This document shows positions 1-64,000 of a stretch of DNA of 64,000 nt, piece by piece. Source of the DNA: a virus; the IMG/VR virus record IMGVR_UViG_3300037507_000754, positions 1 through 64,000 of that record; one strand, 5' to 3'. Position numbers and translations under genes: made by a program. Position 1 is the first letter of the stretch; every line of letters begins with the position of its first letter. The notes below the pieces were generated by a model. That model was not told where the DNA came from and searched no databases. It worked only from the letters and a program-made list of their open reading frames with translations.

Positions 1-38
1 ACACCCGGTCCGCGCCGGGGCTTACTTGACCGCGTCAT
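1..38 (-). CDS. possible start of a further small cassette gene (cut by window edge)
   Basis: An ATG at 36-38 (minus) lies inside the 3' end of the gene at 22-276, 5 bases after a GAGGCG ribosome site. This is the same arrangement that starts the two upstream cassette genes at 276 and 547. Twelve codons stay open to the window edge (MTRSSKPRRGPG). Nothing more can be seen, so this is only a candidate. Confidence 0.25.
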   Translation of the reverse strand, partial: MTRSSKPRRGPG

Positions 39-276
39 ACAACGCCTCGACCACCTTGAACGGCGCTGCTTCGACGTCGATGGTCGTTTGCCACAACGTG
101 TTGTTGGGTAGTATTGCCTCTACCTTCCACGGTGTGTTTGCTTTCCTACTGATCTCGGCAATCATTCTGTAGGGTCCTCCGTCTACCGACTCTCGCAGTA
201 CGTAGGCCAGCAGGCCTGCACCTCCGAAGTCGACCCAGAGTCTGTTGGGTCTTAGTGTGTCACTTAGCAGCGTCAT
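22..276 (-). CDS. hypothetical protein, cassette paralogue 3 (84 aa)
   Basis: I do not recognise the family. It is a small soluble protein ending in APFKVVEALYDAVK. The same ending occurs in the next two upstream genes (260-547 and 531-812), so the three look like tandem paralogues. The ATG at 276 has a GGAGG site 7 bases upstream, inside the last codons of the preceding gene, and the two genes overlap by 17 bases. It sits at the distal end of the leftward operon. Confidence 0.75.
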   Translation of the reverse strand: MTLLSDTLRPNRLWVDFGGAGLLAYVLRESVDGGPYRMIAEISRKANTPWKVEAILPNNTLWQTTIDVEAAPFKVVEALYDAVK

Positions 277-547
277 ACAGTGCCTCCGCTAATTGGAACG
301 GTGGGTCTTCGCTCGGTGGGAGTTTCATCTGGCACGTCATGTCCGAGGGCCAGCGCGGCGTTGTGGTGAGAGTCCACCCAGGCTCCCCCTTAATGCGTGC
401 CAGCACCGCTTGTTGTTTAGCCGTGCCATACCCCTCCGGCATGATGTAGGGTATGTACAGGCTGTAGGCTTCAACGAGCTTGTCCTCGACAGGGTGCCAG
501 CTTCGCCCTTCACCGAGGGCCTTGGGCATGTCAACACACTGCGTCAT
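260..547 (-). CDS. hypothetical protein, cassette paralogue 2 (95 aa)
   Basis: Unknown family. The C-terminus (DPPFQLAEALYDAAK) matches those of its two neighbours, while the N-terminal two thirds differ, as if a constant tail were joined to variable bodies. The ATG at 547 follows GGAGG with 7-base spacing, and this site is part of the coding sequence for the LAEVLYDA tail of the upstream gene. It overlaps the next gene by 17 bases, which implies tight translational coupling. Confidence 0.78.
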   Translation of the reverse strand: MTQCVDMPKALGEGRSWHPVEDKLVEAYSLYIPYIMPEGYGTAKQQAVLARIKGEPGWTLTTTPRWPSDMTCQMKLPPSEDPPFQLAEALYDAAK

Positions 548-812
548 AAAGTACCTCCGCTAACTCAAAGGGTGGATCGTCAGACTCTCTGAGTCTGACT
601 TGCCATTGAATGCCGCCGTTCAAGAACGCTGACACAAACCAGCCGTCGAGAAAGCCAGAGTGTGTCAGTGTCGCCAGCCACTTACCCTCTTCAATACCAT
701 CCGGTTCTTTGTGGTATTCAAACAACACGTATTTCCGTGGGCGAGTGCGGGCTGTAAGTACCCACTCCCGCCCGGGGCGGAGCCCGGGGACGGGCCCATC
801 AGGCTGGGACAT
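531..812 (-). CDS. hypothetical protein, cassette paralogue 1 (93 aa)
   Basis: Unknown family, ending DDPPFELAEVLYDAVC like the two following genes. The frame is open further upstream to 905, but I place the start at 812 (MSQPDGPV) because this gives a 14-base overlap with the end of the VWA gene and avoids an Arg-rich, out-of-character extension. The first of three tandem tail-sharing cassettes. Confidence 0.72.
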   Translation of the reverse strand: MSQPDGPVPGLRPGREWVLTARTRPRKYVLFEYHKEPDGIEEGKWLATLTHSGFLDGWFVSAFLNGGIQWQVRLRESDDPPFELAEVLYDAVC

Positions 813-2013
813 ACAGCGTCTCCCCCACCGGGGCGCGGAGCCCCTTGGTGCTGATGCACCACAGCGTCGGGTGCTTGAGGTCCGCAGGCCACGGCGTGTA
901 GCCATCGGTGAAGACGATCACCGCGTTGGGGTTCAGCCCCCGCTGGTCGATGAAGTTGAACAGGGCCCGCACGTCGGTACCCCCGCCACCCTTGGGCTTC
1001 GTCGCCTTGACGATGTCCTGCACCCGCTCGCCCTCGTAGGACTCATGCGCTGCGACTGCCCAGTCCCAGTAGATCACGTCGACCATCTGTGGAGAGACGG
1101 CCTCGCAAGCTGCGGCGACCTCGCTCAGTGCACGGCGGAGTTGCTCGTCGTCGATGGAGCCGCTGGTGTCTATGCCGATGACGATGCGGTCGACCGCTTC
1201 TGTGTACCGTGATGGCAGGTAGAGATCCTGCCCGAGCCAGCGTCGAGCGGGCCGAGCCCACGTCGACAGGTCGCCGCCCTTGGCGGTGTTGGTCAGCCAG
1301 TCACGCAGCACGTCCTGCCAAGGCACCACAGGCTCAAGGAGAGACGCAATGTCCCGGGACATGCCAGCACCCGTCTTGCCTGCGATCAGCGCCCCTTGGC
1401 GCAGCGCGTTGTCGACAGCCTTGGCCACCTCCTCGGCCTCGGCCTGAGTCAGGGGTGCGGGTCCGTCACCCTCGCCGTCACCCTCGCCGTCCCCATCGCC
1501 CGCCGCAGGCTGGTGCTGGTCGAACTGTTGACCCTTGGGGCCGTTGTCCCCCTTGCCCCCGCCGCCTTGCGGCTTGGACTGGGCCTGTTGTTTGAGCCGC
1601 TTGTACACCTCACCGGTGTCGAGCCCATCGTACTGCGGGTCACAGTACGCGTTCTCCCAGATGGTGATGAACTGCCCGCCCGGGTCCATCGCCTTGAGCA
1701 TGTTGTTGATCACCATATCCTTGGCAATGTTGGACAGTTGCGCGTCGTCCTTGTCGAGCTTGGCCCACGTCGTCATGTGCATGAGCATCACGTGGAAGTA
1801 TTCATGCAAGACGACGAAGCGCAAGAGCCTGTCGTCGCACTGGTTGACGAAGGCTCGGCCGTAAAAGACATCACGCCCGTTGGTTGCCGCAGTGGGTATG
1901 TCGTCTACCACTTGCCACGAACCGACCATCAGGATCGGTGAGATGGCGGTGAAGCGCTCGTCGCGCATGATCTTGCTACGGGCTTTGGTGATGCGCTCTT
2001 CTGCTGTCAGCAT
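799..2013 (-). CDS. VWA-like protein with N-terminal HExxH metallopeptidase-like domain (DUF2201-type)
   Basis: 404 residues. The N-terminal domain holds a zinc-protease signature, HEYFH at 70-74 within VVLHEYFHVMLMH. A low-complexity Gly/Asp/Glu linker lies at about 145-185. The C-terminal half is a von Willebrand A-like domain with a complete MIDAS set: D282-T-S-G-S286, T346 in GGGGTD, and D370 in VFTDGY. This order is that of the DUF2201 (putative metallopeptidase plus VWA-like) family, whose members commonly pair with MoxR-type AAA+ ATPases, and such an ATPase is encoded at 2953-3999. The pair probably acts as a chaperone/remodelling complex in the cytoplasm (there is no signal peptide); the substrate is unknown. 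The start at 2013 has GGAG upstream. Confidence 0.88.
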   Translation of the reverse strand: MLTAEERITKARSKIMRDERFTAISPILMVGSWQVVDDIPTAATNGRDVFYGRAFVNQCDDRLLRFVVLHEYFHVMLMHMTTWAKLDKDDAQLSNIAKDMVINNMLKAMDPGGQFITIWENAYCDPQYDGLDTGEVYKRLKQQAQSKPQGGGGKGDNGPKGQQFDQHQPAAGDGDGEGDGEGDGPAPLTQAEAEEVAKAVDNALRQGALIAGKTGAGMSRDIASLLEPVVPWQDVLRDWLTNTAKGGDLSTWARPARRWLGQDLYLPSRYTEAVDRIVIGIDTSGSIDDEQLRRALSEVAAACEAVSPQMVDVIYWDWAVAAHESYEGERVQDIVKATKPKGGGGTDVRALFNFIDQRGLNPNAVIVFTDGYTPWPADLKHPTLWCISTKGLRAPVGETLYVPA

Positions 2014-2015
2014 GG

Positions 2016-2348
2016 TTAGACTCCTTCGTTGTAGATGCTCTGCAACTCAAGCCAGCGCTCGATGAGCGCCATGTGTTCACCGGACACGGTCCAGTCGTTC
2101 GGATACCCTCCGTGCAGGCACAGCGACATGCCGGGGTGCTTGCGGCTCAGCAGTGTGGTGATGAAGTAGCGGTTGACGAACTGGCCCAAGGGGCCGAACG
2201 TGGCGATGTCCTGCTCGGCGTCGTGGAATTCCACGAGGGGCTCGTCCCGCTCGTGGAGCTGCCCCCCATCCAGGCCGTAGTGCTCGCCCTTGAAGACGAT
2301 ACGCACGGTCCAGGGGCCGATGCGTGCGGTGGTGAGTTGGGTGTTCAT
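2016..2348 (-). CDS. hypothetical protein (110 aa)
   Basis: Unrecognised. A soluble protein with a mixed alpha/beta pattern, an early TVRIVFKGEHYGLDGG stretch and a C-terminal helix (MALIERWLELQSIYN). The ATG at 2348 has GGAGAA 5 bases upstream. It lies between the VWA gene, whose start is 3 bases beyond its stop, and the helical protein at 2390-2908, so it is part of the MoxR/VWA gene cluster. Function unknown. Confidence 0.8.
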   Translation of the reverse strand: MNTQLTTARIGPWTVRIVFKGEHYGLDGGQLHERDEPLVEFHDAEQDIATFGPLGQFVNRYFITTLLSRKHPGMSLCLHGGYPNDWTVSGEHMALIERWLELQSIYNEGV

Positions 2349-2364
2349 GTGGTTCTCCTTCAGA

Positions 2365-2380
2365 GCCCCCGTGAGGGGGC
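2365..2380 (-). promoter_or_regulatory. intercistronic GC hairpin
   Basis: GCCCCC-[4]-GGGGGC inverted repeat between the stop of the gene at 2390-2908 and the ribosome site of the gene at 2016-2348. There is no U-tract, so it is not an intrinsic terminator; mRNA processing or stability is more likely. One of five similar hairpins in this operon. Confidence 0.6.
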
Positions 2381-2389
2381 GGGTTGATG

Positions 2390-2908
2390 TCAGAGGTCGA
2401 TGCTGATGCTCGCGCTGCGCAGCATCTTCCGAACGAGTCGTTCGATGTTGTCCTCGTCGCCGTGCGTGCTGTCCTCCTCGTGCTTCTCGATGGCCGTTTC
2501 GATCAGGGAGTTGATGTCGTCCTCGTCGAAGTGGTTGGCCTGCTCCATGTGGTTGTCGATGGCCTCGGCGATCAAGAACGTAACCGCACCCTTGTCGAAG
2601 TGGTACACGTTATCCTCGTGGCCCTCGATCTTCTCCAACCGCTCCTTGATGTTGTGCAGCTCATCGACGGCGATGTCGCTGTTGTTGGTGATGTACCGGG
2701 ACACCTTCTCCCAGAACCACTCCTGCGAGTTGAGGGCCTCGACCATCCTGACTTCGTCCACGGGAACCGTGACCTCGGTGGTGCGCTCGAAGAGCGCAGC
2801 CTCGGCCAGCTTGGTCTCCAGCGCAGCGATGCGCTCGATCAGGGGCTTGGTTGCCTCGGCCACGGCGGCAGCGATGGCGGTGTTGATGGCGGTGTTGATG
2901 TCAAACAT
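2390..2908 (-). CDS. predicted coiled-coil protein, hypothetical (172 aa)
   Basis: Unrecognised. Acidic and strongly helical. The Ala-rich N-terminus (MFDINTAINTAIAAAVAEATK) is followed by a heptad-like stretch (LIERIAALETKLAEAA), then acidic helices with repeated pattern elements (DEDDINSLIETAIEKHEEDSTHGDEDNIERLV). The start at 2908 follows AGGAGAACTGAC. It sits between the MoxR-type ATPase and the VWA protein and may be an adaptor or substrate of that pair; this is inference from position only. Confidence 0.8.
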   Translation of the reverse strand: MFDINTAINTAIAAAVAEATKPLIERIAALETKLAEAALFERTTEVTVPVDEVRMVEALNSQEWFWEKVSRYITNNSDIAVDELHNIKERLEKIEGHEDNVYHFDKGAVTFLIAEAIDNHMEQANHFDEDDINSLIETAIEKHEEDSTHGDEDNIERLVRKMLRSASISIDL

Positions 2909-2928
2909 GTCAGTTCTCCTAGAGTTGT

Positions 2929-2944
2929 GGGGGCCATAGCCCCC
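2929..2944 (-). promoter_or_regulatory. intercistronic GC hairpin
   Basis: GGGGGC-CATA-GCCCCC (plus-strand view) between the MoxR-type gene and the next gene downstream. No U-tract. It belongs to the same set of intergenic hairpins as 2365, 4703, 5878 and 6757. Confidence 0.55.
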
Positions 2945-2952
2945 GGTTGATG

Positions 2953-3999
2953 TCAGCCCATGATCCAGTTGTTAGCCATACACCAGTTGGTGAATGACTT
3001 GTTGAGTGCAGCGAACTTGGCACGCTGCGGGATACGCAGGAACTGGTTGACGAACACTGCTTGCAGCTCCATCGGCAAGCGCTTCATGTACACCATCACC
3101 GCGTCGAGCGTGTCCTCTGTGGTGCGAGTGATCGCACGGTGCACCAGCATCATGCACATCGTCGGCGTGTCGGGCACCGGGGCTTGGAGCGGGCTCGTCA
3201 CGATGGCCTTCCATGAGGGCAGCTTGTTGCCCATCTGCACGAACACATGCAGGTCAGCGGCGGAGCGAGCGCCGATCAGGCCAGCGAGCAGGCCCCGCAT
3301 GGTGTCGTCGTCGAGGTGCTCGGCGTCGTTGAGCACGCGACCGGCAGCGGTCATGCTGCGCGGAGAGCAGAAGGCCTTGCGGCTCGGGTCCTTGCGGTGC
3401 CAGATGTAGGGGTTCTGGTCCGGGTTGGCCACGGTGTCGTCGTCGGCCAAGGTCTGCGGCGTCTCCTGCACCCACGCCAGCACGGCAGGGTTGCCGTCGT
3501 TTGCCAGCGAGTAGTTGACGTACTCCTCGACGGTGGGCTTGCGCATCGCGATCACCGACATGCGGTTGCGGACGTGGAGCTGGAGCGTGTCACCCACACC
3601 CTCGGAGCTGAGGTTGGTGGTTGCGAACACCACCGAGCCAGCGGGCAGCGGGCGGGTACCGACACGGCGATCCAGCACGACAGGGAGGAGGGCATTCTGA
3701 ACTGACCTCGGAGCCTTGCCAAACTCATCCAGGCAGATGACGACGGGCTGCTCGCCGTGCACACCGAACACCTCGTTGGGGTAGAAGGTGCTGGTCCCCA
3801 TGGCGTGGTTGACCGACGGGATCTGGATGTCACCCACGTCGATCTGCGTGCAGTCGATGTAGACCTTGCGGTGCGTCGGCAGGTTGAGCATGCCGAGGAT
3901 CGAAGACTTGCCCGAGCCCGATGGGCCCTCGATCAGGACGGTGGTGTGCTGACCGACCGCGTTGATAGCGGCGGCGCATTGGTTGATGCTGAGTTTCAT
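2953..3999 (-). CDS. MoxR/CbbQ/CobS-type AAA+ ATPase
   Basis: 348 residues. Walker A is GPSGSGKSS at 25-33, Walker B is VVICLDEFG at 86-94 and sensor 1 is ATTN at 126-129. The region PRSVQNALLPVVLDRRVG between them is typical of the MoxR/CbbQ/CobS clade. Members are ring-forming ATPases that work with VWA-domain partners to remodel or activate proteins, and the partner here is very likely the VWA/HExxH protein at 799-2013. The ATG at 3999 has AAGGAA upstream. A DUF3150-like long helical protein (4728-5663) is also close by, a neighbourhood I recall from plasmids and other phages. Target unknown. Confidence 0.92.
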   Translation of the reverse strand: MKLSINQCAAAINAVGQHTTVLIEGPSGSGKSSILGMLNLPTHRKVYIDCTQIDVGDIQIPSVNHAMGTSTFYPNEVFGVHGEQPVVICLDEFGKAPRSVQNALLPVVLDRRVGTRPLPAGSVVFATTNLSSEGVGDTLQLHVRNRMSVIAMRKPTVEEYVNYSLANDGNPAVLAWVQETPQTLADDDTVANPDQNPYIWHRKDPSRKAFCSPRSMTAAGRVLNDAEHLDDDTMRGLLAGLIGARSAADLHVFVQMGNKLPSWKAIVTSPLQAPVPDTPTMCMMLVHRAITRTTEDTLDAVMVYMKRLPMELQAVFVNQFLRIPQRAKFAALNKSFTNWCMANNWIMG

Positions 4000-4016
4000 G
4001 ATGTTCCTTCGTTTGG

Positions 4017-4136
4017 TTAAAAAGTCTTAGCCTGTTTGCCGTAGCGGTAGCCGTGGCCGTCGCCGTAGCCGTAGCCGTCGCCGTAGCCGTCGCCGTGCAT
4101 AGCGGCTTCAGCCATGTACCAGAAGCCGTGGTTCAC
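4017..4136 (-). CDS. 39-aa Gly-Tyr/Gly-Asp repeat protein (short paralogue)
   Basis: Starts with GTG at 4134-4136, which overlaps the stop of the preceding gene as GTGA, with GGAGG 8 bases upstream. The protein reads NHGFWYMAEAAM, then ten Gly-X units (X = Asp, Tyr, His; one Gly is replaced by Arg), then GKQAKTF. It is a shortened copy of the 83-residue protein at 4415-4666, with nearly identical head, tail and 3' flank. The 4-base overlap, the ribosome site and the conserved ends argue that it is translated. Function unknown. Confidence 0.7.
   Translation of the reverse strand: MNHGFWYMAEAAMHGDGYGDGYGYGDGHGYRYGKQAKTF
4038..4097 (-). repeat. GGCNAC hexamer array, 10 units
   Basis: Coding-strand hexamers of the form GGCNAC, where N is the main variable base, inside the 39-aa gene. 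One unit has CGC instead of GGC. Confidence 0.85.
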
Positions 4137-4396
4137 ATGTAAGTCCTCCACGCATCAGCGTTGCAAGCGATGAAGTGGCAGAGGCGATTGACGGGCACCA
4201 GCACGGTGGGGCACTTGTCCAGTACCGTATCCTTCAGCGGCCCTTCGATGGCGAGTTGTCCGAAGCCTTTCGTCGTGCCCGCTTTGCGGACATTGTGGCA
4301 TGAAGTGATGGCGTAATACTCACCGTCGCGGATGATGTTGCCGACATACACGAAGCCATTGTCAACAATAGCGAGTTGGAATCCGAGGTTTTGCAT
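4133..4396 (-). CDS. hypothetical protein (87 aa)
   Basis: Unrecognised small soluble protein, beta-rich by pattern (FQLAIVDNGFVYVGNIIRDGEYYAI), with three Cys. It lies between the two GGCNAC-repeat paralogues and overlaps the downstream one by 4 bases (GTGA). The ribosome site for the ATG at 4396 is weak (GAAAG). Function unknown. Confidence 0.72.
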   Translation of the reverse strand: MQNLGFQLAIVDNGFVYVGNIIRDGEYYAITSCHNVRKAGTTKGFGQLAIEGPLKDTVLDKCPTVLVPVNRLCHFIACNADAWRTYM

Positions 4397-4414
4397 TTGG
4401 TGTCTTTCGTTTGG

Positions 4415-4666
4415 TTAAAAAGTCTCAGCCTGTTCGCCGTAGCCGTAGCCGTGGCCGTGGCCGTAGCCGTAGCCGTAGCCGTAGCCGTGGCCGTCGCCGT
4501 CGCCGTGGCCGTTGCCGTCGCCGTCGCCGTAGCCGTAGCCGTAGCCGTCGCCGTGGCTGTAGCCGTTGCCGTCGCCGTCGCCGTTGCCGTAGCCGTAGCC
4601 GTTGCCGTCGCCGTCGCCGTCGCCGTGCATAGCGGCTTCAGCCATGTACCAGAAGCCGTGGTTCAC
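4415..4666 (-). CDS. 83-aa Gly-X repeat protein (long paralogue)
   Basis: The GTG start at 4664-4666 has AGGAGAG upstream. An ATG in another frame at this point is followed at once by TGA, which favours the GTG. The head (NHGFWYMAEAAM) leads into 32 Gly-X dipeptides where X is Tyr 12, Asp 10, His 6 and Asn 4 times; one Gly is Ser. The tail is GEQAETF. All X codons are NAC. The composition suggests a disordered or metal-binding, silk-like protein; function unknown. Its plus-strand reading as an Ala-Val repeat is a shadow. Confidence 0.72.
   Translation of the reverse strand: MNHGFWYMAEAAMHGDGDGDGNGYGYGNGDGDGNGYSHGDGYGYGYGDGDGNGHGDGDGHGYGYGYGYGHGHGYGYGEQAETF
4436..4627 (-). repeat. GGCNAC hexamer array, 32 units
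   Basis: 192 bases of perfect 6-base periodicity on the coding strand. The first base of each second codon takes all four values, while the other five bases are constant apart from one GGC to AGC change. A microsatellite prone to expansion or contraction. Confidence 0.9.
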
Positions 4667-4702
4667 ATAGACTCTCCTGTGTTAAACACGTTTATCAATA
4701 AA

Positions 4703-4716
4703 GCCCCCGAAGGGGC
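4703..4716 (-). promoter_or_regulatory. intercistronic UUCG hairpin
   Basis: On the transcribed minus strand this reads GCCCC-UUCG-GGGGC, a very stable tetraloop, between the gene at 4728-5663 and the repeat-protein gene. There is no U-tract after it. Confidence 0.65.
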
Positions 4717-4727
4717 GGGGTTGGAGT

Positions 4728-5663
4728 TCAAAGAGCAAACTTGTCGAGGATGTCGTCCATCGCCTGCTTCGTGGCACGCTGGAGTTCAGGGCTCTCCTTC
4801 AGCGAGTCCATGTCGACGCGGGTCAGCGCCCGCTCCAGATCACGCCGCGCTTCCTCAAGGCGCGGGTCGTTGGTGACGTTGAGATCACTCAACATCTTGC
4901 ACAGCTCAAGGCCCTGCTCCAACATGCTGTCGTAGAGCTTCGGGCGGCGACGCTTTTTAATCTCCACCGACACCACCGTGCCGGTGTCGTCGGTCGTGGG
5001 GACCTCCTCGATCTCGTCAGGGTTGTAAGACAGCACCGCCTCCATCCGCTCACGGACCCAAGACACTTGGTCTCGCACCCTGTTCCACGTGTCCTGCACC
5101 GCACCAGCCACACGCTCTGCCGTGGCACGCTCGTACTGCTCAGCGAGTACCCGCTGAGCTTCGTGGCCGATGTCGACCCGGAAGTCGCCCGACGAAGGCA
5201 GTGGGCTGAGGGATAGCCCGAAGCGGAACTTCGCCGCCACCTCGTCGGCCAGCGGGTACTCGCTGCGGTCGAAGAGCGAGCCCATCTCGAAGGCCTGCTT
5301 GCTGATGGCTGTGCTGTAGGTGGACACGAAGGCCCGCACCAACCCGTCGAACTTGGACTCGTACTCCGCCGCCTTGCCCACGACGTCGAGGTACTGCCTC
5401 GTGGTGATCAGCCTGTTTCCGTTGTCATCCCACGGCAAGGTGTGGGAGTTGAACCAGACACGGGCCTCGCTGCGCAAGGCCTTGATCGCCTCCAGTTCAG
5501 GGCACTCGCTGAACAGGTTCTTGCTGACGGACGCGGCCTTCTTGGACTTGGCACCCTTGTTGGCGAGCACCTCGTCCTTGGTGCGCTTGTCTTGAATGCG
5601 TGCTTCCCACACGCTGATGTTCAGGGAGCCGAGCATGGCGGCGGTGGTGATGTCGATCTTCAT
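4728..5663 (-). CDS. long helical protein, DUF3150-like (311 aa)
   Basis: Largely alpha-helical and charged, with clear helical runs (EAQRVLAEQYERATAERVAGAVQDTW; ELQRATKQAMDDILDKF) and a basic patch KKRRRPK near residue 240. Length and pattern resemble DUF3150 proteins, which I recall being encoded beside CobS/MoxR-type ATPases and CobT/VWA proteins on plasmids and phages. The same trio occurs here (2953-3999 and 799-2013), so it is probably the third component of that complex. The family call is tentative. The ATG at 5663 has GGAG upstream. Confidence 0.75.
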   Translation of the reverse strand: MKIDITTAAMLGSLNISVWEARIQDKRTKDEVLANKGAKSKKAASVSKNLFSECPELEAIKALRSEARVWFNSHTLPWDDNGNRLITTRQYLDVVGKAAEYESKFDGLVRAFVSTYSTAISKQAFEMGSLFDRSEYPLADEVAAKFRFGLSLSPLPSSGDFRVDIGHEAQRVLAEQYERATAERVAGAVQDTWNRVRDQVSWVRERMEAVLSYNPDEIEEVPTTDDTGTVVSVEIKKRRRPKLYDSMLEQGLELCKMLSDLNVTNDPRLEEARRDLERALTRVDMDSLKESPELQRATKQAMDDILDKFAL

Positions 5664-5666
5664 GAC

Positions 5667-5861
5667 TTACTCCTTGACTTTCAGTTGATCACGCACCCAC
5701 AGGGCCAGCAGCCGTGCGTCGGCAGTGGCAGCGTTGACGTGGATGAGTTCTTCGGGACGGTTTGCGAGCGGCTCCGTGTAGGTGTCTACCGTGCGCATGA
5801 CATCGGCAAGCAAGCTGTCGATGTGACGCAGTGCGTCATGTATGTTCTTCGGTGATTGCAT
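5667..5861 (-). CDS. hypothetical protein (64 aa)
   Basis: Unrecognised, predicted all-helical (IHDALRHIDSLLADVMRTVDTY ... ADARLLALWVRDQLKVKE). The ATG at 5861 follows GGAGAGTGAA. Its stop is 3 bases before the start of the DUF3150-like gene, so they are co-translated. Confidence 0.75.
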   Translation of the reverse strand: MQSPKNIHDALRHIDSLLADVMRTVDTYTEPLANRPEELIHVNAATADARLLALWVRDQLKVKE

Positions 5862-5877
5862 TTCACTCTCCGGTGAT

Positions 5878-5891
5878 GCCCCCGAAGGGGC
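5878..5891 (-). promoter_or_regulatory. intercistronic UUCG hairpin
   Basis: GCCCC-UUCG-GGGGC on the minus strand, the same core as the hairpin at 4703-4716, including the following CCCC run. It is placed just before the ribosome site of the gene at 5667-5861. Confidence 0.65.
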
Positions 5892-5898
5892 GGGGTTG

Positions 5899-6129
5899 TC
5901 AGTTGAACGTGATGAAACACACGAGGCATTCCCCGTGCGGGCGGAGTTCGATCATGTCGCCATGATCGACGGTGACGGTGCGCTTGCCCGTCCAACCTAC
6001 GGCGTGCTTGGCACGCCTGACGATGCTGTACCTGCTCAAGGCGTCAGGGGCTTCGAGCGTGGCACGCCTGCACCAACCGTAGTTGGGCTCATGTCCGAAC
6101 GTGTCGGTGACTTCGATGTTGATGATCAC
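5899..6129 (-). CDS. hypothetical protein (76 aa)
   Basis: Unrecognised, beta-rich small protein (IINIEVTDTFGHEPNYGWCRRATLEAP ... GDMIELRPHGECLVCFITFN). I place the start at the GTG ending at 6129: it overlaps the stop of the NinX-like gene as GTGA and has GGAGG 7 bases upstream. A longer upstream reading in this frame overlaps the NinX-like gene and is unlikely. Confidence 0.72.
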   Translation of the reverse strand: MIINIEVTDTFGHEPNYGWCRRATLEAPDALSRYSIVRRAKHAVGWTGKRTVTVDHGDMIELRPHGECLVCFITFN

Positions 6130-6512
6130 TTGAGTTCCTCCGGGATGTCGATGATGCCGCCGAGCTTGCTTGCCACATAGCAGCGCATAGCCGCTACCAG
6201 GGGCGTGGGGCCCGAATGCTGGCGATTGTGTTTGAATCTTTGTGCCTGATCTTTGGCCATGCCGGAGTTGTCTGCCCACCACATAGCGGTCCAATGGTCG
6301 ATGTGCCATGTCACGTCGATCCGCTCCCGCTCGATGATCGGCCCACCTTGGGACCAGTCGGTGGATGGTTTCCATTCTGGGATCGGCGCTTCCTCCAGCC
6401 ACAAGGGCTGGTCGTCGTCGTAATAACAAGAGGCCACAGAGTCTGGCCCCTCACACTTCGCCACCGCCCAATCGAGGGCGGGGCCGATAAGGTCTGATGT
6501 CTTGATCTTCAT
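6126..6512 (-). CDS. ninX: NinX-like phage protein (DUF2591)
   Basis: 128 residues. The opening MKIKTSDLIGPALDWAVAKCEG and the later STDWSQGGPIIERERIDVT are hallmarks of the NinX/DUF2591 family of Proteobacteria phages. The role of NinX is unknown; in lambdoid phages it lies in the nin region. The ATG at 6512 has AAAGGAC upstream. Its stop overlaps the next gene by 4 bases. Confidence 0.85.
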   Translation of the reverse strand: MKIKTSDLIGPALDWAVAKCEGPDSVASCYYDDDQPLWLEEAPIPEWKPSTDWSQGGPIIERERIDVTWHIDHWTAMWWADNSGMAKDQAQRFKHNRQHSGPTPLVAAMRCYVASKLGGIIDIPEELK

Positions 6513-6525
6513 GGTGTCCTTTCGT

Positions 6526-6744
6526 TTACCGGTAAATACCGCCCTTGTTGTTGATGCCCTTCGCCGCTTCGCGTGCGAAGTCCGAGGTGAAGAACATAGG
6601 CCCTTGTTTGTGGGGCGTGAGCACCGTCCAGCTCTTGCGCTCGGCCTTGGCCTCATCCTCCCCGCACCATAGGCACAGGCGGTAGCCGAGGGCGGTACGC
6701 CGGGGGTCGATGTCGTCCCCGCACCGGGGGCATGTGTTTGTCAT
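6526..6744 (-). CDS. small zinc-ribbon protein (72 aa)
   Basis: CPRC near residue 5 and CLWC near residue 24 form a compact CxxC...CxxC zinc-binding pair, followed by a charged helix and a basic tail. A nucleic-acid-binding or regulatory role is plausible but not shown. The ATG at 6744 follows AAGGACTGAC. Confidence 0.78.
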   Translation of the reverse strand: MTNTCPRCGDDIDPRRTALGYRLCLWCGEDEAKAERKSWTVLTPHKQGPMFFTSDFAREAAKGINNKGGIYR

Positions 6745-6745
6745 G

Positions 6746-6946
6746 TCAGTCCTTCGCGCCCTTGCGGGCGGGGTTTAAGTTGTCCGGTGCCACGGGGATG
6801 TCCCCCGTGCGCTTGCAGTACTCGACGCACTCGTCGTGCGATGCGTGGCGCATCACCGACAGGTGTCCGGTCGGGTTGTAGCTCGACCACTGCGTGGGGT
6901 GGCTGAGCTTGGGAAGCCCCGCCTTGAGTTGGTGCCATGATGGCAT
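6746..6946 (-). CDS. hypothetical protein (66 aa)
   Basis: Unrecognised (MPSWHQLKAGLPKLSHPTQW ...). The frame is favoured over the overlapping one because its stop (6746-6748) fits between the ribosome site and start of the next gene, and its ATG lies just before the stop of the upstream gene. Contains a CVEYC pair. Confidence 0.6.
   Translation of the reverse strand: MPSWHQLKAGLPKLSHPTQWSSYNPTGHLSVMRHASHDECVEYCKRTGDIPVAPDNLNPARKGAKD
6757..6770 (-). promoter_or_regulatory. short GC hairpin at a gene end
   Basis: CGCCC-[4]-GGGCG inverted repeat within the last codons of the gene at 6746-6946, just upstream of the ribosome site of the next gene. A weaker member of the operon's hairpin set. 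Confidence 0.45.
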
Positions 6947-6947
6947 G

Positions 6948-7247
6948 TCACACCTCGTAGTCGCCCAAGCAGGCGACGCGCATCACCGGGCCCATGAACA
7001 CCACCGTGGTGGCGTAGATATCCCCCGCGTTGCAGCACCACACCGGCAGATGCCGCCGCTTGTGGTGTCCGAGGAACTCCACGCCGCTGGTGCGGAGCAC
7101 CCCGTCTATGCGCTGCCTTGCGATGGGGCGGTTACCCACCGTGTGCCAGATGTGGCGGATCTTGATAGCGTCCTCTTCCGTCACGTCCTTGATAGACATG
7201 AGGTTCTGCACCGACGGGGCGATGCGGGTCGGGATTCTGTTAGCCAT
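6948..7247 (-). CDS. hypothetical protein (99 aa)
   Basis: Unrecognised. The start is set at 7247 (MANRIPTRIAPS) because TATAGGAG lies 5 bases upstream; the frame is open 30 bases further without a ribosome site. Basic His-rich middle (LGHHKRRHLPVWCC) and a C-terminal beta stretch. Confidence 0.72.
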   Translation of the reverse strand: MANRIPTRIAPSVQNLMSIKDVTEEDAIKIRHIWHTVGNRPIARQRIDGVLRTSGVEFLGHHKRRHLPVWCCNAGDIYATTVVFMGPVMRVACLGDYEV

Positions 7248-7295
7248 TGTCACTCCTATATTTACCAATAAACACATGCCCGAGGGGGCACCGGG

Positions 7296-7607
7296 TCAGG
7301 CGAAATACCGTCCGACGATGACTTGATCTTCGTCAGCGACGAAGCGGAACAGCACGCCGCTGAAGAACGTCTCCGACACGATGCCGTCCCACCCGCCCGC
7401 GGCGAGCTTGAACAGGGGTCCCGGAGGCAGGCGGGACTGCTCCAACACCTGCGTGTCATACACGTCGTACCAGTGGCCCTTGTACTGCACGAACCGGGGG
7501 CAGTACCTCTCGTCCTCGTTGACGTAGTCGAAGTCAGCCCGGACGTTGTCCGGTAGCTCTGCGAGGCACGCCATCTGGCGCTGGTGATTGTTAGTGATGA
7601 TGTTCAC
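7296..7607 (-). CDS. hypothetical protein, first gene after the structured leader (103 aa)
   Basis: Unrecognised. Two in-frame GTG codons are possible (7616 and 7607). The AGGAG site abuts the first, so the second, with 8-base spacing (MNIITNNHQRQMACLAELP), is chosen. The C-terminal half is beta-like (GIVSETFFSGVLFRFVADEDQVIVGRYF). It is the promoter-proximal gene of the leftward operon, so its expression would be the first to respond to the leader. Confidence 0.72.
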   Translation of the reverse strand: MNIITNNHQRQMACLAELPDNVRADFDYVNEDERYCPRFVQYKGHWYDVYDTQVLEQSRLPPGPLFKLAAGGWDGIVSETFFSGVLFRFVADEDQVIVGRYFA

Positions 7608-7685
7608 GTTACTCACTCCTATACTGGGTTTGATGCACGGGGGCCGAAGCCACCGCGTCGCAGCACATGCTGCCTAGATCGCTCG

Positions 7686-7733
7686 TTGCACCGGCTCCGC
7701 CTCTAGGCGTTGCACCGGCTCCGCCTCTAGGCG
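7686..7733. repeat. 24-bp tandem repeat, two copies
   Basis: Two identical units (7686-7709 and 7710-7733) beginning TTGCACCGGCTCCGCC, followed by a partial third (TTGCAC). They lie within the loop of the 13-bp inverted repeat in the leader. Confidence 0.9.
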
Positions 7734-8012
7734 TTGCACGCTGGGCGTGCACCCACCGGACGATTTGCGCGAAGCGATCTAGGCAGGGGGCGAGTGATTT
7801 CCACCCCCTGCGAGACCTGCCGTTTAAGGTCGGCAACCCGCCACGTGGGATTTACGTGGGCCTTCCGATGCACGTTGCCGTGCATCACCTCCACAGGATT
7901 CTTACCTGTCAGAGATCGCAGGGATCAACCACCCGCCCGGGTGAAAGATAGATATGCACCTCCTTCGGTGCGTTGGGCATGTGTTGATGTACTAGCGGCG
8001 TAAGCCGCCGCC

Positions 8013-8027
8013 CGATGTATAACATCG
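8013..8027 (-). promoter_or_regulatory. boxB-like hairpin
   Basis: Minus-strand CGATG-TTATA-CATCG has a 5-bp stem and 5-base loop, 14 bases after boxA. This is the geometry of a lambdoid nut-site boxB, though the loop is not GNRA-like. It also contains TGTTATACA, close to the operator palindromes at 9845 and 10810, so an operator is the alternative. Confidence 0.45.
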
Positions 8028-8041
8028 AGCGCAGAGATAAA

Positions 8042-8053
8042 TTGTTAAAGAGC
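8042..8053 (-). promoter_or_regulatory. boxA antitermination element
   Basis: The minus strand reads CGCTCTTTAACAATTTATC around here. It contains the full boxA consensus CGCTCTTTA and looks like the boxA of enterobacterial rrn leaders. BoxA RNA binds NusB-S10 and supports processive antitermination. It would lie about 30-45 bases into the transcript from the promoter at 8092-8120. Confidence 0.75.
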
Positions 8054-8091
8054 GTGTCGTGTGTTTGAGCTGATCTCCCACCGACATATCT

Positions 8092-8120
8092 ATTATATAT
8101 CAATCTCGTCCTTATGTCAA
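8092..8120 (-). promoter_or_regulatory. consensus sigma70 promoter of the leftward operon
   Basis: Minus strand TTGACA (8115-8120), a 17-base spacer, TATAAT (8092-8097): a perfect match to the sigma70 consensus. Transcription should start near 8085 and run left through the boxA leader into the MoxR/VWA operon. The -35 box contains the stop codon of the gene at 8117-9193. The strength suggests immediate early expression by host polymerase. Confidence 0.92.
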
Positions 8121-9193
8121 GCATTTCGTTCGTCAATAGCGTCCTCCAATTCGTCGGTCTTAGTGGTGGTGACGTTGGTGTCGGCAGGGGTCGGGGCTGT
8201 GGTCGGTGTCGGTGTGGTGTTGGTGGTGTGTACCTCAGCCCAGCGCAGCCAGTGTGCATGCTGGTCCTCCGTCAGCTTCGAAGCGTGCACCCTCCCTTCA
8301 GTCACCTTCAGCCCCAACGCTGACATCAACATCACGTTGCCCGACTCGTAGGGCAAGGTCTCCCCTCCGGGGGAACGGATGTCAATGCGCCCCACCTTCG
8401 CCATGCGTGGGTCTTTCTTGTTGACGTATGCGTCATAGATCAGCACCTCGCCCGTCACTGGGCACCGCTCAGGGTAGATCAGCTCGCCCTCGTAACGCAT
8501 GAGTGCGTCAGCCGCTGAGAACTTCCCGGCCAACTTCGGCGTGCCCACAGGCGACCGCAACCACAACTGATAGGAGTGTGTACGCGCCAGCATCGTCATC
8601 CTCACGACGTGCTTCCACCTCTCATCATCTTTGTAGTCAGCACGCGCTTTGGGTACCGGTGCAACCTCCGGCGCACCGAGCGACTTCACAATGACGGTCT
8701 CACTCACGTCGTACATCATGGCAAGCACGCCTATCGCTTCCTTCGGCACCGGGGCATCCGCAGGCAAGCCCAACTTGCCCATCATGCGCTCAGCACTCGA
8801 TCGAATGGCACGCTTGCGGATGCCCAACAGGACGTTGCTCTTGACGGCGTAGGGGCCTGAGCCCATCGCTTGCAGGTCGTTGCCCAGGGCTTCGAACACG
8901 GGCAGGTGGATCATCTCGTTGAACACGTCAGCACGCTCAGGCGTGTCCGCAGGCGGCAGGGCGTTGCCCTCAGCGACGTAGGCACGCAGCGCCTCAATGG
9001 CGAAGCCAGGGACGGCGTACTGGTAGCTGACGAAGTACCAGACTTGATCCCCTCCGGTCCCTCCGAGGCCGTAGGCAGGCACGGGCTTTCCCCACACGGC
9101 GCGGGGCATGTGGGCGTTGTGCCGGAAGAGTGGCACCCCCTTGGGAGAGAGGTAGACGCGGCTGAGGAGCGAGGAGGGGAAGATGAGGTCCAT
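8117..9193 (-). CDS. hypothetical protein (358 aa)
   Basis: Unrecognised. A globular body of about 310 residues with alternating helices and strands, then a Thr/Pro-rich linker (HTTNTTPTPTTAPTPADTNVTTT) and a short acidic end (DELEDAIDERNA). The linker resembles those that attach a C-terminal peptide. The ATG at 9193 has a GGAG site about 9 bases upstream. Its own promoter candidate lies at 9226-9254. The single-gene unit ends inside the next promoter, so it may be expressed separately from the operon. No catalytic motif is evident. Confidence 0.85.
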   Translation of the reverse strand: MDLIFPSSLLSRVYLSPKGVPLFRHNAHMPRAVWGKPVPAYGLGGTGGDQVWYFVSYQYAVPGFAIEALRAYVAEGNALPPADTPERADVFNEMIHLPVFEALGNDLQAMGSGPYAVKSNVLLGIRKRAIRSSAERMMGKLGLPADAPVPKEAIGVLAMMYDVSETVIVKSLGAPEVAPVPKARADYKDDERWKHVVRMTMLARTHSYQLWLRSPVGTPKLAGKFSAADALMRYEGELIYPERCPVTGEVLIYDAYVNKKDPRMAKVGRIDIRSPGGETLPYESGNVMLMSALGLKVTEGRVHASKLTEDQHAHWLRWAEVHTTNTTPTPTTAPTPADTNVTTTKTDELEDAIDERNA

Positions 9194-9225
9194 GAGCAGG
9201 GGCTCCGGTGGGTTGAGGACCGACT

Positions 9226-9254
9226 ATTATAAACACAGCCGGTGGGGCTGTGAG
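9226..9254 (-). promoter_or_regulatory. candidate promoter with internal palindrome
   Basis: Minus strand TATAAT (9226-9231) with CTCACA 17 bases upstream (4 of 6 to TTGACA). A 7-bp inverted repeat CACAGCC-[5]-GGCTGTG at 9234-9252 fills the spacer, where a repressor would block polymerase. It would drive the gene at 8117-9193. Confidence 0.5.
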
Positions 9255-9352
9255 TTATTTATCACATCGCTTACCTATGGAAATCTTTTGGAGATCAATT
9301 CGTCAGCGCTATAGATCACGGTCGTTTTTGAGTAGTGTCAAATTTGTGTGTT

Positions 9353-9753
9353 GTTCCGGAAAATGTTCCGAAAAAGGGCCAATGTTCTGTGTGTTGTTCC
9401 GGATTTTGTTGTTTTCAGGAACGTAAAATAATCACAAAATGTCTATGATTTTGTTAGGGGTCGACGAGCGTTGTTCCAAAAAAATTGTGTTTTGGGAAAA
9501 TGAAGATAGCGTCTACAGAGTGGCACATAAAAGAGTAAACAACAAAAAGTGGAATTCGGGCACCCGCGCGCCAAAAAACACACAAAAACCCGTATAAACA
9601 TAAAATATAGATAACTTAGGGATACCACCTACCTATACCTCCTATTCATTTTTCTTAAAAACACAGAACAACCGGAACATTAGTACAAGAGTCTTAGAGA
9701 ATCAACGACTTACGCCGTTCCAAAAACCGCAAAAAACCGGAACGCTGTTCGAA
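9353..9753. repeat. cluster of GTTCCGG/GTTCCAA-type motifs in both orientations
   Basis: GTTCCGGA at 9353 and 9396, GTTCCGAA at 9365, GTTCCAAA at 9473 and near 9718, inverted CCGGAAC at 9672 and 9737, and the palindrome GTTCGAAC at 9746. Such clusters are typical of protein-binding arrays (iterons, operators, centromere-like sites). Confidence 0.65.
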
Positions 9754-9788
9754 CATTTGGGCGGGGTGCCTGCTCGCGTGCTCAGACT

Positions 9789-9821
9789 GGGATCGGGTGT
9801 CAAGTGCAGGGATCGGGTGTC
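9789..9821. repeat. GGGATCGGGTGTC direct repeat, two copies 20 bp apart
   Basis: Identical 13-mers at 9789-9801 and 9809-9821. Two helical turns apart, so a dimeric protein could bind both on one face. A GACACCCGGTCC sequence near 9985 is a partial inverted copy. Confidence 0.75.
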
Positions 9822-9844
9822 CAGAGGGGTGCTATGTGTAGGTT

Positions 9845-9863
9845 TGTTATACACTGTATAACA
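9845..9863. promoter_or_regulatory. perfect operator-like palindrome TGTTATAC-ACT-GTATAACA
   Basis: 8-bp arms with a 3-base centre. A close copy (GTTAAAC-ACT-GTATAAC) lies at 10810-10826, upstream of the gene at 10079-10717. Two such sites suggest a phage-encoded repressor or regulator; the HTH protein at 52849-53079 is one candidate. Confidence 0.6.
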
Positions 9864-10002
9864 TTGGTTGCGTGGGGCAATTCGTCCGCGCAATGCGTCC
9901 GTGTACACGTCGCAGGCGCGTGGGCTCGCGTGCCGCTGATAGTCCGTCGTGCTCGCGTGCCCGCTCGCGTACTCGCGTGCTTTTGACACCCGGTCCGGAC
10001 GC

Positions 10003-10034
10003 AAAAAAGCCCGCAGGGCGCGAACCCTGCGGGC
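10003..10034 (-). terminator. intrinsic terminator (second of a tandem pair)
   Basis: Minus strand GCCCGCAGGG-TTCGCG-CCCTGCGGGC followed by TTTTTT. A 10-bp perfect stem. It ends transcription of the gene at 10079-10717 together with the terminator at 10037-10063. Confidence 0.93.
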
Positions 10035-10036
10035 AC

Positions 10037-10063
10037 AAAAAAGCCCCGACTCTCGTCGGGGCT
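10037..10063 (-). terminator. intrinsic terminator (first of a tandem pair)
   Basis: Minus strand AGCCCCGAC-GAGA-GTCGGGGCT followed by a T run. A 9-bp stem with a GNRA-type GAGA loop, 16 bases after the stop codon of the gene at 10079-10717. Confidence 0.93.
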
Positions 10064-10078
10064 CTTGGGGTCAGGCCG

Positions 10079-10717
10079 TCAGGCCTTCCTGACCCTGCGC
10101 ATGAGTGCAATCATCTCCAGTCCTGCGGACTCAAATCGGTCGACATCTGCCACGTCGACTAACTTCGTCTTCCGGGCCATGAGACCCTGGATCATGACGA
10201 TTGGGTCGTCAGATTCCGTGGTCTTACCGTCCGTCTTTTCTTTCTTTTCCCGGGTCTTTTCGACCCCATTGGCAGTGTCGATATATTGTCGGACTCGGCT
10301 CATCATCGGGCCGTCGATCAACTGCATGTAGGTGCGACGCTGGGTCTTCAGAACATCATCGTCGATGTCCCTAAGTTGATCCCGGGTCAACTCAAGCAAA
10401 TCCGCGATAGTCCAGCGATTCGATCCCTTAGGGGACGTTTCGGATACTGACCCGGGGACAATTGACTGGAATGTCATCCCTTTCTTTGATGCCGAGACAC
10501 CTTGAACGATGAATCCCCTAACTTGATCGTGTACGGACTCATTCCAAAGCTCGTTCGGGTTTTTCTCGGTCGACTTGACCAGCATGCCCGACACAATCCC
10601 CGCCTTCGCGAGTGCCTTACCAGCCCGGGCCCATTTGTCCCGTGCGCCGTGTTCGGCCGCCGCAGCATCCGAGATAGTGGCTGCAATAGGGGTCAAATCG
10701 AACTTCATTTGCGACAT
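10079..10717 (-). CDS. hypothetical protein with its own regulation (212 aa)
   Basis: Unrecognised. Soluble, basic, helical; a Lys/Glu/Thr-rich segment (KTREKKEKTDGKTTESDD) near residue 160 looks like a linker before a C-terminal helical piece ending MRRVRKA. The start at 10717 (MSQMKFDLTP) has AAAGGAG 8 bases upstream. It is a single-gene unit: three palindromic sites lie upstream and two strong terminators follow. A DNA-binding or regulatory protein is plausible from context only. Confidence 0.85.
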   Translation of the reverse strand: MSQMKFDLTPIAATISDAAAAEHGARDKWARAGKALAKAGIVSGMLVKSTEKNPNELWNESVHDQVRGFIVQGVSASKKGMTFQSIVPGSVSETSPKGSNRWTIADLLELTRDQLRDIDDDVLKTQRRTYMQLIDGPMMSRVRQYIDTANGVEKTREKKEKTDGKTTESDDPIVMIQGLMARKTKLVDVADVDRFESAGLEMIALMRRVRKA

Positions 10718-10739
10718 GGTATCTACTCCTTTAGTCGCA

Positions 10740-10755
10740 CCGGACAACTGTCCGG
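10740..10755. promoter_or_regulatory. palindrome CCGGAC-AACT-GTCCGG
   Basis: 6-bp arms, immediately upstream of the ribosome site of the gene at 10079-10717. Could be an operator or a 5' mRNA hairpin. Confidence 0.5.
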
Positions 10756-10760
10756 CCCAG

Positions 10761-10781
10761 TGTAGGAACTAGTTTCCTACA
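10761..10781. promoter_or_regulatory. palindrome TGTAGGAA-CTAGT-TTCCTACA
   Basis: Perfect 8-bp arms with a 5-base centre, upstream of the gene at 10079-10717 and between it and the second TATAC-type palindrome. A typical dimeric repressor site by shape. Confidence 0.6.
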
Positions 10782-10809
10782 CACTAGGGGAACCCGTGGG
10801 AATCGGCAC

Positions 10810-10826
10810 GTTAAACACTGTATAAC
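10810..10826. promoter_or_regulatory. operator-like palindrome GTTAAAC-ACT-GTATAAC
   Basis: One mismatch from symmetry and nearly identical to the site at 9845-9863. Located about 95 bases upstream of the start at 10717, a position suited to repression or activation of that gene. Confidence 0.6.
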
Positions 10827-11132
10827 CCAGCCCCGGACCCCCACCGTCCCCCCACCCCCCGCTATGGGTTTGGAGTCCCGCCCGCCCGCTACGCTGTATT
10901 CCGCACCCACGATGACGTATTTTTTAGCGGCGTGGGACTTTAACAAGTACACCCCCGGGGTACTTAAATATGCGAACACCCCCCGTCAATGGTACCTAAA
11001 GTACCCCCCGGTTTATGGTACCAAAATGGGCAGCAAAACGGCACGGGATAGAACCAAAACTTCCCTAGTTGACGCCACCAATGGCAATGCGGTACCATGG
11101 CATTACGCCCGGGTGCGGCGCAGGAAGCCACC
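10827..11132. other. intergenic region before the late operon, with GGTACC sites
   Basis: About 300 bases without a gene. Contains GGTACC at 10991, 11017 and 11091, GTACC at 11001, and an AAGTAC-[9]-GTACTT inverted repeat at 10945-10965. I see no convincing sigma70 promoter for the rightward genes; late transcription may need an activator that uses these sites, or antitermination from elsewhere. Confidence 0.5.
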
Positions 11133-11729
11133 ATGATCAAAACGCAGGTTGAAGACTTCGTCCCACTGCCCATAGGCAAGCCCCCGCAAGGGGTTTCGTA
11201 CAACGAGGTGCGAGCCCGTGCACAGGCCGCGTGCAACACCGCTGGCCTTTTGCTGTCTGAGGGCTACGAGGACGAGCCACCTGACGTGTGTGAGCTGACC
11301 GACGTGGCAGAGAACGTGTTGCGCTCCGCAAGCAAGGGTGAGACGCCACCGAAGGTCAATGGGGCCTTGGAAACGCCCGAGGGTGCCTACTACGTCAATG
11401 CCATCCTGACCCGGTACGACATGGAGGTGGTGCGGGATGCCAAGCGCTTGCGCCACTACGTCACCAATCGGCTGATCATCGAGTCGGAAAACCCCGACGC
11501 CCGCATCAGAATGCGAGCCCTTGAGATGCTCGGCAAGGTCAGCGACGTCGGACTGTTCACCGAACGCACCGAGATCACCGTCAACAATCGCTCGACGGTC
11601 GACCTTGAGAACACCCTCAAGGACAAGTTGCGCAAGCTCATGGGTACGGAAGACGCTGAAGAGGCGGTGGTGCTGGCTCCGCCCATCACAACCACTAAAC
11701 CAATCGACGTTGACGCGCTGTTGAGCTGA
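11133..11729 (+). CDS. terminase small subunit (probable)
   Basis: 198 residues. Called mainly from its place directly before the large terminase and from its helical, charged make-up; the central helices (MEVVRDAKRLRHYVTNRLIIESENPDARIRMRALEMLGKVSDVGLFTER) resemble small-terminase oligomerisation regions. It would bind phage DNA at the packaging start and recruit the large subunit. The start at 11133 has AGGAAG upstream; an ATG at 11097 in frame has no ribosome site. Confidence 0.72.
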   Translation: MIKTQVEDFVPLPIGKPPQGVSYNEVRARAQAACNTAGLLLSEGYEDEPPDVCELTDVAENVLRSASKGETPPKVNGALETPEGAYYVNAILTRYDMEVVRDAKRLRHYVTNRLIIESENPDARIRMRALEMLGKVSDVGLFTERTEITVNNRSTVDLENTLKDKLRKLMGTEDAEEAVVLAPPITTTKPIDVDALLS

Positions 11730-11731
11730 CC

Positions 11732-11751
11732 CCCAACCCAACCCAACCCAA
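11732..11751 (+). repeat. CCCAA pentanucleotide tandem repeat, four copies
   Basis: Fills most of the 30-base gap between the two terminase genes, where a ribosome site would be expected. Confidence 0.9.
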
Positions 11752-11759
11752 CTCGACCC

Positions 11760-13307
11760 GTGCTGACCGAACAGGAGATCCAATTCGCCTTGGCGAACAT
11801 CCACAGGCTGACTGCCGATGAGCAGACACGCCTACTGTCGGTGCTGGAGGAGCTGGAGCGGAGAAAGCACGCGAAGCGGTGTCAGGATGACCTGTTGGCA
11901 TTCTGTCAACATATGGACCCATCGTATGTCATCGCTACCCACCACAAACGACTTGCGGAACTGCTGACAAACATCGCTTACGGGCTCAAAGACCGGATCG
12001 CAGTCTCCATCCCCCCTCGGCATGGCAAGTCGCACCTGATCAGCACGCTGTTTCCAACATGGTTTTTGGGGAAATTCCCCAATAAAAAGGTGCTGATGGT
12101 GTCACACACTGGCGATCTGGCCGTCGATTTTGGTCGAAAGGTGCGAAACCTCATTGATGACGCACGTTACAAGGCCGTATTTCCCGGGATCACTCTTGCT
12201 CAGGACTCAAAAAGCGCTGGACGGTGGTCAACCAACTCCGGAGGGGAGTATTTCGCCACGGGCGTCGGTGCCGCCCTCGCTGGTCGCGGTGCTGACCTCC
12301 TTTTAGTCGACGATCCGCACTCAGAACAAGACCTGCTTACGGGCAATTTCGATGAACTGGAGAAAACCTACCAGTGGTTCGCCTTCGGCGCACGTACCCG
12401 TCTCATGTCAGGGGGCCGTATAGCGGTAGTCCACACCCGCTGGCACCAAGATGACCTCATTGGGCACCTGATCAAGGACGGTGCCAACAATCCCAAGGCA
12501 GATCAGTACGAAGTCTTCGAGTTCCCAGCCATACTAACCGTCGAAAAGGAAGGCCCAGATGGCGTTGAAGTTGTCGAAAAGGCCCTTTGGCCGGAAAAGT
12601 TCGATCTCGAAGCCTTGGAGCGGACCAAAGCGTCCATGCCGCTGTTCCAATGGAACGCACAGTACATGCAGAACCCCACCGGGGAGCAGGGTGCGATTAT
12701 TCAGCGCGATTGGTGGCGATCTTGGAAGTTGGACGACCCGCCCAAGTGTGATTTTGTCATCATGACGTTGGACGCAGCGGCGGAAAAGAACAACCGTGCC
12801 GACTTCACAGCACTCCTGACCTGGGGTGTGTTTACCGACGACAATCTGACCAACGGCGAGCCACACATCATCCTACTGAACGCCATCAACGTGCGTGTTG
12901 AGTTCCCGGAACTGAAAGACCTCGCCATTCGCGAGTGGAACGAATGGGAGCCGGAAGCGTTCATTGTCGAGAAGAAGTCCAGCGGGGTGCCTCTGTACCA
13001 AGAGCTACGCCGTATGGGTATCCCGGTGCAAGAATTTACGCCGCACCGTGGCACCGGTGATAAAGTGGCTCGTCTGAGCGCCGTGGCTGACATCATCCGC
13101 AGCGGCATGGTCTGGTATCCCGAGGGACGACGGTGGGCTGAAGAAGTGATTGAACAGTGCGTGGCATTCCCCTTCGGGTCCCATGACGACATGGTGGACT
13201 GCACCTCGATGGCGCTGTCGCGCTTCAGACAAGGTGGGCTGATTGGCTTGCCATCTGACTTCCGCGAACCTCAACATTTCCACGCCCGCAAAGCGGCGTA
13301 CTACTGA
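11760..13307 (+). CDS. terL: terminase large subunit (packaging ATPase/nuclease)
   Basis: 515 residues. Walker A is PPRHGKS at 85-91 and Walker B is DLLLVDDP at 179-186. The C-terminal RNase H-like nuclease shows the acidic residues in VIMTLDAAAEKNNRADFTALLTW (around 335) and in SHDDMVDCTSMAL near 480. This is the DNA-translocating motor that cuts the genome and docks on the portal. The only start compatible with the N-terminus is GTG at 11760, and it has no Shine-Dalgarno sequence; coupling to the upstream gene is likely. Confidence 0.96.
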   Translation: MLTEQEIQFALANIHRLTADEQTRLLSVLEELERRKHAKRCQDDLLAFCQHMDPSYVIATHHKRLAELLTNIAYGLKDRIAVSIPPRHGKSHLISTLFPTWFLGKFPNKKVLMVSHTGDLAVDFGRKVRNLIDDARYKAVFPGITLAQDSKSAGRWSTNSGGEYFATGVGAALAGRGADLLLVDDPHSEQDLLTGNFDELEKTYQWFAFGARTRLMSGGRIAVVHTRWHQDDLIGHLIKDGANNPKADQYEVFEFPAILTVEKEGPDGVEVVEKALWPEKFDLEALERTKASMPLFQWNAQYMQNPTGEQGAIIQRDWWRSWKLDDPPKCDFVIMTLDAAAEKNNRADFTALLTWGVFTDDNLTNGEPHIILLNAINVRVEFPELKDLAIREWNEWEPEAFIVEKKSSGVPLYQELRRMGIPVQEFTPHRGTGDKVARLSAVADIIRSGMVWYPEGRRWAEEVIEQCVAFPFGSHDDMVDCTSMALSRFRQGGLIGLPSDFREPQHFHARKAAYY

Positions 13308-13337
13308 CCCAACACCCCAACAGCCTTCGGAGCCCTC

Positions 13338-15791
13338 ATGGCGACCAACATTGACAAAGCGTTGTACTCGACGGGCGTGCCGCCCCTGCCGGAGGTAATG
13401 GGCGATGAGCCTGCCCTTGAGATCGAGATCGAAAACCCGGACAGTGTCACCATCGACACCGATGGCGTTGAGATCACCCTCGTGCCAGGAGATGATGACC
13501 TGGGCGACGACTTTGAAGCGAACTTGGCCGACATCCTTGACGAAGCGATCCTCGAAGAGGTTTCCGGGGGGCTGTTGGGTGACTACGACAACGACATCAA
13601 CAGCCGGAAAGACTGGGAGGAGACCTATGCTAATGGGTTGAAGCTCCTGGGTCTCAAGTATGAGGAGCGGACGGAACCGTGGAGCGGCGCGTGCGGCGTC
13701 TTCTCCCCCATCCTGACAGAAGCTGTCGTGCGCTTCCAGAGCGAGGCCATCACCGAACTGTTCCCTGCCGCAGGCCCCGTCAAGGCCAAGATCCTTGGGA
13801 AACATACAAAACAAAAAGAAGAGGCCGCTGCGCGGGTGCAGGACGATATGAACTACCAGTTGACGGAAGTCATGGTGGAGTATCGCCCGGAGCATGAGAA
13901 ACTCTTGTGGAACCTGCCGATCGCGGGCTCTGCCTTCAAGAAGGTCTACTACGACCCCAACCTCGACCGTCAGGTCTCGACTTTCATCCCCGCTGAAGAC
14001 ATCATCCTGCCTTACGGCACGTCGGAACTCACCTCGTGCCCACGCGTCACGCACAGGATGAGGAAGACCAAGAACGAGATCTTGCGTCTCCAGAACGCCG
14101 GGTTCTACCGTGACATCGACATCGGTGAGCCCAGCAAGAACATTGATGAGATACAGGAACGCAAGGATGAGGAGACCGGCTTCGCCGCCACCCATGACGA
14201 CAGATTTTTGTTGTTGGAGATCCACGTCGAGCTGAGCATCCCGGGCGACGAGCACAAGGACAAGGACGGCAACCCCACCGCCATCGAGCGGCCCTACGTC
14301 GTCACGGTGATTAAAGATACCGGTGCAGTGCTCTCCATCAGGAGAAACTGGCTTGAAGGAGACTTGACCCACCAAGCGCGTCAGCACTTCGTGCACTACC
14401 AGTACATCCCGGGCTTCGGTGCGTATGGCTTCGGGCTGATTCACCTCATCGGAGGCGCGGCCAAGAGCGCCACGAGCCTGACCCGCCAGTTGGTCGACGC
14501 CGGTACTCTGTCAAACCTTCCAGGGGGACTGAAGGCCCGTGGCCTTCGAATCAAAGGGGACGATACCCCCATCGCCCCGGGCGAGTTCAGGGACGTCGAC
14601 GTGCCCTCCGGCACGGTGCGCGACAACATCATGCCCCTGCCCTACAAGGAGCCGTCCCAGACGCTCCTGACGCTGCTGGGCAGCATCGTGGACGAGGCGC
14701 GGCGGTTCGCCGCCACAGCAGACCTCAAGGTCTCGGACATGTCCGCGCAGGCCCCGGTGGGCACCATGCTGGCGCTGCTGGAGCGCCAGCTCAAGATCAT
14801 GTCGGCGGTGCAGGCGCGGATGCACTACGCGATGAAACAGGAGCTGAAGCTCCTGAAGGCCATCATCGCTGACTTCGCCCCGGAGTCCTACGACTACGAG
14901 CCTGACACGGCGGTGCCGCGTGCGCGGCAGAGCGACTACTCCCTCGTCGAGGTGATCCCGGTCAGCGACCCGAACGCGGCGACCATGAGCCAGCGGGTGG
15001 TGCAGTACCAAGCGGCGCTTCAGCTTGCCCAAGGGGCTCCGCAGATCTACAACCTGCCGCAGCTTCACCGCCAGATGCTGGAGGTGCTGGGCATCAAGAA
15101 CGCCGACAAGCTGGTCGCGCTGCCCGAGGACCAGAAGCCCCAGGACCCCATCACCGAGAACATGAACGTGCTGCGCGGTAAGCCCGTCAAGGCCTTCGCG
15201 TACCAAGACCACGAGGCGCATATGGCCGCGCACCAGTCGTTCATGCAGGACCCGAAGATCGCAATGGCTATCGGTCAGAACCCGATGGCGCAGCAGATGA
15301 TGGCTGCGCTTATGGCCCACATCGCGGAGCATGCTGGGTTCTCGTACCGGGCACAGATCGAGATGTCCCTCGGGGTCCCGCTGCCCGCGCTGGACGAGGA
15401 CGACACCGCTCCCATCACGCTGGACGACGAGAAGGCTCTGGCTCCGCTGGTCGCCGCCGCTGCCCAGCGCACACTGGTGATGAACCAAGCGATGGCGGCG
15501 CAGCAGGCCGCACAACAGCAGGCCCAGAACCCTGAGCTTCAGATCGCTCAGGCGGAGTTGCAGCTCAAGGAGCGCGACAGCCAGCGCAAGGCCAAGAACG
15601 ACGAGATGGACTTCATCGTCGCCCAAGAGCGCCTGCGACTCGACCGCGAACGACTCGCGTCAGAAAACCGTAAGGCCACTATGAAGACCGTCATGGACAA
15701 GCAGTCCAAGGACGCGGATAGGGCGGTGAAGGTGATCCAAGCCTCCCGCCCGCGCCCTGTGCCTAACCGTAACGGTAACCCTGGGAGCTGA
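13338..15791 (+). CDS. portal protein
   Basis: 817 residues, long for a portal. Typical features are SGACGVFSPILTEAVVRFQSEAITELFPAAGPVK near 110-150, a helical wing, and VGTMLALLERQLKIMSAVQARMHYAMKQELKLL near 475-510, as in podovirus-type portals. The C-terminal 100 residues are Gln/Ala-rich coiled coil (QAAQQQAQNPELQIAQAELQLKERD), which could form a barrel. It makes the dodecameric channel for DNA entry and exit. It follows terL by 30 bases. Confidence 0.92.
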   Translation: MATNIDKALYSTGVPPLPEVMGDEPALEIEIENPDSVTIDTDGVEITLVPGDDDLGDDFEANLADILDEAILEEVSGGLLGDYDNDINSRKDWEETYANGLKLLGLKYEERTEPWSGACGVFSPILTEAVVRFQSEAITELFPAAGPVKAKILGKHTKQKEEAAARVQDDMNYQLTEVMVEYRPEHEKLLWNLPIAGSAFKKVYYDPNLDRQVSTFIPAEDIILPYGTSELTSCPRVTHRMRKTKNEILRLQNAGFYRDIDIGEPSKNIDEIQERKDEETGFAATHDDRFLLLEIHVELSIPGDEHKDKDGNPTAIERPYVVTVIKDTGAVLSIRRNWLEGDLTHQARQHFVHYQYIPGFGAYGFGLIHLIGGAAKSATSLTRQLVDAGTLSNLPGGLKARGLRIKGDDTPIAPGEFRDVDVPSGTVRDNIMPLPYKEPSQTLLTLLGSIVDEARRFAATADLKVSDMSAQAPVGTMLALLERQLKIMSAVQARMHYAMKQELKLLKAIIADFAPESYDYEPDTAVPRARQSDYSLVEVIPVSDPNAATMSQRVVQYQAALQLAQGAPQIYNLPQLHRQMLEVLGIKNADKLVALPEDQKPQDPITENMNVLRGKPVKAFAYQDHEAHMAAHQSFMQDPKIAMAIGQNPMAQQMMAALMAHIAEHAGFSYRAQIEMSLGVPLPALDEDDTAPITLDDEKALAPLVAAAAQRTLVMNQAMAAQQAAQQQAQNPELQIAQAELQLKERDSQRKAKNDEMDFIVAQERLRLDRERLASENRKATMKTVMDKQSKDADRAVKVIQASRPRPVPNRNGNPGS

Positions 15792-15793
15792 AC

Positions 15794-15988
15794 ATGGACG
15801 AGAAGATCCTGATGGTGCTGCGCACCAAGATCAGAACCCAACTCAACGGTCTCACTGACAACATCGCCGGAGGTTCTGCCAAGGACTTCGGTGAATACCG
15901 TTACGCCTGCGGCGTGATCCACGGTTTGGCTCTGGCCGAGCGTGAACTCCTCGACCTCATTGAGGTCGCCAAACGCAACGACAACTGA
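15794..15988 (+). CDS. hypothetical protein (64 aa)
   Basis: Unrecognised, probably a helical hairpin (MDEKILMVLRTKIRTQLNGL ... CGVIHGLALAERELLDLIEVAKR). GGGAG precedes the ATG. It lies between portal and co-chaperonin in the head module. Confidence 0.8.
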   Translation: MDEKILMVLRTKIRTQLNGLTDNIAGGSAKDFGEYRYACGVIHGLALAERELLDLIEVAKRNDN

Positions 15989-16067
15989 TTCCCCCGGGCC
16001 GCTGGCCCGGACCCCCGCCGTGGTGCTCGGGCAAGCCACGGTGCCAACCTGCCCGCGAAAGTGAACC

Positions 16068-16439
16068 ATGAGTGACGATATCAACGACATCTCCGACACC
16101 GAAAAGGCCCGCCAACTGCCTGAACCCTCGGGATACAAGCTGCTGTGCGCCCTCCCGGAAGTGGAGGACAAGTACGAGAGTGGCATCCTGAAGGCGGACA
16201 CCACGCTTCGCGTCGAAGAGCACAGCACTGTGGTGCTGTTCGTGCTCAAGGCTGGACCCCAAGCCTACGCCGACATGGACAAGTTCCCAAGCGGGCCGTG
16301 GTGCAAGGAGGGTGACTTCGTCATCACCCGCGCCTACGCGGGTACGCGGTTCAAGATCCACGGTCGTGAGTTCCGTCTGATCAATGACGATCAGGTGGAA
16401 GCCGTGGTGCAAGACCCCCGTGGTATCACTCGCGCTTAA
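16068..16439 (+). CDS. GroES-like co-chaperonin (Cpn10 family)
   Basis: 123 residues. After a short acidic leader, PSGYKLLCALPEVEDKYESGIL matches the first strand and roof of Cpn10. A mobile-loop-like segment (KADTTLRVEEH) follows, then VLKAGPQAYADMDKFPSGPWCKEGDFVI, YAGTRFKIHGREFRLINDDQVEAVV, which mirrors the GroES pattern of GD.V.F, Y.G...K..G.E...I...DI.AVV. It probably caps host GroEL to fold the capsid protein, as phage T4 gp31 does. Its place between portal and scaffold fits. Confidence 0.82.
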   Translation: MSDDINDISDTEKARQLPEPSGYKLLCALPEVEDKYESGILKADTTLRVEEHSTVVLFVLKAGPQAYADMDKFPSGPWCKEGDFVITRAYAGTRFKIHGREFRLINDDQVEAVVQDPRGITRA

Positions 16440-16448
16440 GGAGCACCA

Positions 16449-17399
16449 ATGGCTGAGTTCAAATTCCCCGACGAGATCGAGACCAAGGACGACAAAGCCA
16501 CCGATAAGGTGGAGTTCGAGGTTGAAAACGACGCCGAGATCGAGGTTGTCGATGACACCCCCGACCAGGACAGGGGCCGCAAACCCTTGGAAAAGCCCGT
16601 GGAAGAGCCCACGGACGACGAACTGGCGCAGTATGGCGAGAAGGTTCGCAGTCGGATCAAGGAGCTGACGCACGCTCGTCACGATGAGCGCCGCGCCAAA
16701 GAGGCGCTGGAGCGGCAGAACCAAGAGGCCATCCGTGCCGCTCAGATACTGTTCGAGGAGAACAAGAAGCTCAAGGGACAGATCGACAAGGGTACCGGTG
16801 CGTTCGTCTCTCAAGCGCAGCGACTCGCGGAAGTCGAAGTCGAAAAGGCCAAGAGTGCGCTGAAAGCCGCACACGAGGCTGGAGATACCGAGGCGTTTGT
16901 TGAGGCACAGGCCAAGCTGAACGAAGCGGTGTTCATGCAGCAGCGTGCCAAAGCACTCAAGCCTGCCCCCTTGCAATCTGAAGAACAACGTGGTAACGTT
17001 GCTCCTCAACAGCCCTCGCAACAAGCACCGGTTACTCAACTCGATCCAGCCACAGAGGCTTGGAAACAGCGTAACTCGTGGTTCGGTGAAGACGAAGAGA
17101 TGACGAGTCTCGCGATGGGCGTGCACAACAAGCTCGTCAGATCCGGGTACAACCCGGGGTCGAAAGAGTACTTCGATACCATCGACTCTCGGCTACGCCA
17201 AGTCTTCCCCGACAAGTTCGAGACTCCCAAGTCCGAACCGGCCCGCAGGCCGCCTACCGTCGTAGCACCGACGCAAAGAGCTACGTCAGCGAAGAAGATC
17301 AAGCTGACGCAATCGCAAGTAGCAATCGCCCGACGCCTCGGCGTCCCCTTGGAAGAGTATGCCCGCAACGTGGCAAAACTGGAGCAGCAGAATGGCTGA
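16449..17399 (+). CDS. scaffold-like head assembly protein
   Basis: 316 residues: a very acidic N-terminus (1-60), a long charged coiled coil (about 65-170), a Gln/Pro-rich linker (185-205), and a basic C-terminus (KKIKLTQSQVAIARRLGVPLEEYARNVAKLEQQ). Acidic-coiled-coil-basic order and position before the capsid gene are those of phage scaffolding proteins. The call rests on architecture and position, not on a sequence family. Confidence 0.75.
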   Translation: MAEFKFPDEIETKDDKATDKVEFEVENDAEIEVVDDTPDQDRGRKPLEKPVEEPTDDELAQYGEKVRSRIKELTHARHDERRAKEALERQNQEAIRAAQILFEENKKLKGQIDKGTGAFVSQAQRLAEVEVEKAKSALKAAHEAGDTEAFVEAQAKLNEAVFMQQRAKALKPAPLQSEEQRGNVAPQQPSQQAPVTQLDPATEAWKQRNSWFGEDEEMTSLAMGVHNKLVRSGYNPGSKEYFDTIDSRLRQVFPDKFETPKSEPARRPPTVVAPTQRATSAKKIKLTQSQVAIARRLGVPLEEYARNVAKLEQQNG

Positions 17400-17835
17400 G
17401 ACCCGCACGCCCCGAGAACTCGCGACTCGCGAGAAGACGCAGCGTCGCTGGCGTCCCGCTTCTACGCTTCCTGATCCGACCCCGGAGCCCGGTGTGGGTT
17501 TTCGGTGGGTGATGACGCATCTGCTGGGGGAAGCGAACCCCACGAATGTGTCGCAACGACTGCGTGAGGGTTATGAGCCCGTCAAGGCAGAAGATCACCC
17601 TGAGTTGGCTTTCGAGGCCAACACCAAGACGGGGAACATCGAGATCGGCGGTCTGATGCTCTGCAAGATGCCCGACGATATGTTGAGTCAGCGCGTTACC
17701 CACTACGCGGACATGACCAACAGCCAGTCGCATTCCGTGAATTCCAAGTTCACAAGTCAAAGTGACCCTCGCATGCCGTTGTTTGCTGAACAGAAAAGCA
17801 GCTCGTCGCGTGGGTCGTTCGGTAACGGTTCCTGA
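17392..17835 (+). CDS. hypothetical head-module protein (147 aa)
   Basis: Unrecognised. The ATG at 17392 lies within the end of the scaffold gene (8-base overlap). Arg-rich start (TRTPRELATREKTQRRWRPAS), then a compact domain (GVGFRWVMTHLLGEANPTNVSQRLREGYEPV) and a Ser-rich tail. Probably a minor head protein by position. Confidence 0.75.
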   Translation: MAETRTPRELATREKTQRRWRPASTLPDPTPEPGVGFRWVMTHLLGEANPTNVSQRLREGYEPVKAEDHPELAFEANTKTGNIEIGGLMLCKMPDDMLSQRVTHYADMTNSQSHSVNSKFTSQSDPRMPLFAEQKSSSSRGSFGNGS

Positions 17836-17847
17836 TAGGAGTCATAA

Positions 17848-18774
17848 ATGGCTTTCCCCACGATTGACAAGCCCTACGGGCTTGCGCCGATTAACCTGAA
17901 GGGCGGTATTCCGTTTGCAGGTTCGACTCGGATGATCCCCATCGGCCAAGGCTACGCCACCAACATCTTCAACGGGGATGTGGTTGGTCTATCCAACGGC
18001 AACAGCATCATCACCCCCTACAACGCGGACACGCAGTCCGCCGCTGCGGCTGGTGACATTGTCGGCGTCTTCCTGGGCTGCGAATACAGCACCGGGTCGG
18101 GCCCGATCTACGGTAAGCTGCGTCAGCAGTACTACCCGGCAAGCACCAACGCCCCCAACGCGGTGGCCTACGTGCTGGACGACCCGAACGCCCTGTTCAA
18201 GACAGCGGTGATCGCGCAAGCGCAAGGCAGCGCCAACACCCAACTGAACACCGGCACGACCATCGGCTACATGTCGCCGTCGTTCCTCGGCACCAACGCC
18301 TTCCTGATCGCTGGCAACGGCGGCTCGACGGCAACTGGCAACTCGCTGGCTGGTGTTTCGGGCGGCAACCCCACGGTGGCTTCGTCGGTGGCTGGCAACA
18401 TCCGCCAGACGGTCGGCACCGGTGCGGGCACTTCGCCCTGCCTGCGCGTGATCCAACTGGTGCCTGACACCGCCGTCACGGTGGCTACTGCGCTGTCCTC
18501 GTCCCCCTCGGCTGCTACGACCTTCACGGTCGCTTCGACTGCTGGGATCGTCCCGGGCATGCAGTGCGTCATCGACGGCATCAGCGGCACCACGGCGGGT
18601 TCCCCGGGCAGCAACCTGACGGTCACGGGTGTGGTCACTTCCACCTCCACGATCACGGTCAGTGCCAGCGTCACGGCCACCAGCGGCGCTTCGGTCAGCT
18701 TCATCGGCTACCCCGAAGTCATCGTCGGCTGGAACTTCGGTTACCACTCGTACTTGCTCGCCGCTGGCGTCTGA
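17848..18774 (+). CDS. head decoration/structural protein (308 aa)
   Basis: Gly/Ala/Ser/Thr-rich beta protein. The N-terminus (FPTIDKPYGLAPINLKGGIPFAGSTRMIPI) resembles proteins found directly before the major capsid gene in related environmental phages. Residues 210-290 (TALSSSPSAATTFTVASTAGI ... VTGVVTSTSTITVSASVTAT) form an Ig-like, Thr/Ser/Val-rich insert. A capsid decoration role is the most likely reading. An AGGAG site precedes the ATG. Confidence 0.7.
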   Translation: MAFPTIDKPYGLAPINLKGGIPFAGSTRMIPIGQGYATNIFNGDVVGLSNGNSIITPYNADTQSAAAAGDIVGVFLGCEYSTGSGPIYGKLRQQYYPASTNAPNAVAYVLDDPNALFKTAVIAQAQGSANTQLNTGTTIGYMSPSFLGTNAFLIAGNGGSTATGNSLAGVSGGNPTVASSVAGNIRQTVGTGAGTSPCLRVIQLVPDTAVTVATALSSSPSAATTFTVASTAGIVPGMQCVIDGISGTTAGSPGSNLTVTGVVTSTSTITVSASVTATSGASVSFIGYPEVIVGWNFGYHSYLLAAGV

Positions 18775-18786
18775 GGAGTCTGAATC

Positions 18787-19698
18787 ATGGCAATTTCTCG
18801 TGCACAGCTCCTCAAGGAGCTTCTCCCTGGACTCAACGCCCTGTTCGGCATGGAGTACAAGCGCTACGCCGAGGAGCACAAGGAGATCTACGAAACGGAG
18901 ACCTCCGACCGCTCGTTCGAAGAGGAGACCAAGCTCGCTGGTTTCTCTGCCGCTCCGGTGAAGAACGAAGGTCAGGCCATTGCGTATGACAACGCGCAGG
19001 AAGCCTGGACCGCTCGTTACAACCACGAGACCATCGCTATGGGCTTCTCCATCACCGAAGAGGCGATGGAAGACAACCTGTACGACAGTCTGAGCACGCG
19101 CTACACCAAGTCGCTGGCTCGGGCTATGGCCTACAGCAAGCAGGTCAAGGCTGCGAACATCCTGAACAACGGCTTCAACGCTGCCTTCCCGGGCGGTGAT
19201 GGTGTCTCGCTGTTCTCGACGGCCCACCCGCTGGTCTCCGGGGGTACCAACAGCAACCGTCCTTCGGTGGCTACGGACCTGAACGAGACCGCGCTGGAGA
19301 ACGCAGTGATCCAGATCGCTGCGTGGACGGATGAGAAGGGCCTCTTGATCGCTGCCAAGCCCCGGAAGCTGATCATCCCCCCGGCCCTGATGTTCGTCGC
19401 AACCCGCCTGCTGGAGACCAACCTCCGCGTCGGCACCACCGACAACGACATCAACGCGCTGAAGAACAACGGCTCGATCCCGGAAGGGTACACCGTCAAC
19501 CACTTCTTGACCGACCCGAACGCGTGGTTCCTGACCACTGACGTTCCGAACGGCCTGAAGCACTTCGTGCGCGTCCCGATGTCCACCTCGATGGACGCTG
19601 ACTTCGACACGGGGAACAACCGCTACAAGGCCCGCGAGCGTTACTCGTTCGGCTGGTCTGACCCGCTGGGCGTGTACGGCTCCCCCGGCGCAAGCTGA
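18787..19698 (+). CDS. major capsid protein
   Basis: 303 residues. MAISRAQLLKELLPGLNALFGMEYKRY at the start, an N-arm then YNHETIAMGFSITEEAMEDNLYD, and the FSTAHPLVSGGTNSN motif near 140-155 are typical of HK97-fold major head proteins of the Mu gpT-related type. There is no protease gene or obvious processed N-terminal domain. A strong terminator follows directly, which fits a highly expressed gene. Confidence 0.93.
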   Translation: MAISRAQLLKELLPGLNALFGMEYKRYAEEHKEIYETETSDRSFEEETKLAGFSAAPVKNEGQAIAYDNAQEAWTARYNHETIAMGFSITEEAMEDNLYDSLSTRYTKSLARAMAYSKQVKAANILNNGFNAAFPGGDGVSLFSTAHPLVSGGTNSNRPSVATDLNETALENAVIQIAAWTDEKGLLIAAKPRKLIIPPALMFVATRLLETNLRVGTTDNDINALKNNGSIPEGYTVNHFLTDPNAWFLTTDVPNGLKHFVRVPMSTSMDADFDTGNNRYKARERYSFGWSDPLGVYGSPGAS

Positions 19699-19716
19699 AC
19701 GGCTCCGGCGTGATCC

Positions 19717-19745
19717 AAGGCCCCTTCGGGGGCCTTTTCTTTTGC
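19717..19745 (+). terminator. intrinsic terminator after the capsid gene
   Basis: AAGGCCCC-TTCG-GGGGCCTT followed by TTCTTTT: an 8-bp stem with a UUCG loop. It would partly isolate capsid expression from downstream genes. Confidence 0.93.
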
Positions 19746-19761
19746 CTGAGACTGTGCTAGG

Positions 19762-19777
19762 CTCGGGCTTGCCCGAG
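19762..19777 (+). promoter_or_regulatory. hairpin CTCGGG-CTTG-CCCGAG in the 160-base gap after the capsid terminator
   Basis: Lies between the terminator and the gene at 19860. No U-tract. A weak extended -10-like TGCTAGGCT precedes it but has no -35, so I do not call a promoter. The rest of this gap shows nothing else. Confidence 0.4.
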
Positions 19778-19859
19778 ACCCCACTTACCCCTAAACCACT
19801 GCACCGACCGGCTCGGCGGACTGTCTCCTCAAGACGGTGCGGTATGACGAGGAACCATC

Positions 19860-20360
19860 ATGTCATTCTCAAGCTTCTCCGGCCCGATCCGCTCGGGCAC
19901 GCAGCGCTACGGCGCAGGCCGCAATACGGGTCTGGTGCTGCTTACGCAGTCCGCTACCATCAACATGAACGGCGTGGCCCTGACTTCTGCGGCTCCGGCT
20001 CAGAATTTGTTCACGCTGCCTGCGGGGTCGAAGATCGTCTCGATCATCGCCGACAAGACCGTGGCGCTGGCGGGCAACTCCATCTCGCAGGTTGCGATGA
20101 TTGTGGGCAATGCGTCGGACGACAACCAGTATCTGGAGTCGGTGAATCTGGCAACGACCAAGGGCCGTGCGGCTCAGGCTACGGTCGACGCGGGGCTTCA
20201 AGTGGACGACTGCGACAACATCGGCACCTCTGATGTCATGCTCCAGGCGACTTTCACGGCGACGACGGGCAACGCTGACTCGGGCCAGATCGTGGTCACG
20301 GTGAGCTACGTCCAGCGTCAGCCTGATGGTTCAGTGAACCCGACCGAGTACCAGAACTGA
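19860..20360 (+). CDS. structural protein, hypothetical (166 aa)
   Basis: Beta-rich, low-charge protein (TGLVLLTQSATINMNGVALTSAAP ... GQIVVTVSYVQRQPDGSVNPTEYQN). Position and composition suggest a virion surface protein. ATG preceded by GAGGAACC. No family recognised. Confidence 0.75.
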   Translation: MSFSSFSGPIRSGTQRYGAGRNTGLVLLTQSATINMNGVALTSAAPAQNLFTLPAGSKIVSIIADKTVALAGNSISQVAMIVGNASDDNQYLESVNLATTKGRAAQATVDAGLQVDDCDNIGTSDVMLQATFTATTGNADSGQIVVTVSYVQRQPDGSVNPTEYQN

Positions 20361-20365
20361 TTCTG

Positions 20366-20383
20366 ACGCCCCTCCGGGGGCGT
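20366..20383 (+). terminator. weak terminator-like hairpin
   Basis: ACGCCCC-TCCG-GGGGCGT, then TTCTCC. The U-tract is poor, so it may act as an mRNA hairpin rather than a terminator. Confidence 0.45.
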
Positions 20384-20402
20384 TCTCCTATTGGAGTTCA
20401 CC

Positions 20403-20684
20403 ATGATGCAGACTGACGTCAGTTCAGGTTCAGTGGGCGCAGCCGCAAGCGCGGCAATCACAGCGCAACGGTCTCGGATCAAAGCCATCGCTATGACGTA
20501 CACCGCCAGCGCGGGTGCATTGACAATTACTGACGGTAACGGTGGTCCTACGCTGTTCGCGTTCACTCCCGCAGCGGCGGCAGGCTCGCTGTACATGCTG
20601 CTCCCTGGCGAGGGTATTTTGGCGCAAACGGGTATTTACGCCACCACGGGTACCGGCACCACCGCCACGGTGATGTATGGCTAA
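20403..20684 (+). CDS. structural protein, hypothetical (93 aa)
   Basis: Ala/Gly/Thr-rich, beta-like. The ATG at 20403 is chosen because GGAG lies 7 bases upstream. Its stop overlaps the next gene (ATGGCTAA). Probably a small virion protein; related in style to the preceding gene. Confidence 0.72.
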   Translation: MMQTDVSSGSVGAAASAAITAQRSRIKAIAMTYTASAGALTITDGNGGPTLFAFTPAAAAGSLYMLLPGEGILAQTGIYATTGTGTTATVMYG

Positions 20685-20940
20685 GACACCTGCGTGGACG
20701 CGTAAGGAAGGCAAGTCTGAAGCTGGGGGTCTCAACGCTAAAGGCCGCGCCAGCTACAACGCAGCCAACCCGGGCAAGCCGGGGCTTAAACCGCCCGCGC
20801 CGAACCCAAAGACCGAGAAGGATGCAGCTCGACGAAAGTCGTTTTGCGCAAGGTCTGCGGGACAGGCCAAGATGTTTCCCGAAGCAGCCAAAGACCCGAA
20901 CAGTCGGCTGCGCAAGGCAAGAAAAGCATGGAACTGTTGA
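20677..20940 (+). CDS. DUF6321-like small phage protein (87 aa)
   Basis: MAKTPAWTRKEGKSEAGGLNAKGRASYN is a strongly conserved opening seen in many phages (DUF6321 as I recall). The remainder is basic, with RRKSFCARSAGQA and a C-terminal RLRKARKAWNC. Function unknown. Overlaps both neighbours. Confidence 0.8.
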   Translation: MAKTPAWTRKEGKSEAGGLNAKGRASYNAANPGKPGLKPPAPNPKTEKDAARRKSFCARSAGQAKMFPEAAKDPNSRLRKARKAWNC

Positions 20941-21350
20941 CTTGTACGCGTTGCAAGGCCGAAAAACCTGCGTCAGCAGAGTTTTTCCCTCCGCATAACA
21001 AAAAGCGTAACGGTCTTGATAGTTGGTGCAGGCAGTGCCGCGCCACATACCGCAATGAAATATGTCGTGGTAAGTTCAGAGCTTCGGTAAGCGATGAACA
21101 GCTTAAGCAGATCAAAGCAGAAGTGACAGAGTGTGTTATTTGCGGCGATACCGGAGAGCTTGTTGTTGATCATGACCACACAACCGGGAAAGTACGCGGT
21201 ATGCTCTGCAACCACTGCAACCGTGGCCTAGGCCACTTCAGGGACAGTCCCATGCTACTTGAATTTGCTGCGCAGTACTTGTACGCATCGGTAGATGCGC
21301 CGGAATGGGATCAATACTTGGCGACGCACGGAACGGAGTTGGGGTGCTGA
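20928..21350 (+). CDS. recombination endonuclease VII-like nuclease
   Basis: 140 residues. An N-terminal zinc-binding CTRCKAEKP...CRQC part is followed by CVICGDTGELVVDHDHTTGKVRGMLCNHCNRGLGHFRDSP, the beta-beta-alpha-metal/HNH core of the endonuclease VII family (His-Asn catalytic core, two CxxC). T4 gp49 resolves branched DNA before packaging, and its location in the head/neck module fits that role. The start at 20928 lies in the end of the previous gene. GC content is lower than in adjacent genes, so recent acquisition is possible. Confidence 0.9.
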   Translation: MELLTCTRCKAEKPASAEFFPPHNKKRNGLDSWCRQCRATYRNEICRGKFRASVSDEQLKQIKAEVTECVICGDTGELVVDHDHTTGKVRGMLCNHCNRGLGHFRDSPMLLEFAAQYLYASVDAPEWDQYLATHGTELGC

Positions 21351-21351
21351 A

Positions 21352-21591
21352 ATGGATGCGACGCTCCTATGGAACACCCTCCTGACGGTGCTATTGGGCG
21401 TGGTGGCGTTCTTCATGGCCGCTAAGTTCCGTGAACTTGACCGCTTGAGCATTCTGTTGAACAGGACGCGCGAGGAAGTTGCCCGGGACCATCTCACCCG
21501 CGCAGAGTTCCGTCAAGACATGAAAGAGCTGCTCGAACGCTTTGACAGGCTCGAAGTCAAGATCGACAATCTACGGGTCAAAACCCTCTGA
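21352..21591 (+). CDS. single-TM coiled-coil protein, hypothetical (79 aa)
   Basis: One N-terminal membrane segment (LLWNTLLTVLLGVVAFFMA) followed by a charged coiled coil (REEVARDHLTRAEFRQDMKELLERFDRLEVKIDNL). Bitopic inner-membrane protein, N-out or N-in unknown. A lysis accessory or membrane-anchored structural helper is possible; it lies far from the lysis genes at 35.4-37.1 kb. Confidence 0.78.
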   Translation: MDATLLWNTLLTVLLGVVAFFMAAKFRELDRLSILLNRTREEVARDHLTRAEFRQDMKELLERFDRLEVKIDNLRVKTL

Positions 21592-21604
21592 CCCAGGAGC
21601 ATTC

Positions 21605-21856
21605 ATGAAAAAACTCCCCGAAGCCGCGCCGCAGCACGTGCCTGAGCCTGCTGGTGAGAGTCGGTCCAAGCCGAAGCCCTCTTCGCCGTCAAAGCGGCGT
21701 CCGCTGCCTGAGGCTGCTCCGCAGCACATGTCCGAGCCCGCAGGGCCGTTCAAGAAGGCCAAGGGCGGCATGATCAAGAAATACGTCAATGGTGGCGTAG
21801 TAACCCGGGCCGACGGTTGCATAACCAAGGGCCCTACCAAAGGAAGGATGGTGTGA
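21605..21856 (+). CDS. small Lys/Pro-rich protein with internal duplication (83 aa)
   Basis: Contains two copies of LPEAAPQHxxEPAG (near residues 4 and 37) and a Gly/Lys tail AKGGMIKKYVNGGVVTRADGCITKGPTKGRMV. That tail type recurs in neighbouring small genes and in many environmental phages. Basic and probably disordered; could be packaged with DNA or bind it. AGGAGCATTC precedes the ATG at 21605. Confidence 0.75.
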   Translation: MKKLPEAAPQHVPEPAGESRSKPKPSSPSKRRPLPEAAPQHMSEPAGPFKKAKGGMIKKYVNGGVVTRADGCITKGPTKGRMV

Positions 21857-21857
21857 G

Positions 21858-21992
21858 ATGATGATGAAGAAGCCCCCGATGTCCGCCAAGATGCCCCCCA
21901 AGGCGAAAGGCAAGAAGGAACTCCCGCCCTTCATGAAGAAGGACGGCAAAGCCAAACCCAAGAAGATGATGGGCGGCGGAAGCTGCAAGTGA
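21858..21992 (+). CDS. 44-aa Met/Lys/Pro-rich basic protein
   Basis: Reads MMMKKPPMSAKMPPKAKGKK...KPKKMMGGGSCK. It starts one base after the previous stop and ends 7 bases before the next gene, so it fills the gap exactly. The composition matches the basic small proteins around it. Function unknown. Confidence 0.68.
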   Translation: MMMKKPPMSAKMPPKAKGKKELPPFMKKDGKAKPKKMMGGGSCK

Positions 21993-21999
21993 GGTAGAG

Positions 22000-22755
22000 A
22001 TGGTACGCCCCAACTACGCCAAAGATGCGGCGTCGACTCCTGGCGCGAAAAGGCTCCGGCAGGAGCTGGCGGGCGTTCTTGAGCCCAAGAAACCGCGCTG
22101 GAAGTCGGAGTACAAGGGGCCCGATCCCGACCGTCAAAAGATCGACGGGAAAGCGGTTGTCAGCCGTGAGGAACTCGCGGACTTCCAGCGGCAGTACGGC
22201 GCTGCCAAGACGCTGCGCGATCTGTTGAATGCGGACGCGACCGGTAAGCTGCCTGCGCGTGTTGGTGCGGGCGCAGGTCGCGGTGCAGCCGAAGGTCGCA
22301 AGGCAACGGACCGCGATACCGCCCCGATGCGTAGTGAGAGCCCCTACAACGACCCGTCAAGGGCGAAGGAAGGGGCGGCTGCGCGCCGTCGAGAAATGAT
22401 GCGGGACCCGGGCCGTGACGCCATCGAACCTATGCTTGGCCCCGAGACGGGTCTTGCCGCGCTTGGAAGAGCGGGAGCTGGTGCGCTGATGCGTGGTCTG
22501 GCAGGTGCGTTTGGGCGTCGTGCCGCACCTAAAGCCGCCGATGACCTTGTGGAACCCGTTGGCGATTTGACGCCGCAAGGTCGTGTCTTTCGCAGTGCGC
22601 GGCCTGACGCAGAAGCCGCCAAGCAAGCGGAGTACATGGAGCGCATCTCCGAGCGAGGCCTGAAGAAGGGCGGCTCAACCAAGTCCTACGCCAAGGGCGG
22701 CAGCGTTCGTGGTGCTGGGTGCGAGACGCGTACCAAGAAGACGAGGTACGTCTGA
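22000..22755 (+). CDS. hypothetical basic protein with AKGG tail (251 aa)
   Basis: Unrecognised. Arg/Lys/Ala-rich. Residues about 140-180 (GPETGLAALGRAGAGALMRGLAGAFGRRA) form an amphipathic, Gly-rich helix that could insert in membranes. The end (GLKKGGSTKSYAKGGSVRGAGCETRTKKTRYV) is a variant of the tail in the gene at 21605-21856. GAGGTAGAG precedes the ATG; the stop overlaps the next start as TGATG. Confidence 0.78.
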   Translation: MVRPNYAKDAASTPGAKRLRQELAGVLEPKKPRWKSEYKGPDPDRQKIDGKAVVSREELADFQRQYGAAKTLRDLLNADATGKLPARVGAGAGRGAAEGRKATDRDTAPMRSESPYNDPSRAKEGAAARRREMMRDPGRDAIEPMLGPETGLAALGRAGAGALMRGLAGAFGRRAAPKAADDLVEPVGDLTPQGRVFRSARPDAEAAKQAEYMERISERGLKKGGSTKSYAKGGSVRGAGCETRTKKTRYV

Positions 22756-23006
22756 TGCGCGCATCCCGTGGCATGGGGTGCATCAACCCCGCCAAGATGC
22801 CCAAGGCGAAAGTCTCGGGCTACGCCAAGGGCGGCGAGAGCCGTGTCAACGCGGCGGGTAACTACACCAAGCCCGGGATGCGAAAGTCGTTGTTCGAGAG
22901 CATCAAAGGACAGGCAACGCAAGGTACTGCCGCAGGACAGTGGAGCGCCCGTAAGGCGCAACTGCTTGCCAAGCAGTACAAACAACGCGGTGGCGGGTAT
23001 AAGTGA
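22755..23006 (+). CDS. DUF5872-like small basic protein (83 aa)
   Basis: MRASRGMGCINPAKMPKAKVSGYAKGGE... then KSLFESIKGQA...GQWSARKAQLLAKQYKQRGGGYK. The GQWSARKAQ...GGGYK end is the conserved part of a small-protein family (DUF5872 as I recall) known from phages and giant viruses. Function unknown. TGATG start, GTGA end, so it is tightly coupled to both neighbours. Confidence 0.8.
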   Translation: MRASRGMGCINPAKMPKAKVSGYAKGGESRVNAAGNYTKPGMRKSLFESIKGQATQGTAAGQWSARKAQLLAKQYKQRGGGYK

Positions 23007-23236
23007 AAGCCCCCCAAAAGTCCCTGAAGGATTGGACCGCACAGAAATGGCGGACCAAGTCAGGAAAGCCGTCGTCAAAGACGGGGGAGAGATACCTCCC
23101 GGAAGCAGCGATCAATGCTTTGTCTCCTGCTGAGTACGCGGCGACAACCAAGGCCAAGCGTCAAGGCAAGGCCAAGGGCCAACAATTTGTGGCGCAGCCC
23201 AAGGGCGTAGCCCGAAAGACGGCGAGATTTAGATGA
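23003..23236 (+). CDS. small basic conserved phage protein (77 aa)
   Basis: GTG start overlapping the previous stop (GTGA). SLKDWTAQKWRTKSGKPSS...ERYLPEAAINALSPAEYAATTKAKRQGKAKGQQFVAQP is a pattern I associate with the same small-protein group as the gene before it. Highly basic C-terminus (VARKTARFR). Possibly nucleic-acid-binding; function unknown. Confidence 0.78.
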   Translation: MKAPQKSLKDWTAQKWRTKSGKPSSKTGERYLPEAAINALSPAEYAATTKAKRQGKAKGQQFVAQPKGVARKTARFR

Positions 23237-23973
23237 CTACCTCCGGCACCACGACATTCAACCTCGACCTCAACGAAGCGGTCGAGGAAGCCTTCGAGCG
23301 CTGTGGTGCTGAGTTGCGCACGGGTTATGACTTGCGCACGGCGCGGAGATCGCTGAACCTGCTGTTCGCAGACTGGGCGAACCGTGGTGTGAACATGTGG
23401 ACGTTCAACCAAGCGGTCATCAACCTGACCCAAGGCGTCAACACGTACCCCTTGCCCTCTGACACCGTCGACCTCCTCGAACACGTCATCAGGACCGGTG
23501 CAGGCAACGTCAGTACGCAGGCTGACCTGACCATCACGCGCATTTCGATCTCTACCTACTCGTCCATCCCCAACAAGCTCCAGCAGGCGCGGCCCATTCA
23601 GGTACTGGTGAACCGGAACTCCGATGCGACGTACCCTGCGGGCAGCAGCTACTCGCCGGGGGCAACGGCTTCACCGAGCATCACCGTGTGGCCCACTCCG
23701 GACCAGACCGGCGTCTACCAGTTCGTCTACTGGTACTTGCGACGCATTCAAGACGCGGGTGCAGGCGGTGGCTACACGCAGGACATCCCCTTCCGCTTCC
23801 TCCCGTGTCTGGTCTCCGGTTTGGCGTACTACTTGGCCCTCAAGATCCCCGGCGCGATGGAGCGTCTGCCGGTGCTGAAGGAGCAGTACGACGCGGATTG
23901 GGACCGTGCCAGTTCAGAGGACCGCGAGAAGGCAGCAGTGCGGTTCGTCCCAAGGCAACAATTCATCTCCTGA
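23233..23973 (+). CDS. neck/head-tail adaptor protein (P22 gp4-like)
   Basis: 246 residues. LNEAVEEAFERCGAELRTGYDLRTARRSLNLLFADWANRGVNMW at the start and ITVWPTPDQTGVYQFVYWYLRRIQDAG...FRFLPCLVSGLAYYLALKIP later are typical of podovirus-type connectors in the P22 gp4/T7 gp11 group. It would attach below the portal ring. Its ATG overlaps the previous stop by 4 bases. Confidence 0.78.
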   Translation: MTTSGTTTFNLDLNEAVEEAFERCGAELRTGYDLRTARRSLNLLFADWANRGVNMWTFNQAVINLTQGVNTYPLPSDTVDLLEHVIRTGAGNVSTQADLTITRISISTYSSIPNKLQQARPIQVLVNRNSDATYPAGSSYSPGATASPSITVWPTPDQTGVYQFVYWYLRRIQDAGAGGGYTQDIPFRFLPCLVSGLAYYLALKIPGAMERLPVLKEQYDADWDRASSEDREKAAVRFVPRQQFIS

Positions 23974-23979
23974 GTTGTC

Positions 23980-25014
23980 ATGTCTAACCGCTTCGCAAAC
24001 GGAAGAAAGGCGTTCGGCTTTTGCGATGTCTGTGGCTTTCGTTTTGACCTGAAGCGACTGAAAAACCTCGTCGTCAAGACGAAAGAGACACAGATCAAGG
24101 CTTGTCCGCAGTGCTGGACGCCGGATCAGCCGCAGTTGCAGTTGGGCATGTACCCAATTGCAGACCCACAGGCTATCAGAGACCCACGCCCGGACACCAA
24201 CACTTGGTTCCAGTCCGGTGTCAACGCGTTGAACAACGTCAGCGAAGGGATGCTGGTCATCCAGTGGGGTTGGGCCCCGATTGGCGGTGCGAGAGACTTC
24301 ACTGACCCGTTGACTCCCAACGCGCTTGTCGGCGTTGGGCAGGTCGGTCAAGCCACCACAGCAAATCTCACCACGGACCCGTATTTCTCAATGGTGAAGC
24401 TGCTGCTGCACATGGACGGCACCAGCGGCTCGACGACGTTTGTGGACAATTCGCCCGTTGGCTACACGATGACGGCGTTTGGTAACGCCCAGATCGACAC
24501 ATCCAATGTCAAGTTTGGGACTGGGAGCCTAATCTGCGACAGTACCGGCGACTACCTTCAAATCAACTATCTTGATAAAGGCTTCATCACTGCTCTTGCG
24601 ACGGAGCCGTGGACCGCAGAGCTGTGGGTATACAGCAACACTTACAACAGTATCAGGTGGAACAGCTCAAGCGCTACGCAGTTTTCGCTCGGAGCCTATA
24701 ACGGGTTTTCTGCGGACTTTTTACTTGCACCAATTACAGGGGCTAATCTCGTAACTACAAACTATGCGATGCCCACTTTTTCGTGGAACTTTGTCGCGGT
24801 AGTCAACGATCCGGTGACGGCCACAATGCGGCTTTACATCAACGGCGTCGAAGTTGCAAGCCAAACAAACAAGCCGATGACCACGATGGCTCGTGTTTCA
24901 AATTCAGGAAATACATCGTTCAACGGTAACATCGACGATGTCCGTATCACTGTAGGCGTTGCCCGCTACACCACCAACTTCGCGCCGCCTACTGCGCCAT
25001 TCCCAAATTCGTAA
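23980..25014 (+). CDS. zinc-ribbon plus LamG/concanavalin-like lectin domain protein
   Basis: 344 residues. The N-terminal 55 residues hold CDVCGFRF...CPQC, a two-CxxC zinc ribbon often seen in neck proteins. Residues about 135-340 form a LamG-type jelly roll (LLLHMDGTSGSTTFVDNSPVGYTMTAFGNAQI ... YINGVEVASQTNK ... FNGNIDDVRITVGVARYT). This is a carbohydrate-binding fold used by phages for capsid/tail decoration or adhesion. The lectin part has lower GC than the head part, so it may be an acquired module. Confidence 0.8.
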   Translation: MSNRFANGRKAFGFCDVCGFRFDLKRLKNLVVKTKETQIKACPQCWTPDQPQLQLGMYPIADPQAIRDPRPDTNTWFQSGVNALNNVSEGMLVIQWGWAPIGGARDFTDPLTPNALVGVGQVGQATTANLTTDPYFSMVKLLLHMDGTSGSTTFVDNSPVGYTMTAFGNAQIDTSNVKFGTGSLICDSTGDYLQINYLDKGFITALATEPWTAELWVYSNTYNSIRWNSSSATQFSLGAYNGFSADFLLAPITGANLVTTNYAMPTFSWNFVAVVNDPVTATMRLYINGVEVASQTNKPMTTMARVSNSGNTSFNGNIDDVRITVGVARYTTNFAPPTAPFPNS

Positions 25015-25058
25015 GTCAGCGGTATCATTCACGCGGGCGCAGCCCGAAGGAGTTCAAG

Positions 25059-25256
25059 ATGAAAGACGCGATGAAGGCTCTCAAGGCGCATGCCAAGAAG
25101 CCCGCCAGCAAAGCCCACGGGCCCGGTGCCAAGCTCGCCATGGGCGGCATGGCGAAGTACAACCAGGGCGGCGTCACCACGGAAATGGCGCAGGATATGG
25201 GCCGCAACATGGCCCGCGCACGCAACCAAGGCCCGGTCGGGCGCAAGAAGGGGTAA
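25059..25256 (+). CDS. small basic protein (65 aa)
   Basis: Lys/Ala/Gly-rich (KALKAHAKKPASKAHGPGAKLAMGGMAKYNQGGVTTEMAQDMGRN...GRKKG). The GGMAKYNQGG motif is of the same kind as the AKGG tails upstream. AAGGAG lies before the ATG. Function unknown. Confidence 0.72.
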   Translation: MKDAMKALKAHAKKPASKAHGPGAKLAMGGMAKYNQGGVTTEMAQDMGRNMARARNQGPVGRKKG

Positions 25257-25260
25257 ACCC

Positions 25261-25440
25261 ATGATGAAGGCCAAACCGGTCCCTACGCCCGTTGTGGGCG
25301 TCGCTGAGCGCACTCCCCCGCGCCTTGTTGTCGGTGCTGAGTCGACCGCCCCCTGCCCGCCTGCCAAGACCTCCGGGATCAAGGTCCGGGGTGGCAAGGC
25401 TCAGACCAAGGGCTTCATGGCCCGAGGACCGATGGCGTGA
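25261..25440 (+). CDS. small basic protein (59 aa)
   Basis: MMKAKPVPTPVVGVAERTPP...GIKVRGGKAQTKGFMARGPMA. Starts 4 bases after the previous stop, and its stop overlaps the next gene as GTGA. Belongs to the family-like set of small Lys/Gly/Pro proteins in this region. Confidence 0.68.
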   Translation: MMKAKPVPTPVVGVAERTPPRLVVGAESTAPCPPAKTSGIKVRGGKAQTKGFMARGPMA

Positions 25441-26090
25441 ACTACACCCAGCTCAAGACCGCTGTTGAGGATAGCGTCGAGAACACGTTCACGGACGTGG
25501 ACTTTGCCACGCTGACGAAGCTGGCCGAGAACAAGATCTACAACAGCGTCCAGCTACCGTCGCTGCGGAAGAACATGACCGGGGACCTGAGCGCGGGCAA
25601 CCAGTACCTCGCCGCCCCCAACGACTTCTTGTCGGTCTTCTCCTTGGCAGTCTTCCCCGCAGCAGGCGGTGAGTACACGTTCCTGCTGAACAAGGACGTC
25701 AACTTCATTCGGGAGTCGTACCCGAACCCGGCGACGACGGGCGTGCCGCGCTATTACGCGCTCTTCGGCCCGGTGTACAACCTGCCGACCGAGCTGACGT
25801 TCATCCTGGGCCCGACACCTGTGGCGGGGTACAAGGCGGAGCTGCACTACTTCTACTACCCCGAGAGCATCGCTACTGCGGGTACGTCATGGATTGGCGA
25901 CAACTTTGAGTCGGTGCTGTTCAACGCGGTCATGGTTGAAGCGGGTCGGTTCATGAAGGAAGAGGCGGACATCATGACGATGTACCAGAACCAGTTCAAT
26001 GAGTCGTTCCTGCTGCTCAAGAACTTGGGTGACGGCAAGAACCGCATGGATGCCTACCGCAGTGGCCAAGTACGGAATCCGGTGAAGTAA
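25437..26090 (+). CDS. phage adaptor/neck protein (217 aa)
   Basis: Starts with GTG in a GTGA overlap. MNYTQLKTAVEDSVENTFTDVDFATLTKLAENKIYNSVQLPSLRKNMTGDL is typical of the adaptor-like proteins that accompany gp4-type connectors in environmental podoviruses; the last third (ESVLFNAVMVEAGRFMKEEADIMTMYQNQFNESFLLLKNL) is helical. It probably forms a ring between connector and tail hub. Confidence 0.78.
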   Translation: MNYTQLKTAVEDSVENTFTDVDFATLTKLAENKIYNSVQLPSLRKNMTGDLSAGNQYLAAPNDFLSVFSLAVFPAAGGEYTFLLNKDVNFIRESYPNPATTGVPRYYALFGPVYNLPTELTFILGPTPVAGYKAELHYFYYPESIATAGTSWIGDNFESVLFNAVMVEAGRFMKEEADIMTMYQNQFNESFLLLKNLGDGKNRMDAYRSGQVRNPVK

Positions 26091-26513
26091 ATGGCTATCC
26101 TCCAAGGCATGTGTTCGTCGTTCAAGCAGGAGTCTTGGCTGGGCGTCCACGACCTCGACACTGACACGCTGAAGCTCGCGCTCTACACCGCTGCGGCTGA
26201 TCTGAGTCAGGCTACGACCGCGTACAACGTGGCAACAGCAGGGCAAGTGACCGGTACCGGCTACAACCCTGGCGGTATCCCCCTCGTCAATGTCCAAGTC
26301 CTCCTCTCCGGTACGACGGCCTACGTCACGTTCAACAATCCCGTGTGGTCAGGGGCATCCTTTGTCTGCCGGGGCGGGCTGATCTACAACGAGACCAAGG
26401 CCAACCGCGCTATCGCGGTGCTGGACTTCGGTGCGGACAAGACGGCGTCAGGTACTTTCACCATTCAACTCCCTGCGGCAACAGCCGCTTCCGCGCTGTT
26501 GCGCTTTGCATAA
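26091..26513 (+). CDS. structural protein, hypothetical (140 aa)
   Basis: Beta-sandwich-like, Ala/Thr/Val-rich. The opening (ILQGMCSSFKQESWLGVHDLDTDTLKLALYTAAADL) recurs in phage virion proteins upstream of fibres. Starts immediately after the previous stop. Confidence 0.75.
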   Translation: MAILQGMCSSFKQESWLGVHDLDTDTLKLALYTAAADLSQATTAYNVATAGQVTGTGYNPGGIPLVNVQVLLSGTTAYVTFNNPVWSGASFVCRGGLIYNETKANRAIAVLDFGADKTASGTFTIQLPAATAASALLRFA

Positions 26514-26523
26514 GGAACTCATC

Positions 26524-27042
26524 ATGTTGAACAAGTCTAAGGCTGGCGGCGTCTTCAAGATCGCTTGCTACGACCCTCAAGGTAATCTGAAGTGGGAGAC
26601 GCAGTCTCACAACCTCGTTGTAAACGAGGGGCTGTTCTACATGAACGAAGCGGCCTTGGGTGGTGGTTCTCAGATCACTACTTGGTATATCGGCCTGTAC
26701 GGTGCGGCCTCGTCCAACAACCCCGCTGCGGGTAACACGATGGCCAGCCACGCGGGCTGGACGGAGGAGACGGGGTACAGCAATGCCACACGCCCCACTT
26801 GCACGTTCGGTACGGCTACGACGGCAGACCCTTCGGTGATCGACAACACGGGCTCCCCTGCTTCGTTCAACATCAACGCTTCCGCCACGATTGGCGGTGC
26901 GTTCTTGACGTCTAATGACACCAAGGGCGGGACGACGGGAACGCTCTTCTCGGCAGCGGATTTTGCCGCGCCGGGTGACCGAACGGTGACTAGCGGGGAC
27001 ACATTGAATGTATCGTATACCTTCAGCCTCGATGCTGCTTGA
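26524..27042 (+). CDS. structural protein, hypothetical (172 aa)
   Basis: The pattern GVFKIACYDPQGNLKWETQSHNLVVNEGLFYMNEAALGG...TWYIGLYG is common in small phage tail/fibre-associated proteins. The C-terminus TVTSGDTLNVSYTFSLDAA is beta. Start at 26524 with AAGGAA upstream. Confidence 0.75.
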   Translation: MLNKSKAGGVFKIACYDPQGNLKWETQSHNLVVNEGLFYMNEAALGGGSQITTWYIGLYGAASSNNPAAGNTMASHAGWTEETGYSNATRPTCTFGTATTADPSVIDNTGSPASFNINASATIGGAFLTSNDTKGGTTGTLFSAADFAAPGDRTVTSGDTLNVSYTFSLDAA

Positions 27043-27064
27043 TCTTCAACAACTCTGAAAAAGG

Positions 27065-27086
27065 CACCCGTCTAGGCGGGTGTTTT
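27065..27086 (+). terminator. weak intrinsic terminator
   Basis: CACCCG-[6]-CGGGTG followed by TTTTGCTTTC, just after the gene at 26524-27042. The short stem suggests partial termination. Confidence 0.55.
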
Positions 27087-27097
27087 GCTTTCAAGCC

Positions 27098-27313
27098 ATG
27101 ATCAAAATTGACTTCTCCTTCGACACTCCTCACGGCAAGTTTGCTGACGCTCTTCATCTGCCTGACGATCACGGTTTCAGCGAAGCTGAGATTGAGGCGA
27201 TGAAGGAGCAGCGCCGAGACAATTGGATTGCCGTGGTGACAGCGCCGCCTGTTGAGGCTGAGCCTGAGCCAGAGTACATCGAGATTGACGGTGTTCGCTA
27301 CGTGAAGGCGTAA
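27098..27313 (+). CDS. hypothetical acidic protein (71 aa)
   Basis: MIKIDFSFDTPHGKFADALHLPDDHGFSEAEIEAMKEQRRDNW ... YIEIDGVRYVKA. Looks like a small assembly partner placed just before a fibre gene; a chaperone role is a guess from position. ATG at 27098; no strong ribosome site. Confidence 0.68.
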   Translation: MIKIDFSFDTPHGKFADALHLPDDHGFSEAEIEAMKEQRRDNWIAVVTAPPVEAEPEPEYIEIDGVRYVKA

Positions 27314-27316
27314 GAG

Positions 27317-30300
27317 ATGGCTGACAGGTACTGGGTTGGTGGTACAGCAGCTTGGGATGGCACTGCCGGAACCAAGTGGTCAACTACGTCTGGCGGCGGT
27401 GGCGGGGCAAGCGTTCCTACCAGCGCTGATGATGTGTTCTTCACGAATCTGTCCTCCGGCACCTGCACCATCTCCAGCGGCAACACTGGTGCCAAGTCCA
27501 TCAACTGCACAGGGTTTACGGGGACGTTGGCAGGTAATGCCGTCATTATCGTCTCTGGTAGCGTCACGCTTGATGCGGGCATGACGTTTACTTACAACGG
27601 TACGATGACGCTGAATGGTACAGGAACCTTGACCAGCGCAGGCAAGACGTTTGGTCCTGTTAATATCAGTGGTAGCGGTATCACGGTGACATTGGGGGGT
27701 GCGCTGAATATTGGCGGTAATACACTTACTGTGACTCAAGGAACCCTTGATACTGCAAACTATAATCTCACAGCATCTGTTATTTCTTCAGCCAACAGCA
27801 ATGTCCGAACTATTACTCTGGGTTCGTCTACACTTACTTTAAGTGGCTCTACTCCTATAGGATTTTCAACAAACACAAATCTTACTTTTAACGCGGGAAC
27901 TTCTACAATTAATGCAACAGCGGCGGGTCCGACTATTGCTGGCGGCGCTGCTTCTGCTACAGGGGTTACGTTTTATAATGTAGCATTTGCGGCGGGTGGC
28001 TCTGGAATTGATATTAGAGGTATCAATACATTTAATGATTTTACAGTAGCCGCACAGGCGTCCGCAGGCGTCCGTCAAGTCACCTTCGACTCCCGCCAAA
28101 CCATCAACGGCACCCTCTCCACCAGCGGCACCGCAGGTAACCGCAGAGTCTGGTTCAGAGGCGTCACCTACGGCATCGCCCAAACCCTCACCATCAACGC
28201 CACACCGAGCCTGACCGACGCAGACTTCCGAGACATCTACGTCATCGGCACAGCCGCGCCCATCAGCGGCACGCGTGTTGGCGACTTGAGAGGCTGCAGA
28301 GGCATCACCTTCGACACGCCGAAGACGGTGTATTGGAACTTGGCTGCTGGCGGCAACTGGTCTGCCAACGCTTGGGCTGCAAGCTCTGGTGCTGGTGTCA
28401 GCACAGACAACTTCCCATTGGCGCAGGATACCGCTGTCATTGAGAACACGGGGTTGAATACGTCGGCTACGGTGACGATAGATTCCGCGTTTTCATACAC
28501 TGGTGCGCTGTCAACGCAGACAAGAACAAATGCTTTTACATTGGGTGGCAGTAACTCAATGACATTTTATGGGGATTTGACGCTATCCTCCGCCGTCACA
28601 TTAAGCTATAACGGCACAATAACATTCTCAGGCCGCAACATCCAAACCGTTACCAGCGCTGGGAAAGCTTTTAACAGCAATTTGGTAATTGACTCGTATG
28701 GAGGCAGGGTTGAGCTTGGAGATGCGTTTAGTGTTTCTGGTAACAACCTCACCATCACCAACGGCACCTTCGACACCAAGAACTACAACGTCACCGCAGG
28801 CTCTCTGGCGTCCAGCAACAGCAACGTCAGGGCGATAACATTGGGGTCGAGTACGGTGACGTTGAGTGGAACAGGAGTTGCTTTTAATACATCTGTCATA
28901 GTAAACTTGACATTTAATGCGGGGACATCGCAATTAAATATGTCTTCGACGGCTTCCAATATAACCTTAGATGCCGGTGGACTGACACTTTATAATGTGT
29001 CTTTTACAGGAGCTTCCTCAAGTTTGCTTACCCACAGCGTAATAGGTACAAATACATTTAATAATTTAACATTAACTGCCTCCACTTCTGCTGGTTTAAC
29101 ACAATTAGCTTTGGTTGGAAACCAAACCATCACCGGCACCCTCACCGTCGCCGGTGCCACAGCCGTCCGTCGCATCTTCGTCCGCTCCAACACCCTCGGC
29201 ACCACCCGCACCCTCACAGTCGGCACGCTCAGTGCCGACGATTGCGACTTCCGCGACATCACCATTGCAGGCACCGCAGCAGGCTCTTCTCCGACCCGTG
29301 CAGGCGACTGTGGCGGCAACAGCGGCATCACCTTCCCTGCGGCGAAGACGGTGTATTGGAACCTTGCAGGGGCGCAGAACTGGTCTGCAACGGCTTGGGC
29401 ACCGGGCTCTGGAGGCAGTCCAGACATCAACAACTTCCCGTTGGCGCAGGACACGGCTGTGTTTGACAACACTGGCTCTGCTGGGACGGTGACGGTTCAG
29501 ACGTTCAACGTAGGCACACTTGATACGTCGACCCGCACGACGGCTATGACGCTAAGCGTGGGGCTAGGGCAAAACCCAACTTTTTACGGGTCTTTGACTT
29601 CTGGAACTGGCCTCACTTTTGGTGGCGCTCGAACAGTGTTTTTATCTGGGAGAACCACGCAGACCATTACCAGCAACGGCGTTTCTTTTGGCGGCTGGGG
29701 CTTTACAATAGATTGTGACGTTGGGACTGTTCAATTAGGGGACGCTCTTGATTTATCGGCAGCTACGACCCTGACGCTCACATCTGGCACATTTGATGCT
29801 GTGACGTACAACGTCACGACAGGTCTTTTTTCTCAGAACACAAATATAGGTACTATATTAAAAATGGGGTCTGGTACATGGACGTTATCAGGCACTGGTT
29901 CAGTTTGGAATTATCAAACTACTGCTCCCCCAACAGCTTTCTACAAAGGTACTGCAGACATCGTTCTGTCCGACACCAGCACCACCGCCCGCACCTTCGC
30001 AGGCGGCGGTCTCTCCTACAACAAACTCACCATCGGCGGCACCACCGGCACGTCCACTCTCACCATCACCGGCAACAACCAATTCACCGAACTCGCCTCC
30101 ACCAAAACCGTAGCCCACACCATTGCCCTTGGCACCACAACGCAGACCTTCGGCAAATGGACGGTGACGGGTACAGTAGGCAACGTCGTCACCCTCACCG
30201 GCACAGGCACTGCCCACATCCTCGCTGGAGCTTGCACAGACAGCATTGACTACCTTGCTATGGGCAGCATTGGCTTTGCTGCCACAAGCCCTGGTGAGTT

Positions 30301-33300
30301 CTACGCTGGTGCCAACAGCACAGGCACGGCGGCAGCGCCTGTTTACCGCACAGCCAAGCCTGCTGACAGCACGCGCTATTGGGTTGGTGGCACAGGCAAC
30401 TGGAGCGACACCGCTCGTTGGTCTACGTCGTCTGGCGGCGCTTCTGGCGCTGCTGTGCCACGCAGCCATGATGATGTTGTCTTCGACAGCCTGTCCAACG
30501 CCACAGCCTACACAGCCACGGTGAACGCTGTCACTGGCGGCATTCGCTGCAAAGCCCTCACCATTGCAGGCCCGTTGGTGGGCAACGTGACGCTGGCAGG
30601 CAGCACAGCTATTGTTGGCATTCACGGCAACGTGACGCTGCCTGCGACGGGGTTGACGCGGACGTACACAGGCGCTATCACGCTGTCAGGGTCTACGTCG
30701 GGGTTGACGTTGACGACTAATGGCGTTGCGTTGGCATCGTCCATTACGCTGGATGGGGTTGGGTGTGAATGGGTGTTGGGTAGTGCTTTAGATTTGAGCA
30801 CAGTAGGGGGCTTTACGTTAGTTAATGGAGTTTTTGATTGTGTAACGTACAATTTGACATGTGGGGGAATTACCTGCAGTTCTTCTAATATAAGAACCTT
30901 TGACTTTGGGTCCGGGACTATAACGACTTCTGGTAGTAGTGGCGCATTTGCGTTTGGAACTACGGAAACTACATCTGCTGATCTTACGATTGTTGCCGGA
31001 ACTGCGCAAATTAACTGCACTGGAAGCAACCCAACCTTTTCAGGAAATGGCAAAACCTTCTATAACGTTGCATTTACTAACACATCCGCAGGCACCGTCA
31101 CCCTCAACGGAGCCAACACCTTCAACGACCTGTCCTTCACCGGCATCACCTCTACTGGCTTGAAGATCATCAGCGTCACAGCCAACCAGACCATCACAGG
31201 CACCTTCACCTGCTCAGCAGGCACCAACGCCACGAGGCGTCACATCGTTCGCTCTAACATCATCGGCACCACACGCACATTGACCTGCGCGGCTGTCAGC
31301 CTCACTGACGTTGACTTCAGAGACATCACCATAGCCGGTGTAGCAGCGCCAGCAACGGGGACACGCATTGGCGATTGCAAGGGCAACAGCGGCATCACGT
31401 TCACGGCTGCGGCGAACAAGTATTGGAACCTTGCTGCTGGCGGCAACTGGGGCGGCTCTATCGGCTGGGCTACGTCAAGCGGCGGCACACCAAACATCAA
31501 CGACTTCCCGTTGGCACAGGACACCTGCTTTTTTGAAGCTACAGGGCTGAACAGCGGAGCCACCATCACCGTCAACCAAGACTACAACATCGGCACCATC
31601 GACATGTCGGCTAGGACGACGAATACGATGACGTTGGGGGCGGCGGCGGGGGCCACAATCTACGGCAACTGGATCAATGGTACAGGCACGACGTTGACGG
31701 GAACTGGCACATTGATTTTTGTGGGCCGTGGTAGTCAAACAATAACTAGCGCCGGAAAGATATTTACACAAGGTTTTACCATTGACAATCCTACAGGTTC
31801 TGTGACGCTACAAGATGCCTTTCAAACAAATTTTAATTCAGCAACTGCACTAATAATAAGTGCTGGAACGTTTAATGCAGTTACATACAATGTGACGCTA
31901 TCTGGAGCTACTTCGTCGTTGCGTTCGTTTACTTCAAGCACAAGAACCGTTGGCATAGGTTCAGGAACATGGACTATTGCGGGTTCAGGAAATGCGGTGG
32001 ACGCGAGTACCTCCACCAACCTCACCGTCACCGGAACCGGCACCATCAGCCTCACCTCCGCATCAGCCAAAACCTTCGCAGGCGGCAGCGCCTCCTACAG
32101 CGGCATCACCCTCAACCAAGGCGGCGCAGGCACTCTCACCATCAGCGGCAACAACACCTTCGCCAACATCACCAACACCTACAAGGCCACTGGTGCCACC
32201 ACCATCGCCTTCGGCACCACAACGCAGCGTGTAGGCAATTTCACCGCTGCTGGTGAAGCCGGAAGAGTGTTGACGCTGACGGGTACGTCTGCCGCCTCCC
32301 CTGCGACGCTGGTGCTAACCTCGGGCACGGTGACCACGCCTGACTACCTGACGATCACCGGCATCCGCGCCTACGATCTGAACACCACGTGGTACGCCGG
32401 GGCCAACTCGACCAACAACGGCTCGCTGGGCTGGCTGTTCGAGGCCGCAGGCGGCACGACGTTCAACGTCTCCTTCTCCGACACCGCCACGGGCGACGAT
32501 GCGCTAAGTGCGGCGTGCATTTTCCTTTCTGCAACTTCTGAGAGCGCTACCGGCTCTGATACGGCAACTGTTGCTGGCTCAACGTTCAACACACTACTGA
32601 GCGAAACAGCTACCGGTCAGGACACAACGTCTGCCACGGCGACCTTCAACGCCTCGTTGACCGACACCACCACTGGTTCAGACACCATTTCCGCAGGCCT
32701 TGTGTTCGCCGTATCGCTTTCCGACACCGCTACGGGTGCGGATGCCATTTCCGCAGGGCTTGTGTTCGCTGTATCACTCTCCGACACGGCCACAGGTGCG
32801 GATACCTTCAGCGCAGTTGCAACGCTCGGCGCCGCCTTCTCTGACACCGCCACGGGTGCGGATGCTTCGTCGGTAGTCGCGTCTGTTTTCGGCGCCCAAA
32901 CCGCTGAAACTGCTGGTATACAAGATACGCTTACCGTTACGGCGAGTCTTAGCGTTGCTCTTTCTGACGCGGCATCTCTTGTAGATTCTCCCACTACCCT
33001 GGTGGACTTCACGTCATCATTTGCCGACACCGCCGTAGCGTCCGATGGGATTGCCGCTGGGTATGCAGTTCTAACGGTTGTTTCTGAATCGGCTACAGGT
33101 GCTGATGCTTTCGTTGTCGCTGCGTCGGTCTTTACCCCCAGCTTCACGGATACAGTAACAGGCACTGACGCAGTTGTAGTTCTCGCGTCGTCGTTTAGCG
33201 CCGAGGTTTCGGACATCGTTGTAGGTACGGACGCGCCAGATGCAGCGGGTTCGGTCTTCGGTTCGAGCCTGTCTGACACGGCAACCCTTTTCGATCTGCC

Positions 33301-34117
33301 CTCGGTAGCGGCCTCGGCCTTCGGCGCGGCGCTCAGTGATACGGTCACGGGTGCGGATGCTCCTGCGGCGGTGGTGATCTTCCCGGTGTCTTTTTCGGAC
33401 ACCGCCACGGGCGCGGATGCCCTCGCCGCGCAGATGTCCTTCGCCACGTCCCTCAGCGAGACGGCAACGCTCAGCGACACCGCCGCCGTAGCAGCGTCGA
33501 TCTTCAATCCAGCAGTGCAGGAGCTTGCCCTGGCACTGGATATCCCGGCTGTTGCGGCGTCGACCTTCGGTGCGGTCTTGAACGAGACGGTGCAGGCGCA
33601 GGATGTACCTGCGGCACTGATGGTGTTCCCGGTGTCTTTCTCCGACACGGCTACAGCCGCCGATGCGCTGGCCGCGCAGATGGTGTTTGCCACGGCTGTG
33701 GCCGAGCTTGCAACGGGCTCCGACGCTACCTCCGTGCTCGTCATCTTCGTCTCTTCGGTCAGTGAGACGGCCTCGGGGCTTGACGCCCCTGCTGTCGCAG
33801 CGTCGACCTTCAACGCGAGCTTCAGCGCCTCGGCGATTGGGCAGGGCACTCCTGCCGTGGCCGGTTCGACCTTCAATGTCTCGCTCAGCGAGACCGGCGC
33901 GATCACCGACGTCGTCGTTGGGGGCTACCTCTGGAATCCGATAGATGACACCCAGAGCGCAAACTGGCAGAATGTGGTAGATGCGCAGTCTGCGGGCTGG
34001 ACGAGCGTGAACGACGCGCAGTCTGCGGGTTGGGTACAAGTCACCGACGCGCAGTCCCCGGGATGGGTGCAGATCAACGACGCGCAGGGCCCGAACTGGG
34101 TCGAGATCCAAACTTGA
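27317..34117 (+). CDS. giant repeat adhesin / tail fibre (2266 aa)
   Basis: Three repeat classes. (i) Residues 1 to about 1710: five units of about 340 residues, each starting with an aromatic motif (YWVGGTAAWDG, YWNLAAGGNWSANAW, YWNLAGAQNWSATAW, YWVGGTGNWSDTARW, YWNLAAGGNWGGSIGW) followed by Thr/Gly/Asn-rich beta-strand repeats such as TITSAGK and GNNTF, consistent with a beta-helix. (ii) About 1715-2200: repeats of 20-23 residues with core SDTATGADA. (iii) The last 60 residues: five 10-residue VNDAQSAGW-type repeats. It probably forms a long host-binding fibre. Within class (i) the DNA alternates between AT-rich and GC-rich blocks. Confidence 0.85.
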   Translation: MADRYWVGGTAAWDGTAGTKWSTTSGGGGGASVPTSADDVFFTNLSSGTCTISSGNTGAKSINCTGFTGTLAGNAVIIVSGSVTLDAGMTFTYNGTMTLNGTGTLTSAGKTFGPVNISGSGITVTLGGALNIGGNTLTVTQGTLDTANYNLTASVISSANSNVRTITLGSSTLTLSGSTPIGFSTNTNLTFNAGTSTINATAAGPTIAGGAASATGVTFYNVAFAAGGSGIDIRGINTFNDFTVAAQASAGVRQVTFDSRQTINGTLSTSGTAGNRRVWFRGVTYGIAQTLTINATPSLTDADFRDIYVIGTAAPISGTRVGDLRGCRGITFDTPKTVYWNLAAGGNWSANAWAASSGAGVSTDNFPLAQDTAVIENTGLNTSATVTIDSAFSYTGALSTQTRTNAFTLGGSNSMTFYGDLTLSSAVTLSYNGTITFSGRNIQTVTSAGKAFNSNLVIDSYGGRVELGDAFSVSGNNLTITNGTFDTKNYNVTAGSLASSNSNVRAITLGSSTVTLSGTGVAFNTSVIVNLTFNAGTSQLNMSSTASNITLDAGGLTLYNVSFTGASSSLLTHSVIGTNTFNNLTLTASTSAGLTQLALVGNQTITGTLTVAGATAVRRIFVRSNTLGTTRTLTVGTLSADDCDFRDITIAGTAAGSSPTRAGDCGGNSGITFPAAKTVYWNLAGAQNWSATAWAPGSGGSPDINNFPLAQDTAVFDNTGSAGTVTVQTFNVGTLDTSTRTTAMTLSVGLGQNPTFYGSLTSGTGLTFGGARTVFLSGRTTQTITSNGVSFGGWGFTIDCDVGTVQLGDALDLSAATTLTLTSGTFDAVTYNVTTGLFSQNTNIGTILKMGSGTWTLSGTGSVWNYQTTAPPTAFYKGTADIVLSDTSTTARTFAGGGLSYNKLTIGGTTGTSTLTITGNNQFTELASTKTVAHTIALGTTTQTFGKWTVTGTVGNVVTLTGTGTAHILAGACTDSIDYLAMGSIGFAATSPGEFYAGANSTGTAAAPVYRTAKPADSTRYWVGGTGNWSDTARWSTSSGGASGAAVPRSHDDVVFDSLSNATAYTATVNAVTGGIRCKALTIAGPLVGNVTLAGSTAIVGIHGNVTLPATGLTRTYTGAITLSGSTSGLTLTTNGVALASSITLDGVGCEWVLGSALDLSTVGGFTLVNGVFDCVTYNLTCGGITCSSSNIRTFDFGSGTITTSGSSGAFAFGTTETTSADLTIVAGTAQINCTGSNPTFSGNGKTFYNVAFTNTSAGTVTLNGANTFNDLSFTGITSTGLKIISVTANQTITGTFTCSAGTNATRRHIVRSNIIGTTRTLTCAAVSLTDVDFRDITIAGVAAPATGTRIGDCKGNSGITFTAAANKYWNLAAGGNWGGSIGWATSSGGTPNINDFPLAQDTCFFEATGLNSGATITVNQDYNIGTIDMSARTTNTMTLGAAAGATIYGNWINGTGTTLTGTGTLIFVGRGSQTITSAGKIFTQGFTIDNPTGSVTLQDAFQTNFNSATALIISAGTFNAVTYNVTLSGATSSLRSFTSSTRTVGIGSGTWTIAGSGNAVDASTSTNLTVTGTGTISLTSASAKTFAGGSASYSGITLNQGGAGTLTISGNNTFANITNTYKATGATTIAFGTTTQRVGNFTAAGEAGRVLTLTGTSAASPATLVLTSGTVTTPDYLTITGIRAYDLNTTWYAGANSTNNGSLGWLFEAAGGTTFNVSFSDTATGDDALSAACIFLSATSESATGSDTATVAGSTFNTLLSETATGQDTTSATATFNASLTDTTTGSDTISAGLVFAVSLSDTATGADAISAGLVFAVSLSDTATGADTFSAVATLGAAFSDTATGADASSVVASVFGAQTAETAGIQDTLTVTASLSVALSDAASLVDSPTTLVDFTSSFADTAVASDGIAAGYAVLTVVSESATGADAFVVAASVFTPSFTDTVTGTDAVVVLASSFSAEVSDIVVGTDAPDAAGSVFGSSLSDTATLFDLPSVAASAFGAALSDTVTGADAPAAVVIFPVSFSDTATGADALAAQMSFATSLSETATLSDTAAVAASIFNPAVQELALALDIPAVAASTFGAVLNETVQAQDVPAALMVFPVSFSDTATAADALAAQMVFATAVAELATGSDATSVLVIFVSSVSETASGLDAPAVAASTFNASFSASAIGQGTPAVAGSTFNVSLSETGAITDVVVGGYLWNPIDDTQSANWQNVVDAQSAGWTSVNDAQSAGWVQVTDAQSPGWVQINDAQGPNWVEIQT

Positions 34118-34124
34118 GGTCATC

Positions 34125-35417
34125 ATGACGACGTTCACCACGAATCTGCGACTGACCCAGCCTGCCTTGAGTTCTACAGGTTGGGGTACGACGGTCAACA
34201 ACGGGATCACGGCGCTGGTGGATGTGGCGGTTTCCGGTGTTGAGACTGTCGACGTTACGGCAGGCAATGTGTCGATGACCATTGACGACGGCGCACAAAG
34301 CGTAAACGATGCCCGCAACATGTTTATTGTTGTAGGGGGTACGCTCCCCGCAAACCGCACGGTCACGGTCCCTACCAACAGCAAGCTGTATTTTGTTCAT
34401 AACAACACCTCTGGCGCTTACACGCTTTCTTTTCAGGCCACCGCAGGTGTGCTCGTCCCGCAGGGAAAGAAGGTGCCGTTATACAGCGACGGTACAGACA
34501 TCCTTTACGCCTTTGACCACCTTGGGTCGCTGACCCTTGGAACCGCTCTTGCCGCGACCTCTGGGGGCACTGGGCAGAGCAGCTACGCTGTGGGCGATCT
34601 GCTGTACGCGGGCACAACCACGACGCTTGCCAAGCTCGCCAGTGTTGCCACGGGCAACGTGCTGCGTGCCGGGGGTGTGGGTACCGCGCCTGCTTGGGGC
34701 AAGGTCGACTTGACGACGGACGTGACTGGGGTGTTGCCGGCGGCGAACGGGGGGACGGGGCTGTCGGTGTTCCCTGCGCCTGGGACGCTGGGAAATGTGC
34801 TGTATTCGGACGGGACGGATTGGACGGCGGCAGACCTGTCGACGCTTGTCCCTGACGCCTCAGATACCGCTAAGGGTGTCGTCGAACTCGCCACCACGGC
34901 AGAGGTGCAAACGGGCACCGACACGACGCGAGCGATTACGCCTGCTGGGCTGCGGGGCGGGGCTTTGGTGCGGATGACGGCGCAGCCTACGACATCTGGA
35001 ACGTCGATCACTTTTACCGGTATTCCCTCGTGGGTAAAGCGCATTACGGTGATGTTGTCTGCGGTAAGTACTAGCGGATCTAATAACTTGCTTGTTCGTA
35101 TTGGGGATTCTGGCGGGATTGAAACTACCAGCTACGCCTCTTGTGCGCAGCTTGGTGCTGGGGCGGCTACAGATACGACAGGTTTCATCATAACTAGGAC
35201 AATCCTTAGCACTTCTACTACTTCTGGTATGGTAGTATTGACAAATATAGACGGTAATACTTGGACAATGTCTGCAAACATATTTGAAACTGCCGGATCT
35301 ACTACTTCTTCTGCGGGCGTCAAAACACTATCTGACGTATTGACACAACTAAGTTTTACTAATGTGAATAGTGCAGATACTTTCGACGCTGGCTCCGTTA
35401 ATGTCATGTACGAGTAA
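34125..35417 (+). CDS. tail fibre protein (430 aa)
   Basis: The N-terminus (TTFTTNLRLTQPALSSTGWGTTVNNGITALVDVAVSGV) is a common fibre attachment domain. GGTGQSSYAVGDLLYA and PAANGGTG motifs and DASDTAKGVVELATTAEVQTGTDTTRAITPAGL match the repeats of T4 gp37/collar-type fibres. The last 130 residues are a distinct beta domain encoded by noticeably AT-richer DNA, the usual place for an exchangeable receptor-binding tip. Confidence 0.88.
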   Translation: MTTFTTNLRLTQPALSSTGWGTTVNNGITALVDVAVSGVETVDVTAGNVSMTIDDGAQSVNDARNMFIVVGGTLPANRTVTVPTNSKLYFVHNNTSGAYTLSFQATAGVLVPQGKKVPLYSDGTDILYAFDHLGSLTLGTALAATSGGTGQSSYAVGDLLYAGTTTTLAKLASVATGNVLRAGGVGTAPAWGKVDLTTDVTGVLPAANGGTGLSVFPAPGTLGNVLYSDGTDWTAADLSTLVPDASDTAKGVVELATTAEVQTGTDTTRAITPAGLRGGALVRMTAQPTTSGTSITFTGIPSWVKRITVMLSAVSTSGSNNLLVRIGDSGGIETTSYASCAQLGAGAATDTTGFIITRTILSTSTTSGMVVLTNIDGNTWTMSANIFETAGSTTSSAGVKTLSDVLTQLSFTNVNSADTFDAGSVNVMYE

Positions 35418-35420
35418 CCC

Positions 35421-35681
35421 ATGAACGCCCTCGCCGTCGCGTTGCTGCTCGCAGTGGCTCCTGCCCCCATAGCGGAGTACCGTGAAGGCGATGCGCGAGT
35501 GGAACTCTACGCCGAGGCAGGCCCCTGCGTAGGGAGCGCTCGGTGGGCGGTGTACCTCCAACCCCCGGTGCGTGTGCCAGGGTGCTGGCTTTGGGTGGGA
35601 GAGTCTGTTCAAATCGCGTGGCTGGACGGGGACTTCAGCAAAGTTCCTGCACGTGTGTTTCGTAAGCCGGAGTTGCTCTGA
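35421..35681 (+). CDS. small exported protein, hypothetical (86 aa)
   Basis: Signal-peptide-like N-terminus (MNALAVALLLAVAPAPIA) and a mature part with two Cys and several Trp. Periplasmic or membrane-associated; next to the holin genes, so a lysis accessory is possible. Its stop overlaps the next ATG. Confidence 0.7.
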   Translation: MNALAVALLLAVAPAPIAEYREGDARVELYAEAGPCVGSARWAVYLQPPVRVPGCWLWVGESVQIAWLDGDFSKVPARVFRKPELL

Positions 35682-36091
35682 TGGAACCGATTGATCTGAA
35701 GACCTTGAAAGCCCAGGCAGAGGTCGAACTCAACCGCCTGGAGGCCCAGGCTACGGCCAAGGAAGTTGCCGCCAAGGCCATAGGCAAGACGGCCATCATC
35801 TGGATCTTCCTGCTGGTGCTGGTCGGCGTGGTGTCGTCAGCCTTCCTCGCATCCGAAGCGCTGCCTGCTGTCATCGGCCTTGTGGCAACCGCCACGATGG
35901 CTCTGATCCAGATGGTCAACGGCATCGTCAACGAGACCAAGAAGGAAGAGAAGCCTGAGATCACCATCATCAAGGAGCTGATCGACCGACTGGACAAGCC
36001 TGAGCGGCAGGAGCCGCCCATGAAGGTCAATGTGGAAGGTGACAAGGTCACTGTTCAGCGTGGCGATGATGTGATCACGACCAAGGGGTAA
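35681..36091 (+). CDS. putative holin-type membrane protein with 2 TM (136 aa)
   Basis: A charged N-terminal helix, then two membrane segments (TAIIWIFLLVLVGVVSSAFLA and ALPAVIGLVATATMALIQMV), then a charged cytoplasmic tail (ETKKEEKPEITIIKELIDRLDKPERQ). Directly upstream of a second membrane protein and the endolysin, so probably part of the holin/antiholin set. Confidence 0.72.
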   Translation: MEPIDLKTLKAQAEVELNRLEAQATAKEVAAKAIGKTAIIWIFLLVLVGVVSSAFLASEALPAVIGLVATATMALIQMVNGIVNETKKEEKPEITIIKELIDRLDKPERQEPPMKVNVEGDKVTVQRGDDVITTKG

Positions 36092-36093
36092 AC

Positions 36094-36597
36094 ATGCTGA
36101 GTCTTTTCTCCACCCTCGGCGGCTTGCTCATCAGCGGCCTACCCAAGCTCCTTGAGTTCTTCCAGAACAAGAGCGATCAGAAGCACGAACTTGCACTGAC
36201 CCGCGTCCAGATGGAGCGCGAGTTGCAGCTCGCGGCTCAGGGATATGCCGCCCAAGCCAAGATGGAGGAGATCCGCACTGAGCAGGTAGCGATGCAGACT
36301 GAGGCGCAGATGACCGAAGCTGCGCTCAAGCATGACGAGAAGGTGTTGGAGAAAGCCAGCCGCTGGGTTGCAAACTACGTGGGGACCGTGCGCCCCACGG
36401 TGACCTACATCTTCATCATTGAGCTTGTGCTGATCAACGCTGCGCTGACGCTCTATGTCTGGAAGCACCCTGGCCTGATCCAAAGCGTTGACGACCTGAT
36501 CCGCGTGACTGCGATCATTTTCAGCGAGGACGAGATGGCGATGTTGGGCGGGATCATCGGGTTCTGGTTCGGCAGCAGGCAGTGGAGCAAGAAGTGA
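36094..36597 (+). CDS. holin-like membrane protein (167 aa)
   Basis: A long amphipathic coiled coil (HELALTRVQMERELQLAAQGYAAQAKMEEIRTEQVAMQTEAQM) is followed by two membrane segments (PTVTYIFIIELVLINAALTLYVW and MAMLGGIIGFWFGSRQW). This architecture with a C-terminal WFGSRxWSKK end is common in phage holins next to GH24 lysozymes. It overlaps the endolysin gene as GTGA. Confidence 0.75.
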   Translation: MLSLFSTLGGLLISGLPKLLEFFQNKSDQKHELALTRVQMERELQLAAQGYAAQAKMEEIRTEQVAMQTEAQMTEAALKHDEKVLEKASRWVANYVGTVRPTVTYIFIIELVLINAALTLYVWKHPGLIQSVDDLIRVTAIIFSEDEMAMLGGIIGFWFGSRQWSKK

Positions 36598-37097
36598 AGG
36601 TGAGTCCAGAGGGGAGTGCTTTGATGCACAGGTATGAGGGCTACAGGACAAAGCCCTACCTGTGCCCTGCGCACATCTGGACTATTGGCTACGGCCATGT
36701 CTTGTATCAGGATCAGATCCGTCTACCTATGGTTCGGAAGGATGAATATGCCGGGCTCATCAGGAAGGAATACCCCCTCAAGCCAGAAGACAACCGTGTC
36801 TGGTCCAAGGAAGAGATCGAGAAACTATTCTCGATGGATGTCGCTGCTTTTGAACGAGGTGTTCTTCGTCTGGTTCCCGGCTGTGTTGGTCATCAAGGGC
36901 GCTTCGACGCTCTGGTCAGTTTTTCGTTCAACGCAGGGCTAGGCAATCTACAGCGTAGTCAGATCCGCATGAAGGCCAACCGTGGGGATATTGGAGGTGC
37001 CGCTGATGCGTTCATGCAGTGGACAAAGGGTGGCGGTAGGGAACTCCCGGGTCTTGTCAAGCGGCGCAAAGATGAGCGTGCGCTGTTTCTGAGGTAA
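36594..37097 (+). CDS. endolysin, GH24 lysozyme (T4-type)
   Basis: 167 residues from the GTG at 36594, which shares four bases with the holin stop and has GGAG upstream; the frame is open to 36582 but the overlap start is preferred. The catalytic triad spacing E15-x8-C24-x5-T30 in YEGYRTKPYLCPAHIWTIGYGHV is that of GH24 (with Cys replacing the usual Asp). FDALVSFSFNAGLGNLQRS and KRRKDERALFL complete the fold. It cuts peptidoglycan glycan strands; no signal peptide, so release needs the holin. Confidence 0.94.
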   Translation: MKVSPEGSALMHRYEGYRTKPYLCPAHIWTIGYGHVLYQDQIRLPMVRKDEYAGLIRKEYPLKPEDNRVWSKEEIEKLFSMDVAAFERGVLRLVPGCVGHQGRFDALVSFSFNAGLGNLQRSQIRMKANRGDIGGAADAFMQWTKGGGRELPGLVKRRKDERALFLR

Positions 37098-37101
37098 CAC
37101 C

Positions 37102-39054
37102 ATGCCGCTGAAAGCGCTACGCCTCAAGTCCGGTATCTTCCGGGAGAACACGCGCTACTCCGCAGAAGGCGGATGGTACGAGTGCGACAAGGTGCGCTTC
37201 CGCTCGGGGCAACCTGAGAAGATCGGCGGCTGGCAGCAGGTCAGCAACGACCAGTTCCTCGGCTATGCACGGGCGCTCTGGCCTTGGGATGTCTACCTCG
37301 GTCTGGGCACCGAGGTTAAGTACTACATCTACTACGGCGCGTACTACGACATCACGCCAATTGACACCTATGCGCTGACCAACCCGTTCAGTGCGGTTGA
37401 CGGCTCTGCCGTCATTACCGTGGCGCACACCAGTCACGGTCGGCTTGAAGGGGACTACGTTCAGTTCGACAACGTCACAGGCCTTGGCGGCAACATGACG
37501 CAGGCTGTGCTTGAGCTGGAGTACCAAGTAGCCACGGTCATCAACGCCAACAGCTACACGTTCAACGCTCGGGACCCGAGCACGGGCGCCCCCGTGCTGG
37601 CGAATGCTACAGACCAATCACCGGGCTCTCCCGGCGGCGGCTCCGTCACGGCGCAGTATCAGCCCAACATCGGCACGCCGATTCAGTACCCACCTCCGGG
37701 TATTCTTACGGGCTGGGGCGGCGGCACTTGGGGCAGCGGCGTCTGGGGTGGCAGCTTGACGCCTTTCGTACCTACGCAGATCAACCTGTGGAACCACTAC
37801 AACTTCGGCGAGGATTTGATCTACGGACCGAAGGGCGGCGGGGTGTACTACTGGGACGCTTCGGCGGGGTTTACCGCACGAGGCGTCAACATCTCCACGC
37901 TTGTCGGTGCTAGTGACACGCCTTCTGCGGCCTTGTTCCGCGCCGTCTCCGACGCTTCTCGCTTCGTGTTGGTCTTCGGCACGACGGACTACGGCTCCTC
38001 GGCGCTCAACCCGATGCTGATCCGCTGGTCGGATCAGGAGACAGCAGCCAACTGGACCCCGGCGGCGACGAATCAGGCCGGAAGCCTGCAACTGTCCCGG
38101 GGCTCCGAGATTCGCGCCGTGGCGCAGACTCGGCAGGAGTTCCTCGTCTGGACAGACATCGCGCTGTACTCACTCCAGTACCTCGGCCCGCCCATCGTGT
38201 GGGGTTCGCAGATCCTCGCGGACAACATCACCATCGTCAGCGACCGTGCATGGGCAGTGGCGGCGGGCGTCACCTTCTGGATGGGGGATGAGAAGTTCTA
38301 CATGTTCGACGGGCGCGTGCAAACGCTCAACTGCGACATCCGCAAGTTCATCTTCGACGACTTCAACGCGAACCAGAACCTTCAGGTCTTCGCCTCTACC
38401 GTGGAGCAGTTCAGCGAGGTGTGGTGGTTCTACTGCTCTGCGAACTCCACAATGATCGACCGCTACGCGGTCTTCAACTACGCTGAGCGCATCTGGTACT
38501 ACGGCTCCTTGGGGCGCACCGCGTGGCTCGACGCCAGCGTCCTCTCCAACCTGCCCATCGCTGCGGACTACAACCGCCGCCTGCTCAACCACGAGACAGG
38601 GTGCGATGACGCGTCTACACCAGAGGCTGCGCCCATCGAGGCCTACATCACCTCGTCCCAATTCGACATTGACGACGGGCACAACTTCGGGTTCGTGCGC
38701 CGGATGCTGCCCGACGTGACGTTCACGGGTTCGACGGCGACGGTTGAAAATCAGTCCATCACGATGGCGCTGCTGCCGCTCCAGAACTCGGGCTCGGGCT
38801 ACACGCGGGGCGTGGAAAATGTTGGCCCTGCGGCCAACATGTCGGTGGCGCTGACCAACGAGGCAACCGTGCAGCGTGATGCGGACAACGGCATCGAGCG
38901 CTTCTCGGGAACAGTCACGCCGTACGACGGCAACCTGTACATCCGCGTGCGCGGCAGGCAGATGTCGCTCCGCGTTGCGTCGACCGGGCTGGGGGTGCAG
39001 TGGCAACTGGGTACGCCGCGCATGGACGTGCGGCCTAGCGGGCGCAAGTCATGA
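37102..39054 (+). CDS. tail hub / packaged-DNA stabilisation protein (P22 gp10-like, 650 aa)
   Basis: The opening PLKALRLKSGIFRENTRYSAEGGWYECDKVRFRSGQPEKIGGWQQ and the long beta-rich body with YYW, FWMGDEKFYMFDGRVQTLNC and FGFVRRMLPDVTF stretches are of the gp10/T7 gp12-like hub type in podovirus-like phages. Would seal the neck and carry the fibres. ATGA overlap with the next gene. Confidence 0.78.
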   Translation: MPLKALRLKSGIFRENTRYSAEGGWYECDKVRFRSGQPEKIGGWQQVSNDQFLGYARALWPWDVYLGLGTEVKYYIYYGAYYDITPIDTYALTNPFSAVDGSAVITVAHTSHGRLEGDYVQFDNVTGLGGNMTQAVLELEYQVATVINANSYTFNARDPSTGAPVLANATDQSPGSPGGGSVTAQYQPNIGTPIQYPPPGILTGWGGGTWGSGVWGGSLTPFVPTQINLWNHYNFGEDLIYGPKGGGVYYWDASAGFTARGVNISTLVGASDTPSAALFRAVSDASRFVLVFGTTDYGSSALNPMLIRWSDQETAANWTPAATNQAGSLQLSRGSEIRAVAQTRQEFLVWTDIALYSLQYLGPPIVWGSQILADNITIVSDRAWAVAAGVTFWMGDEKFYMFDGRVQTLNCDIRKFIFDDFNANQNLQVFASTVEQFSEVWWFYCSANSTMIDRYAVFNYAERIWYYGSLGRTAWLDASVLSNLPIAADYNRRLLNHETGCDDASTPEAAPIEAYITSSQFDIDDGHNFGFVRRMLPDVTFTGSTATVENQSITMALLPLQNSGSGYTRGVENVGPAANMSVALTNEATVQRDADNGIERFSGTVTPYDGNLYIRVRGRQMSLRVASTGLGVQWQLGTPRMDVRPSGRKS

Positions 39055-39860
39055 GCTTCTTCAACTTTCTCAAGAAGCCCAACAACCCAGCATTGCCGTT
39101 GCCGACGGAGTTGTACTCGCGTACGTTCCTCGACAATCACAACAACGTCCTGCGGTTGTTCTTCAACCAATTGACGAACATCTTCGACAACATCCTCGGC
39201 CCCAACGGCGGGCAGTTCATCGACTGCCCGAGCGGGGTGTTTTTCAATACCCAGGATCAAATCTACGCCGCCAACGACATCGCGTATCCCGTCGAGTTTG
39301 ACAACACGTACTTGAGTAACGGGGTGGCGCTAGAAGCCGTAACCGTTACTGCCGGGTCTTTCGTTGTTGGCGTCAGGTACACCATAGTGTCCGTAGGCAG
39401 TACAAATTTTACGCTAATCGGCGCGGCGTCTAATACTGTCGGAGTGGTTTTTGTTGCAACCGGCGTCGGCACGGGCTCAGGAACTGCCAGCACAAAGTCG
39501 CGAATTAGCGTTTCTGTCAACGGCGTGTACAACTTCCAGTACAGTGGTCAGATCTTGGCGTCGACGGGTAGCAAGACTGAAATTGCGTTGTGGATAGCGC
39601 GTAACAACACGGACATTTCGTACTCGACGCGTATCAGTACAATCGCAGCCAACGGCCATTATTTCGAGATAGCCTGGAACTTTAATATTGATATGGCGGC
39701 GGGCGACTACATCGAGCTACGCACGTCCATCGACGACCATGCACCGAGCATCAAGCTCGACGCGTTTGCCGCAACCTCTCCCTACCCCGCTGGGGCCTCA
39801 TCGGTGCTGACGGTCAACTTCGTCGCGCCGCTGCCTGACCCCAGACCGACTCTTCCGTGA
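39051..39860 (+). CDS. virion structural protein with an inserted repeat domain (269 aa)
   Basis: Residues 1-90 (FFNFLKKPNNPALPLPTELYSRTFLDNHNNVLRLFFNQLTNIFDNILGP) and 150-269 look like one conserved tail protein. Between them lies TVTAGSFVVGVRYTIVSVGSTNFTLIGAASNTVGVVFVATGVGTGSGTA, a roughly 50-residue module I know as a mobile insert in many phage virion proteins. Its DNA (about 39330-39490) is AT-richer than its flanks. Confidence 0.78.
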   Translation: MSFFNFLKKPNNPALPLPTELYSRTFLDNHNNVLRLFFNQLTNIFDNILGPNGGQFIDCPSGVFFNTQDQIYAANDIAYPVEFDNTYLSNGVALEAVTVTAGSFVVGVRYTIVSVGSTNFTLIGAASNTVGVVFVATGVGTGSGTASTKSRISVSVNGVYNFQYSGQILASTGSKTEIALWIARNNTDISYSTRISTIAANGHYFEIAWNFNIDMAAGDYIELRTSIDDHAPSIKLDAFAATSPYPAGASSVLTVNFVAPLPDPRPTLP

Positions 39861-39869
39861 GGACTCATC

Positions 39870-40940
39870 ATGGGTATTTTGGACTCCATCTTTGACTTTG
39901 CCGGTTCATCCAAGGGACTGGTAAGCATCCTCGCGGCGCTTGCGAGTGCCAAAGACCGAGAGCGCGCTCGTCCCGCTACGGGCGGGGGTGTGAGCTACGC
40001 CATGCCCGGACCACGCCGCCTGCAAGCGGTCAAGAACCTGGGGCGCTACACCGACGTCATGGGGCTCGCCAACGGCGGCACGGCAGACGAGGAAGAGGCG
40101 GTCAAGGCGTTGCTCTACGGCATGGCGCAGGGGCCCTACGGCCCGCTGCTGGCCTACGACATCCCGGAGCCGAACCTTGCGCCGGTCGCACCCAAGCCGG
40201 AGCCCGAGAAGCCGCGTGTCACGCAGCCGACGAAGGCGACGATTGACGACTACGGGTATGAGTACACGCCGCCTACCGGACGTGCCGGTACATACAACCA
40301 GGAAATCAACGACGTCCTGACCGACATGGTGGCAAGGGGTAGTTATGGTCCAACAGGACTCGCTGGCCGAGGCCTCGGGCACGCCGCTGAAATTGCGTAT
40401 GGTCGCCTGATGAATGCGCTGGGCAGAGAGAAAACCCCCGCTGAATTAGCGGCTATGCCGCTTGATGCGATAGCAGTACCGCGTTCTGCTGACGACATTG
40501 CCAGGGAAGCGTTCTATGCCGAGTACGGAATTACCCCGTCTGCACCTACAGAAGGCGGTCCAGAAAGCGGAGTATCACCGGCAACAGGTGCGGGGTTTGA
40601 CGGACTATCTGCACCTGTTGACGGTCCTGCGGGGGTGTACGGGTTTGCCCAAGGTGGCCCCGTCCACATGGAAGACGGCGGCTTCGTTCTCACCGAACGA
40701 GCCGTCAAGGGAGCTGGCGGGCCGCGTGGTCTGGCGGCAGCGCTGCCTCAAGCACGCATGATTCGTGGTCCGGGGACTGGCACAAGTGACAGCATCCCAG
40801 CGACAATCAGTGGGCCCAGAGGACAGACTCCGGCCCGAGTGTCGAACGGCGAAGCCTACGTCCCCCGACGTGCAGTGCAGCAGGCTGGCGGTCCCAAACG
40901 CATGTACGGGCTGATGAGTGCCCTTGAGAGGAAAGCGTGA
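39870..40940 (+). CDS. virion/internal protein, hypothetical (356 aa)
   Basis: N-terminal amphipathic helix (GILDSIFDFAGSSKGLVSILAALASA), a Pro-rich middle, and a C-terminal motif MEDGGFVLTERAVKGAGG...MIRGPGTGTSDSIPATISG...ARVSNGEAYVPRRAV that recurs in tail/internal virion proteins of environmental phages. GGACTCATC precedes the ATG. Its last two bases overlap the next start (TGATG). Confidence 0.75.
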   Translation: MGILDSIFDFAGSSKGLVSILAALASAKDRERARPATGGGVSYAMPGPRRLQAVKNLGRYTDVMGLANGGTADEEEAVKALLYGMAQGPYGPLLAYDIPEPNLAPVAPKPEPEKPRVTQPTKATIDDYGYEYTPPTGRAGTYNQEINDVLTDMVARGSYGPTGLAGRGLGHAAEIAYGRLMNALGREKTPAELAAMPLDAIAVPRSADDIAREAFYAEYGITPSAPTEGGPESGVSPATGAGFDGLSAPVDGPAGVYGFAQGGPVHMEDGGFVLTERAVKGAGGPRGLAAALPQARMIRGPGTGTSDSIPATISGPRGQTPARVSNGEAYVPRRAVQQAGGPKRMYGLMSALERKA

Positions 40941-41812
40941 TGGCTACCACTACCACCGCCCCGACCGACATCGATCCGTCGCAGTCGACGCTGAGCCCCA
41001 ACTTCGCGCCGTTCGTCTACGGCATGTTGGGCAAGGGGTTCGAAGCGGCGAACATGCCGTACATGCCCTACACCGGCCAGCGCTTCGCGTTTGGGCAGAT
41101 GGACCCCACCACGGGTCAGTACGGTGCAGGGTACTCGCCTCTGGAGTCGCAGGCCTTTGCAGGTCTCGGTGCGCTCAGTCAGTACAACCCGACGCAGTTC
41201 AACACTGGCCTGGGGCAGGTTGGCTCCGTGCAGGACTACATGTCGCCGTACATGTCGGCGGTGACCGACATCGAGGCTCGGGAAGCTCGACGCGAAGCGG
41301 ACATTGCACGCCAAGCGGAGCAGGGGCGGCTCGCCCGTGCCGGGGCTTACGGCGGCAGCAGGCAGGCCATCATGGAGGCCGAGCGCCAGAGGAATCTCGG
41401 CACGCAGATCGGGGACATTCGCTCCAAGGGCTTGCAGTCTGCTTACGACCGGGCGATGGAGCAGCGGTTGGGTGAGGCGACGCTAGGACTCACCGCGCAG
41501 AAGTACGGGGAAGAGTCGCAGCAGTTCGGTGCCGAGTACGGACTCAAGTCCCTCGCCGATCAATTGGCCGCAGGCAAAGAGCAGCGCCGGATCGCACAGG
41601 AGCCGTTGGACTTCGGCTTCAAGCAGTTCGAGGAGTCGGTGGCTGCGCCTCGGGAGGCGGCGACGTTTATGTCGTCACTGTTGCAAGGGCTCCCGGTACG
41701 TGCAAACACGTACCTGCCCGGCACAGAAGGACAGTCAGCGATTTCCGCAGGGCTCCAAGGCGGGCTCGGTGCGTACAACCTGATGGACTATTTCTCTAGG
41801 GCTGGGAAGTGA
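40940..41812 (+). CDS. internal virion protein-like, hypothetical (290 aa)
   Basis: Ala/Gln/Gly-rich, helical middle (VTDIEAREARREADIARQAEQGRLARAGAYGGSRQAIMEAERQRNLGTQIGDIRSKGLQSAYDRAMEQR). Gene order (three large helical proteins between hub and end of the late block) is that of ejection proteins in podovirus-like phages. TGATG start with AGAGGA upstream. Confidence 0.72.
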   Translation: MATTTTAPTDIDPSQSTLSPNFAPFVYGMLGKGFEAANMPYMPYTGQRFAFGQMDPTTGQYGAGYSPLESQAFAGLGALSQYNPTQFNTGLGQVGSVQDYMSPYMSAVTDIEAREARREADIARQAEQGRLARAGAYGGSRQAIMEAERQRNLGTQIGDIRSKGLQSAYDRAMEQRLGEATLGLTAQKYGEESQQFGAEYGLKSLADQLAAGKEQRRIAQEPLDFGFKQFEESVAAPREAATFMSSLLQGLPVRANTYLPGTEGQSAISAGLQGGLGAYNLMDYFSRAGK

Positions 41813-41814
41813 CC

Positions 41815-43392
41815 ATGATGAACGCTGGACTTGGGGCTATCGCCCCCCGTAACCCCAATCCGATGGCGTCTCAACCGCAGCCGTTCCAACAACTGCTTGC
41901 GCTGAATGAGGCTGTCAAGACAGCAAATCTCGAACGCGCTGCTCAGGGTCAGCAGGCGATGTCGCAGGCGCAGCAGATGTCGCCTACCATCTATGACCAG
42001 TTGAAGATGGCACTTCAGCAGATACAGGCGCAACAGCCGGTGCCAGGGATGGCCAGTGGTGGGATGGTGGCGTTCAGAGACGGCGGTCTGGCGGAAGATG
42101 ACCTTGAAGGTCTTGATGAAGACCTTGTGGCGGAAGGAGCCACCAGCCAAGAAGCACAAGACAGGCAGAGTATTCTGTCTGCGCTTAGCTCAATGGGCAT
42201 GACGGCAGAAAAACTGGCTGCTGCTGGATACGACGTATTCACGATGCCAGTTCGAGCACTAGCTGGTGTATATAACACTCTTGCACGGGGGCCTAGGGCT
42301 TTTGGTGTTCCTTTACCTTTCATCCCAGAGGCGTTTGGCCAGAATAGTCTGACACCGGCTATGGACAAAATCACGGCTCGGGAAAACCAAGCCGGAGTAG
42401 TTCAGGCGTACCAAGATCCCCGTCGTCCTGACACGTTTGCTGCGCCCGCTGGCCTTGCCGCTGCCGCTGCGGCTACGCCGCCCGCTGGCCCTACTCCGCC
42501 TGCTCGCCCCCCTGCCCCCCGTGCTGGTACCGGTGCCGGTGCCGGTGCTGGTGGTGCTGGTGATGCTGCCGCACCGCAGAGGGGCGGACTGGCAGAGTAC
42601 CTTCGGATGACCGAGCAGTTGGCAAAGGACGTTGAGGGCACCGCAGCGGTAGACCCCCGAGTCCTTGAAGCACGACAAGCCTATGACGCGATGCTGAAAG
42701 CGTCGATGGACCCTGCGGAACAGCAGATGCGGGAACTTGAAGCGCAACAAGAGCAGAACATCTTCGAGAACCCCGAACTCATGGCTGCAATTCTTGAGGG
42801 CATGAGGGGTACAGATCGACTTGGTGACACGCTGATGGGCGCTGCCACTGGTTTGGTCAAAGCCCGTGCAGGTCAGCAGAAGGGGCGTAGGGAAGCGCAA
42901 GCCAACCTCGTCAAACTCCGTCAAGAACTCGCCAGAGCAGAAGCTGAAGCACGTCTGGCACGTGCGGAGAAGGACACCGAGGGTGAACAACGGGCGAAGC
43001 TCAAGGCGGCGGAAATTCGCGCTGCTATGAACGAGAAATCTTACGAGTTGGAGACCCGTCGGATCAGTGCGGATGCTTCTGCTACTGCTGCCTCACGACC
43101 CACCAGTGGTTCCTCGGAGGAATCTGTTGAACTCAAACGTATGCAAATCATGCGTCAAGACCCGAAGTACTCCGGTTTGGCTAAAGAATACGAAGAAGCG
43201 GTGAAACTTCTGGCTATTGCGCCAAGCAACCCTAGAGCCCAACAGCGTGTTCGAGACGCTGAGGCGGCACTCAATGCGCTTGCACAGGCGTATGGTGTAG
43301 CTAGAATGAGTCCAACCTCCGGTCAAGCCAGTGCGGCCCCGGGCGCTACCACCCAAGGGTGGGGTACAGCTACTGTAGTCGAAAAGCCATGA
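41815..43392 (+). CDS. internal virion/ejection protein-like, hypothetical (525 aa)
   Basis: Gln-rich N-terminus (LLALNEAVKTANLERAAQGQQAMSQAQQMSP), a Gly/Met segment (GMASGGMVAFRDGGL), a Pro/Ala/Gly linker near 210-250, then a long coiled coil (RREAQANLVKLRQELARAEAEARLARAEKDTEGEQRAKLKAAEIRAAM). Start set at the ATG 41815 behind GGGAAG; a GTG at 41809 is an alternative. ATGA overlap with the giant gene that follows. Confidence 0.72.
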   Translation: MMNAGLGAIAPRNPNPMASQPQPFQQLLALNEAVKTANLERAAQGQQAMSQAQQMSPTIYDQLKMALQQIQAQQPVPGMASGGMVAFRDGGLAEDDLEGLDEDLVAEGATSQEAQDRQSILSALSSMGMTAEKLAAAGYDVFTMPVRALAGVYNTLARGPRAFGVPLPFIPEAFGQNSLTPAMDKITARENQAGVVQAYQDPRRPDTFAAPAGLAAAAAATPPAGPTPPARPPAPRAGTGAGAGAGGAGDAAAPQRGGLAEYLRMTEQLAKDVEGTAAVDPRVLEARQAYDAMLKASMDPAEQQMRELEAQQEQNIFENPELMAAILEGMRGTDRLGDTLMGAATGLVKARAGQQKGRREAQANLVKLRQELARAEAEARLARAEKDTEGEQRAKLKAAEIRAAMNEKSYELETRRISADASATAASRPTSGSSEESVELKRMQIMRQDPKYSGLAKEYEEAVKLLAIAPSNPRAQQRVRDAEAALNALAQAYGVARMSPTSGQASAAPGATTQGWGTATVVEKP

Positions 43393-46300
43393 CAACCTAT
43401 CGCATCTCGGCCCCCAACGGTAAGACGTATGAGATCGAGGGGCCACCGGGTGCGACACAGGAACAAGTCATTCAGGCGGTGCTGGCGCAATCGCCTGAAG
43501 CAGGGCAGGTCCCTGAGACGAGTTTTTTCGGCCAAGTAGGCGAAGCCTTCAAGGGTGTCATCCCCGGTGCGGTCGGGCTCGTAGAGCAAGCCGCCATCGG
43601 TGCCTCAGCCCTCCTGCCGGAGGAGTACGAGAAGCCCACGCGGGAGACTATCGCCCAGGTGGCTGGCGCTGCCAAGGCACCCTTCGCCCCGGCTCCGGGG
43701 TATGGGGACACGGTCGGGCGCAAGTTCGGTGAGGCCTTTGGGTCCTTCTTGCCTATGTTGCCCCTTGGGGCGTTGGGTCTGGCGGGCCGTACTGCTGCCG
43801 TAGGCCTTGGCGTTGGGGCCGGTGCAGGCGAGGCGCGGACGCGAGCCGAGACCGAGGGTGCCACTGAAGAGCAGCGTTCCACAGCGACCGCGCTGGGCAC
43901 CTTGCCGGGGGCCTTGGAGGTCTTCGCGCCGTTCCGCATTCTCAAGCGCGTGCCGGAAGGTGAGGTTCTGACGGCGGTCGACCGCATCAAGCGGATCGCC
44001 ATCGCAAGCGGCGAGGAAGCCGCTCAGGAGGCCGCGTCAGGCCTTGCCCAGAACATGATTGCCCGGGGCGTCTACAAGCCCGAGCAGGAACTCATCGAGG
44101 GCCTTGGTGAGCAGGCGGCTTACGGCGGTGCCGTGGGTGGTCTGGCACAGGGTCTCTTTGACCTCGCTTTGGGTCGTCGAGCCCGGGGTACTGGTGAGCC
44201 GGTGCCGCCCGAAGGCCAGACCGAGATCGACGTGGTCAAGGCCAAGCGAGAGGCCGAGCGTCAGGCGGCGGAGGCCGCCCGTCAGATGCCACCCTTGCCT
44301 GAAACTTACGCGGAGCTTGTCCGCTACAGCGAGGAGGTGAAGCGCCTGCCGAAATCCAAGGAGCGCAACGAGGCGCTCAAAGCGGCGAGTGAGAAGCGCA
44401 AGGCCATCGTCGTCGCTGAGGTCAATGCCAACCGACTGTCGACTGAGCGTGCCAAGCAGTTCTTGACCGCTGAAGAGGTCGAGCAGGCTGAGATCGTGCG
44501 GCGCGAAGAGTTCGTCCCGCCTGCGGTTGAGACCCCTGCGGCTGCTCCTGCGGCTGCACCACCCGTCGAAGAGCCCAAGGTCCGTAAGGTGGGTGCCCCT
44601 GCGCCGCTGCCTGACGTGCTTGACAGCGCGACGATCAAGACCATCGGATTCACCAAGGGCAAGATCCACGACGCACTGGTTGGTAAGTCTGTCACGGACC
44701 CTGAGATCCGCACGGTGCTGGAGGGATACAAGAACCGCTCCAACGCAAGCGCCAAAACAGCCGCCAAGATCGACGCCTTCTTGGCGCGGTTGCCTGAGCC
44801 TGCGGTACCTACGGCACCCGCCGTTGAACCCGCTGCGCCGCCCGTGGCGGCTGAACCGGCACCTGCGGTGCCCACCCCGGCACCTGCGGTGCCCACCCCG
44901 GCACCTGCGGTGCCCGAACCGGAGACTCCAAGTGCTGTCGAACCTGTCGAACAACCAAGTGGAGCAGGCGCTCCAGTGGCTGGCGGACCCGCTGCCGTCA
45001 CCCCCACCGAAGGGGCTGGAGCCCCTGAGCCAAGCGGAGTGGTTCCTCCTGTCGAGGATGCTGGACAGCCTGCTGGCGGAGAAGCAGGCGAGCCCCCTTC
45101 AGTAGCCCCCAGTGCCATCGCTGAGACGATGGCCCCTGCCCCGGCTACCTACGTCGCCCCTGTATCCCAAGGTGCTGCTGCACGGGCCAAACGTGGTGTG
45201 CGTCGTGAGACCCCCGCCCTCAATACCGAGGATGACATCGACCGTGCCTTGGCAACGGGCCTGATTGACGAAGAGACTGCCGACCGCGCACGGGCTGAAC
45301 TGACCGAACCTGAAGCCCCCGCCACTGCTATGGGACAGGCGTTCCAGAAGCAGATTGACGAGATCAGGGCGAAAATGGACGCGTTGCGTCTGAAGGGTGA
45401 GAGGATTCCTGCGCCGAAGTCCAAGGCTCGTAAGGAGTTCGATGCACTGCAAGAGCAACTGAACGCACTCCTACCCAAGGAAACTGGCTCCCTTGAGGAG
45501 AAGCTGGAGAAGGCGGGGGCTACTGGTGTGTTTGTAGCGGGCGGTGCTGGCCCCGTTCTTGACATCCCGTCAGTTCGTGCTGCACTCAAGGACCGTAGCC
45601 CCAAGATGCTTCGGGCAGTCCTCACCTACATCGGCGTGGACACAGACGGCACATACCTACCGACGACATACTCCGCCGGTGAAGCTGCGGAACTCGTCGG
45701 GTTGAAAAAGAGTTCTGGTTCGGAGGTACGTCGGGTTGCTGAAACGTTGGGCATCACAAGCGATGTGATCAGCCGGTTCCAAGCGTCACAGACGGGACGC
45801 GTTGGCATTGCCAAAGACGTCTCTGAAGCAAGCCTCTCCGGTATCTCTGTCGAGAACCCCAAGGCAGGGGTGCTATACGAGGCCCCAAAGAAGCCCGCCA
45901 AGACTGAGGAAGAGTACGACGCGCTTGTTGCTAAGGAAGAAGAGACAAGAAAAGACTCTAAATCTGGAAAGTACGAAGAAGGTACTAAAGAGTTTGGTAA
46001 AGCACGCAAGGCGCACGCAGATGCTGAAAAAGCGCTTAAAGCAGCACAACCAAAAGCACAGGATTTTTTACGCCCTGCACTGACTAAGTTGGGGCAGATT
46101 GACTTCACCAAACTCAACACTCGTCAACTTGCTGAGATCTACGCCCGTGCTTCTTTCTACCCTGCCAAAGACAACGTCGAGGTAATGAAAGCGCTCGGCG
46201 CTGAGATTGAAACTCGGCGCAAAGCCGACAGGAAAGGCACCGACGCTGCTGTCAACCGTGCTTACGGCAAAGTCGTAGAGGAACAAGAGGCGAAGGCAGA

Positions 46301-49300
46301 AGAGGGAGTTGAGACCACTGAGGAGGTTGACGAGGACACTGAGACGGAAGGCAGGACCCGGCGTTTGAGCGATGAGGACGCTGGAGATGATGCTGTCTAC
46401 CGCACCATCCCTCAAACCCCGCTCGTCCAAGGTGCCATCTCCGATGCCCAACTTCGCAAGATCGTTGCGGACATCGAGCGGGCACTGGGCGGTGAAGCTG
46501 ATATCACTATCCTTGACGACATCACGGATCTGGATAACAAACAGGCTCCGGGCTCCAGAGCGGGTGCACTCCAAGGCGGGAAGATCTACCTGTTCCGCAG
46601 TGGCATCGCTGACGGTGTCGAAGGACAGAAGACCATCTTCCATGAGGTCTTCCACAAGGGCCTAGCCAACCTGCTGCCGCCCGCTGAGTACCGGGCGCTG
46701 ATGACCAAGTTCTACAACCAGAGCACGGCAGTGCGTCAAGCGGCAGACGCCTATCTCGCATCCGAGACCGGGAAGAAAGACACCGAGGGCATGAGTCCCG
46801 AGGAGGGTCGTGTGCTGGCAGTGGAGGAAGCCCTTGCCGAGATGGCAGAGGCGACCAAGCTCACCGGCTCCACGCTGCGTCAACTGGGGAACTTCTTCGC
46901 CCGAGTTGCTGACCGGATCGGTATGCCGGGGCTGGCCCGTGCCATCCGCACGATGGGCCTTGACCCTCTGCAAGCCTTCATCCGCGATGCGATTCAAGCG
47001 GGGATCAAGCCAAGCACCGCCACCGGACAGACTCGGTACCGCTCCCTCGTCGGAGAGAAGGAAGAGCGCACGCTGGGGGACAAACTCGACGCCAAGTTCG
47101 GTGGTAATAAAGCCATCGGCTTCCGTGCACAGGCGATGGACCTGCTGGCGGGCGTCGACTACATCTTCACCAAGGCTTATGGCAACCGCATCCGCGACAA
47201 CCGAGGGGACTACAACCCGGTATTCCTCATGTCCCGGGCACTGGATGCGCCGCGTTTTGCCAGCGAGGTGAAAGAGTACGGCACCATGCGCCGTGACCCC
47301 ACCGGACTGCTCAGTGTCGAGACGCTGAATTATAACGGTGAGGACATCAGCTATAAGCAGGTGCTCAAAGACATCGCTGCTGAGGCTAAGACACGGGGTA
47401 TCGCACCTGAAACGTTCAAGAATCAAGTTGGTGAATCACTGGCTTCGCACCGCGAATATGAGTTGATGAACTCTCCGCAGGCCGCTGGGCTCGACTTCTT
47501 CTTGACTCCTCAAGAGGCTGCAACAGCAGAGCAGGCTTTCCAGTCTGACGCGTTCATCAAGGGAGTGAGTGAGAAGCTGGACCAGATCCGCTTCGCTATG
47601 ATCGACGCAATGGTTGAGGCTGGCCGCATCACGCCAGCCAAAGCCCAAGTGTGGAAGGATGCGATAGGTTACGTCCCGTTCTCCCGGATTGATGACTTCG
47701 ACAATCTGGCACTTCCGCAGGGTGGAGGCTCCAACGCAAAGCTGGCTGCATTCAAGGAGATTGCGAAGTACAAAGGCTCTCAAGACCGTCAGACACAAAA
47801 CCCTGTTGAGAATTTCTCAAAACTCATGGACTGGATGGTCAATGAGTCGATGAAGGCAGATGCACTTGGTAGTGCGCTGCCTGAGATGGAGCTGCTTGGC
47901 TACGCGCAGTTTGTTCCTAACCCTGACGCTGTTGACAACAACAAAAAAGGCGCACTTACTCCGCCTGTCTACGTCAGAGGACAGAAGAAAGTCTTCTACG
48001 TCCCGGACCCTGCCAACCTCGCAGCGTTCATTGGTGCACCGACAACAGATGTACCCGCGTTTATCCGAGGGGCACAGAAGTTCTCGCAGTTCCTGCGCAT
48101 CGGCGTGACCGCCACACCACCCTTCGCCATCAAACAGGTCTTTGATGACATCACCCGGGCGTATGGGCACTCGGGAGTCAAGAACCCCACTGCGATGCTC
48201 CCCCGCATCTTGCTGAACTTCCCTCGAAATTGGTGGAACGAGATCAAGGGGACACAGTCCGCTGGTGTCAGGGATCTCGCCAAGTCAGGTGTGGTGCCTG
48301 CCTATGACACCATCATCGGTGGCAATGTGAAGAACATCTTGGAGGAGACGGGGCTCGCGCCGCGCTCCGTCGGCAAGGCCATCCTGCGCATCATGGAGGC
48401 CGGTGCCAAGGCCTCGGACGTCGCCGTGCGTGAGGCGATCTACAACCAGACGCTGAAGGAGACCGGTGACCGGGCACTGGCTGAACTACGCGCCCGGGAG
48501 ATCATCAACTTCAGCCGCAGAGGTGTGTCGAAGACCGCTGACTACCTCATCCGCACCATCCCGTTCTTCAACGCCTACGCCCGCTCGATGGACAAGCTCC
48601 TACTCGCAGCGGCAGGCAACCCGAGCGCCCAGCGCAGCATCGGCGCGACGACGGGCTACGCACGCAACCTGTTCTACAAGCGGATGGGGGTGCTCACGGC
48701 GATGGGCTTCGGCTACGCGCTGATGATGTCGGACGACGAGGAGTACCAGAACCTACCCGACTACGTCCGCGACCGGAACTGGGTCATCCCGGGTGGCAAG
48801 GAGCTTGGCTTCGTGCCCGCTGTCCCGCTGCCTGCGGAACTGTCGTTCTTCTTCAAGGCTATCCCTGAACGGGTGGTGCAGTACTTCAAGCTCCAAGGTA
48901 CTCCCGAGGAGCGCGACGCGATGCGGGTGCTGAAGGAACTGATGCTCAACGGTGTCGACATCTTCTCGGCACCGAACATCACCCCGCAGGTCCTGAAGCC
49001 TATCCTTGAGAACCTCGCCAACTACTCGTTCTTCCTTGGACGCCCACTGGAGTCTCAGGCGCAGTTGGCCCTCGACCCGTCCGAGCGCTACGGTACCGGC
49101 ACTTCAGAAGCCATGAAGGCTGCGTCCAGAACCTTGACTGACATCGCCACGTCGACAGGGGTTGAGGCTCTGAAGGTCTCTCCGATCATGCTGGAGAACT
49201 TGGTGCGCGGCATGTTCGGTATGTCCGCAGGTATCGCCTTGAGCGTTGCTGATGTCATGGTGAACCCCACGCGGACTGACCGCCCCCTGCACCAGACGAT

Positions 49301-49691
49301 TGCGGCTCAGCTCACAGGTGCCTCGGCTGTGATGAAGGACCCGGTCGGCATGCGCTACCTCGACGAGATCTACAACCTCGACAGGTCTGTCGAGCAGGTC
49401 TACAACTCGTACAGGCGCAAGCTGGAGAACAACCCTGACGACGCAGAGAAGTTCCTCAAGGACAACTTCGGCTTGTACGTGGTGCGTAGTGAGGTGCGTA
49501 GCACGATGGAGGCAATCCGCGCTTTGAACGCTCAGGCCCGGGCCATCGACAAGATGACGGACCTGTCACCTGAAGAACGGCGCGTGATCATCAACGACCT
49601 ACGTGCTCAACAGAACGATCTGGCTCGGGATGTGTACCGACTGCGTCGTCAGGTGACCGAGGAGCAGCGGACGATGGACGCGTCGAGATAA
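43389..49691 (+). CDS. giant polyvalent/internal virion protein with HExxH and LPD38-like region (2100 aa)
   Basis: N-terminal motif TYRISAPNGKTYEIEGPPGATQEQVIQAVL (1-35), common at the start of injected phage proteins; Pro/Ala repeats near 475-515; a zinc-protease motif HEVFH at 1085-1089 in KTIFHEVFHKGLANLLPPAEYRAL; and a C-terminal part from about 1560 (TATPPFAIKQVFDDITRAYGHSG ... NFSRRGVSKTADYLIRTIPFFNAYARSMDKL ... PLPAELSFFFKAIPERV) that resembles the large polyvalent protein-associated domain LPD38. Polyvalent proteins are injected with phage or plasmid DNA to act in the new host. Starts in an ATGA overlap; last gene of the rightward block. Confidence 0.85.
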   Translation: MTTYRISAPNGKTYEIEGPPGATQEQVIQAVLAQSPEAGQVPETSFFGQVGEAFKGVIPGAVGLVEQAAIGASALLPEEYEKPTRETIAQVAGAAKAPFAPAPGYGDTVGRKFGEAFGSFLPMLPLGALGLAGRTAAVGLGVGAGAGEARTRAETEGATEEQRSTATALGTLPGALEVFAPFRILKRVPEGEVLTAVDRIKRIAIASGEEAAQEAASGLAQNMIARGVYKPEQELIEGLGEQAAYGGAVGGLAQGLFDLALGRRARGTGEPVPPEGQTEIDVVKAKREAERQAAEAARQMPPLPETYAELVRYSEEVKRLPKSKERNEALKAASEKRKAIVVAEVNANRLSTERAKQFLTAEEVEQAEIVRREEFVPPAVETPAAAPAAAPPVEEPKVRKVGAPAPLPDVLDSATIKTIGFTKGKIHDALVGKSVTDPEIRTVLEGYKNRSNASAKTAAKIDAFLARLPEPAVPTAPAVEPAAPPVAAEPAPAVPTPAPAVPTPAPAVPEPETPSAVEPVEQPSGAGAPVAGGPAAVTPTEGAGAPEPSGVVPPVEDAGQPAGGEAGEPPSVAPSAIAETMAPAPATYVAPVSQGAAARAKRGVRRETPALNTEDDIDRALATGLIDEETADRARAELTEPEAPATAMGQAFQKQIDEIRAKMDALRLKGERIPAPKSKARKEFDALQEQLNALLPKETGSLEEKLEKAGATGVFVAGGAGPVLDIPSVRAALKDRSPKMLRAVLTYIGVDTDGTYLPTTYSAGEAAELVGLKKSSGSEVRRVAETLGITSDVISRFQASQTGRVGIAKDVSEASLSGISVENPKAGVLYEAPKKPAKTEEEYDALVAKEEETRKDSKSGKYEEGTKEFGKARKAHADAEKALKAAQPKAQDFLRPALTKLGQIDFTKLNTRQLAEIYARASFYPAKDNVEVMKALGAEIETRRKADRKGTDAAVNRAYGKVVEEQEAKAEEGVETTEEVDEDTETEGRTRRLSDEDAGDDAVYRTIPQTPLVQGAISDAQLRKIVADIERALGGEADITILDDITDLDNKQAPGSRAGALQGGKIYLFRSGIADGVEGQKTIFHEVFHKGLANLLPPAEYRALMTKFYNQSTAVRQAADAYLASETGKKDTEGMSPEEGRVLAVEEALAEMAEATKLTGSTLRQLGNFFARVADRIGMPGLARAIRTMGLDPLQAFIRDAIQAGIKPSTATGQTRYRSLVGEKEERTLGDKLDAKFGGNKAIGFRAQAMDLLAGVDYIFTKAYGNRIRDNRGDYNPVFLMSRALDAPRFASEVKEYGTMRRDPTGLLSVETLNYNGEDISYKQVLKDIAAEAKTRGIAPETFKNQVGESLASHREYELMNSPQAAGLDFFLTPQEAATAEQAFQSDAFIKGVSEKLDQIRFAMIDAMVEAGRITPAKAQVWKDAIGYVPFSRIDDFDNLALPQGGGSNAKLAAFKEIAKYKGSQDRQTQNPVENFSKLMDWMVNESMKADALGSALPEMELLGYAQFVPNPDAVDNNKKGALTPPVYVRGQKKVFYVPDPANLAAFIGAPTTDVPAFIRGAQKFSQFLRIGVTATPPFAIKQVFDDITRAYGHSGVKNPTAMLPRILLNFPRNWWNEIKGTQSAGVRDLAKSGVVPAYDTIIGGNVKNILEETGLAPRSVGKAILRIMEAGAKASDVAVREAIYNQTLKETGDRALAELRAREIINFSRRGVSKTADYLIRTIPFFNAYARSMDKLLLAAAGNPSAQRSIGATTGYARNLFYKRMGVLTAMGFGYALMMSDDEEYQNLPDYVRDRNWVIPGGKELGFVPAVPLPAELSFFFKAIPERVVQYFKLQGTPEERDAMRVLKELMLNGVDIFSAPNITPQVLKPILENLANYSFFLGRPLESQAQLALDPSERYGTGTSEAMKAASRTLTDIATSTGVEALKVSPIMLENLVRGMFGMSAGIALSVADVMVNPTRTDRPLHQTIAAQLTGASAVMKDPVGMRYLDEIYNLDRSVEQVYNSYRRKLENNPDDAEKFLKDNFGLYVVRSEVRSTMEAIRALNAQARAIDKMTDLSPEERRVIINDLRAQQNDLARDVYRLRRQVTEEQRTMDASR

Positions 49692-49725
49692 AAAAGTGCC
49701 CCGAGGAGCAAGCTCAACCCGGGGC
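49690..49725 (-). terminator. intrinsic terminator for the leftward replication operon
   Basis: Minus strand GCCCCG-[16]-CGGGGC, the loop containing a GAGC-TT-GCTC sub-hairpin, then ACTTTTTTAT. It starts at the stop codon of the convergent rightward gene, so both blocks end here. Confidence 0.8.
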
Positions 49726-49773
49726 TAACTAGGAGACGCACAGTCAAACGGTGTGAGCCATTGACGGGCGGGA

Positions 49774-50010
49774 CTATAGCACCCTCCAGACCCTGATGCC
49801 AAGGTGGTCAGCCTCGATGCGCGTTTCGTGCACCACCTGAATGCCCCGCGCCGCGTAACGTGCTTTGACTTTGGTGACCAGTTCGTCGCTCTTGAGTGTG
49901 GGCAGGAAGAAGCTCTGCCCGATCTCCAGCCACTCAGGGAGCTGGTACTCAGCCTCACGGTGCACTAGCCTGCCGTCAACCAGACGTAGCTGCTTGGTTC
50001 GCTGAGACAT
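49774..50010 (-). CDS. hypothetical protein (78 aa)
   Basis: MSQRTKQLRLVDGRLVHREAEYQLPEWLEIGQSFFLPTLKSDELVTKVKARYAARGIQVVHETRIEADHLGIRVWRVL: a small alpha/beta protein, beta-rich at the end. The ATG at 50010 is preferred over an upstream TTG. It overlaps the end of the primase gene by 35 bases. Function unknown; possibly a small DNA-binding domain. Confidence 0.72.
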   Translation of the reverse strand: MSQRTKQLRLVDGRLVHREAEYQLPEWLEIGQSFFLPTLKSDELVTKVKARYAARGIQVVHETRIEADHLGIRVWRVL

Positions 50011-52789
50011 CGAGGTCAAGGTTCAAAGCCTTCTTGGCCTGCGGGAACTCGATCGCGTCTACCGGGCCGAAGTCACTGCGCCAACCTGCACCCATCCGCT
50101 TCTTCGTCAGAGTCATGGTGCCACCCGTCTCACGGGTATAGGAGGAGTACAGCTCCTTCACGTTGATGTAGGCCTGTGCACACCACTTGGTGAACTCCTT
50201 CTTGGTAATCCACAGCGTGTCAGTATCAGGTTCATACCGTACCAACAACTCACCCATAGGCTCCAGTGCGGGCCTGTCATTGATGCCCACCGCCGCAGGC
50301 TTCCTGTTCACAATCAGCACGTTGCGGATGTTCTTGTTGATATAAGACGCAACGGTGGACACCGCCGTAGTCGCAGACACACTCTGTTCTACCGTCGCCC
50401 GCTTGATCAGCGCAAGGAGCTTATCCAAGATCCTCTTGATGTTGTAGCTGGTCAGCCCGATCTGGTTTGTGATGGCACCAGCAGCGATGATGCAGATCAC
50501 GTTGTTGAGTTTGAACCGCTCAGTCTGAGTCCAGTCCCCCATTTTGTAAATATTGTCCCGTGTGTTCTCCCATATCCTCTTAGCCTCGTCTAGGTTAGGG
50601 ATGACAAAACGCATGAACACGTCACCCGCATGGCCGTAGTTCATCAACAAATTGTCAAACAGCTTCTTCGTCTCCAGCACATCAGAGGGTACGGGTGTCA
50701 TGAGGTGGATCTCAAGGATACGGGCCAGCTCCCCAGCCGGATCGCTCTTGATCATCATCAGCCGGTCTTCAATCGTAGAGTTGCTAGACCAGATAGATAT
50801 CTGCTTCCAACGGACGTTATTGACTCGCTCCATGTTGCGCCCCGCTTCCATACGGTCGCGCCCACGCCCCTGTGTGTTGTTGTAGACCAGCTCCGACATC
50901 TCAGTCGGCTCAGCGTTAGTCATCTCGTCAAGAGCGCCAACGATCCCGTTCATCACCCCCAGCCGGTGCACCTTGGTTAGGGTCTTGTCCTGCGCATCCT
51001 TCATCAGAGCCACAGGATCTCCCCATATCGCATTAGCCATGCGCAGAATGGTCGTCTTGCCGGTGCCTGACTTCTTCGAGTAGAAGTTGATGATCCCGCC
51101 GTTCTCCGGTGATAGGTGCATCAGCGCACTACCAAACCCGGCGAGCACCCCCGCCGCATGGAAGTCCATCTCCGGCGTGTCGTAGTGCGCAGCGGCCTGC
51201 TTCCACACGTCGATCGAACCCTTGGGACTCAGCCACGGCACATAGTGCTCGATGGGCTTGGCGATCGGTGTATAGATGACGCCGCGCTTGGTGTACTCAC
51301 GGTTCCCAATAATGAATGTGTCATCTGGGGTCCAGCCAAATCGGGTTCTCATGTTGTCTGCTTTCTCCCGGAACTGCAAGTCGCGGATCATCAGACCGAA
51401 CATCTGTTGTAGAGACATCAACTGACGGGGGTCAAAAGCAATGACACCTTCGCGGTTCACCGCTTCTTTGAACTTGTCCGCCGCTGCTATCTCACTCTGG
51501 AGGATGCTGAACTCTCGCACGTCACCATGAGGGAGGTGGTGCCTAGCCCACAGCGTATCGCCACCACCAGTACCATCACGCATCCGCTTGTAGATATAGA
51601 TGTCGTGGTCGTATATCTTGACGCGTTCTACTCCATCTGATTTTGTGATGTCGTGATAGATACCGCCCGTAGCACCCCGAGAGAATGGCCGTGGGTATGG
51701 CGGAATTTCGATGGTCTCACTCTCGACTTTGACCTGTATGGGCTCAGGCGGTGCCAGCTTGATCTCGGAGCCAAGCTGAATCGGTGACTTGATCTTGCCA
51801 ATGTGTGGGCACCCAATGCACAGCTTGGCGTTGTCCAGTCCTTGAAAGGACTCGCATGTGTACGGACCCTTGGTCAGTGCTGCCTTGCGCTCGGTTTCGT
51901 CCGGGCTGTAGTTCGGGTGGTTCTTGGATACCTCATGTATGGCCCAGTCCCGATCCTCACAGTGCTGAGCGATCGACAACACGGCACGCCACACGGGCTC
52001 GGGCACGGCCTCTTGGTTCTTCGCTGCCTCAGCGATCTGCGCACAGCCCTCGCCGTTGTTGGACTTGATCCAGATCGTCTCGAACTTGCTGACCCGGTTC
52101 GGGTCGATGTACAACTTCTTGGTCTCGTCAGAGACCCCGCCCGACAGTGCCCGGGCCTTGGCGAACATGTCAGCAGCGGCCACACCCACTGCGTCACGGA
52201 TGGACTCGAAGGTGTGGTACTTGATCGGTGTGAGCAGAACGACCGGCGTGTCGTTCTTCCTGTTCAGAGTGCCGGGGACACGCAGTACCCGGACGATGTC
52301 GGCGGTGCAGTCACCGTCGACTTCAAACTCTTCTTTGACGCAGCGGGCCTTCAGGGCTTCGGCTGTCGCCTTCCACTCATGTACAGGTATAGGGTTGTCG
52401 AGATACCAGTGTGCGTGCAGGCCATTGCCTGAATCAATCAGCGTAGGCTTCGGCAGACCTACTGTCTTGCAAAATTCACGGAGTGCTGACAGGCCAGCGG
52501 CCTTGTCGGTATAGGGCTTTTTCGGCCCACAATCCACGTCGACGTAAAACTCCCTCTTGGCGACTGCGTTTGTAGCCTTCGAGTGCTCTTCCGCACCGAA
52601 CCCAGCGGTTGCGTAGTACACGTCCCATCCGTTACCGTTGAACTCTTCAACGGCTTCTGCCATGTTGGCAAAGGAGGTGTAACGACGGTCCCAAACGAGG
52701 GTGTCTTTCAGCGGAATCTTTTTGACTAGCCTGAGGGAGTATCGCGTGCCATGTGGGAGGACGTTCTCAAGGAACTCTTTTGGAGACAT
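49976..52789 (-). CDS. primase-helicase: archaeo-eukaryotic-type primase fused to DUF927-like helicase (937 aa)
   Basis: The N-terminal part has REFYVDVDCGPKK (DxD at 84-86) and TLIDSGNGLHAHWYLDNPI near 117-135, the metal-binding and His motifs of AEP/prim-pol domains. A Cys cluster (CESFQGLDNAKLCIGCPHIG) lies near 320-340. The C-terminal half carries GGIINFYSKKSGTGKTTILRMANAIWGDP (Walker A near 570) and an arrangement typical of DUF927 phage/plasmid helicases. One polypeptide would prime and unwind DNA at the fork. Last large gene of the replication operon. Confidence 0.88.
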   Translation of the reverse strand: MSPKEFLENVLPHGTRYSLRLVKKIPLKDTLVWDRRYTSFANMAEAVEEFNGNGWDVYYATAGFGAEEHSKATNAVAKREFYVDVDCGPKKPYTDKAAGLSALREFCKTVGLPKPTLIDSGNGLHAHWYLDNPIPVHEWKATAEALKARCVKEEFEVDGDCTADIVRVLRVPGTLNRKNDTPVVLLTPIKYHTFESIRDAVGVAAADMFAKARALSGGVSDETKKLYIDPNRVSKFETIWIKSNNGEGCAQIAEAAKNQEAVPEPVWRAVLSIAQHCEDRDWAIHEVSKNHPNYSPDETERKAALTKGPYTCESFQGLDNAKLCIGCPHIGKIKSPIQLGSEIKLAPPEPIQVKVESETIEIPPYPRPFSRGATGGIYHDITKSDGVERVKIYDHDIYIYKRMRDGTGGGDTLWARHHLPHGDVREFSILQSEIAAADKFKEAVNREGVIAFDPRQLMSLQQMFGLMIRDLQFREKADNMRTRFGWTPDDTFIIGNREYTKRGVIYTPIAKPIEHYVPWLSPKGSIDVWKQAAAHYDTPEMDFHAAGVLAGFGSALMHLSPENGGIINFYSKKSGTGKTTILRMANAIWGDPVALMKDAQDKTLTKVHRLGVMNGIVGALDEMTNAEPTEMSELVYNNTQGRGRDRMEAGRNMERVNNVRWKQISIWSSNSTIEDRLMMIKSDPAGELARILEIHLMTPVPSDVLETKKLFDNLLMNYGHAGDVFMRFVIPNLDEAKRIWENTRDNIYKMGDWTQTERFKLNNVICIIAAGAITNQIGLTSYNIKRILDKLLALIKRATVEQSVSATTAVSTVASYINKNIRNVLIVNRKPAAVGINDRPALEPMGELLVRYEPDTDTLWITKKEFTKWCAQAYINVKELYSSYTRETGGTMTLTKKRMGAGWRSDFGPVDAIEFPQAKKALNLDLDVSANQAATSG

Positions 52790-52848
52790 GGTGACACGGA
52801 GTTAGCCACAAACGCGGCGAGCGTTGCGGACGGTGCATGGGTGCCCGG

Positions 52849-53079
52849 TCAGGGCAAGGCGAGGATCGAACGGTAATACGCCAAGACCTTGGAGCGCAAG
52901 TGCTTGGAAACATCCCGTTGACCCGAGAACCATGAGTAGACCGCAGCCTTGGTCACGCCAAGGTCTGCGACCACTTGGTTCACCGAGACGTGCCTGTAGA
53001 TGCACAGGCGACCAAGCTGCACACCGAGCAGGCCCGGGTCAGCGTCGGCGTTGCGCCGGATGATCTTTGTGGTGTACAT
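52849..53079 (-). CDS. HTH (Cro/CI or XRE-like) DNA-binding protein (76 aa)
   Basis: CIYRHVSVNQVVADLGVTKAAVYSWFSGQRDVSKHLRSKVLAYYRSI is a helix-turn-helix of the lambda-repressor-like fold: VNQVVADLGVTKAAVYSW is the HTH itself. A short single-domain regulator, probably dimeric. It could recognise the palindromes at 9845/10810 or 10761. ATG at 53079, 100 bases after the next gene's stop. Confidence 0.85.
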   Translation of the reverse strand: MYTTKIIRRNADADPGLLGVQLGRLCIYRHVSVNQVVADLGVTKAAVYSWFSGQRDVSKHLRSKVLAYYRSILALP

Positions 53080-53179
53080 GGTGTGTGGTGGGGGCGGCCC
53101 CGGCGCAACCCGGGGCTATCGCAGTGGGAGACACTCAGCAAAGGACACTGCTCACGGCGCTTACCGCCGCCCCCGTAAA

Positions 53180-54154
53180 TCAGTCGTCAGCGTCGTCGCC
53201 CCATGCGGCGAGGATTGCGTTGACGTTCGGGCCGTCCGCCACCACAGGCGCAGAGGCCTTGGCTTCGCGCACCACAGGCGCTTCCTCGGCGGGTGCTGGC
53301 ACGTCCTTGGTGACCTTGAACGTAGCGGGCTTGGCCGCAGGCGCAGGGGTGAACGCTTTGGCCGCAGGAGCGGGCGCAGCCACAGGGGCTGGCGCAGGCG
53401 CAGGCGCAGGGGCGGGCTCAGGTGCCGCAGGCACGTTGTCCATGTCAGCGATGCTCACGGTCACCGCGTTGACCGCCTCAGGATCGTTCTGACGATCCAC
53501 CGCGATCCGGTACTCCTCTTCAGTCAGCGGACGCACCGCGCTGAACACCAGCTTCATGTTCGCCGTAGCATCGAAGCGCATCTCGGTCACGACAGCGTTG
53601 ATCTCGACCCCGTGTCCGCCAAGGAACCGAGCGTACTGCTGAAGGCCCATCTTGCGCCCTTCGCCTTGACCGAAGAGGCTCGACGCGTTGATGTTCAGCG
53701 CGTAGATGTCACCCTGCATGTCGTTTTCCAGAAGCAGCGCCATGGGGCGACTGTACCGGCACGCCTTCGACTCGTTGGTCCCGGAGCCCTTGATGTCTTG
53801 TGGGCACCCTGCACAGGTGCGATTCTGCGGGGTCTTCACCGAGGTGTGCGGCTTGGCACCATCTTCGGACCAGCACTGCGGACGGCCCTTGACACCCTTC
53901 TCGTAGGTGGTGCCGTAGAACGTGCGGCGATTCGCATCTGCACTGCGGATGACGATGACGTTCATCGCCCGGTCTTCGTTGACGGCGACTTCCTTGCCGC
54001 CGACAAGCATGTGCCAGACGTTGTTCTCGATGCTGATGCGCTTCGAGTTGCCGCCGCCCATGAGCGACTTGGTCAGCGGGCTGAGATCCGCAGTGCTGCG
54101 GCGCAGATGTGCCGGCAGTTGGTTGCCGGTTTGGAAGAGAGTGAGTTCAGACAT
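53180..54154 (-). CDS. conserved phage replication-module protein with acidic tail (324 aa)
   Basis: Not firmly recognised. The N-terminal 210 residues form a globular domain with a possible zinc knuckle (NRTCAGCPQDIKGSG...ACRYSRPM). An Ala/Pro linker (about 225-300) follows and the protein ends ILAAWGDDADD. Globular domain, disordered linker and acidic tip is the layout of single-stranded DNA-binding proteins, and the position between primase and helicase genes fits that role; this is inference. Start at 54154 with GAGG upstream. Confidence 0.8.
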   Translation of the reverse strand: MSELTLFQTGNQLPAHLRRSTADLSPLTKSLMGGGNSKRISIENNVWHMLVGGKEVAVNEDRAMNVIVIRSADANRRTFYGTTYEKGVKGRPQCWSEDGAKPHTSVKTPQNRTCAGCPQDIKGSGTNESKACRYSRPMALLLENDMQGDIYALNINASSLFGQGEGRKMGLQQYARFLGGHGVEINAVVTEMRFDATANMKLVFSAVRPLTEEEYRIAVDRQNDPEAVNAVTVSIADMDNVPAAPEPAPAPAPAPAPVAAPAPAAKAFTPAPAAKPATFKVTKDVPAPAEEAPVVREAKASAPVVADGPNVNAILAAWGDDADD

Positions 54155-54162
54155 AGTTAACC

Positions 54163-54387
54163 TCAAAAGGTTTCGGGGCGGGCTACAGCCCGGGTAAGCG
54201 CCATCAGACCAGTTTGCAGGTCAGTTGCACCGATAGACACCCAACGCTGGTTTAGGTCAGGCATCTGTTTCAAAGTAGCAACAAGATCTCCTAGTTGCTT
54301 TCCTTGTTCCTTGATCTCATTCATCAGGCTAATCTCGTCCTGTGTCAGGTCTCGGTAGCCTTTGATAAGGCGGTGTTGGTTTTCCAT
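54163..54387 (-). CDS. acb2: Acb2-like anti-CBASS cyclic-oligonucleotide sponge
   Basis: 74 residues: IKGYRDLTQDEISLMNEIKEQGKQLGDLV...NQRWVSIGATDLQTGLMALTRAVARPETF. The GYRDLT...LMNEIK and RWVSIGATDLQTGLMALTRAVA blocks are the conserved halves of the Acb2/Tad1 hairpin family. Acb2 is a small helical protein that hexamerises and sequesters CBASS signalling cyclic di- and trinucleotides, blocking abortive infection. Y11 and K26, which I recall as ligand-binding residues of the Pseudomonas phage protein, are at the same numbers here. TAATG overlap with the upstream gene. Confidence 0.88.
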   Translation of the reverse strand: MENQHRLIKGYRDLTQDEISLMNEIKEQGKQLGDLVATLKQMPDLNQRWVSIGATDLQTGLMALTRAVARPETF

Positions 54388-54797
54388 TACGACCTCCTTA
54401 CGGTCACGGTGTACTTCGACTCAGTGTTGAGTCCCTTGGGCATCTTATCAGGGTTCGCTTCGAGCCAATCTTTCATGGCCCGTTGAGCAATGCGTCTTTC
54501 TAGTAGATCAAGCGATTGGTTCTCCTTGATGAAGTTGTGCATAGACTCCCAGTCGGAAGTCCAGTACGACGTCTTGACACCGCGAATCACGGTGCCTGCT
54601 CCGGTGCGGATGCTATCTGCACCCGCTTTCTTGCACACGTCCATGAGGGCGTGTTCAATCAGTTCCATCTGATCCTTGATGACTTTGTCGTCATCCTCGT
54701 ACTTCTTGGCGAGCGCTGCACGCGCATCGCGCATCTTGATGTACGTCTTGACGAGCTTCTCAGTGGGCACCTGAGGTGCCTCGATGTCCTGTTCCAT
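54387..54797 (-). CDS. conserved phage protein of the replication module (136 aa)
   Basis: Helical N-terminal half (TEKLVKTYIKMRDARAALAKKYEDDDKVIKDQMELIEHALMDVCKKAGADS) then IRTGAGTVIRGVKTSYWTSDWESMHNFIKENQSLDLLERRIAQRAMKDWLEANPDKMPKGLN. I have seen this pattern in many phages next to helicase and SSB-like genes but know no function. AGGAGG site before the ATG at 54797. Confidence 0.82.
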   Translation of the reverse strand: MEQDIEAPQVPTEKLVKTYIKMRDARAALAKKYEDDDKVIKDQMELIEHALMDVCKKAGADSIRTGAGTVIRGVKTSYWTSDWESMHNFIKENQSLDLLERRIAQRAMKDWLEANPDKMPKGLNTESKYTVTVRRS

Positions 54798-54825
54798 GCG
54801 GCCTCCTGTGGCTGGGATCGAAAGT

Positions 54826-56385
54826 CTACGGTTGAACTTTGACTGTGTCAAGCACCTCCTCGCGATATAAGTTGAGCAGGGACTCCATGTCCTCGGTCTT
54901 GCCGTCGAGCGAGTCGTACAGCTTGCGCTCCACGCCGCTGCCGCACAGCCTGACCACGAGACAGGGGTTCTTCTGGCCCGCACGGTGCACGCGGGCGTTG
55001 GCCTGATGGTAGATCTCGTTTGACGTCACAGGGCCCCACCACACCACCGTGTTGGCAGCGTGCAGGGTCACGCCGTGCGAAGCCGCCGCAGGCTGGATGA
55101 GCAGCACCCTCGGCTCAGGCTCGGTCTGGAACGCGGCGAAAATCCTCGTGCGCTGCGCCACCGGCACACTGCCGTCGATGACCTCGACAGCGATCTTGTC
55201 CTTCTTGAGCCGTTCGTTCAACACCGTGATGGCATGCCGGTACGGGACGAAGACCAGCACCTTGTGGGTGCTCTCCTCGATGGCTTCCAGCAAAACGTTG
55301 TATCGGTTAGTGATGTCAAACTCGACGGTGTTGCCGTCGTCGGAGTACACCGCACCGGAGGATACTTGCAGGAGCTTGTTGAGATTGGTAGCCGCATTGA
55401 CCGACGTCACCGTCTCGGTGCCCGCTGACATGATGAACTGATCCTTCAATAACCGGTAGTACTTGAGTTGTTGCGGCGTGAGTTCTACCTCCCGTGTGGT
55501 GTATAGAAGCTCTGGTAGATCAAGGCACTCTTCCTTGGTGAAGCGGATGGCGGGTTGGAGTACCCGGTTGACAATTTCGGCGGCGTTGTTCTTCTGCTTC
55601 CATTTGAACTGCGTGACCTTCCACATCACCATGTCGCGGAAAGTGTAGAAGTACCTCGGCACCGAGTCCGGGTTCAGCATCTTGGCAAGGCCGTAGGCGT
55701 CGGTCGGTGCTTGGGACGCAGGGGTGCCAGTTGCCATCCATAGCCATGTGTCGGAAGTGATCAGTTCGTTGAGCGCCTTCCATCGGTTGGTCGTCGCGGT
55801 CTTCACAGCGTTCGCCTCGTCGATGATGACAAGGTCGAAGCCACCGGCCTTCAGCTCCTCCAGCACCGTCTGCACGCCGTCGAAGTTGATGATGACGAAC
55901 TCGGCATCGGACTGAATGATCTTGGCCCGCTTGCGCCGGTCGCCGTAGGCCACGTCAACGCGTCGGTGCATGACCACCTTGAACAGATCCGCCTGCCATG
56001 CTGAGGACATGATTGACAGAGGGCAGATGACGAGGGCTCTCTTGATGTAGCCTTTGTTCATCAGGTAGTCCGCAGCCCATGCGAAAGCGGCTGTCTTACC
56101 AGTGCCCGGGTCGTTGAAGCAGAAGGCTCGCTTGTGGAGCGTCATGAACGATGCTGTCGTCCGCTGGTGGTCGAAGGGTTTGTAAAGCCCCGGCCATTTG
56201 TAGCGCCCTTCGATGGGGGACGGCACCCCTTTGATGCCGATGTTCTTCAGCACCCGCGCCTCATCCAGCCCCCAGTGGACAAGCACATGACCATCGTCGA
56301 GCAACTTGCTTTTCGGGATGGTGTTCAGCACCCGCTGTGGATTGCGGAGCTTCAACAATAGGGCTTTGTCGTCAACGATCTGCAT
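54826..56385 (-). CDS. SNF2-family DEAD/DEAH-box helicase
   Basis: About 519 residues. PGTGKTA Walker A near 95, VIIDEAN (motif II, DEAN) near 190, ATGTPA motif III, then the C-terminal motor with QANARVHRAGQ (motif VI) near 475. The compact form without extra domains is common in phages. It probably remodels or branch-migrates DNA during replication or recombination. I start at 56385, the second of two adjacent ATGs, because it has the better spacing to GGAG; TAATG overlap with the exonuclease. Confidence 0.93.
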   Translation of the reverse strand: MQIVDDKALLLKLRNPQRVLNTIPKSKLLDDGHVLVHWGLDEARVLKNIGIKGVPSPIEGRYKWPGLYKPFDHQRTTASFMTLHKRAFCFNDPGTGKTAAFAWAADYLMNKGYIKRALVICPLSIMSSAWQADLFKVVMHRRVDVAYGDRRKRAKIIQSDAEFVIINFDGVQTVLEELKAGGFDLVIIDEANAVKTATTNRWKALNELITSDTWLWMATGTPASQAPTDAYGLAKMLNPDSVPRYFYTFRDMVMWKVTQFKWKQKNNAAEIVNRVLQPAIRFTKEECLDLPELLYTTREVELTPQQLKYYRLLKDQFIMSAGTETVTSVNAATNLNKLLQVSSGAVYSDDGNTVEFDITNRYNVLLEAIEESTHKVLVFVPYRHAITVLNERLKKDKIAVEVIDGSVPVAQRTRIFAAFQTEPEPRVLLIQPAAASHGVTLHAANTVVWWGPVTSNEIYHQANARVHRAGQKNPCLVVRLCGSGVERKLYDSLDGKTEDMESLLNLYREEVLDTVKVQP

Positions 56386-56387
56386 CA

Positions 56388-56918
56388 TTACTCCAGAGCG
56401 AACTTACTCTTCTTCGCCATGTGAATCAGTCGCATCGCCTGAGTCTTGGCATCATCAAGCGCGACGTGTCCGGTGCCTACACGCTCGATGCGATCTTTGA
56501 GGAACAAAGTGGACATAGTCCGATAGCACCTGTCATTCCAGAAATGCCAAGGGGTATCGTGCTTGATAGCCCGGTACGCAGCGGCCAGCAGTGCGTTGTC
56601 GAAGTTGGCACCGTTGCCCCACACTACGGCGTCCTCCAGCGGGGGCATCCACACCGCGAGCTTGATCAAGGCGACCTCAAGCGAGGTGCCACCTTTGAAC
56701 GCAGCCTCTCTCGCCGCATCAGACTGCTTACTCCACCACTCAAGGGTGCTCTTCTGTGCCCGCAGGCCCGCTGCCTTGCACGACTCTGCGTCAATCGTGA
56801 CGTAGAACTCGCCCTTGATCTCTTCTTCGACGCTGAACTTCACAGCGCCAATAGACAGGATGATGTCCCCCGGGCGTGTACCAAGGGTCTCGATATCTAC
56901 CATGACATGTTGTTTCAC
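56388..56918 (-). CDS. DnaQ-like 3'-5' exonuclease (DEDDh)
   Basis: 176 residues from a GTG at 56918 behind AGGAGCGC. MVDIETLG gives the first Asp/Glu pair, VWGNGANFDNALL the third Asp, and HVALDDAKTQA the final His and Asp, i.e. the DEDDh set of the RNase T/DnaQ superfamily. The KQ..EWWSKQ motif near 70-85 is typical of phage versions. Could proofread for, or process DNA with, the family A polymerase at 58177-60042. Confidence 0.9.
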   Translation of the reverse strand: MKQHVMVDIETLGTRPGDIILSIGAVKFSVEEEIKGEFYVTIDAESCKAAGLRAQKSTLEWWSKQSDAAREAAFKGGTSLEVALIKLAVWMPPLEDAVVWGNGANFDNALLAAAYRAIKHDTPWHFWNDRCYRTMSTLFLKDRIERVGTGHVALDDAKTQAMRLIHMAKKSKFALE

Positions 56919-57035
56919 TTGCGCTCCTAGACAAACGGAAACCGCTTGAGGGACAAAGTCCGTCAAGCTCAGAGCCCCGAAGGGCGGACAAGCCTAGCAC
57001 CTTGCGATGCTAGGCGGTATAGGGAGAACCCGGGG

Positions 57036-57302
57036 TCAGCCCCCGGACTTCGGTCCCTTGAAATTGCGTGCGCTGTTTGCGCTGAAGCCTTTCAGCTTCA
57101 CGTTCCCCGGCTTGCTCTTGCCACCGTCCTTGATGGGGGTAACGTGGTCGAGAGCTTTACCTTTCCGTGACGCCTTGCCGTTCTCTTTGTCCCAAGCACG
57201 TCGCGCCCGCTGACGTTCGGACTGCTTGGCACGTCCACCATCCGCCAAGAAGTCGGCGTATTCCTTCTTATGGTCGCGGTCAGCCTTGTTCTTGTAAGGC
57301 AT
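57036..57302 (-). CDS. small HNH-like phage protein (88 aa)
   Basis: A very basic N-terminal helix (YKNKADRDHKKEYADFLADGGRAKQSERQRARRAWDK), then ALDHVTPIKDGGKSKPGNVKLKGFSANSARNFKGPK, which matches the minimal HNH fold of small phage nucleases (DHxxPI...N...N). GGAGG precedes the ATG at 57302. Roles of this family are unknown; HNH proteins near terminases can assist packaging, but this one is with replication genes. Confidence 0.75.
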   Translation of the reverse strand: MPYKNKADRDHKKEYADFLADGGRAKQSERQRARRAWDKENGKASRKGKALDHVTPIKDGGKSKPGNVKLKGFSANSARNFKGPKSGG

Positions 57303-57303
57303 T

Positions 57304-57987
57304 TCAACCTCCATTTAGCCCGTTGTGCGGGCAAGACATCACCACACAGTGTCTCTTACAGAGTCCCGAAGGATTGGGGTTCCACACGCCTGTACGGTGT
57401 GCATTCTCAAGACGCTTGACGTCAGCCATCCACTGCTGCCAGTAGATCTTCTCTTGCTCAGAGGCATACACCGCTGGCTTGAACGAGTTCGCCACGACGA
57501 ACAGCAGCCCTGCTTTGACCTTCTTGATCTCCGGGAAGTGCTTGAAGACCATCAAGGCCATGAGTTCGAGCTGCGCAGTGTCGGCATACTTGGCCGACTT
57601 GCCGGTCTTGTAGTCGATGACCCGTGCAACACCGGTCTCATGGTTGACGATGAGCAAGTCAGCGATGCCCCGGCACCAGACGTTCGGATCTTTGAACCCG
57701 CAGGGCTCGAAGTCCTTCGTCAGCCCCATCTCGTACTCGCAGAACTTCTCTCCGGGCAGCGCACGGAGCGTGTCAAGCTGGCCCTTGACGTAGTTGAACG
57801 CCCCGGGCAGATCCACTCCGTCGCGGATGTACCGCTCCGCTGCCTCGTGAAAGTTCGACCCGTACAGCGTGGCCTCGGTGTACTCAGGCTCCTTGTAGTT
57901 CTTCGCGACCTTGATCTCAAAAAACTTTTTTGGACAAGTCTTGAACGACTTGAGGGACGAGAACGACCAAGGTCCGGGCAAGCTCAT
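57304..57987 (-). CDS. RecB/Cas4-like PD-(D/E)XK nuclease
   Basis: 227 residues. SFSSLKSFKTCPKKFFEI start, H47-E48 in GSNFHEAAERYI, D110 in RGIADLL, and D125-Y-K127 in VIDYKTGKS make up the PDDEXK_1 active site, followed by QLELMALMVFKHFP. Cys18 and three C-terminal Cys (210, 214, 219) may bind an iron-sulphur cluster as in Cas4/AddB. Probably a recombination exonuclease acting with the SNF2 helicase. Its stop is 2 bases from the start of the HNH-like gene. Confidence 0.9.
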   Translation of the reverse strand: MSLPGPWSFSSLKSFKTCPKKFFEIKVAKNYKEPEYTEATLYGSNFHEAAERYIRDGVDLPGAFNYVKGQLDTLRALPGEKFCEYEMGLTKDFEPCGFKDPNVWCRGIADLLIVNHETGVARVIDYKTGKSAKYADTAQLELMALMVFKHFPEIKKVKAGLLFVVANSFKPAVYASEQEKIYWQQWMADVKRLENAHRTGVWNPNPSGLCKRHCVVMSCPHNGLNGG

Positions 57988-58187
57988 GACGTGGCAGCGC
58001 GGGCCATAGGCCCGTCCTCCATGATGGATAGCGTGTGCTGGAGGATACGCGCTTCGGTGCCAATATGCAAGGCCACTTCACGGGCTTCAGCGTAGCGGTG
58101 CTCAAGGCACAGGTCGTGCGCTTTGCGCAACAGCTTCTCTATCTTCATCATCGGCATAGCGTAGTCGATGACCTCGTCAGTCTTCAT
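57984..58187 (-). CDS. hypothetical helical protein (67 aa)
   Basis: MKTDEVIDYAMPMMKIEKLLRKAHDLCLEHRYAEAREVALHIGTEARILQHTLSIMEDG: a tetratricopeptide-like helical pair. The start at 58187 has GGAG 7 bases upstream, inside the last codons of the polymerase gene. Function unknown; it may be a small polymerase- or nuclease-associated protein. Confidence 0.75.
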   Translation of the reverse strand: MKTDEVIDYAMPMMKIEKLLRKAHDLCLEHRYAEAREVALHIGTEARILQHTLSIMEDGPMARAATS

Positions 58188-60042
58188 GCAGTTCTCCATA
58201 GTTGTAGCCCCACTTCGATTCACAGTTGAGCGGGCACCCCTGTGCCCAGTCAGGCACCCAGCGCATGCAAGACTCGACGTAAGCCCTCGCCGCTTGGCGC
58301 TCGTCCTCGCGAGCCAATGCTATCACGCTGTCGTGCACAGTGAGTTTGACGGGTAACTTACGGGAGATGCGTAGCATCTGACTCATGACGATGATACGTG
58401 CCAGTGCTTGGGTGAGGTTCTCGATGAGCTTCCCACCGTAGATGTTCACCACACCAGTGTCATCTTTGTAGCGCCACTCAACGAAGCGCTCACCCTGTGC
58501 ACGGTGGAGTTGTGGATAGCTGATGTAGAGCCCGCTGGGCAGCTTGATTCCCTTCTTGCCCTCGATCAGCGCCACACCTTCACGCCCCAGCCACATGCTC
58601 TCATCGTTGTACATAGAGCGGATAGACTCTTCCCCTCGTGCCCACAGGTCAACGATATGCGGCACACTGCCACGGTAGGTGTTGATGATCTTCTCACACT
58701 CTACGATGTCGAGGTCGACCGACGGTGTTGCCGCCTTGAGCGTCGCCTTGAGCTTGCCTGCGCCGGTCTGGTAGCCGCAGCCGAGCGTCACCGTCTTTCC
58801 AACGAAGCGCTCTAGCTTGTCAGCCTTAGTCACGGTCTTACCGTAAATCTTGGTTGCCAGCTTGCAATACACATCAACGCCGTTGGCGAAGTCGTTGACC
58901 AGATCTTCCTGCCCCGCCAGCCACGCAAGCACCCGCGCCTCAATGTTCGAGGAGTCGCAGTCGATGATGACATAGCCCGGGGGTGCCTCGATGCAGGCCT
59001 TGAGATTCGTACTCCCTCGTGACGGTAGATTTTGTAGGTTAATACCGTCCCCGCCAGATGACCGTTTTGTTCGCGCATAGGCGTACTTGAGCGGCACGGG
59101 GAAGGCATCGCCCCGGGTCGAGATGCCGATGAAGCGCTCGGTGCGCGTCTCCTCCAAGGTGCTCTTGACGCCGAGTCGTGCAGCAGCTACCGCTTGCACC
59201 CGCTCATCTTCATGCTCAAGGAGGGTCTTCATGCCCGGGTCGGTCTTGGCGAAGGCAAAGGTGGGCTTGTTCGTGGTCGGGCTGATCTTCGTCGGCGGGT
59301 CAACGCCGAAGCCCTTGAGCACCTCTGCGAACTTCTGGTTGCTCATGAGCAGGTCAACCTCAACCCCTGCCGCTGACAACAACTCCGCTTTCCGTTCCCG
59401 CACCGCTGCGAGGTGCGTCTCCAGCTTGTCCCGGTTCAGCTTGAGCATCGGCTCGGTGAACATGCGGATGTGCAGGTCGATGAGCTTCAACTCCTCGATG
59501 GGGTAGGGGCCTCGAATGTCTCCTTCGGTCGGGTTGTACCAGCCACTAGACATGAGGTGCCACAAGTCATGACACAGGTCGACATCGAGCAGGCAGTACT
59601 CGGCGTACTGTTTGAACTCTCCCGGCGACATGTCGGAGCGTCTACGCCCAAGCATGTTCATGACATAGGTACCCTTGTCCTCCAGATGGTAGCGCTTCGC
59701 CAGCGACGCCAAGGAGTTGTTCCGGGCACTGAACATGCCGCGTCCCATGCTGAGGGTGTCGAGCCACACGCGGGGCTTGACCCCGAACTTCCACGACAGG
59801 ATGGCACCGTCAAAAAGCGTGTTGTGGCACAGGATCGCGTACTGCCCCCACGGCACTGCATCGCACCACTGCTTGATCTCAAGGTGGGTGCCAGAGACGA
59901 CCTCCTTCGACCCATCCGGCCAGCGCACGCCGAGCATGATGACTTCAAAGCGTGGGTCGCGGATGTACTCTTCGGTGGTGAGTTTGGTGAGGCTGTACTC
60001 ACGGTCATAAAACGTCTCGAAATCTAGCGTTACTACCTCCAT
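58177..60042 (-). CDS. DNA polymerase, family A (PolA-like)
   Basis: 621 residues. LDFETFYD (7-14) opens a 3'-5' exonuclease domain. Motif A is VIIDCDSSNIEARVLAWLAG near 355-375, motif B is RFVGKTVTLGCGYQTG near 415, and motif C is VHDSV near 574. The 5'-3' exonuclease domain of bacterial Pol I is absent, as usual for phage replicases. Copies the phage genome together with the primase-helicase. TAATG overlap with the VRR-NUC gene upstream. Confidence 0.95.
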   Translation of the reverse strand: MEVVTLDFETFYDREYSLTKLTTEEYIRDPRFEVIMLGVRWPDGSKEVVSGTHLEIKQWCDAVPWGQYAILCHNTLFDGAILSWKFGVKPRVWLDTLSMGRGMFSARNNSLASLAKRYHLEDKGTYVMNMLGRRRSDMSPGEFKQYAEYCLLDVDLCHDLWHLMSSGWYNPTEGDIRGPYPIEELKLIDLHIRMFTEPMLKLNRDKLETHLAAVRERKAELLSAAGVEVDLLMSNQKFAEVLKGFGVDPPTKISPTTNKPTFAFAKTDPGMKTLLEHEDERVQAVAAARLGVKSTLEETRTERFIGISTRGDAFPVPLKYAYARTKRSSGGDGINLQNLPSRGSTNLKACIEAPPGYVIIDCDSSNIEARVLAWLAGQEDLVNDFANGVDVYCKLATKIYGKTVTKADKLERFVGKTVTLGCGYQTGAGKLKATLKAATPSVDLDIVECEKIINTYRGSVPHIVDLWARGEESIRSMYNDESMWLGREGVALIEGKKGIKLPSGLYISYPQLHRAQGERFVEWRYKDDTGVVNIYGGKLIENLTQALARIIVMSQMLRISRKLPVKLTVHDSVIALAREDERQAARAYVESCMRWVPDWAQGCPLNCESKWGYNYGELHED

Positions 60043-60335
60043 TACGTGTTCTCCCAGAGCCAGCGGTCGAGCAGATCAAGGGTGTCTTCTCGCACCACCA
60101 TAGCGGTGCCACCGGCCTGTTCGATCTTAGTCATCTCTTGGTCTTGTAGTGCGGTGGGCTTGTTGAACCCGGCTTTGCACTCCACGCCCAAGAACTTCCC
60201 ACGGTGACACACGATGATGTCGGGGATACCTGAACGTCCATAGCCTCCCGTGACGGGGTAGAAGTAGTACCCCTTGTGTTTCTTGATGATCTCAACGGCC
60301 TTCGCCTTGACTTTGGATTCAGGTGTGTTGGCCAT
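60042..60335 (-). CDS. VRR-NUC domain nuclease
   Basis: 97 residues. The core is GYYFYPVTGGYGRSGIPDIIVCHRGKFLGVECKAG: Gly-rich loop, PD, then VECKAG, followed by ALQDQEMTKIEQAGG. VRR-NUC is a stand-alone PD-(D/E)XK resolvase/nuclease common next to phage polymerases and helicases. It probably cuts branched DNA. Confidence 0.92.
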   Translation of the reverse strand: MANTPESKVKAKAVEIIKKHKGYYFYPVTGGYGRSGIPDIIVCHRGKFLGVECKAGFNKPTALQDQEMTKIEQAGGTAMVVREDTLDLLDRWLWENT

Positions 60336-60567
60336 GTTTTCTCGGTTCTAGTGCCGTGGTATCCCAGACGTAGATGCGTGGTTTTGTGGGATGTGCAGGC
60401 TCTTCGTAGTGGATGAAGCCCTCGGCGTGGAAAGCAAAGAGGTAGGCACGGGTGGTACTCAGGTGCATACCTGTCAGTTCTGCAAGCTCACGTCCTGTGC
60501 GCGGAGCCTTGATCAAGAGTGCGATGAGGTCCGCAATCTTCGGTGGGTGGTCGGTGTTGTATGGCAT
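60319..60567 (-). CDS. winged-helix DNA-binding protein (82 aa)
   Basis: IADLIALLIKAPRTGRELAELTGMHLSTTRAYLFAFHAEGFIHYEEPAHPTKPRIYVWDT is a wHTH with a beta wing. It shares KAPRT..ELA.LTG with the gene at 61455-61679, so the two are paralogues. Small regulator or accessory DNA-binding protein. Confidence 0.82.
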   Translation of the reverse strand: MPYNTDHPPKIADLIALLIKAPRTGRELAELTGMHLSTTRAYLFAFHAEGFIHYEEPAHPTKPRIYVWDTTALEPRKHGQHT

Positions 60568-60704
60568 CAGAAGAGTGCCTCCTCATCTTGTCCGCGTTGG
60601 GTATGGTCCTGCTTAGCGAACCACCGTGCGACTAGTACGCGTTCCGCGTCGGTCTTGAAGGGCCACGCCCAGCGGGCGAGGGTAAGTCCTGAGGGGTGCA
60701 TCAT
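60567..60704 (-). CDS. hypothetical protein (45 aa)
   Basis: MMHPSGLTLARWAWPFKTDAERVLVARWFAKQDHTQRGQDEEALF. Supported by an ATGA overlap with the gene before it and a TGATG junction with the next start, which together account for every base. Trp-rich helical pattern. Function unknown. Confidence 0.68.
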   Translation of the reverse strand: MMHPSGLTLARWAWPFKTDAERVLVARWFAKQDHTQRGQDEEALF

Positions 60705-61393
60705 ACGGTTTCCTTTACGACATAGTCATGGAAGACAGCACCACGCGCTTTGTTGCCGACTTCACAGTTGCGAACCCAAACACGCTTGTTGTTCTTGAGG
60801 TTGCGCCAGTGTCCCCGTCGCTCATGCCAACGGGGGCTTGTGTGTGTGCCCCCTTGAGGTTCTGCCTTCGGTTTCGGCGGTTCTACAACGATGGTATTCC
60901 AATCATACAACGGTACCTTACCTTGGCGAATCCGTTTGGCATGGTTGGCGCGTTTTACTGGTAAATAGCCTGTCTCGGCGCGGGCTCCTAGCTTCTTCAA
61001 AAACTGGGCTATGAAACCGATAAAACCGGTAGCGCCATTTTTCTTATAGTCGAAGGGTGTTCCGTCTGTGTGTCTTACATCAATATTGCCCGCATTACCT
61101 AAGTCGTCTGGTTTGTAATCAAACTCTTTGGACACATGTAAACTACCTCTCACCATCATAAATGGTGTTCCACGGGTTACACTTTCATGTTGAGAAACAA
61201 ATACCACAAACGGGTCATTATTTACTTCAGAAACTAAGGCTACCTTTGGGAAAGGTAAGTTACCACATAGTAAATCTGCCCTTAGTTCTGCGATTTCGTT
61301 CGTAATTTCTAACTCAAACCAATGGAAATCTGCTATGTCAAACGCCCCCTCTTTTGAAATAAGGCCTGACATAGTAGCTATCAGCGGTGTCAT
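60701..61393 (-). CDS. conserved phage protein with RGHWR motif (230 aa)
   Basis: The C-terminal 45 residues (PRWHERRGHWRNLKNNKRVWVRNCEVGNKARGAVFHDYVV) are a conserved motif I recall from many phage genes of unknown role; basic, possibly nucleic-acid-binding. The first 130 residues read as an alpha/beta domain and are encoded by clearly AT-richer DNA than the neighbours, suggesting a mosaic gene. Start at 61393 with GGAGAG upstream, in an ATGA overlap. Confidence 0.82.
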   Translation of the reverse strand: MTPLIATMSGLISKEGAFDIADFHWFELEITNEIAELRADLLCGNLPFPKVALVSEVNNDPFVVFVSQHESVTRGTPFMMVRGSLHVSKEFDYKPDDLGNAGNIDVRHTDGTPFDYKKNGATGFIGFIAQFLKKLGARAETGYLPVKRANHAKRIRQGKVPLYDWNTIVVEPPKPKAEPQGGTHTSPRWHERRGHWRNLKNNKRVWVRNCEVGNKARGAVFHDYVVKETV

Positions 61394-61458
61394 CGTTCTC
61401 TCCACAACAGCAGGGCGAAAGCCCCGATAAGGTTAGCAGCGGCGATGAGTTCGATCAT
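61390..61458 (-). CDS. 22-aa membrane microprotein
   Basis: MIELIAAANLIGAFALLLWRER: a single hydrophobic helix with a C-terminal Arg pair. It starts with ATG inside the stop of the preceding gene and its stop overlaps the next start (ATGA on both sides), with AAGGAC 6 bases upstream. No frame other than this explains the gap. Inner-membrane insertion is likely; function unknown. Confidence 0.62.
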   Translation of the reverse strand: MIELIAAANLIGAFALLLWRER

Positions 61459-61679
61459 GGGTTGTCCTTCGTTGGTGGGTTCCAGGCCCATATGATGGCG
61501 TTGACCTCTGTCTTCCCGCACCTTGTGATCAGGCCCTCATCCTCTAACACCTTGCGCCAGCGGTAGATGACCCCTCTGTCGAGGCCGGTCAGTGAAGCGA
61601 GTTCGTCAACAGTCCTTGGGGCCTTGACCCACAGGGCTAGCATATCCGCCCACCTCTTGATGTTGTCAGCTCTTGCCAC
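61455..61679 (-). CDS. winged-helix DNA-binding protein (74 aa)
   Basis: KRWADMLALWVKAPRTVDELASLTGLDRGVIYRWRKVLEDEGLITRCGKTEVNAIIWAW: helix-turn-helix plus wing. Paralogous to the gene at 60319-60567. ATGA overlap with the microprotein gene that follows it. Confidence 0.82.
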   Translation of the reverse strand: MARADNIKRWADMLALWVKAPRTVDELASLTGLDRGVIYRWRKVLEDEGLITRCGKTEVNAIIWAWNPPTKDNP

Positions 61680-61878
61680 CTTCTCTCCTCTGAATTTCTC
61701 TGTCGATATACCACCGGGCCTTCTTGAGATCCTCGATGGCGTCGTGTTTCAGGTCTGCACGCCAGATGTACTTGACGGCGTTGCCAAGACAAAAGCTCAT
61801 GTGCTCGGTGATTTGGATGCACTCGACACCTGACGGGTGCTCGGTGTAGTGCTGGGGATGGTTGACTGGGTCGTGCAT
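61666..61878 (-). CDS. DUF3310 (nucleotide-kinase-like) protein
   Basis: 70 residues. NHPQHYTEHPSGVECIQITEHMSFCLGNAVKYIWRADLKHDAIEDLKKARWYIDREI matches the DUF3310 family of phages, to which the T7 gp1.7 nucleotide kinase is related. May influence nucleotide pools during replication. Overlaps the next gene by 14 bases. Confidence 0.88.
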   Translation of the reverse strand: MHDPVNHPQHYTEHPSGVECIQITEHMSFCLGNAVKYIWRADLKHDAIEDLKKARWYIDREIQRREGGKS

Positions 61879-62030
61879 ACGGGTATCCTCATTTCACAGG
61901 GAACGCCTTCGAGTTCCCACGGGCCTGTCCATGCCTGCCGTTCATGCGGCGGGTCGGTGTAGCGGCGGCAGGTTCGGCACTCTTCAGCACCGTACCCTGC
62001 GCATCGGGCTACGTCGGCGGGGAGGGTCAT
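61797..62030 (-). CDS. Cys-rich small protein (77 aa)
   Basis: The first 47 residues (MTLPADVARCAGYGAEECRTCRRYTDPPHERQAWTGPWELEGVPCEMRIP) look genuine, with Cys10, 18 and 21 as a zinc-finger-like set. The remaining Ser/Thr/Pro-rich tail lies in an 82-base overlap with the DUF3310 gene in another frame. Start at 62030 in an ATGA overlap. Confidence 0.7.
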   Translation of the reverse strand: MTLPADVARCAGYGAEECRTCRRYTDPPHERQAWTGPWELEGVPCEMRIPVCTTQSTIPSTTPSTRQVSSASKSPST

Positions 62031-62182
62031 GTTCGTGCCCTTTCGTAAACCTCGCGCAGCGCGTTACTGATTTTGACGCCAGCGGCTCGCACCTGTGCCC
62101 ACGCCTTGCGTTGCTGGTCAGCGTAAATCCACCACGGGTAGAGGTGGTCTTTCATCCTACGGATGCGGGTGCGTTGTTTCAT
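62027..62182 (-). CDS. hypothetical basic protein (51 aa)
   Basis: MKQRTRIRRMKDHLYPWWIYADQQRKAWAQVRAAGVKISNALREVYERART. Arg/Trp-rich, helical; ATGA overlaps on both sides. Possibly DNA-binding; function unknown. Confidence 0.7.
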   Translation of the reverse strand: MKQRTRIRRMKDHLYPWWIYADQQRKAWAQVRAAGVKISNALREVYERART

Positions 62183-62673
62183 GTCTTGCCCCTCGCCCTG
62201 ATCTGCTCCGCGCACCGCTGCGCAATACCCTCGACGCTGGCGTGCTGGTCGCAGATGTCGGCACACGCCTCAACCTCCCGCCCCTCGGCAATCTGCGTGC
62301 CGAGGTGGTCCAGCAGATCTTCAATAGTGTCGCCGTGGCCGGTGGCGTAGCCCATGCTGCGCATCCAGTGAGCGACTTTCTCGCGCTCTGCTGCGGCGAC
62401 GAGGGAGGCGAAGCGGGTAAGCAAAAACGTTTGGTCTGACGACCACCAGATAATTCCAGCCTCTTGCGCCATGCGCAGGATGTCGTCTTGGTCCTGCACC
62501 GGCTCGGCCTGCAAGGGGGGTGGCAGATTGCCCCCTCCCTTTGGCTCATCCTGCTGCGCCAGCGCGGCGCGGAGGGCAGTGACCGCAGCATTTGTTTCAT
62601 CGTTTGGTCTATGGTCTTGCACGGATTTCAACGCCTCCAGCGCCTGCTGGGCGGCGGTTCGTAGGTCGGTCAT
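62179..62673 (-). CDS. Ea22/Ead-like phage accessory protein (164 aa)
   Basis: MTDLRTAAQQALEALKSVQDHRPNDETNAAVTALRAALAQ is the familiar start of mosaic phage accessory proteins. Middle DDILRMAQEAGIIWWSSDQTFLLTRFASLVAAAEREKVAHW is also common in them. Domain shuffling family; function unknown. Confidence 0.78.
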   Translation of the reverse strand: MTDLRTAAQQALEALKSVQDHRPNDETNAAVTALRAALAQQDEPKGGGNLPPPLQAEPVQDQDDILRMAQEAGIIWWSSDQTFLLTRFASLVAAAEREKVAHWMRSMGYATGHGDTIEDLLDHLGTQIAEGREVEACADICDQHASVEGIAQRCAEQIRARGKT

Positions 62674-63266
62674 GTCTTCCCCATCGCCGCGTCGATAGCG
62701 GCATCAGCGTCTTCGCCGGTGAGAAGCGTCAACTCCCCGTTTTCGTCGTCGCAGTCGATCCACACCCCTGCGGCATTGCCGATGACAGGAAGGATTTCTT
62801 GCGGGTTGCGGTTGCGCAGGTAGCGGTAGCGCTCGGCGTCAGCGTGCAGCGCCTCGCACTGCCTCTCCGCCACCCGGGCGCGCTCACACCCGGCGACGCC
62901 GCCGCTCTCCCACAACTCATGCCGCTGCTCGTCACAGGATGAGGCCAGGGCGGCGGTGAGGGCTGCGTTCTCCGCATGCAACCGGCGCAGTTCAGCGGCT
63001 GCTTGTTGTATAGCGCTGTAAGTTGACTGCGTGCCAACAGGCGCTTCTAATTCATCAGCCAACCGCAGGGCTTCGGGTGGCTGAGATATCTCCTGCCTGC
63101 GCTCCTCGAGGCGCTTGGCAGCGTCCAGCCTTGACTGGAGGTTTTGCGCGACATCTTCCTGCGCCAGCAGCTTGCGGAAACGCTCGGCATAGGCCGCGAA
63201 GTGGCCGCACCCACCACAGTCGTAGTCGGTAATGAACTCTTGAACGGCATCACGCAGTGTTGTCAT
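62670..63266 (-). CDS. Ea22-like phage accessory protein (198 aa)
   Basis: CGGCGHF near residue 18, then a coiled coil (LQSRLDAAKRLEERRQEI ... AIQQAAAELRRLHAENAALTAALASSCDEQRHELWESG) and AERYRYLRNRNPQEILPVIG...WIDCDDENGELTLLTGEDADAAIDAAM. The RYRYLR...DAAIDAAM end is shared by many phage early proteins. ATGA overlaps on both sides. Confidence 0.78.
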   Translation of the reverse strand: MTTLRDAVQEFITDYDCGGCGHFAAYAERFRKLLAQEDVAQNLQSRLDAAKRLEERRQEISQPPEALRLADELEAPVGTQSTYSAIQQAAAELRRLHAENAALTAALASSCDEQRHELWESGGVAGCERARVAERQCEALHADAERYRYLRNRNPQEILPVIGNAAGVWIDCDDENGELTLLTGEDADAAIDAAMGKT

Positions 63267-63469
63267 GCCATCCCCTCCCAAGCAGCCGCCACCACGACGG
63301 CGGTGAAGATCGCGACGACCACGACCCAGAACCACATCGTGTCCTCTTCGGGCTTCTCTTCGTCGTCCTGCCCGACGTCGGTGCAGGACTCTGCTGCCTC
63401 GGGATAGCGCCCCTGCTGGTCCGCACCTTTGGGGAGTCGACGCACTGTCGGCTCGTATTTGTCAACCAT
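63263..63469 (-). CDS. single-TM protein, hypothetical (68 aa)
   Basis: Hydrophilic, acidic first 43 residues followed by a C-terminal membrane anchor (MWFWVVVVAIFTAVVVAAAWEGMA). Tail-anchored topology. Function unknown. ATGA overlap with the next gene. Confidence 0.75.
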   Translation of the reverse strand: MVDKYEPTVRRLPKGADQQGRYPEAAESCTDVGQDDEEKPEEDTMWFWVVVVAIFTAVVVAAAWEGMA

Positions 63470-63701
63470 TTTCCATGTCCTCCTTCAGCCGCTTGTGAAA
63501 CGTCTCTTCGCTGTCGTCACTAGAGAGCAGGAAGTCGATACGTTCTAGGTACACCGCTGCCGCCATGAGCAGCACGAGCCCCTTGCGGAACTCTGCCAGT
63601 GTCTCCTTGCTGAACTCGTCATTGGTCTCGATAACGGACGCAAGTCGGTCCGCCATGTTCTGCATGCGACACTGCTCGTAGTCGAAATACCCACCGCTCA
63701 T
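63462..63701 (-). CDS. conserved small phage protein (79 aa)
   Basis: MSGGYFDYEQCRMQNMADRLASVIETNDEFSKETLAEFRKGLVLLMAAAVYLERIDFLLSSDDSEETFHKRLKEDM. The GGYFDY...IDFLLSGDDSEE.FH.RL pattern is widespread in phages of Proteobacteria; role unknown. Start at 63701 with AAAGGAG upstream. Confidence 0.82.
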   Translation of the reverse strand: MSGGYFDYEQCRMQNMADRLASVIETNDEFSKETLAEFRKGLVLLMAAAVYLERIDFLLSSDDSEETFHKRLKEDMENG

Positions 63702-63853
63702 ACCAACTCCTTTCTCGGCACGTGCGTGGCGAGTAGCCACTTGTCACCCAGCCGACGGAGGGCGCGTACCCATGCCCGCTGATTGTGCCGATCCAGGCGG
63801 CGGTCGCCCGAGGCCCAAAGAGCCCGGGCACGTCGTAGCATTTTGGTGTTCAT
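63698..63853 (-). CDS. hypothetical basic protein (51 aa)
   Basis: MNTKMLRRARALWASGDRRLDRHNQRAWVRALRRLGDKWLLATHVPRKELV. Arg-rich helical protein with ATGA overlaps at both ends. GAGGTGACGA precedes the ATG at 63853. Function unknown. Confidence 0.72.
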   Translation of the reverse strand: MNTKMLRRARALWASGDRRLDRHNQRAWVRALRRLGDKWLLATHVPRKELV

Positions 63854-64000
63854 TCGTCACCTCGCACTTGTGCGATCAAACCTTCCGCCGCGTTGACAGC
63901 GGCGATAGTGGCGTCGTCGCGTTCTCTGTCGTGAATAACAGCGAGCAGCTCCTCCAGGCACTGGAGTAAACCGGGGGCTGCGGCAATCAGGCGTGCGTCG
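63850..64000 (-). CDS. partial conserved phage protein (RLIAAAP motif), cut by window edge
   Basis: Only the last 49 codons are present: DARLIAAAPGLLQCLEELLAVIHDRERDDATIAAVNAAEGLIAQVRGDE. (N/D)ARLIAAAPxLLxxL is a well-known C-terminal motif of small phage proteins of unknown role. The start lies outside the window. Ends in an ATGA overlap. Confidence 0.75.
   Translation of the reverse strand, partial: DARLIAAAPGLLQCLEELLAVIHDRERDDATIAAVNAAEGLIAQVRGDE

Follow-up and report, generated by a model that had tools for sequence, protein, structure and literature searches.

The minus strand of the viral DNA analysed here (the window, a stretch of 64,000 nucleotides equal to positions 1-64,000 of a 65,366-base IMG/VR record) carries at 8120-7608 a promoter, a boxB-like hairpin and a boxA, followed by a non-coding RNA of approx. 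430 nt that abuts the first gene of a leftward cluster. Comparison with related phages indicates that this leader is a real, conserved and previously unclassified modular RNA with an rRNA-type boxA, the structure of which is well supported. On balance, we lean towards an antitermination leader that works in rRNA style through Nus factors and is joined to a structured, modular phage RNA of a new class. This class of large phage RNA has covariation behind it, and with the antitermination signal of host rRNA it also carries a hint as to how it is made.

Organization of the leader region

The leader region is flanked by a 358-aa gene (8117-9193, minus strand) and by the small gene with which the leftward cluster begins; a PHROG search gave no match for the latter. 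Also encoded on the leftward strand are an ATPase, a member of a protein family with the annotation HNH endonuclease and, at the record's far end, a primase, a helicase and a DNA polymerase; terminase, portal and structural genes are on the rightward strand. Should the genome be circularly permuted, the promoter would head a leftward block of more than 20 kb. The following features were recognized:

8092-8120, minus strand: sigma-70 promoter TTGACA-17-TATAAT, matching the consensus at 12/12 positions
8055-8086, minus strand: boxB-like hairpin with the stem UGUCG/CGACA, directly upstream of boxA
8036-8053, minus strand: boxA GCTCTTTAACAATTTATC, identical to that of the E. coli rrn leader
7924-8035, minus strand: 5' module of the RNA, with a sequence specific to the window subtype; other modules take its place in relatives
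7806-7923, minus strand: central domain specific to the window subtype (the window and near-identical relatives), with helix P1 (7916-7923/7806-7813) closing it
7889-7914, minus strand: D hairpin with an invariant GGUAAGA loop, supported by covariation
7867-7886, minus strand: GCAA-tetraloop hairpin (7886-7879/7874-7867), window subtype only
7815-7834, minus strand: possible H-type pseudoknot (UGCCG/CGGCA with ACC/GGU), recognized by eye from the sequence, window subtype only
7783-7811, minus strand: T hairpin GCAGGGGG/CCCCCUGC (7811-7804/7790-7783), present in nearly all homologues with little covariation
7670-7786, minus strand: Y helix of 14 bp (7773-7786/7670-7683) with a variable apical part, supported by covariation
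7660-7673, minus strand: Z hairpin GCAGCAUGUGCUGC, close upstream of the ribosome-binding site of the first gene
7296-7607, minus strand: first gene of the leftward cluster, with a likely GTG start at 7607 and AGGAG at 7620-7616

Three repeats or complementarities were noticed in passing. A tandem repeat with a unit like GTTGCACCGGCTCCGCCTCTAGGC (plus strand) lies at 7686-7770, within the apical portion of the Y helix; 38 nt of it are missing in the relative L004. A 10-bp complementarity, TGATGCACGG/CCGTGCATCA, links one arm of the GCAA hairpin (7878-7887) to a stretch shortly before the first ribosome-binding site (7631-7640). Further along the window, a long low-complexity simple-sequence array at 4415-4666 gives rise to an ORF with GYGDGDG-type repeats on the minus strand.

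Promoter, boxB-like hairpin and boxA

The boxA at 8053-8036 matches the E. coli rRNA-leader boxA at 18 of 18 positions and, when up to three mismatches are allowed, is the only occurrence in the window (0.01 expected). A 43-nt E. coli rRNA-leader query containing these 18 bases matches E. coli genomes at a median of seven places each; one of these was inspected and lies approx. 100 nt upstream of an annotated 16S rRNA. The window boxA also fits the published gamma-proteobacterial consensus GYTCTTTAANA (PMC5725501); the host's own rrn boxA may differ from it. Moreover, a hairpin preceding an unpaired boxA reproduces the boxB-boxA order of rrn (cf. PMC10250234). In rRNA operons, boxB, boxA and boxC follow in this order, with boxC 18-19 nt after boxA, and boxA alone is necessary and sufficient for complex formation (PMC10250234); a search for boxC (GUGUG) in the sequence 3' of the window boxA found none.

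The arrangement therefore resembles an rRNA operon leader in its strong sigma-70 promoter, hairpin and boxA followed by an untranslated structured RNA, but differs from it in that protein genes lie downstream, boxC is lacking and the structured RNA is not rRNA. It shares with the nut sites of lambdoid phages (boxA-boxB, with the N protein) a boxA in an early phage leader and a presumed use of host Nus factors; here, however, the hairpin precedes boxA, as in rrn, and no N-like protein was noticed. None of the three upstream elements was described in the first-pass annotation, which had nonetheless proposed an antitermination RNA among other possibilities on the grounds of competing helices. The boxA supports that proposal, whereas the competing helices do not.

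The TTGACAT promoter is retained in all 19 leaders (the window and the 18 homologues described below). Most homologues have a GUCG/CGAC-type stem before boxA, with the variants AUCGG/CCGAU and GGUCG/CGACC. The consensus GYTCTTTAANA is exact in 13/19 leaders, the window included, and boxA deviates from it in L015, L016, L022, L024, L026 and L161. As these six include members of two close pairs with one intact and one changed copy, some phages may be able to do without boxA. In the closely related leaders L016 and L017 (GCTCTTGAACA versus GCTCTTTAACA), as in L026 and L162 (GCTCTTAAACA versus GCTCTTTAACA), one boxA is intact and that of the partner is point-changed; from their sequences, both pairs are possible natural boxA mutants.

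A modular family of homologous leaders

Homologues were sought through the neighbouring 358-aa protein, the MoxR-type ATPase of the cluster and DNA patterns. Eighteen homologous leaders were found in metagenomic phage contigs, the ATPase identity of the phages reaching as low as 62%, and the element is carried by the ATPase loci read that have sufficient upstream DNA. Measured from the end of the promoter to Z, the RNA body ranges from 395 to 605 nt. Its make-up is modular, with blocks that have been exchanged, inserted into one another or lost from phage to phage; the parts that stay constant across the family are the D hairpin with its GGUAAGA loop and a 3' T-Y-Z junction directly before the first gene. 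In L005 (7238-7480) and L168 (10740-10930), a large extra RNA module is nested in a hairpin of the family RNA (GUGACUCGGAUGGAA...UUCGGCAAUCAC).

The first gene itself is not conserved. Among 16 phages, the first downstream ORFs (gene starts being called mechanically) fall into eight unrelated groups; thus, the conserved function of the leader is not tied to one gene.

No relatives were found in bacterial genomes, and DNA searches gave no credible homologues in named phages. Matches to Mycobacterium and Microbacterium DNA were set aside, being 23-39 nt long and located inside other genes, and the pattern matches L148, L153, L154, L164 and L165 were discarded as false on reading. By terminase, the nearest named phages are Pelagibacter phage HTVC023P (47% identity) and DSL-LC04 (45%); the latter was examined and lacks the element.

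Folding, coding potential and covariation

The evidence for a structured, conserved and unclassified leader RNA is strong at the level of sequence. The 343-nt region examined contains five helices of at least 8 bp, against a mean of 0.89 in 300 dinucleotide shuffles, none of which reached five; its folding z-score is -6.0, and three other members of the family gave -5.2, -3.3 and -3.7. The region does not look coding: within the element, indels of 1 nt and 38 nt separate the window from L004, and the relatives keep to no fixed length; these frame-breaking indels and length changes rule out a protein-coding region.

Covariation of the paired segments in homologous leaders, suggested in the first-pass annotation as a check on its structured leader, was found in the Y helix, the D hairpin and the B hairpin (a 5' hairpin of the family that is absent from the window subtype). 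In particular, among 13 distinct sequences the Y helix is 98.5% paired and both sides have changed at 8 of 15 aligned pairs. Its covariation score is 0.483, a value reached in 0/500 shuffles, compared with 0.233 after shuffling and at most 0.115 when the arms are slid. Since the sequences are related, the shuffle counts are not to be read as probabilities; the slide control leaves relatedness intact and nevertheless abolishes most of the signal. In the D hairpin (12 distinct sequences, 93% paired), both sides have changed at 7 of 10 pairs and the score is 0.605 versus 0.295 in controls; in the B hairpin (six sequences, 100% paired), they have done so at 6 of 8 pairs. The arms of Y and B were excised by means of anchor motifs rather than by blind alignment. 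Sequence comparison thus proves a conserved structure for the leader family. The T hairpin is conserved but nearly invariant, so that it is supported by conservation and not by covariation. P1 is confined to the window subtype and identical in L004, and for this reason neither it nor the central domain of that subtype has covariation support; a scan of the viral collection for further members of this subtype, in which P1 covariation could be assessed, found none.

The competing helices

The individual pairings listed in the first-pass annotation can all be read directly from the minus strand. P1 (7916-7923/7806-7813) and T (7783-7790/7804-7811) are perfect Watson-Crick matches of 8 bp each, as is the GCAA-capped hairpin at 7867-7886, and the candidate pseudoknot at 7815-7834 is visible in the sequence. 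The remaining helix, given as 13 bp at 7671-7683/7773-7785, is present but extends to 14 bp (7786-7773/7683-7670). An excess of mutually exclusive helices, which had been taken as the hallmark of a switch, is also real: three helix pairs share at least three bases, against a mean of 0.04 in 300 dinucleotide shuffles, none of which reached three. T and Y are nevertheless poor competitors, as they have only three nucleotides in common and folding predictions show them side by side in nearly all relatives lacking P1. The T hairpin is less strong in L026 and L169, and in L161 it is for the most part replaced.

The conflict between P1 and T, which share six bases, is more substantial. In silico, forced-state folding of the full-length RNA favours P1 by approx. 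3 kcal/mol, T is favoured for transcripts ending at approx. 7760-7700, and the predicted pairing flips from P1 to T and back to P1 as the 3' end grows. In the window and its near-identical relatives, P1 together with an outer extension sequesters both arms of T. On paper, the pair is a genuine bistable design, confined to the window subtype. Such a design could act in cis, the two states being set by a ligand, a protein or the speed of transcription and altering expression of the gene starting at 7607. We regard this as improbable, because relatives are predicted to form T together with Y in the absence of such a competitor (except for a partial one in L161), a terminator is part of neither state and the first gene changes from phage to phage. 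In particular, a riboswitch or attenuator dedicated to one gene is unlikely, given that P1 is restricted to one subtype, that no intrinsic terminator was found in the interval from the structured RNA to the first gene and that this gene is not conserved; in metabolite riboswitches, by contrast, the downstream gene is conserved. Outside the window subtype, the proposed switch finds no support.

Comparison with known RNAs

The statement that the leader belongs to no recognized class is borne out by Rfam. Searches at the gathering score with the window and nine related loci gave no match, and E-value searches with the window, L018 and L020 gave only three chance matches (eukaryotic models; L018, opposite strand); a known RNA family is thus excluded by these searches. 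A likeness to RNase P RNA (GGUAAGA and ACAGA motifs) was dropped because no Rfam model matched.

Of the phage RNAs, GOLLD and ROOL, which form cages (PMC12286853), are similar in being large, ornate, modular and non-coding, and GOLLD likewise combines a conserved 3' part with a less conserved 5' part. The leader RNA differs from them in matching no Rfam model, in being shorter, in having no adjoining tRNAs and in its position at the head of an operon.

The put RNA of phage HK022, an early-promoter leader element of approx. 70 nt made of adjacent stem-loops (PMC9378689), resembles the leader as a structured RNA in an early phage transcript, and T, Y and Z are also adjacent stem-loops. The leader might accordingly be of the put kind, binding to RNA polymerase itself and causing antitermination independently of Nus factors, with boxA being incidental. 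This is very improbable: put has two stem-loops, whereas T-Y-Z is larger and lies approx. 300 nt downstream of the promoter; boxA is kept in most members, but has no role in put, which needs no dedicated protein either; and blastn among GenBank phages matched the leader neither to HK022 nor to any other named phage. The two RNAs were compared by size, position and sequence rather than by structure.

A proposed mode of action

According to the antitermination reading, which we prefer, the leader would be laid out like the beginning of a bacterial rRNA operon and form the 5' end of the long leftward gene cluster of the phage. Transcription by host sigma-70 RNA polymerase would start near 8085, and the boxB-like hairpin and boxA would emerge in the nascent RNA. 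BoxA would then load the host Nus complex (NusB-S10 with NusA, NusG and SuhB) onto the polymerase, making it processive, and the polymerase would copy approx. 350 nt of untranslated, highly structured RNA before entering the gene cluster. The RNA would end in the compact T-Y-Z junction just before the first ribosome-binding site, and this junction is most likely a boundary or a processing site (e.g., for RNase III, acting at Y) between structured RNA and mRNA.

A Nus mechanism is likely, and a leader with boxA would be of use to a long operon and equally to a structured RNA that is not translated. Promotion of rRNA folding is ascribed to the Nus complex (PMC5725501; PMC10250234), and at E. coli rRNA this, rather than blocking Rho, is held to be its main role (PMC5725501); assisted folding of the phage RNA is therefore as plausible as antitermination. 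Here, the Nus complex would serve a large RNA unrelated to rRNA, and a general role in RNA folding and processivity could be tested on a short, portable construct.

Stable RNA and phage tRNA arrays

The structured part might also matter more than the operon. It could be a stable RNA acting in trans, in the style of GOLLD and ROOL, with the operon as a mere vehicle for its transcription and with modules that diversify by binding or evading host factors. An ornate, modular RNA of several hundred nucleotides with a conserved structure and an unconserved first gene would fit this picture, for which phages offer precedents both in GOLLD/ROOL (PMC12286853) and in the abundant, unexplained ncRNA of approx. 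800 nt in ICP1 (PMC7567579). The picture nevertheless seems rather unlikely, as the Rfam models of GOLLD and ROOL do not match, no tRNAs lie nearby (neither a tRNA nor a tmRNA was found in the window) and the RNA has no terminator of its own.

Combining this possibility with the preferred Nus reading, we tentatively suggest that this phage clade may use the host boxA/Nus machinery to make an rRNA-like, stable, modular and diversifying ncRNA that would accumulate and act in trans during infection. If so, rRNA-type boxA leaders would be used more widely in phages for stable RNAs, tRNA arrays among them. When IMG/VR was scanned for a promoter followed by boxA, at least 120 sites were returned, a count that proves little by itself, as tens are expected by chance on a rough estimate. 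Among the 120 matches listed, however, four promoter-boxA sites are followed at a distance of 17-27 nt by tRNA genes, on contigs with 3 to 20 tRNAs each. Judged by position, this placement does not look like chance; it suggests rRNA-style transcription of phage tRNA arrays and would link phage boxA to stable RNA as part of a wider phage strategy. The four sites are located in L044 (1064-1134, minus strand), L145 (from 171, plus strand), L114 (from 3705, plus strand) and L120, with 20, 19, 7 and 3 tRNAs, respectively, on the stretches examined.
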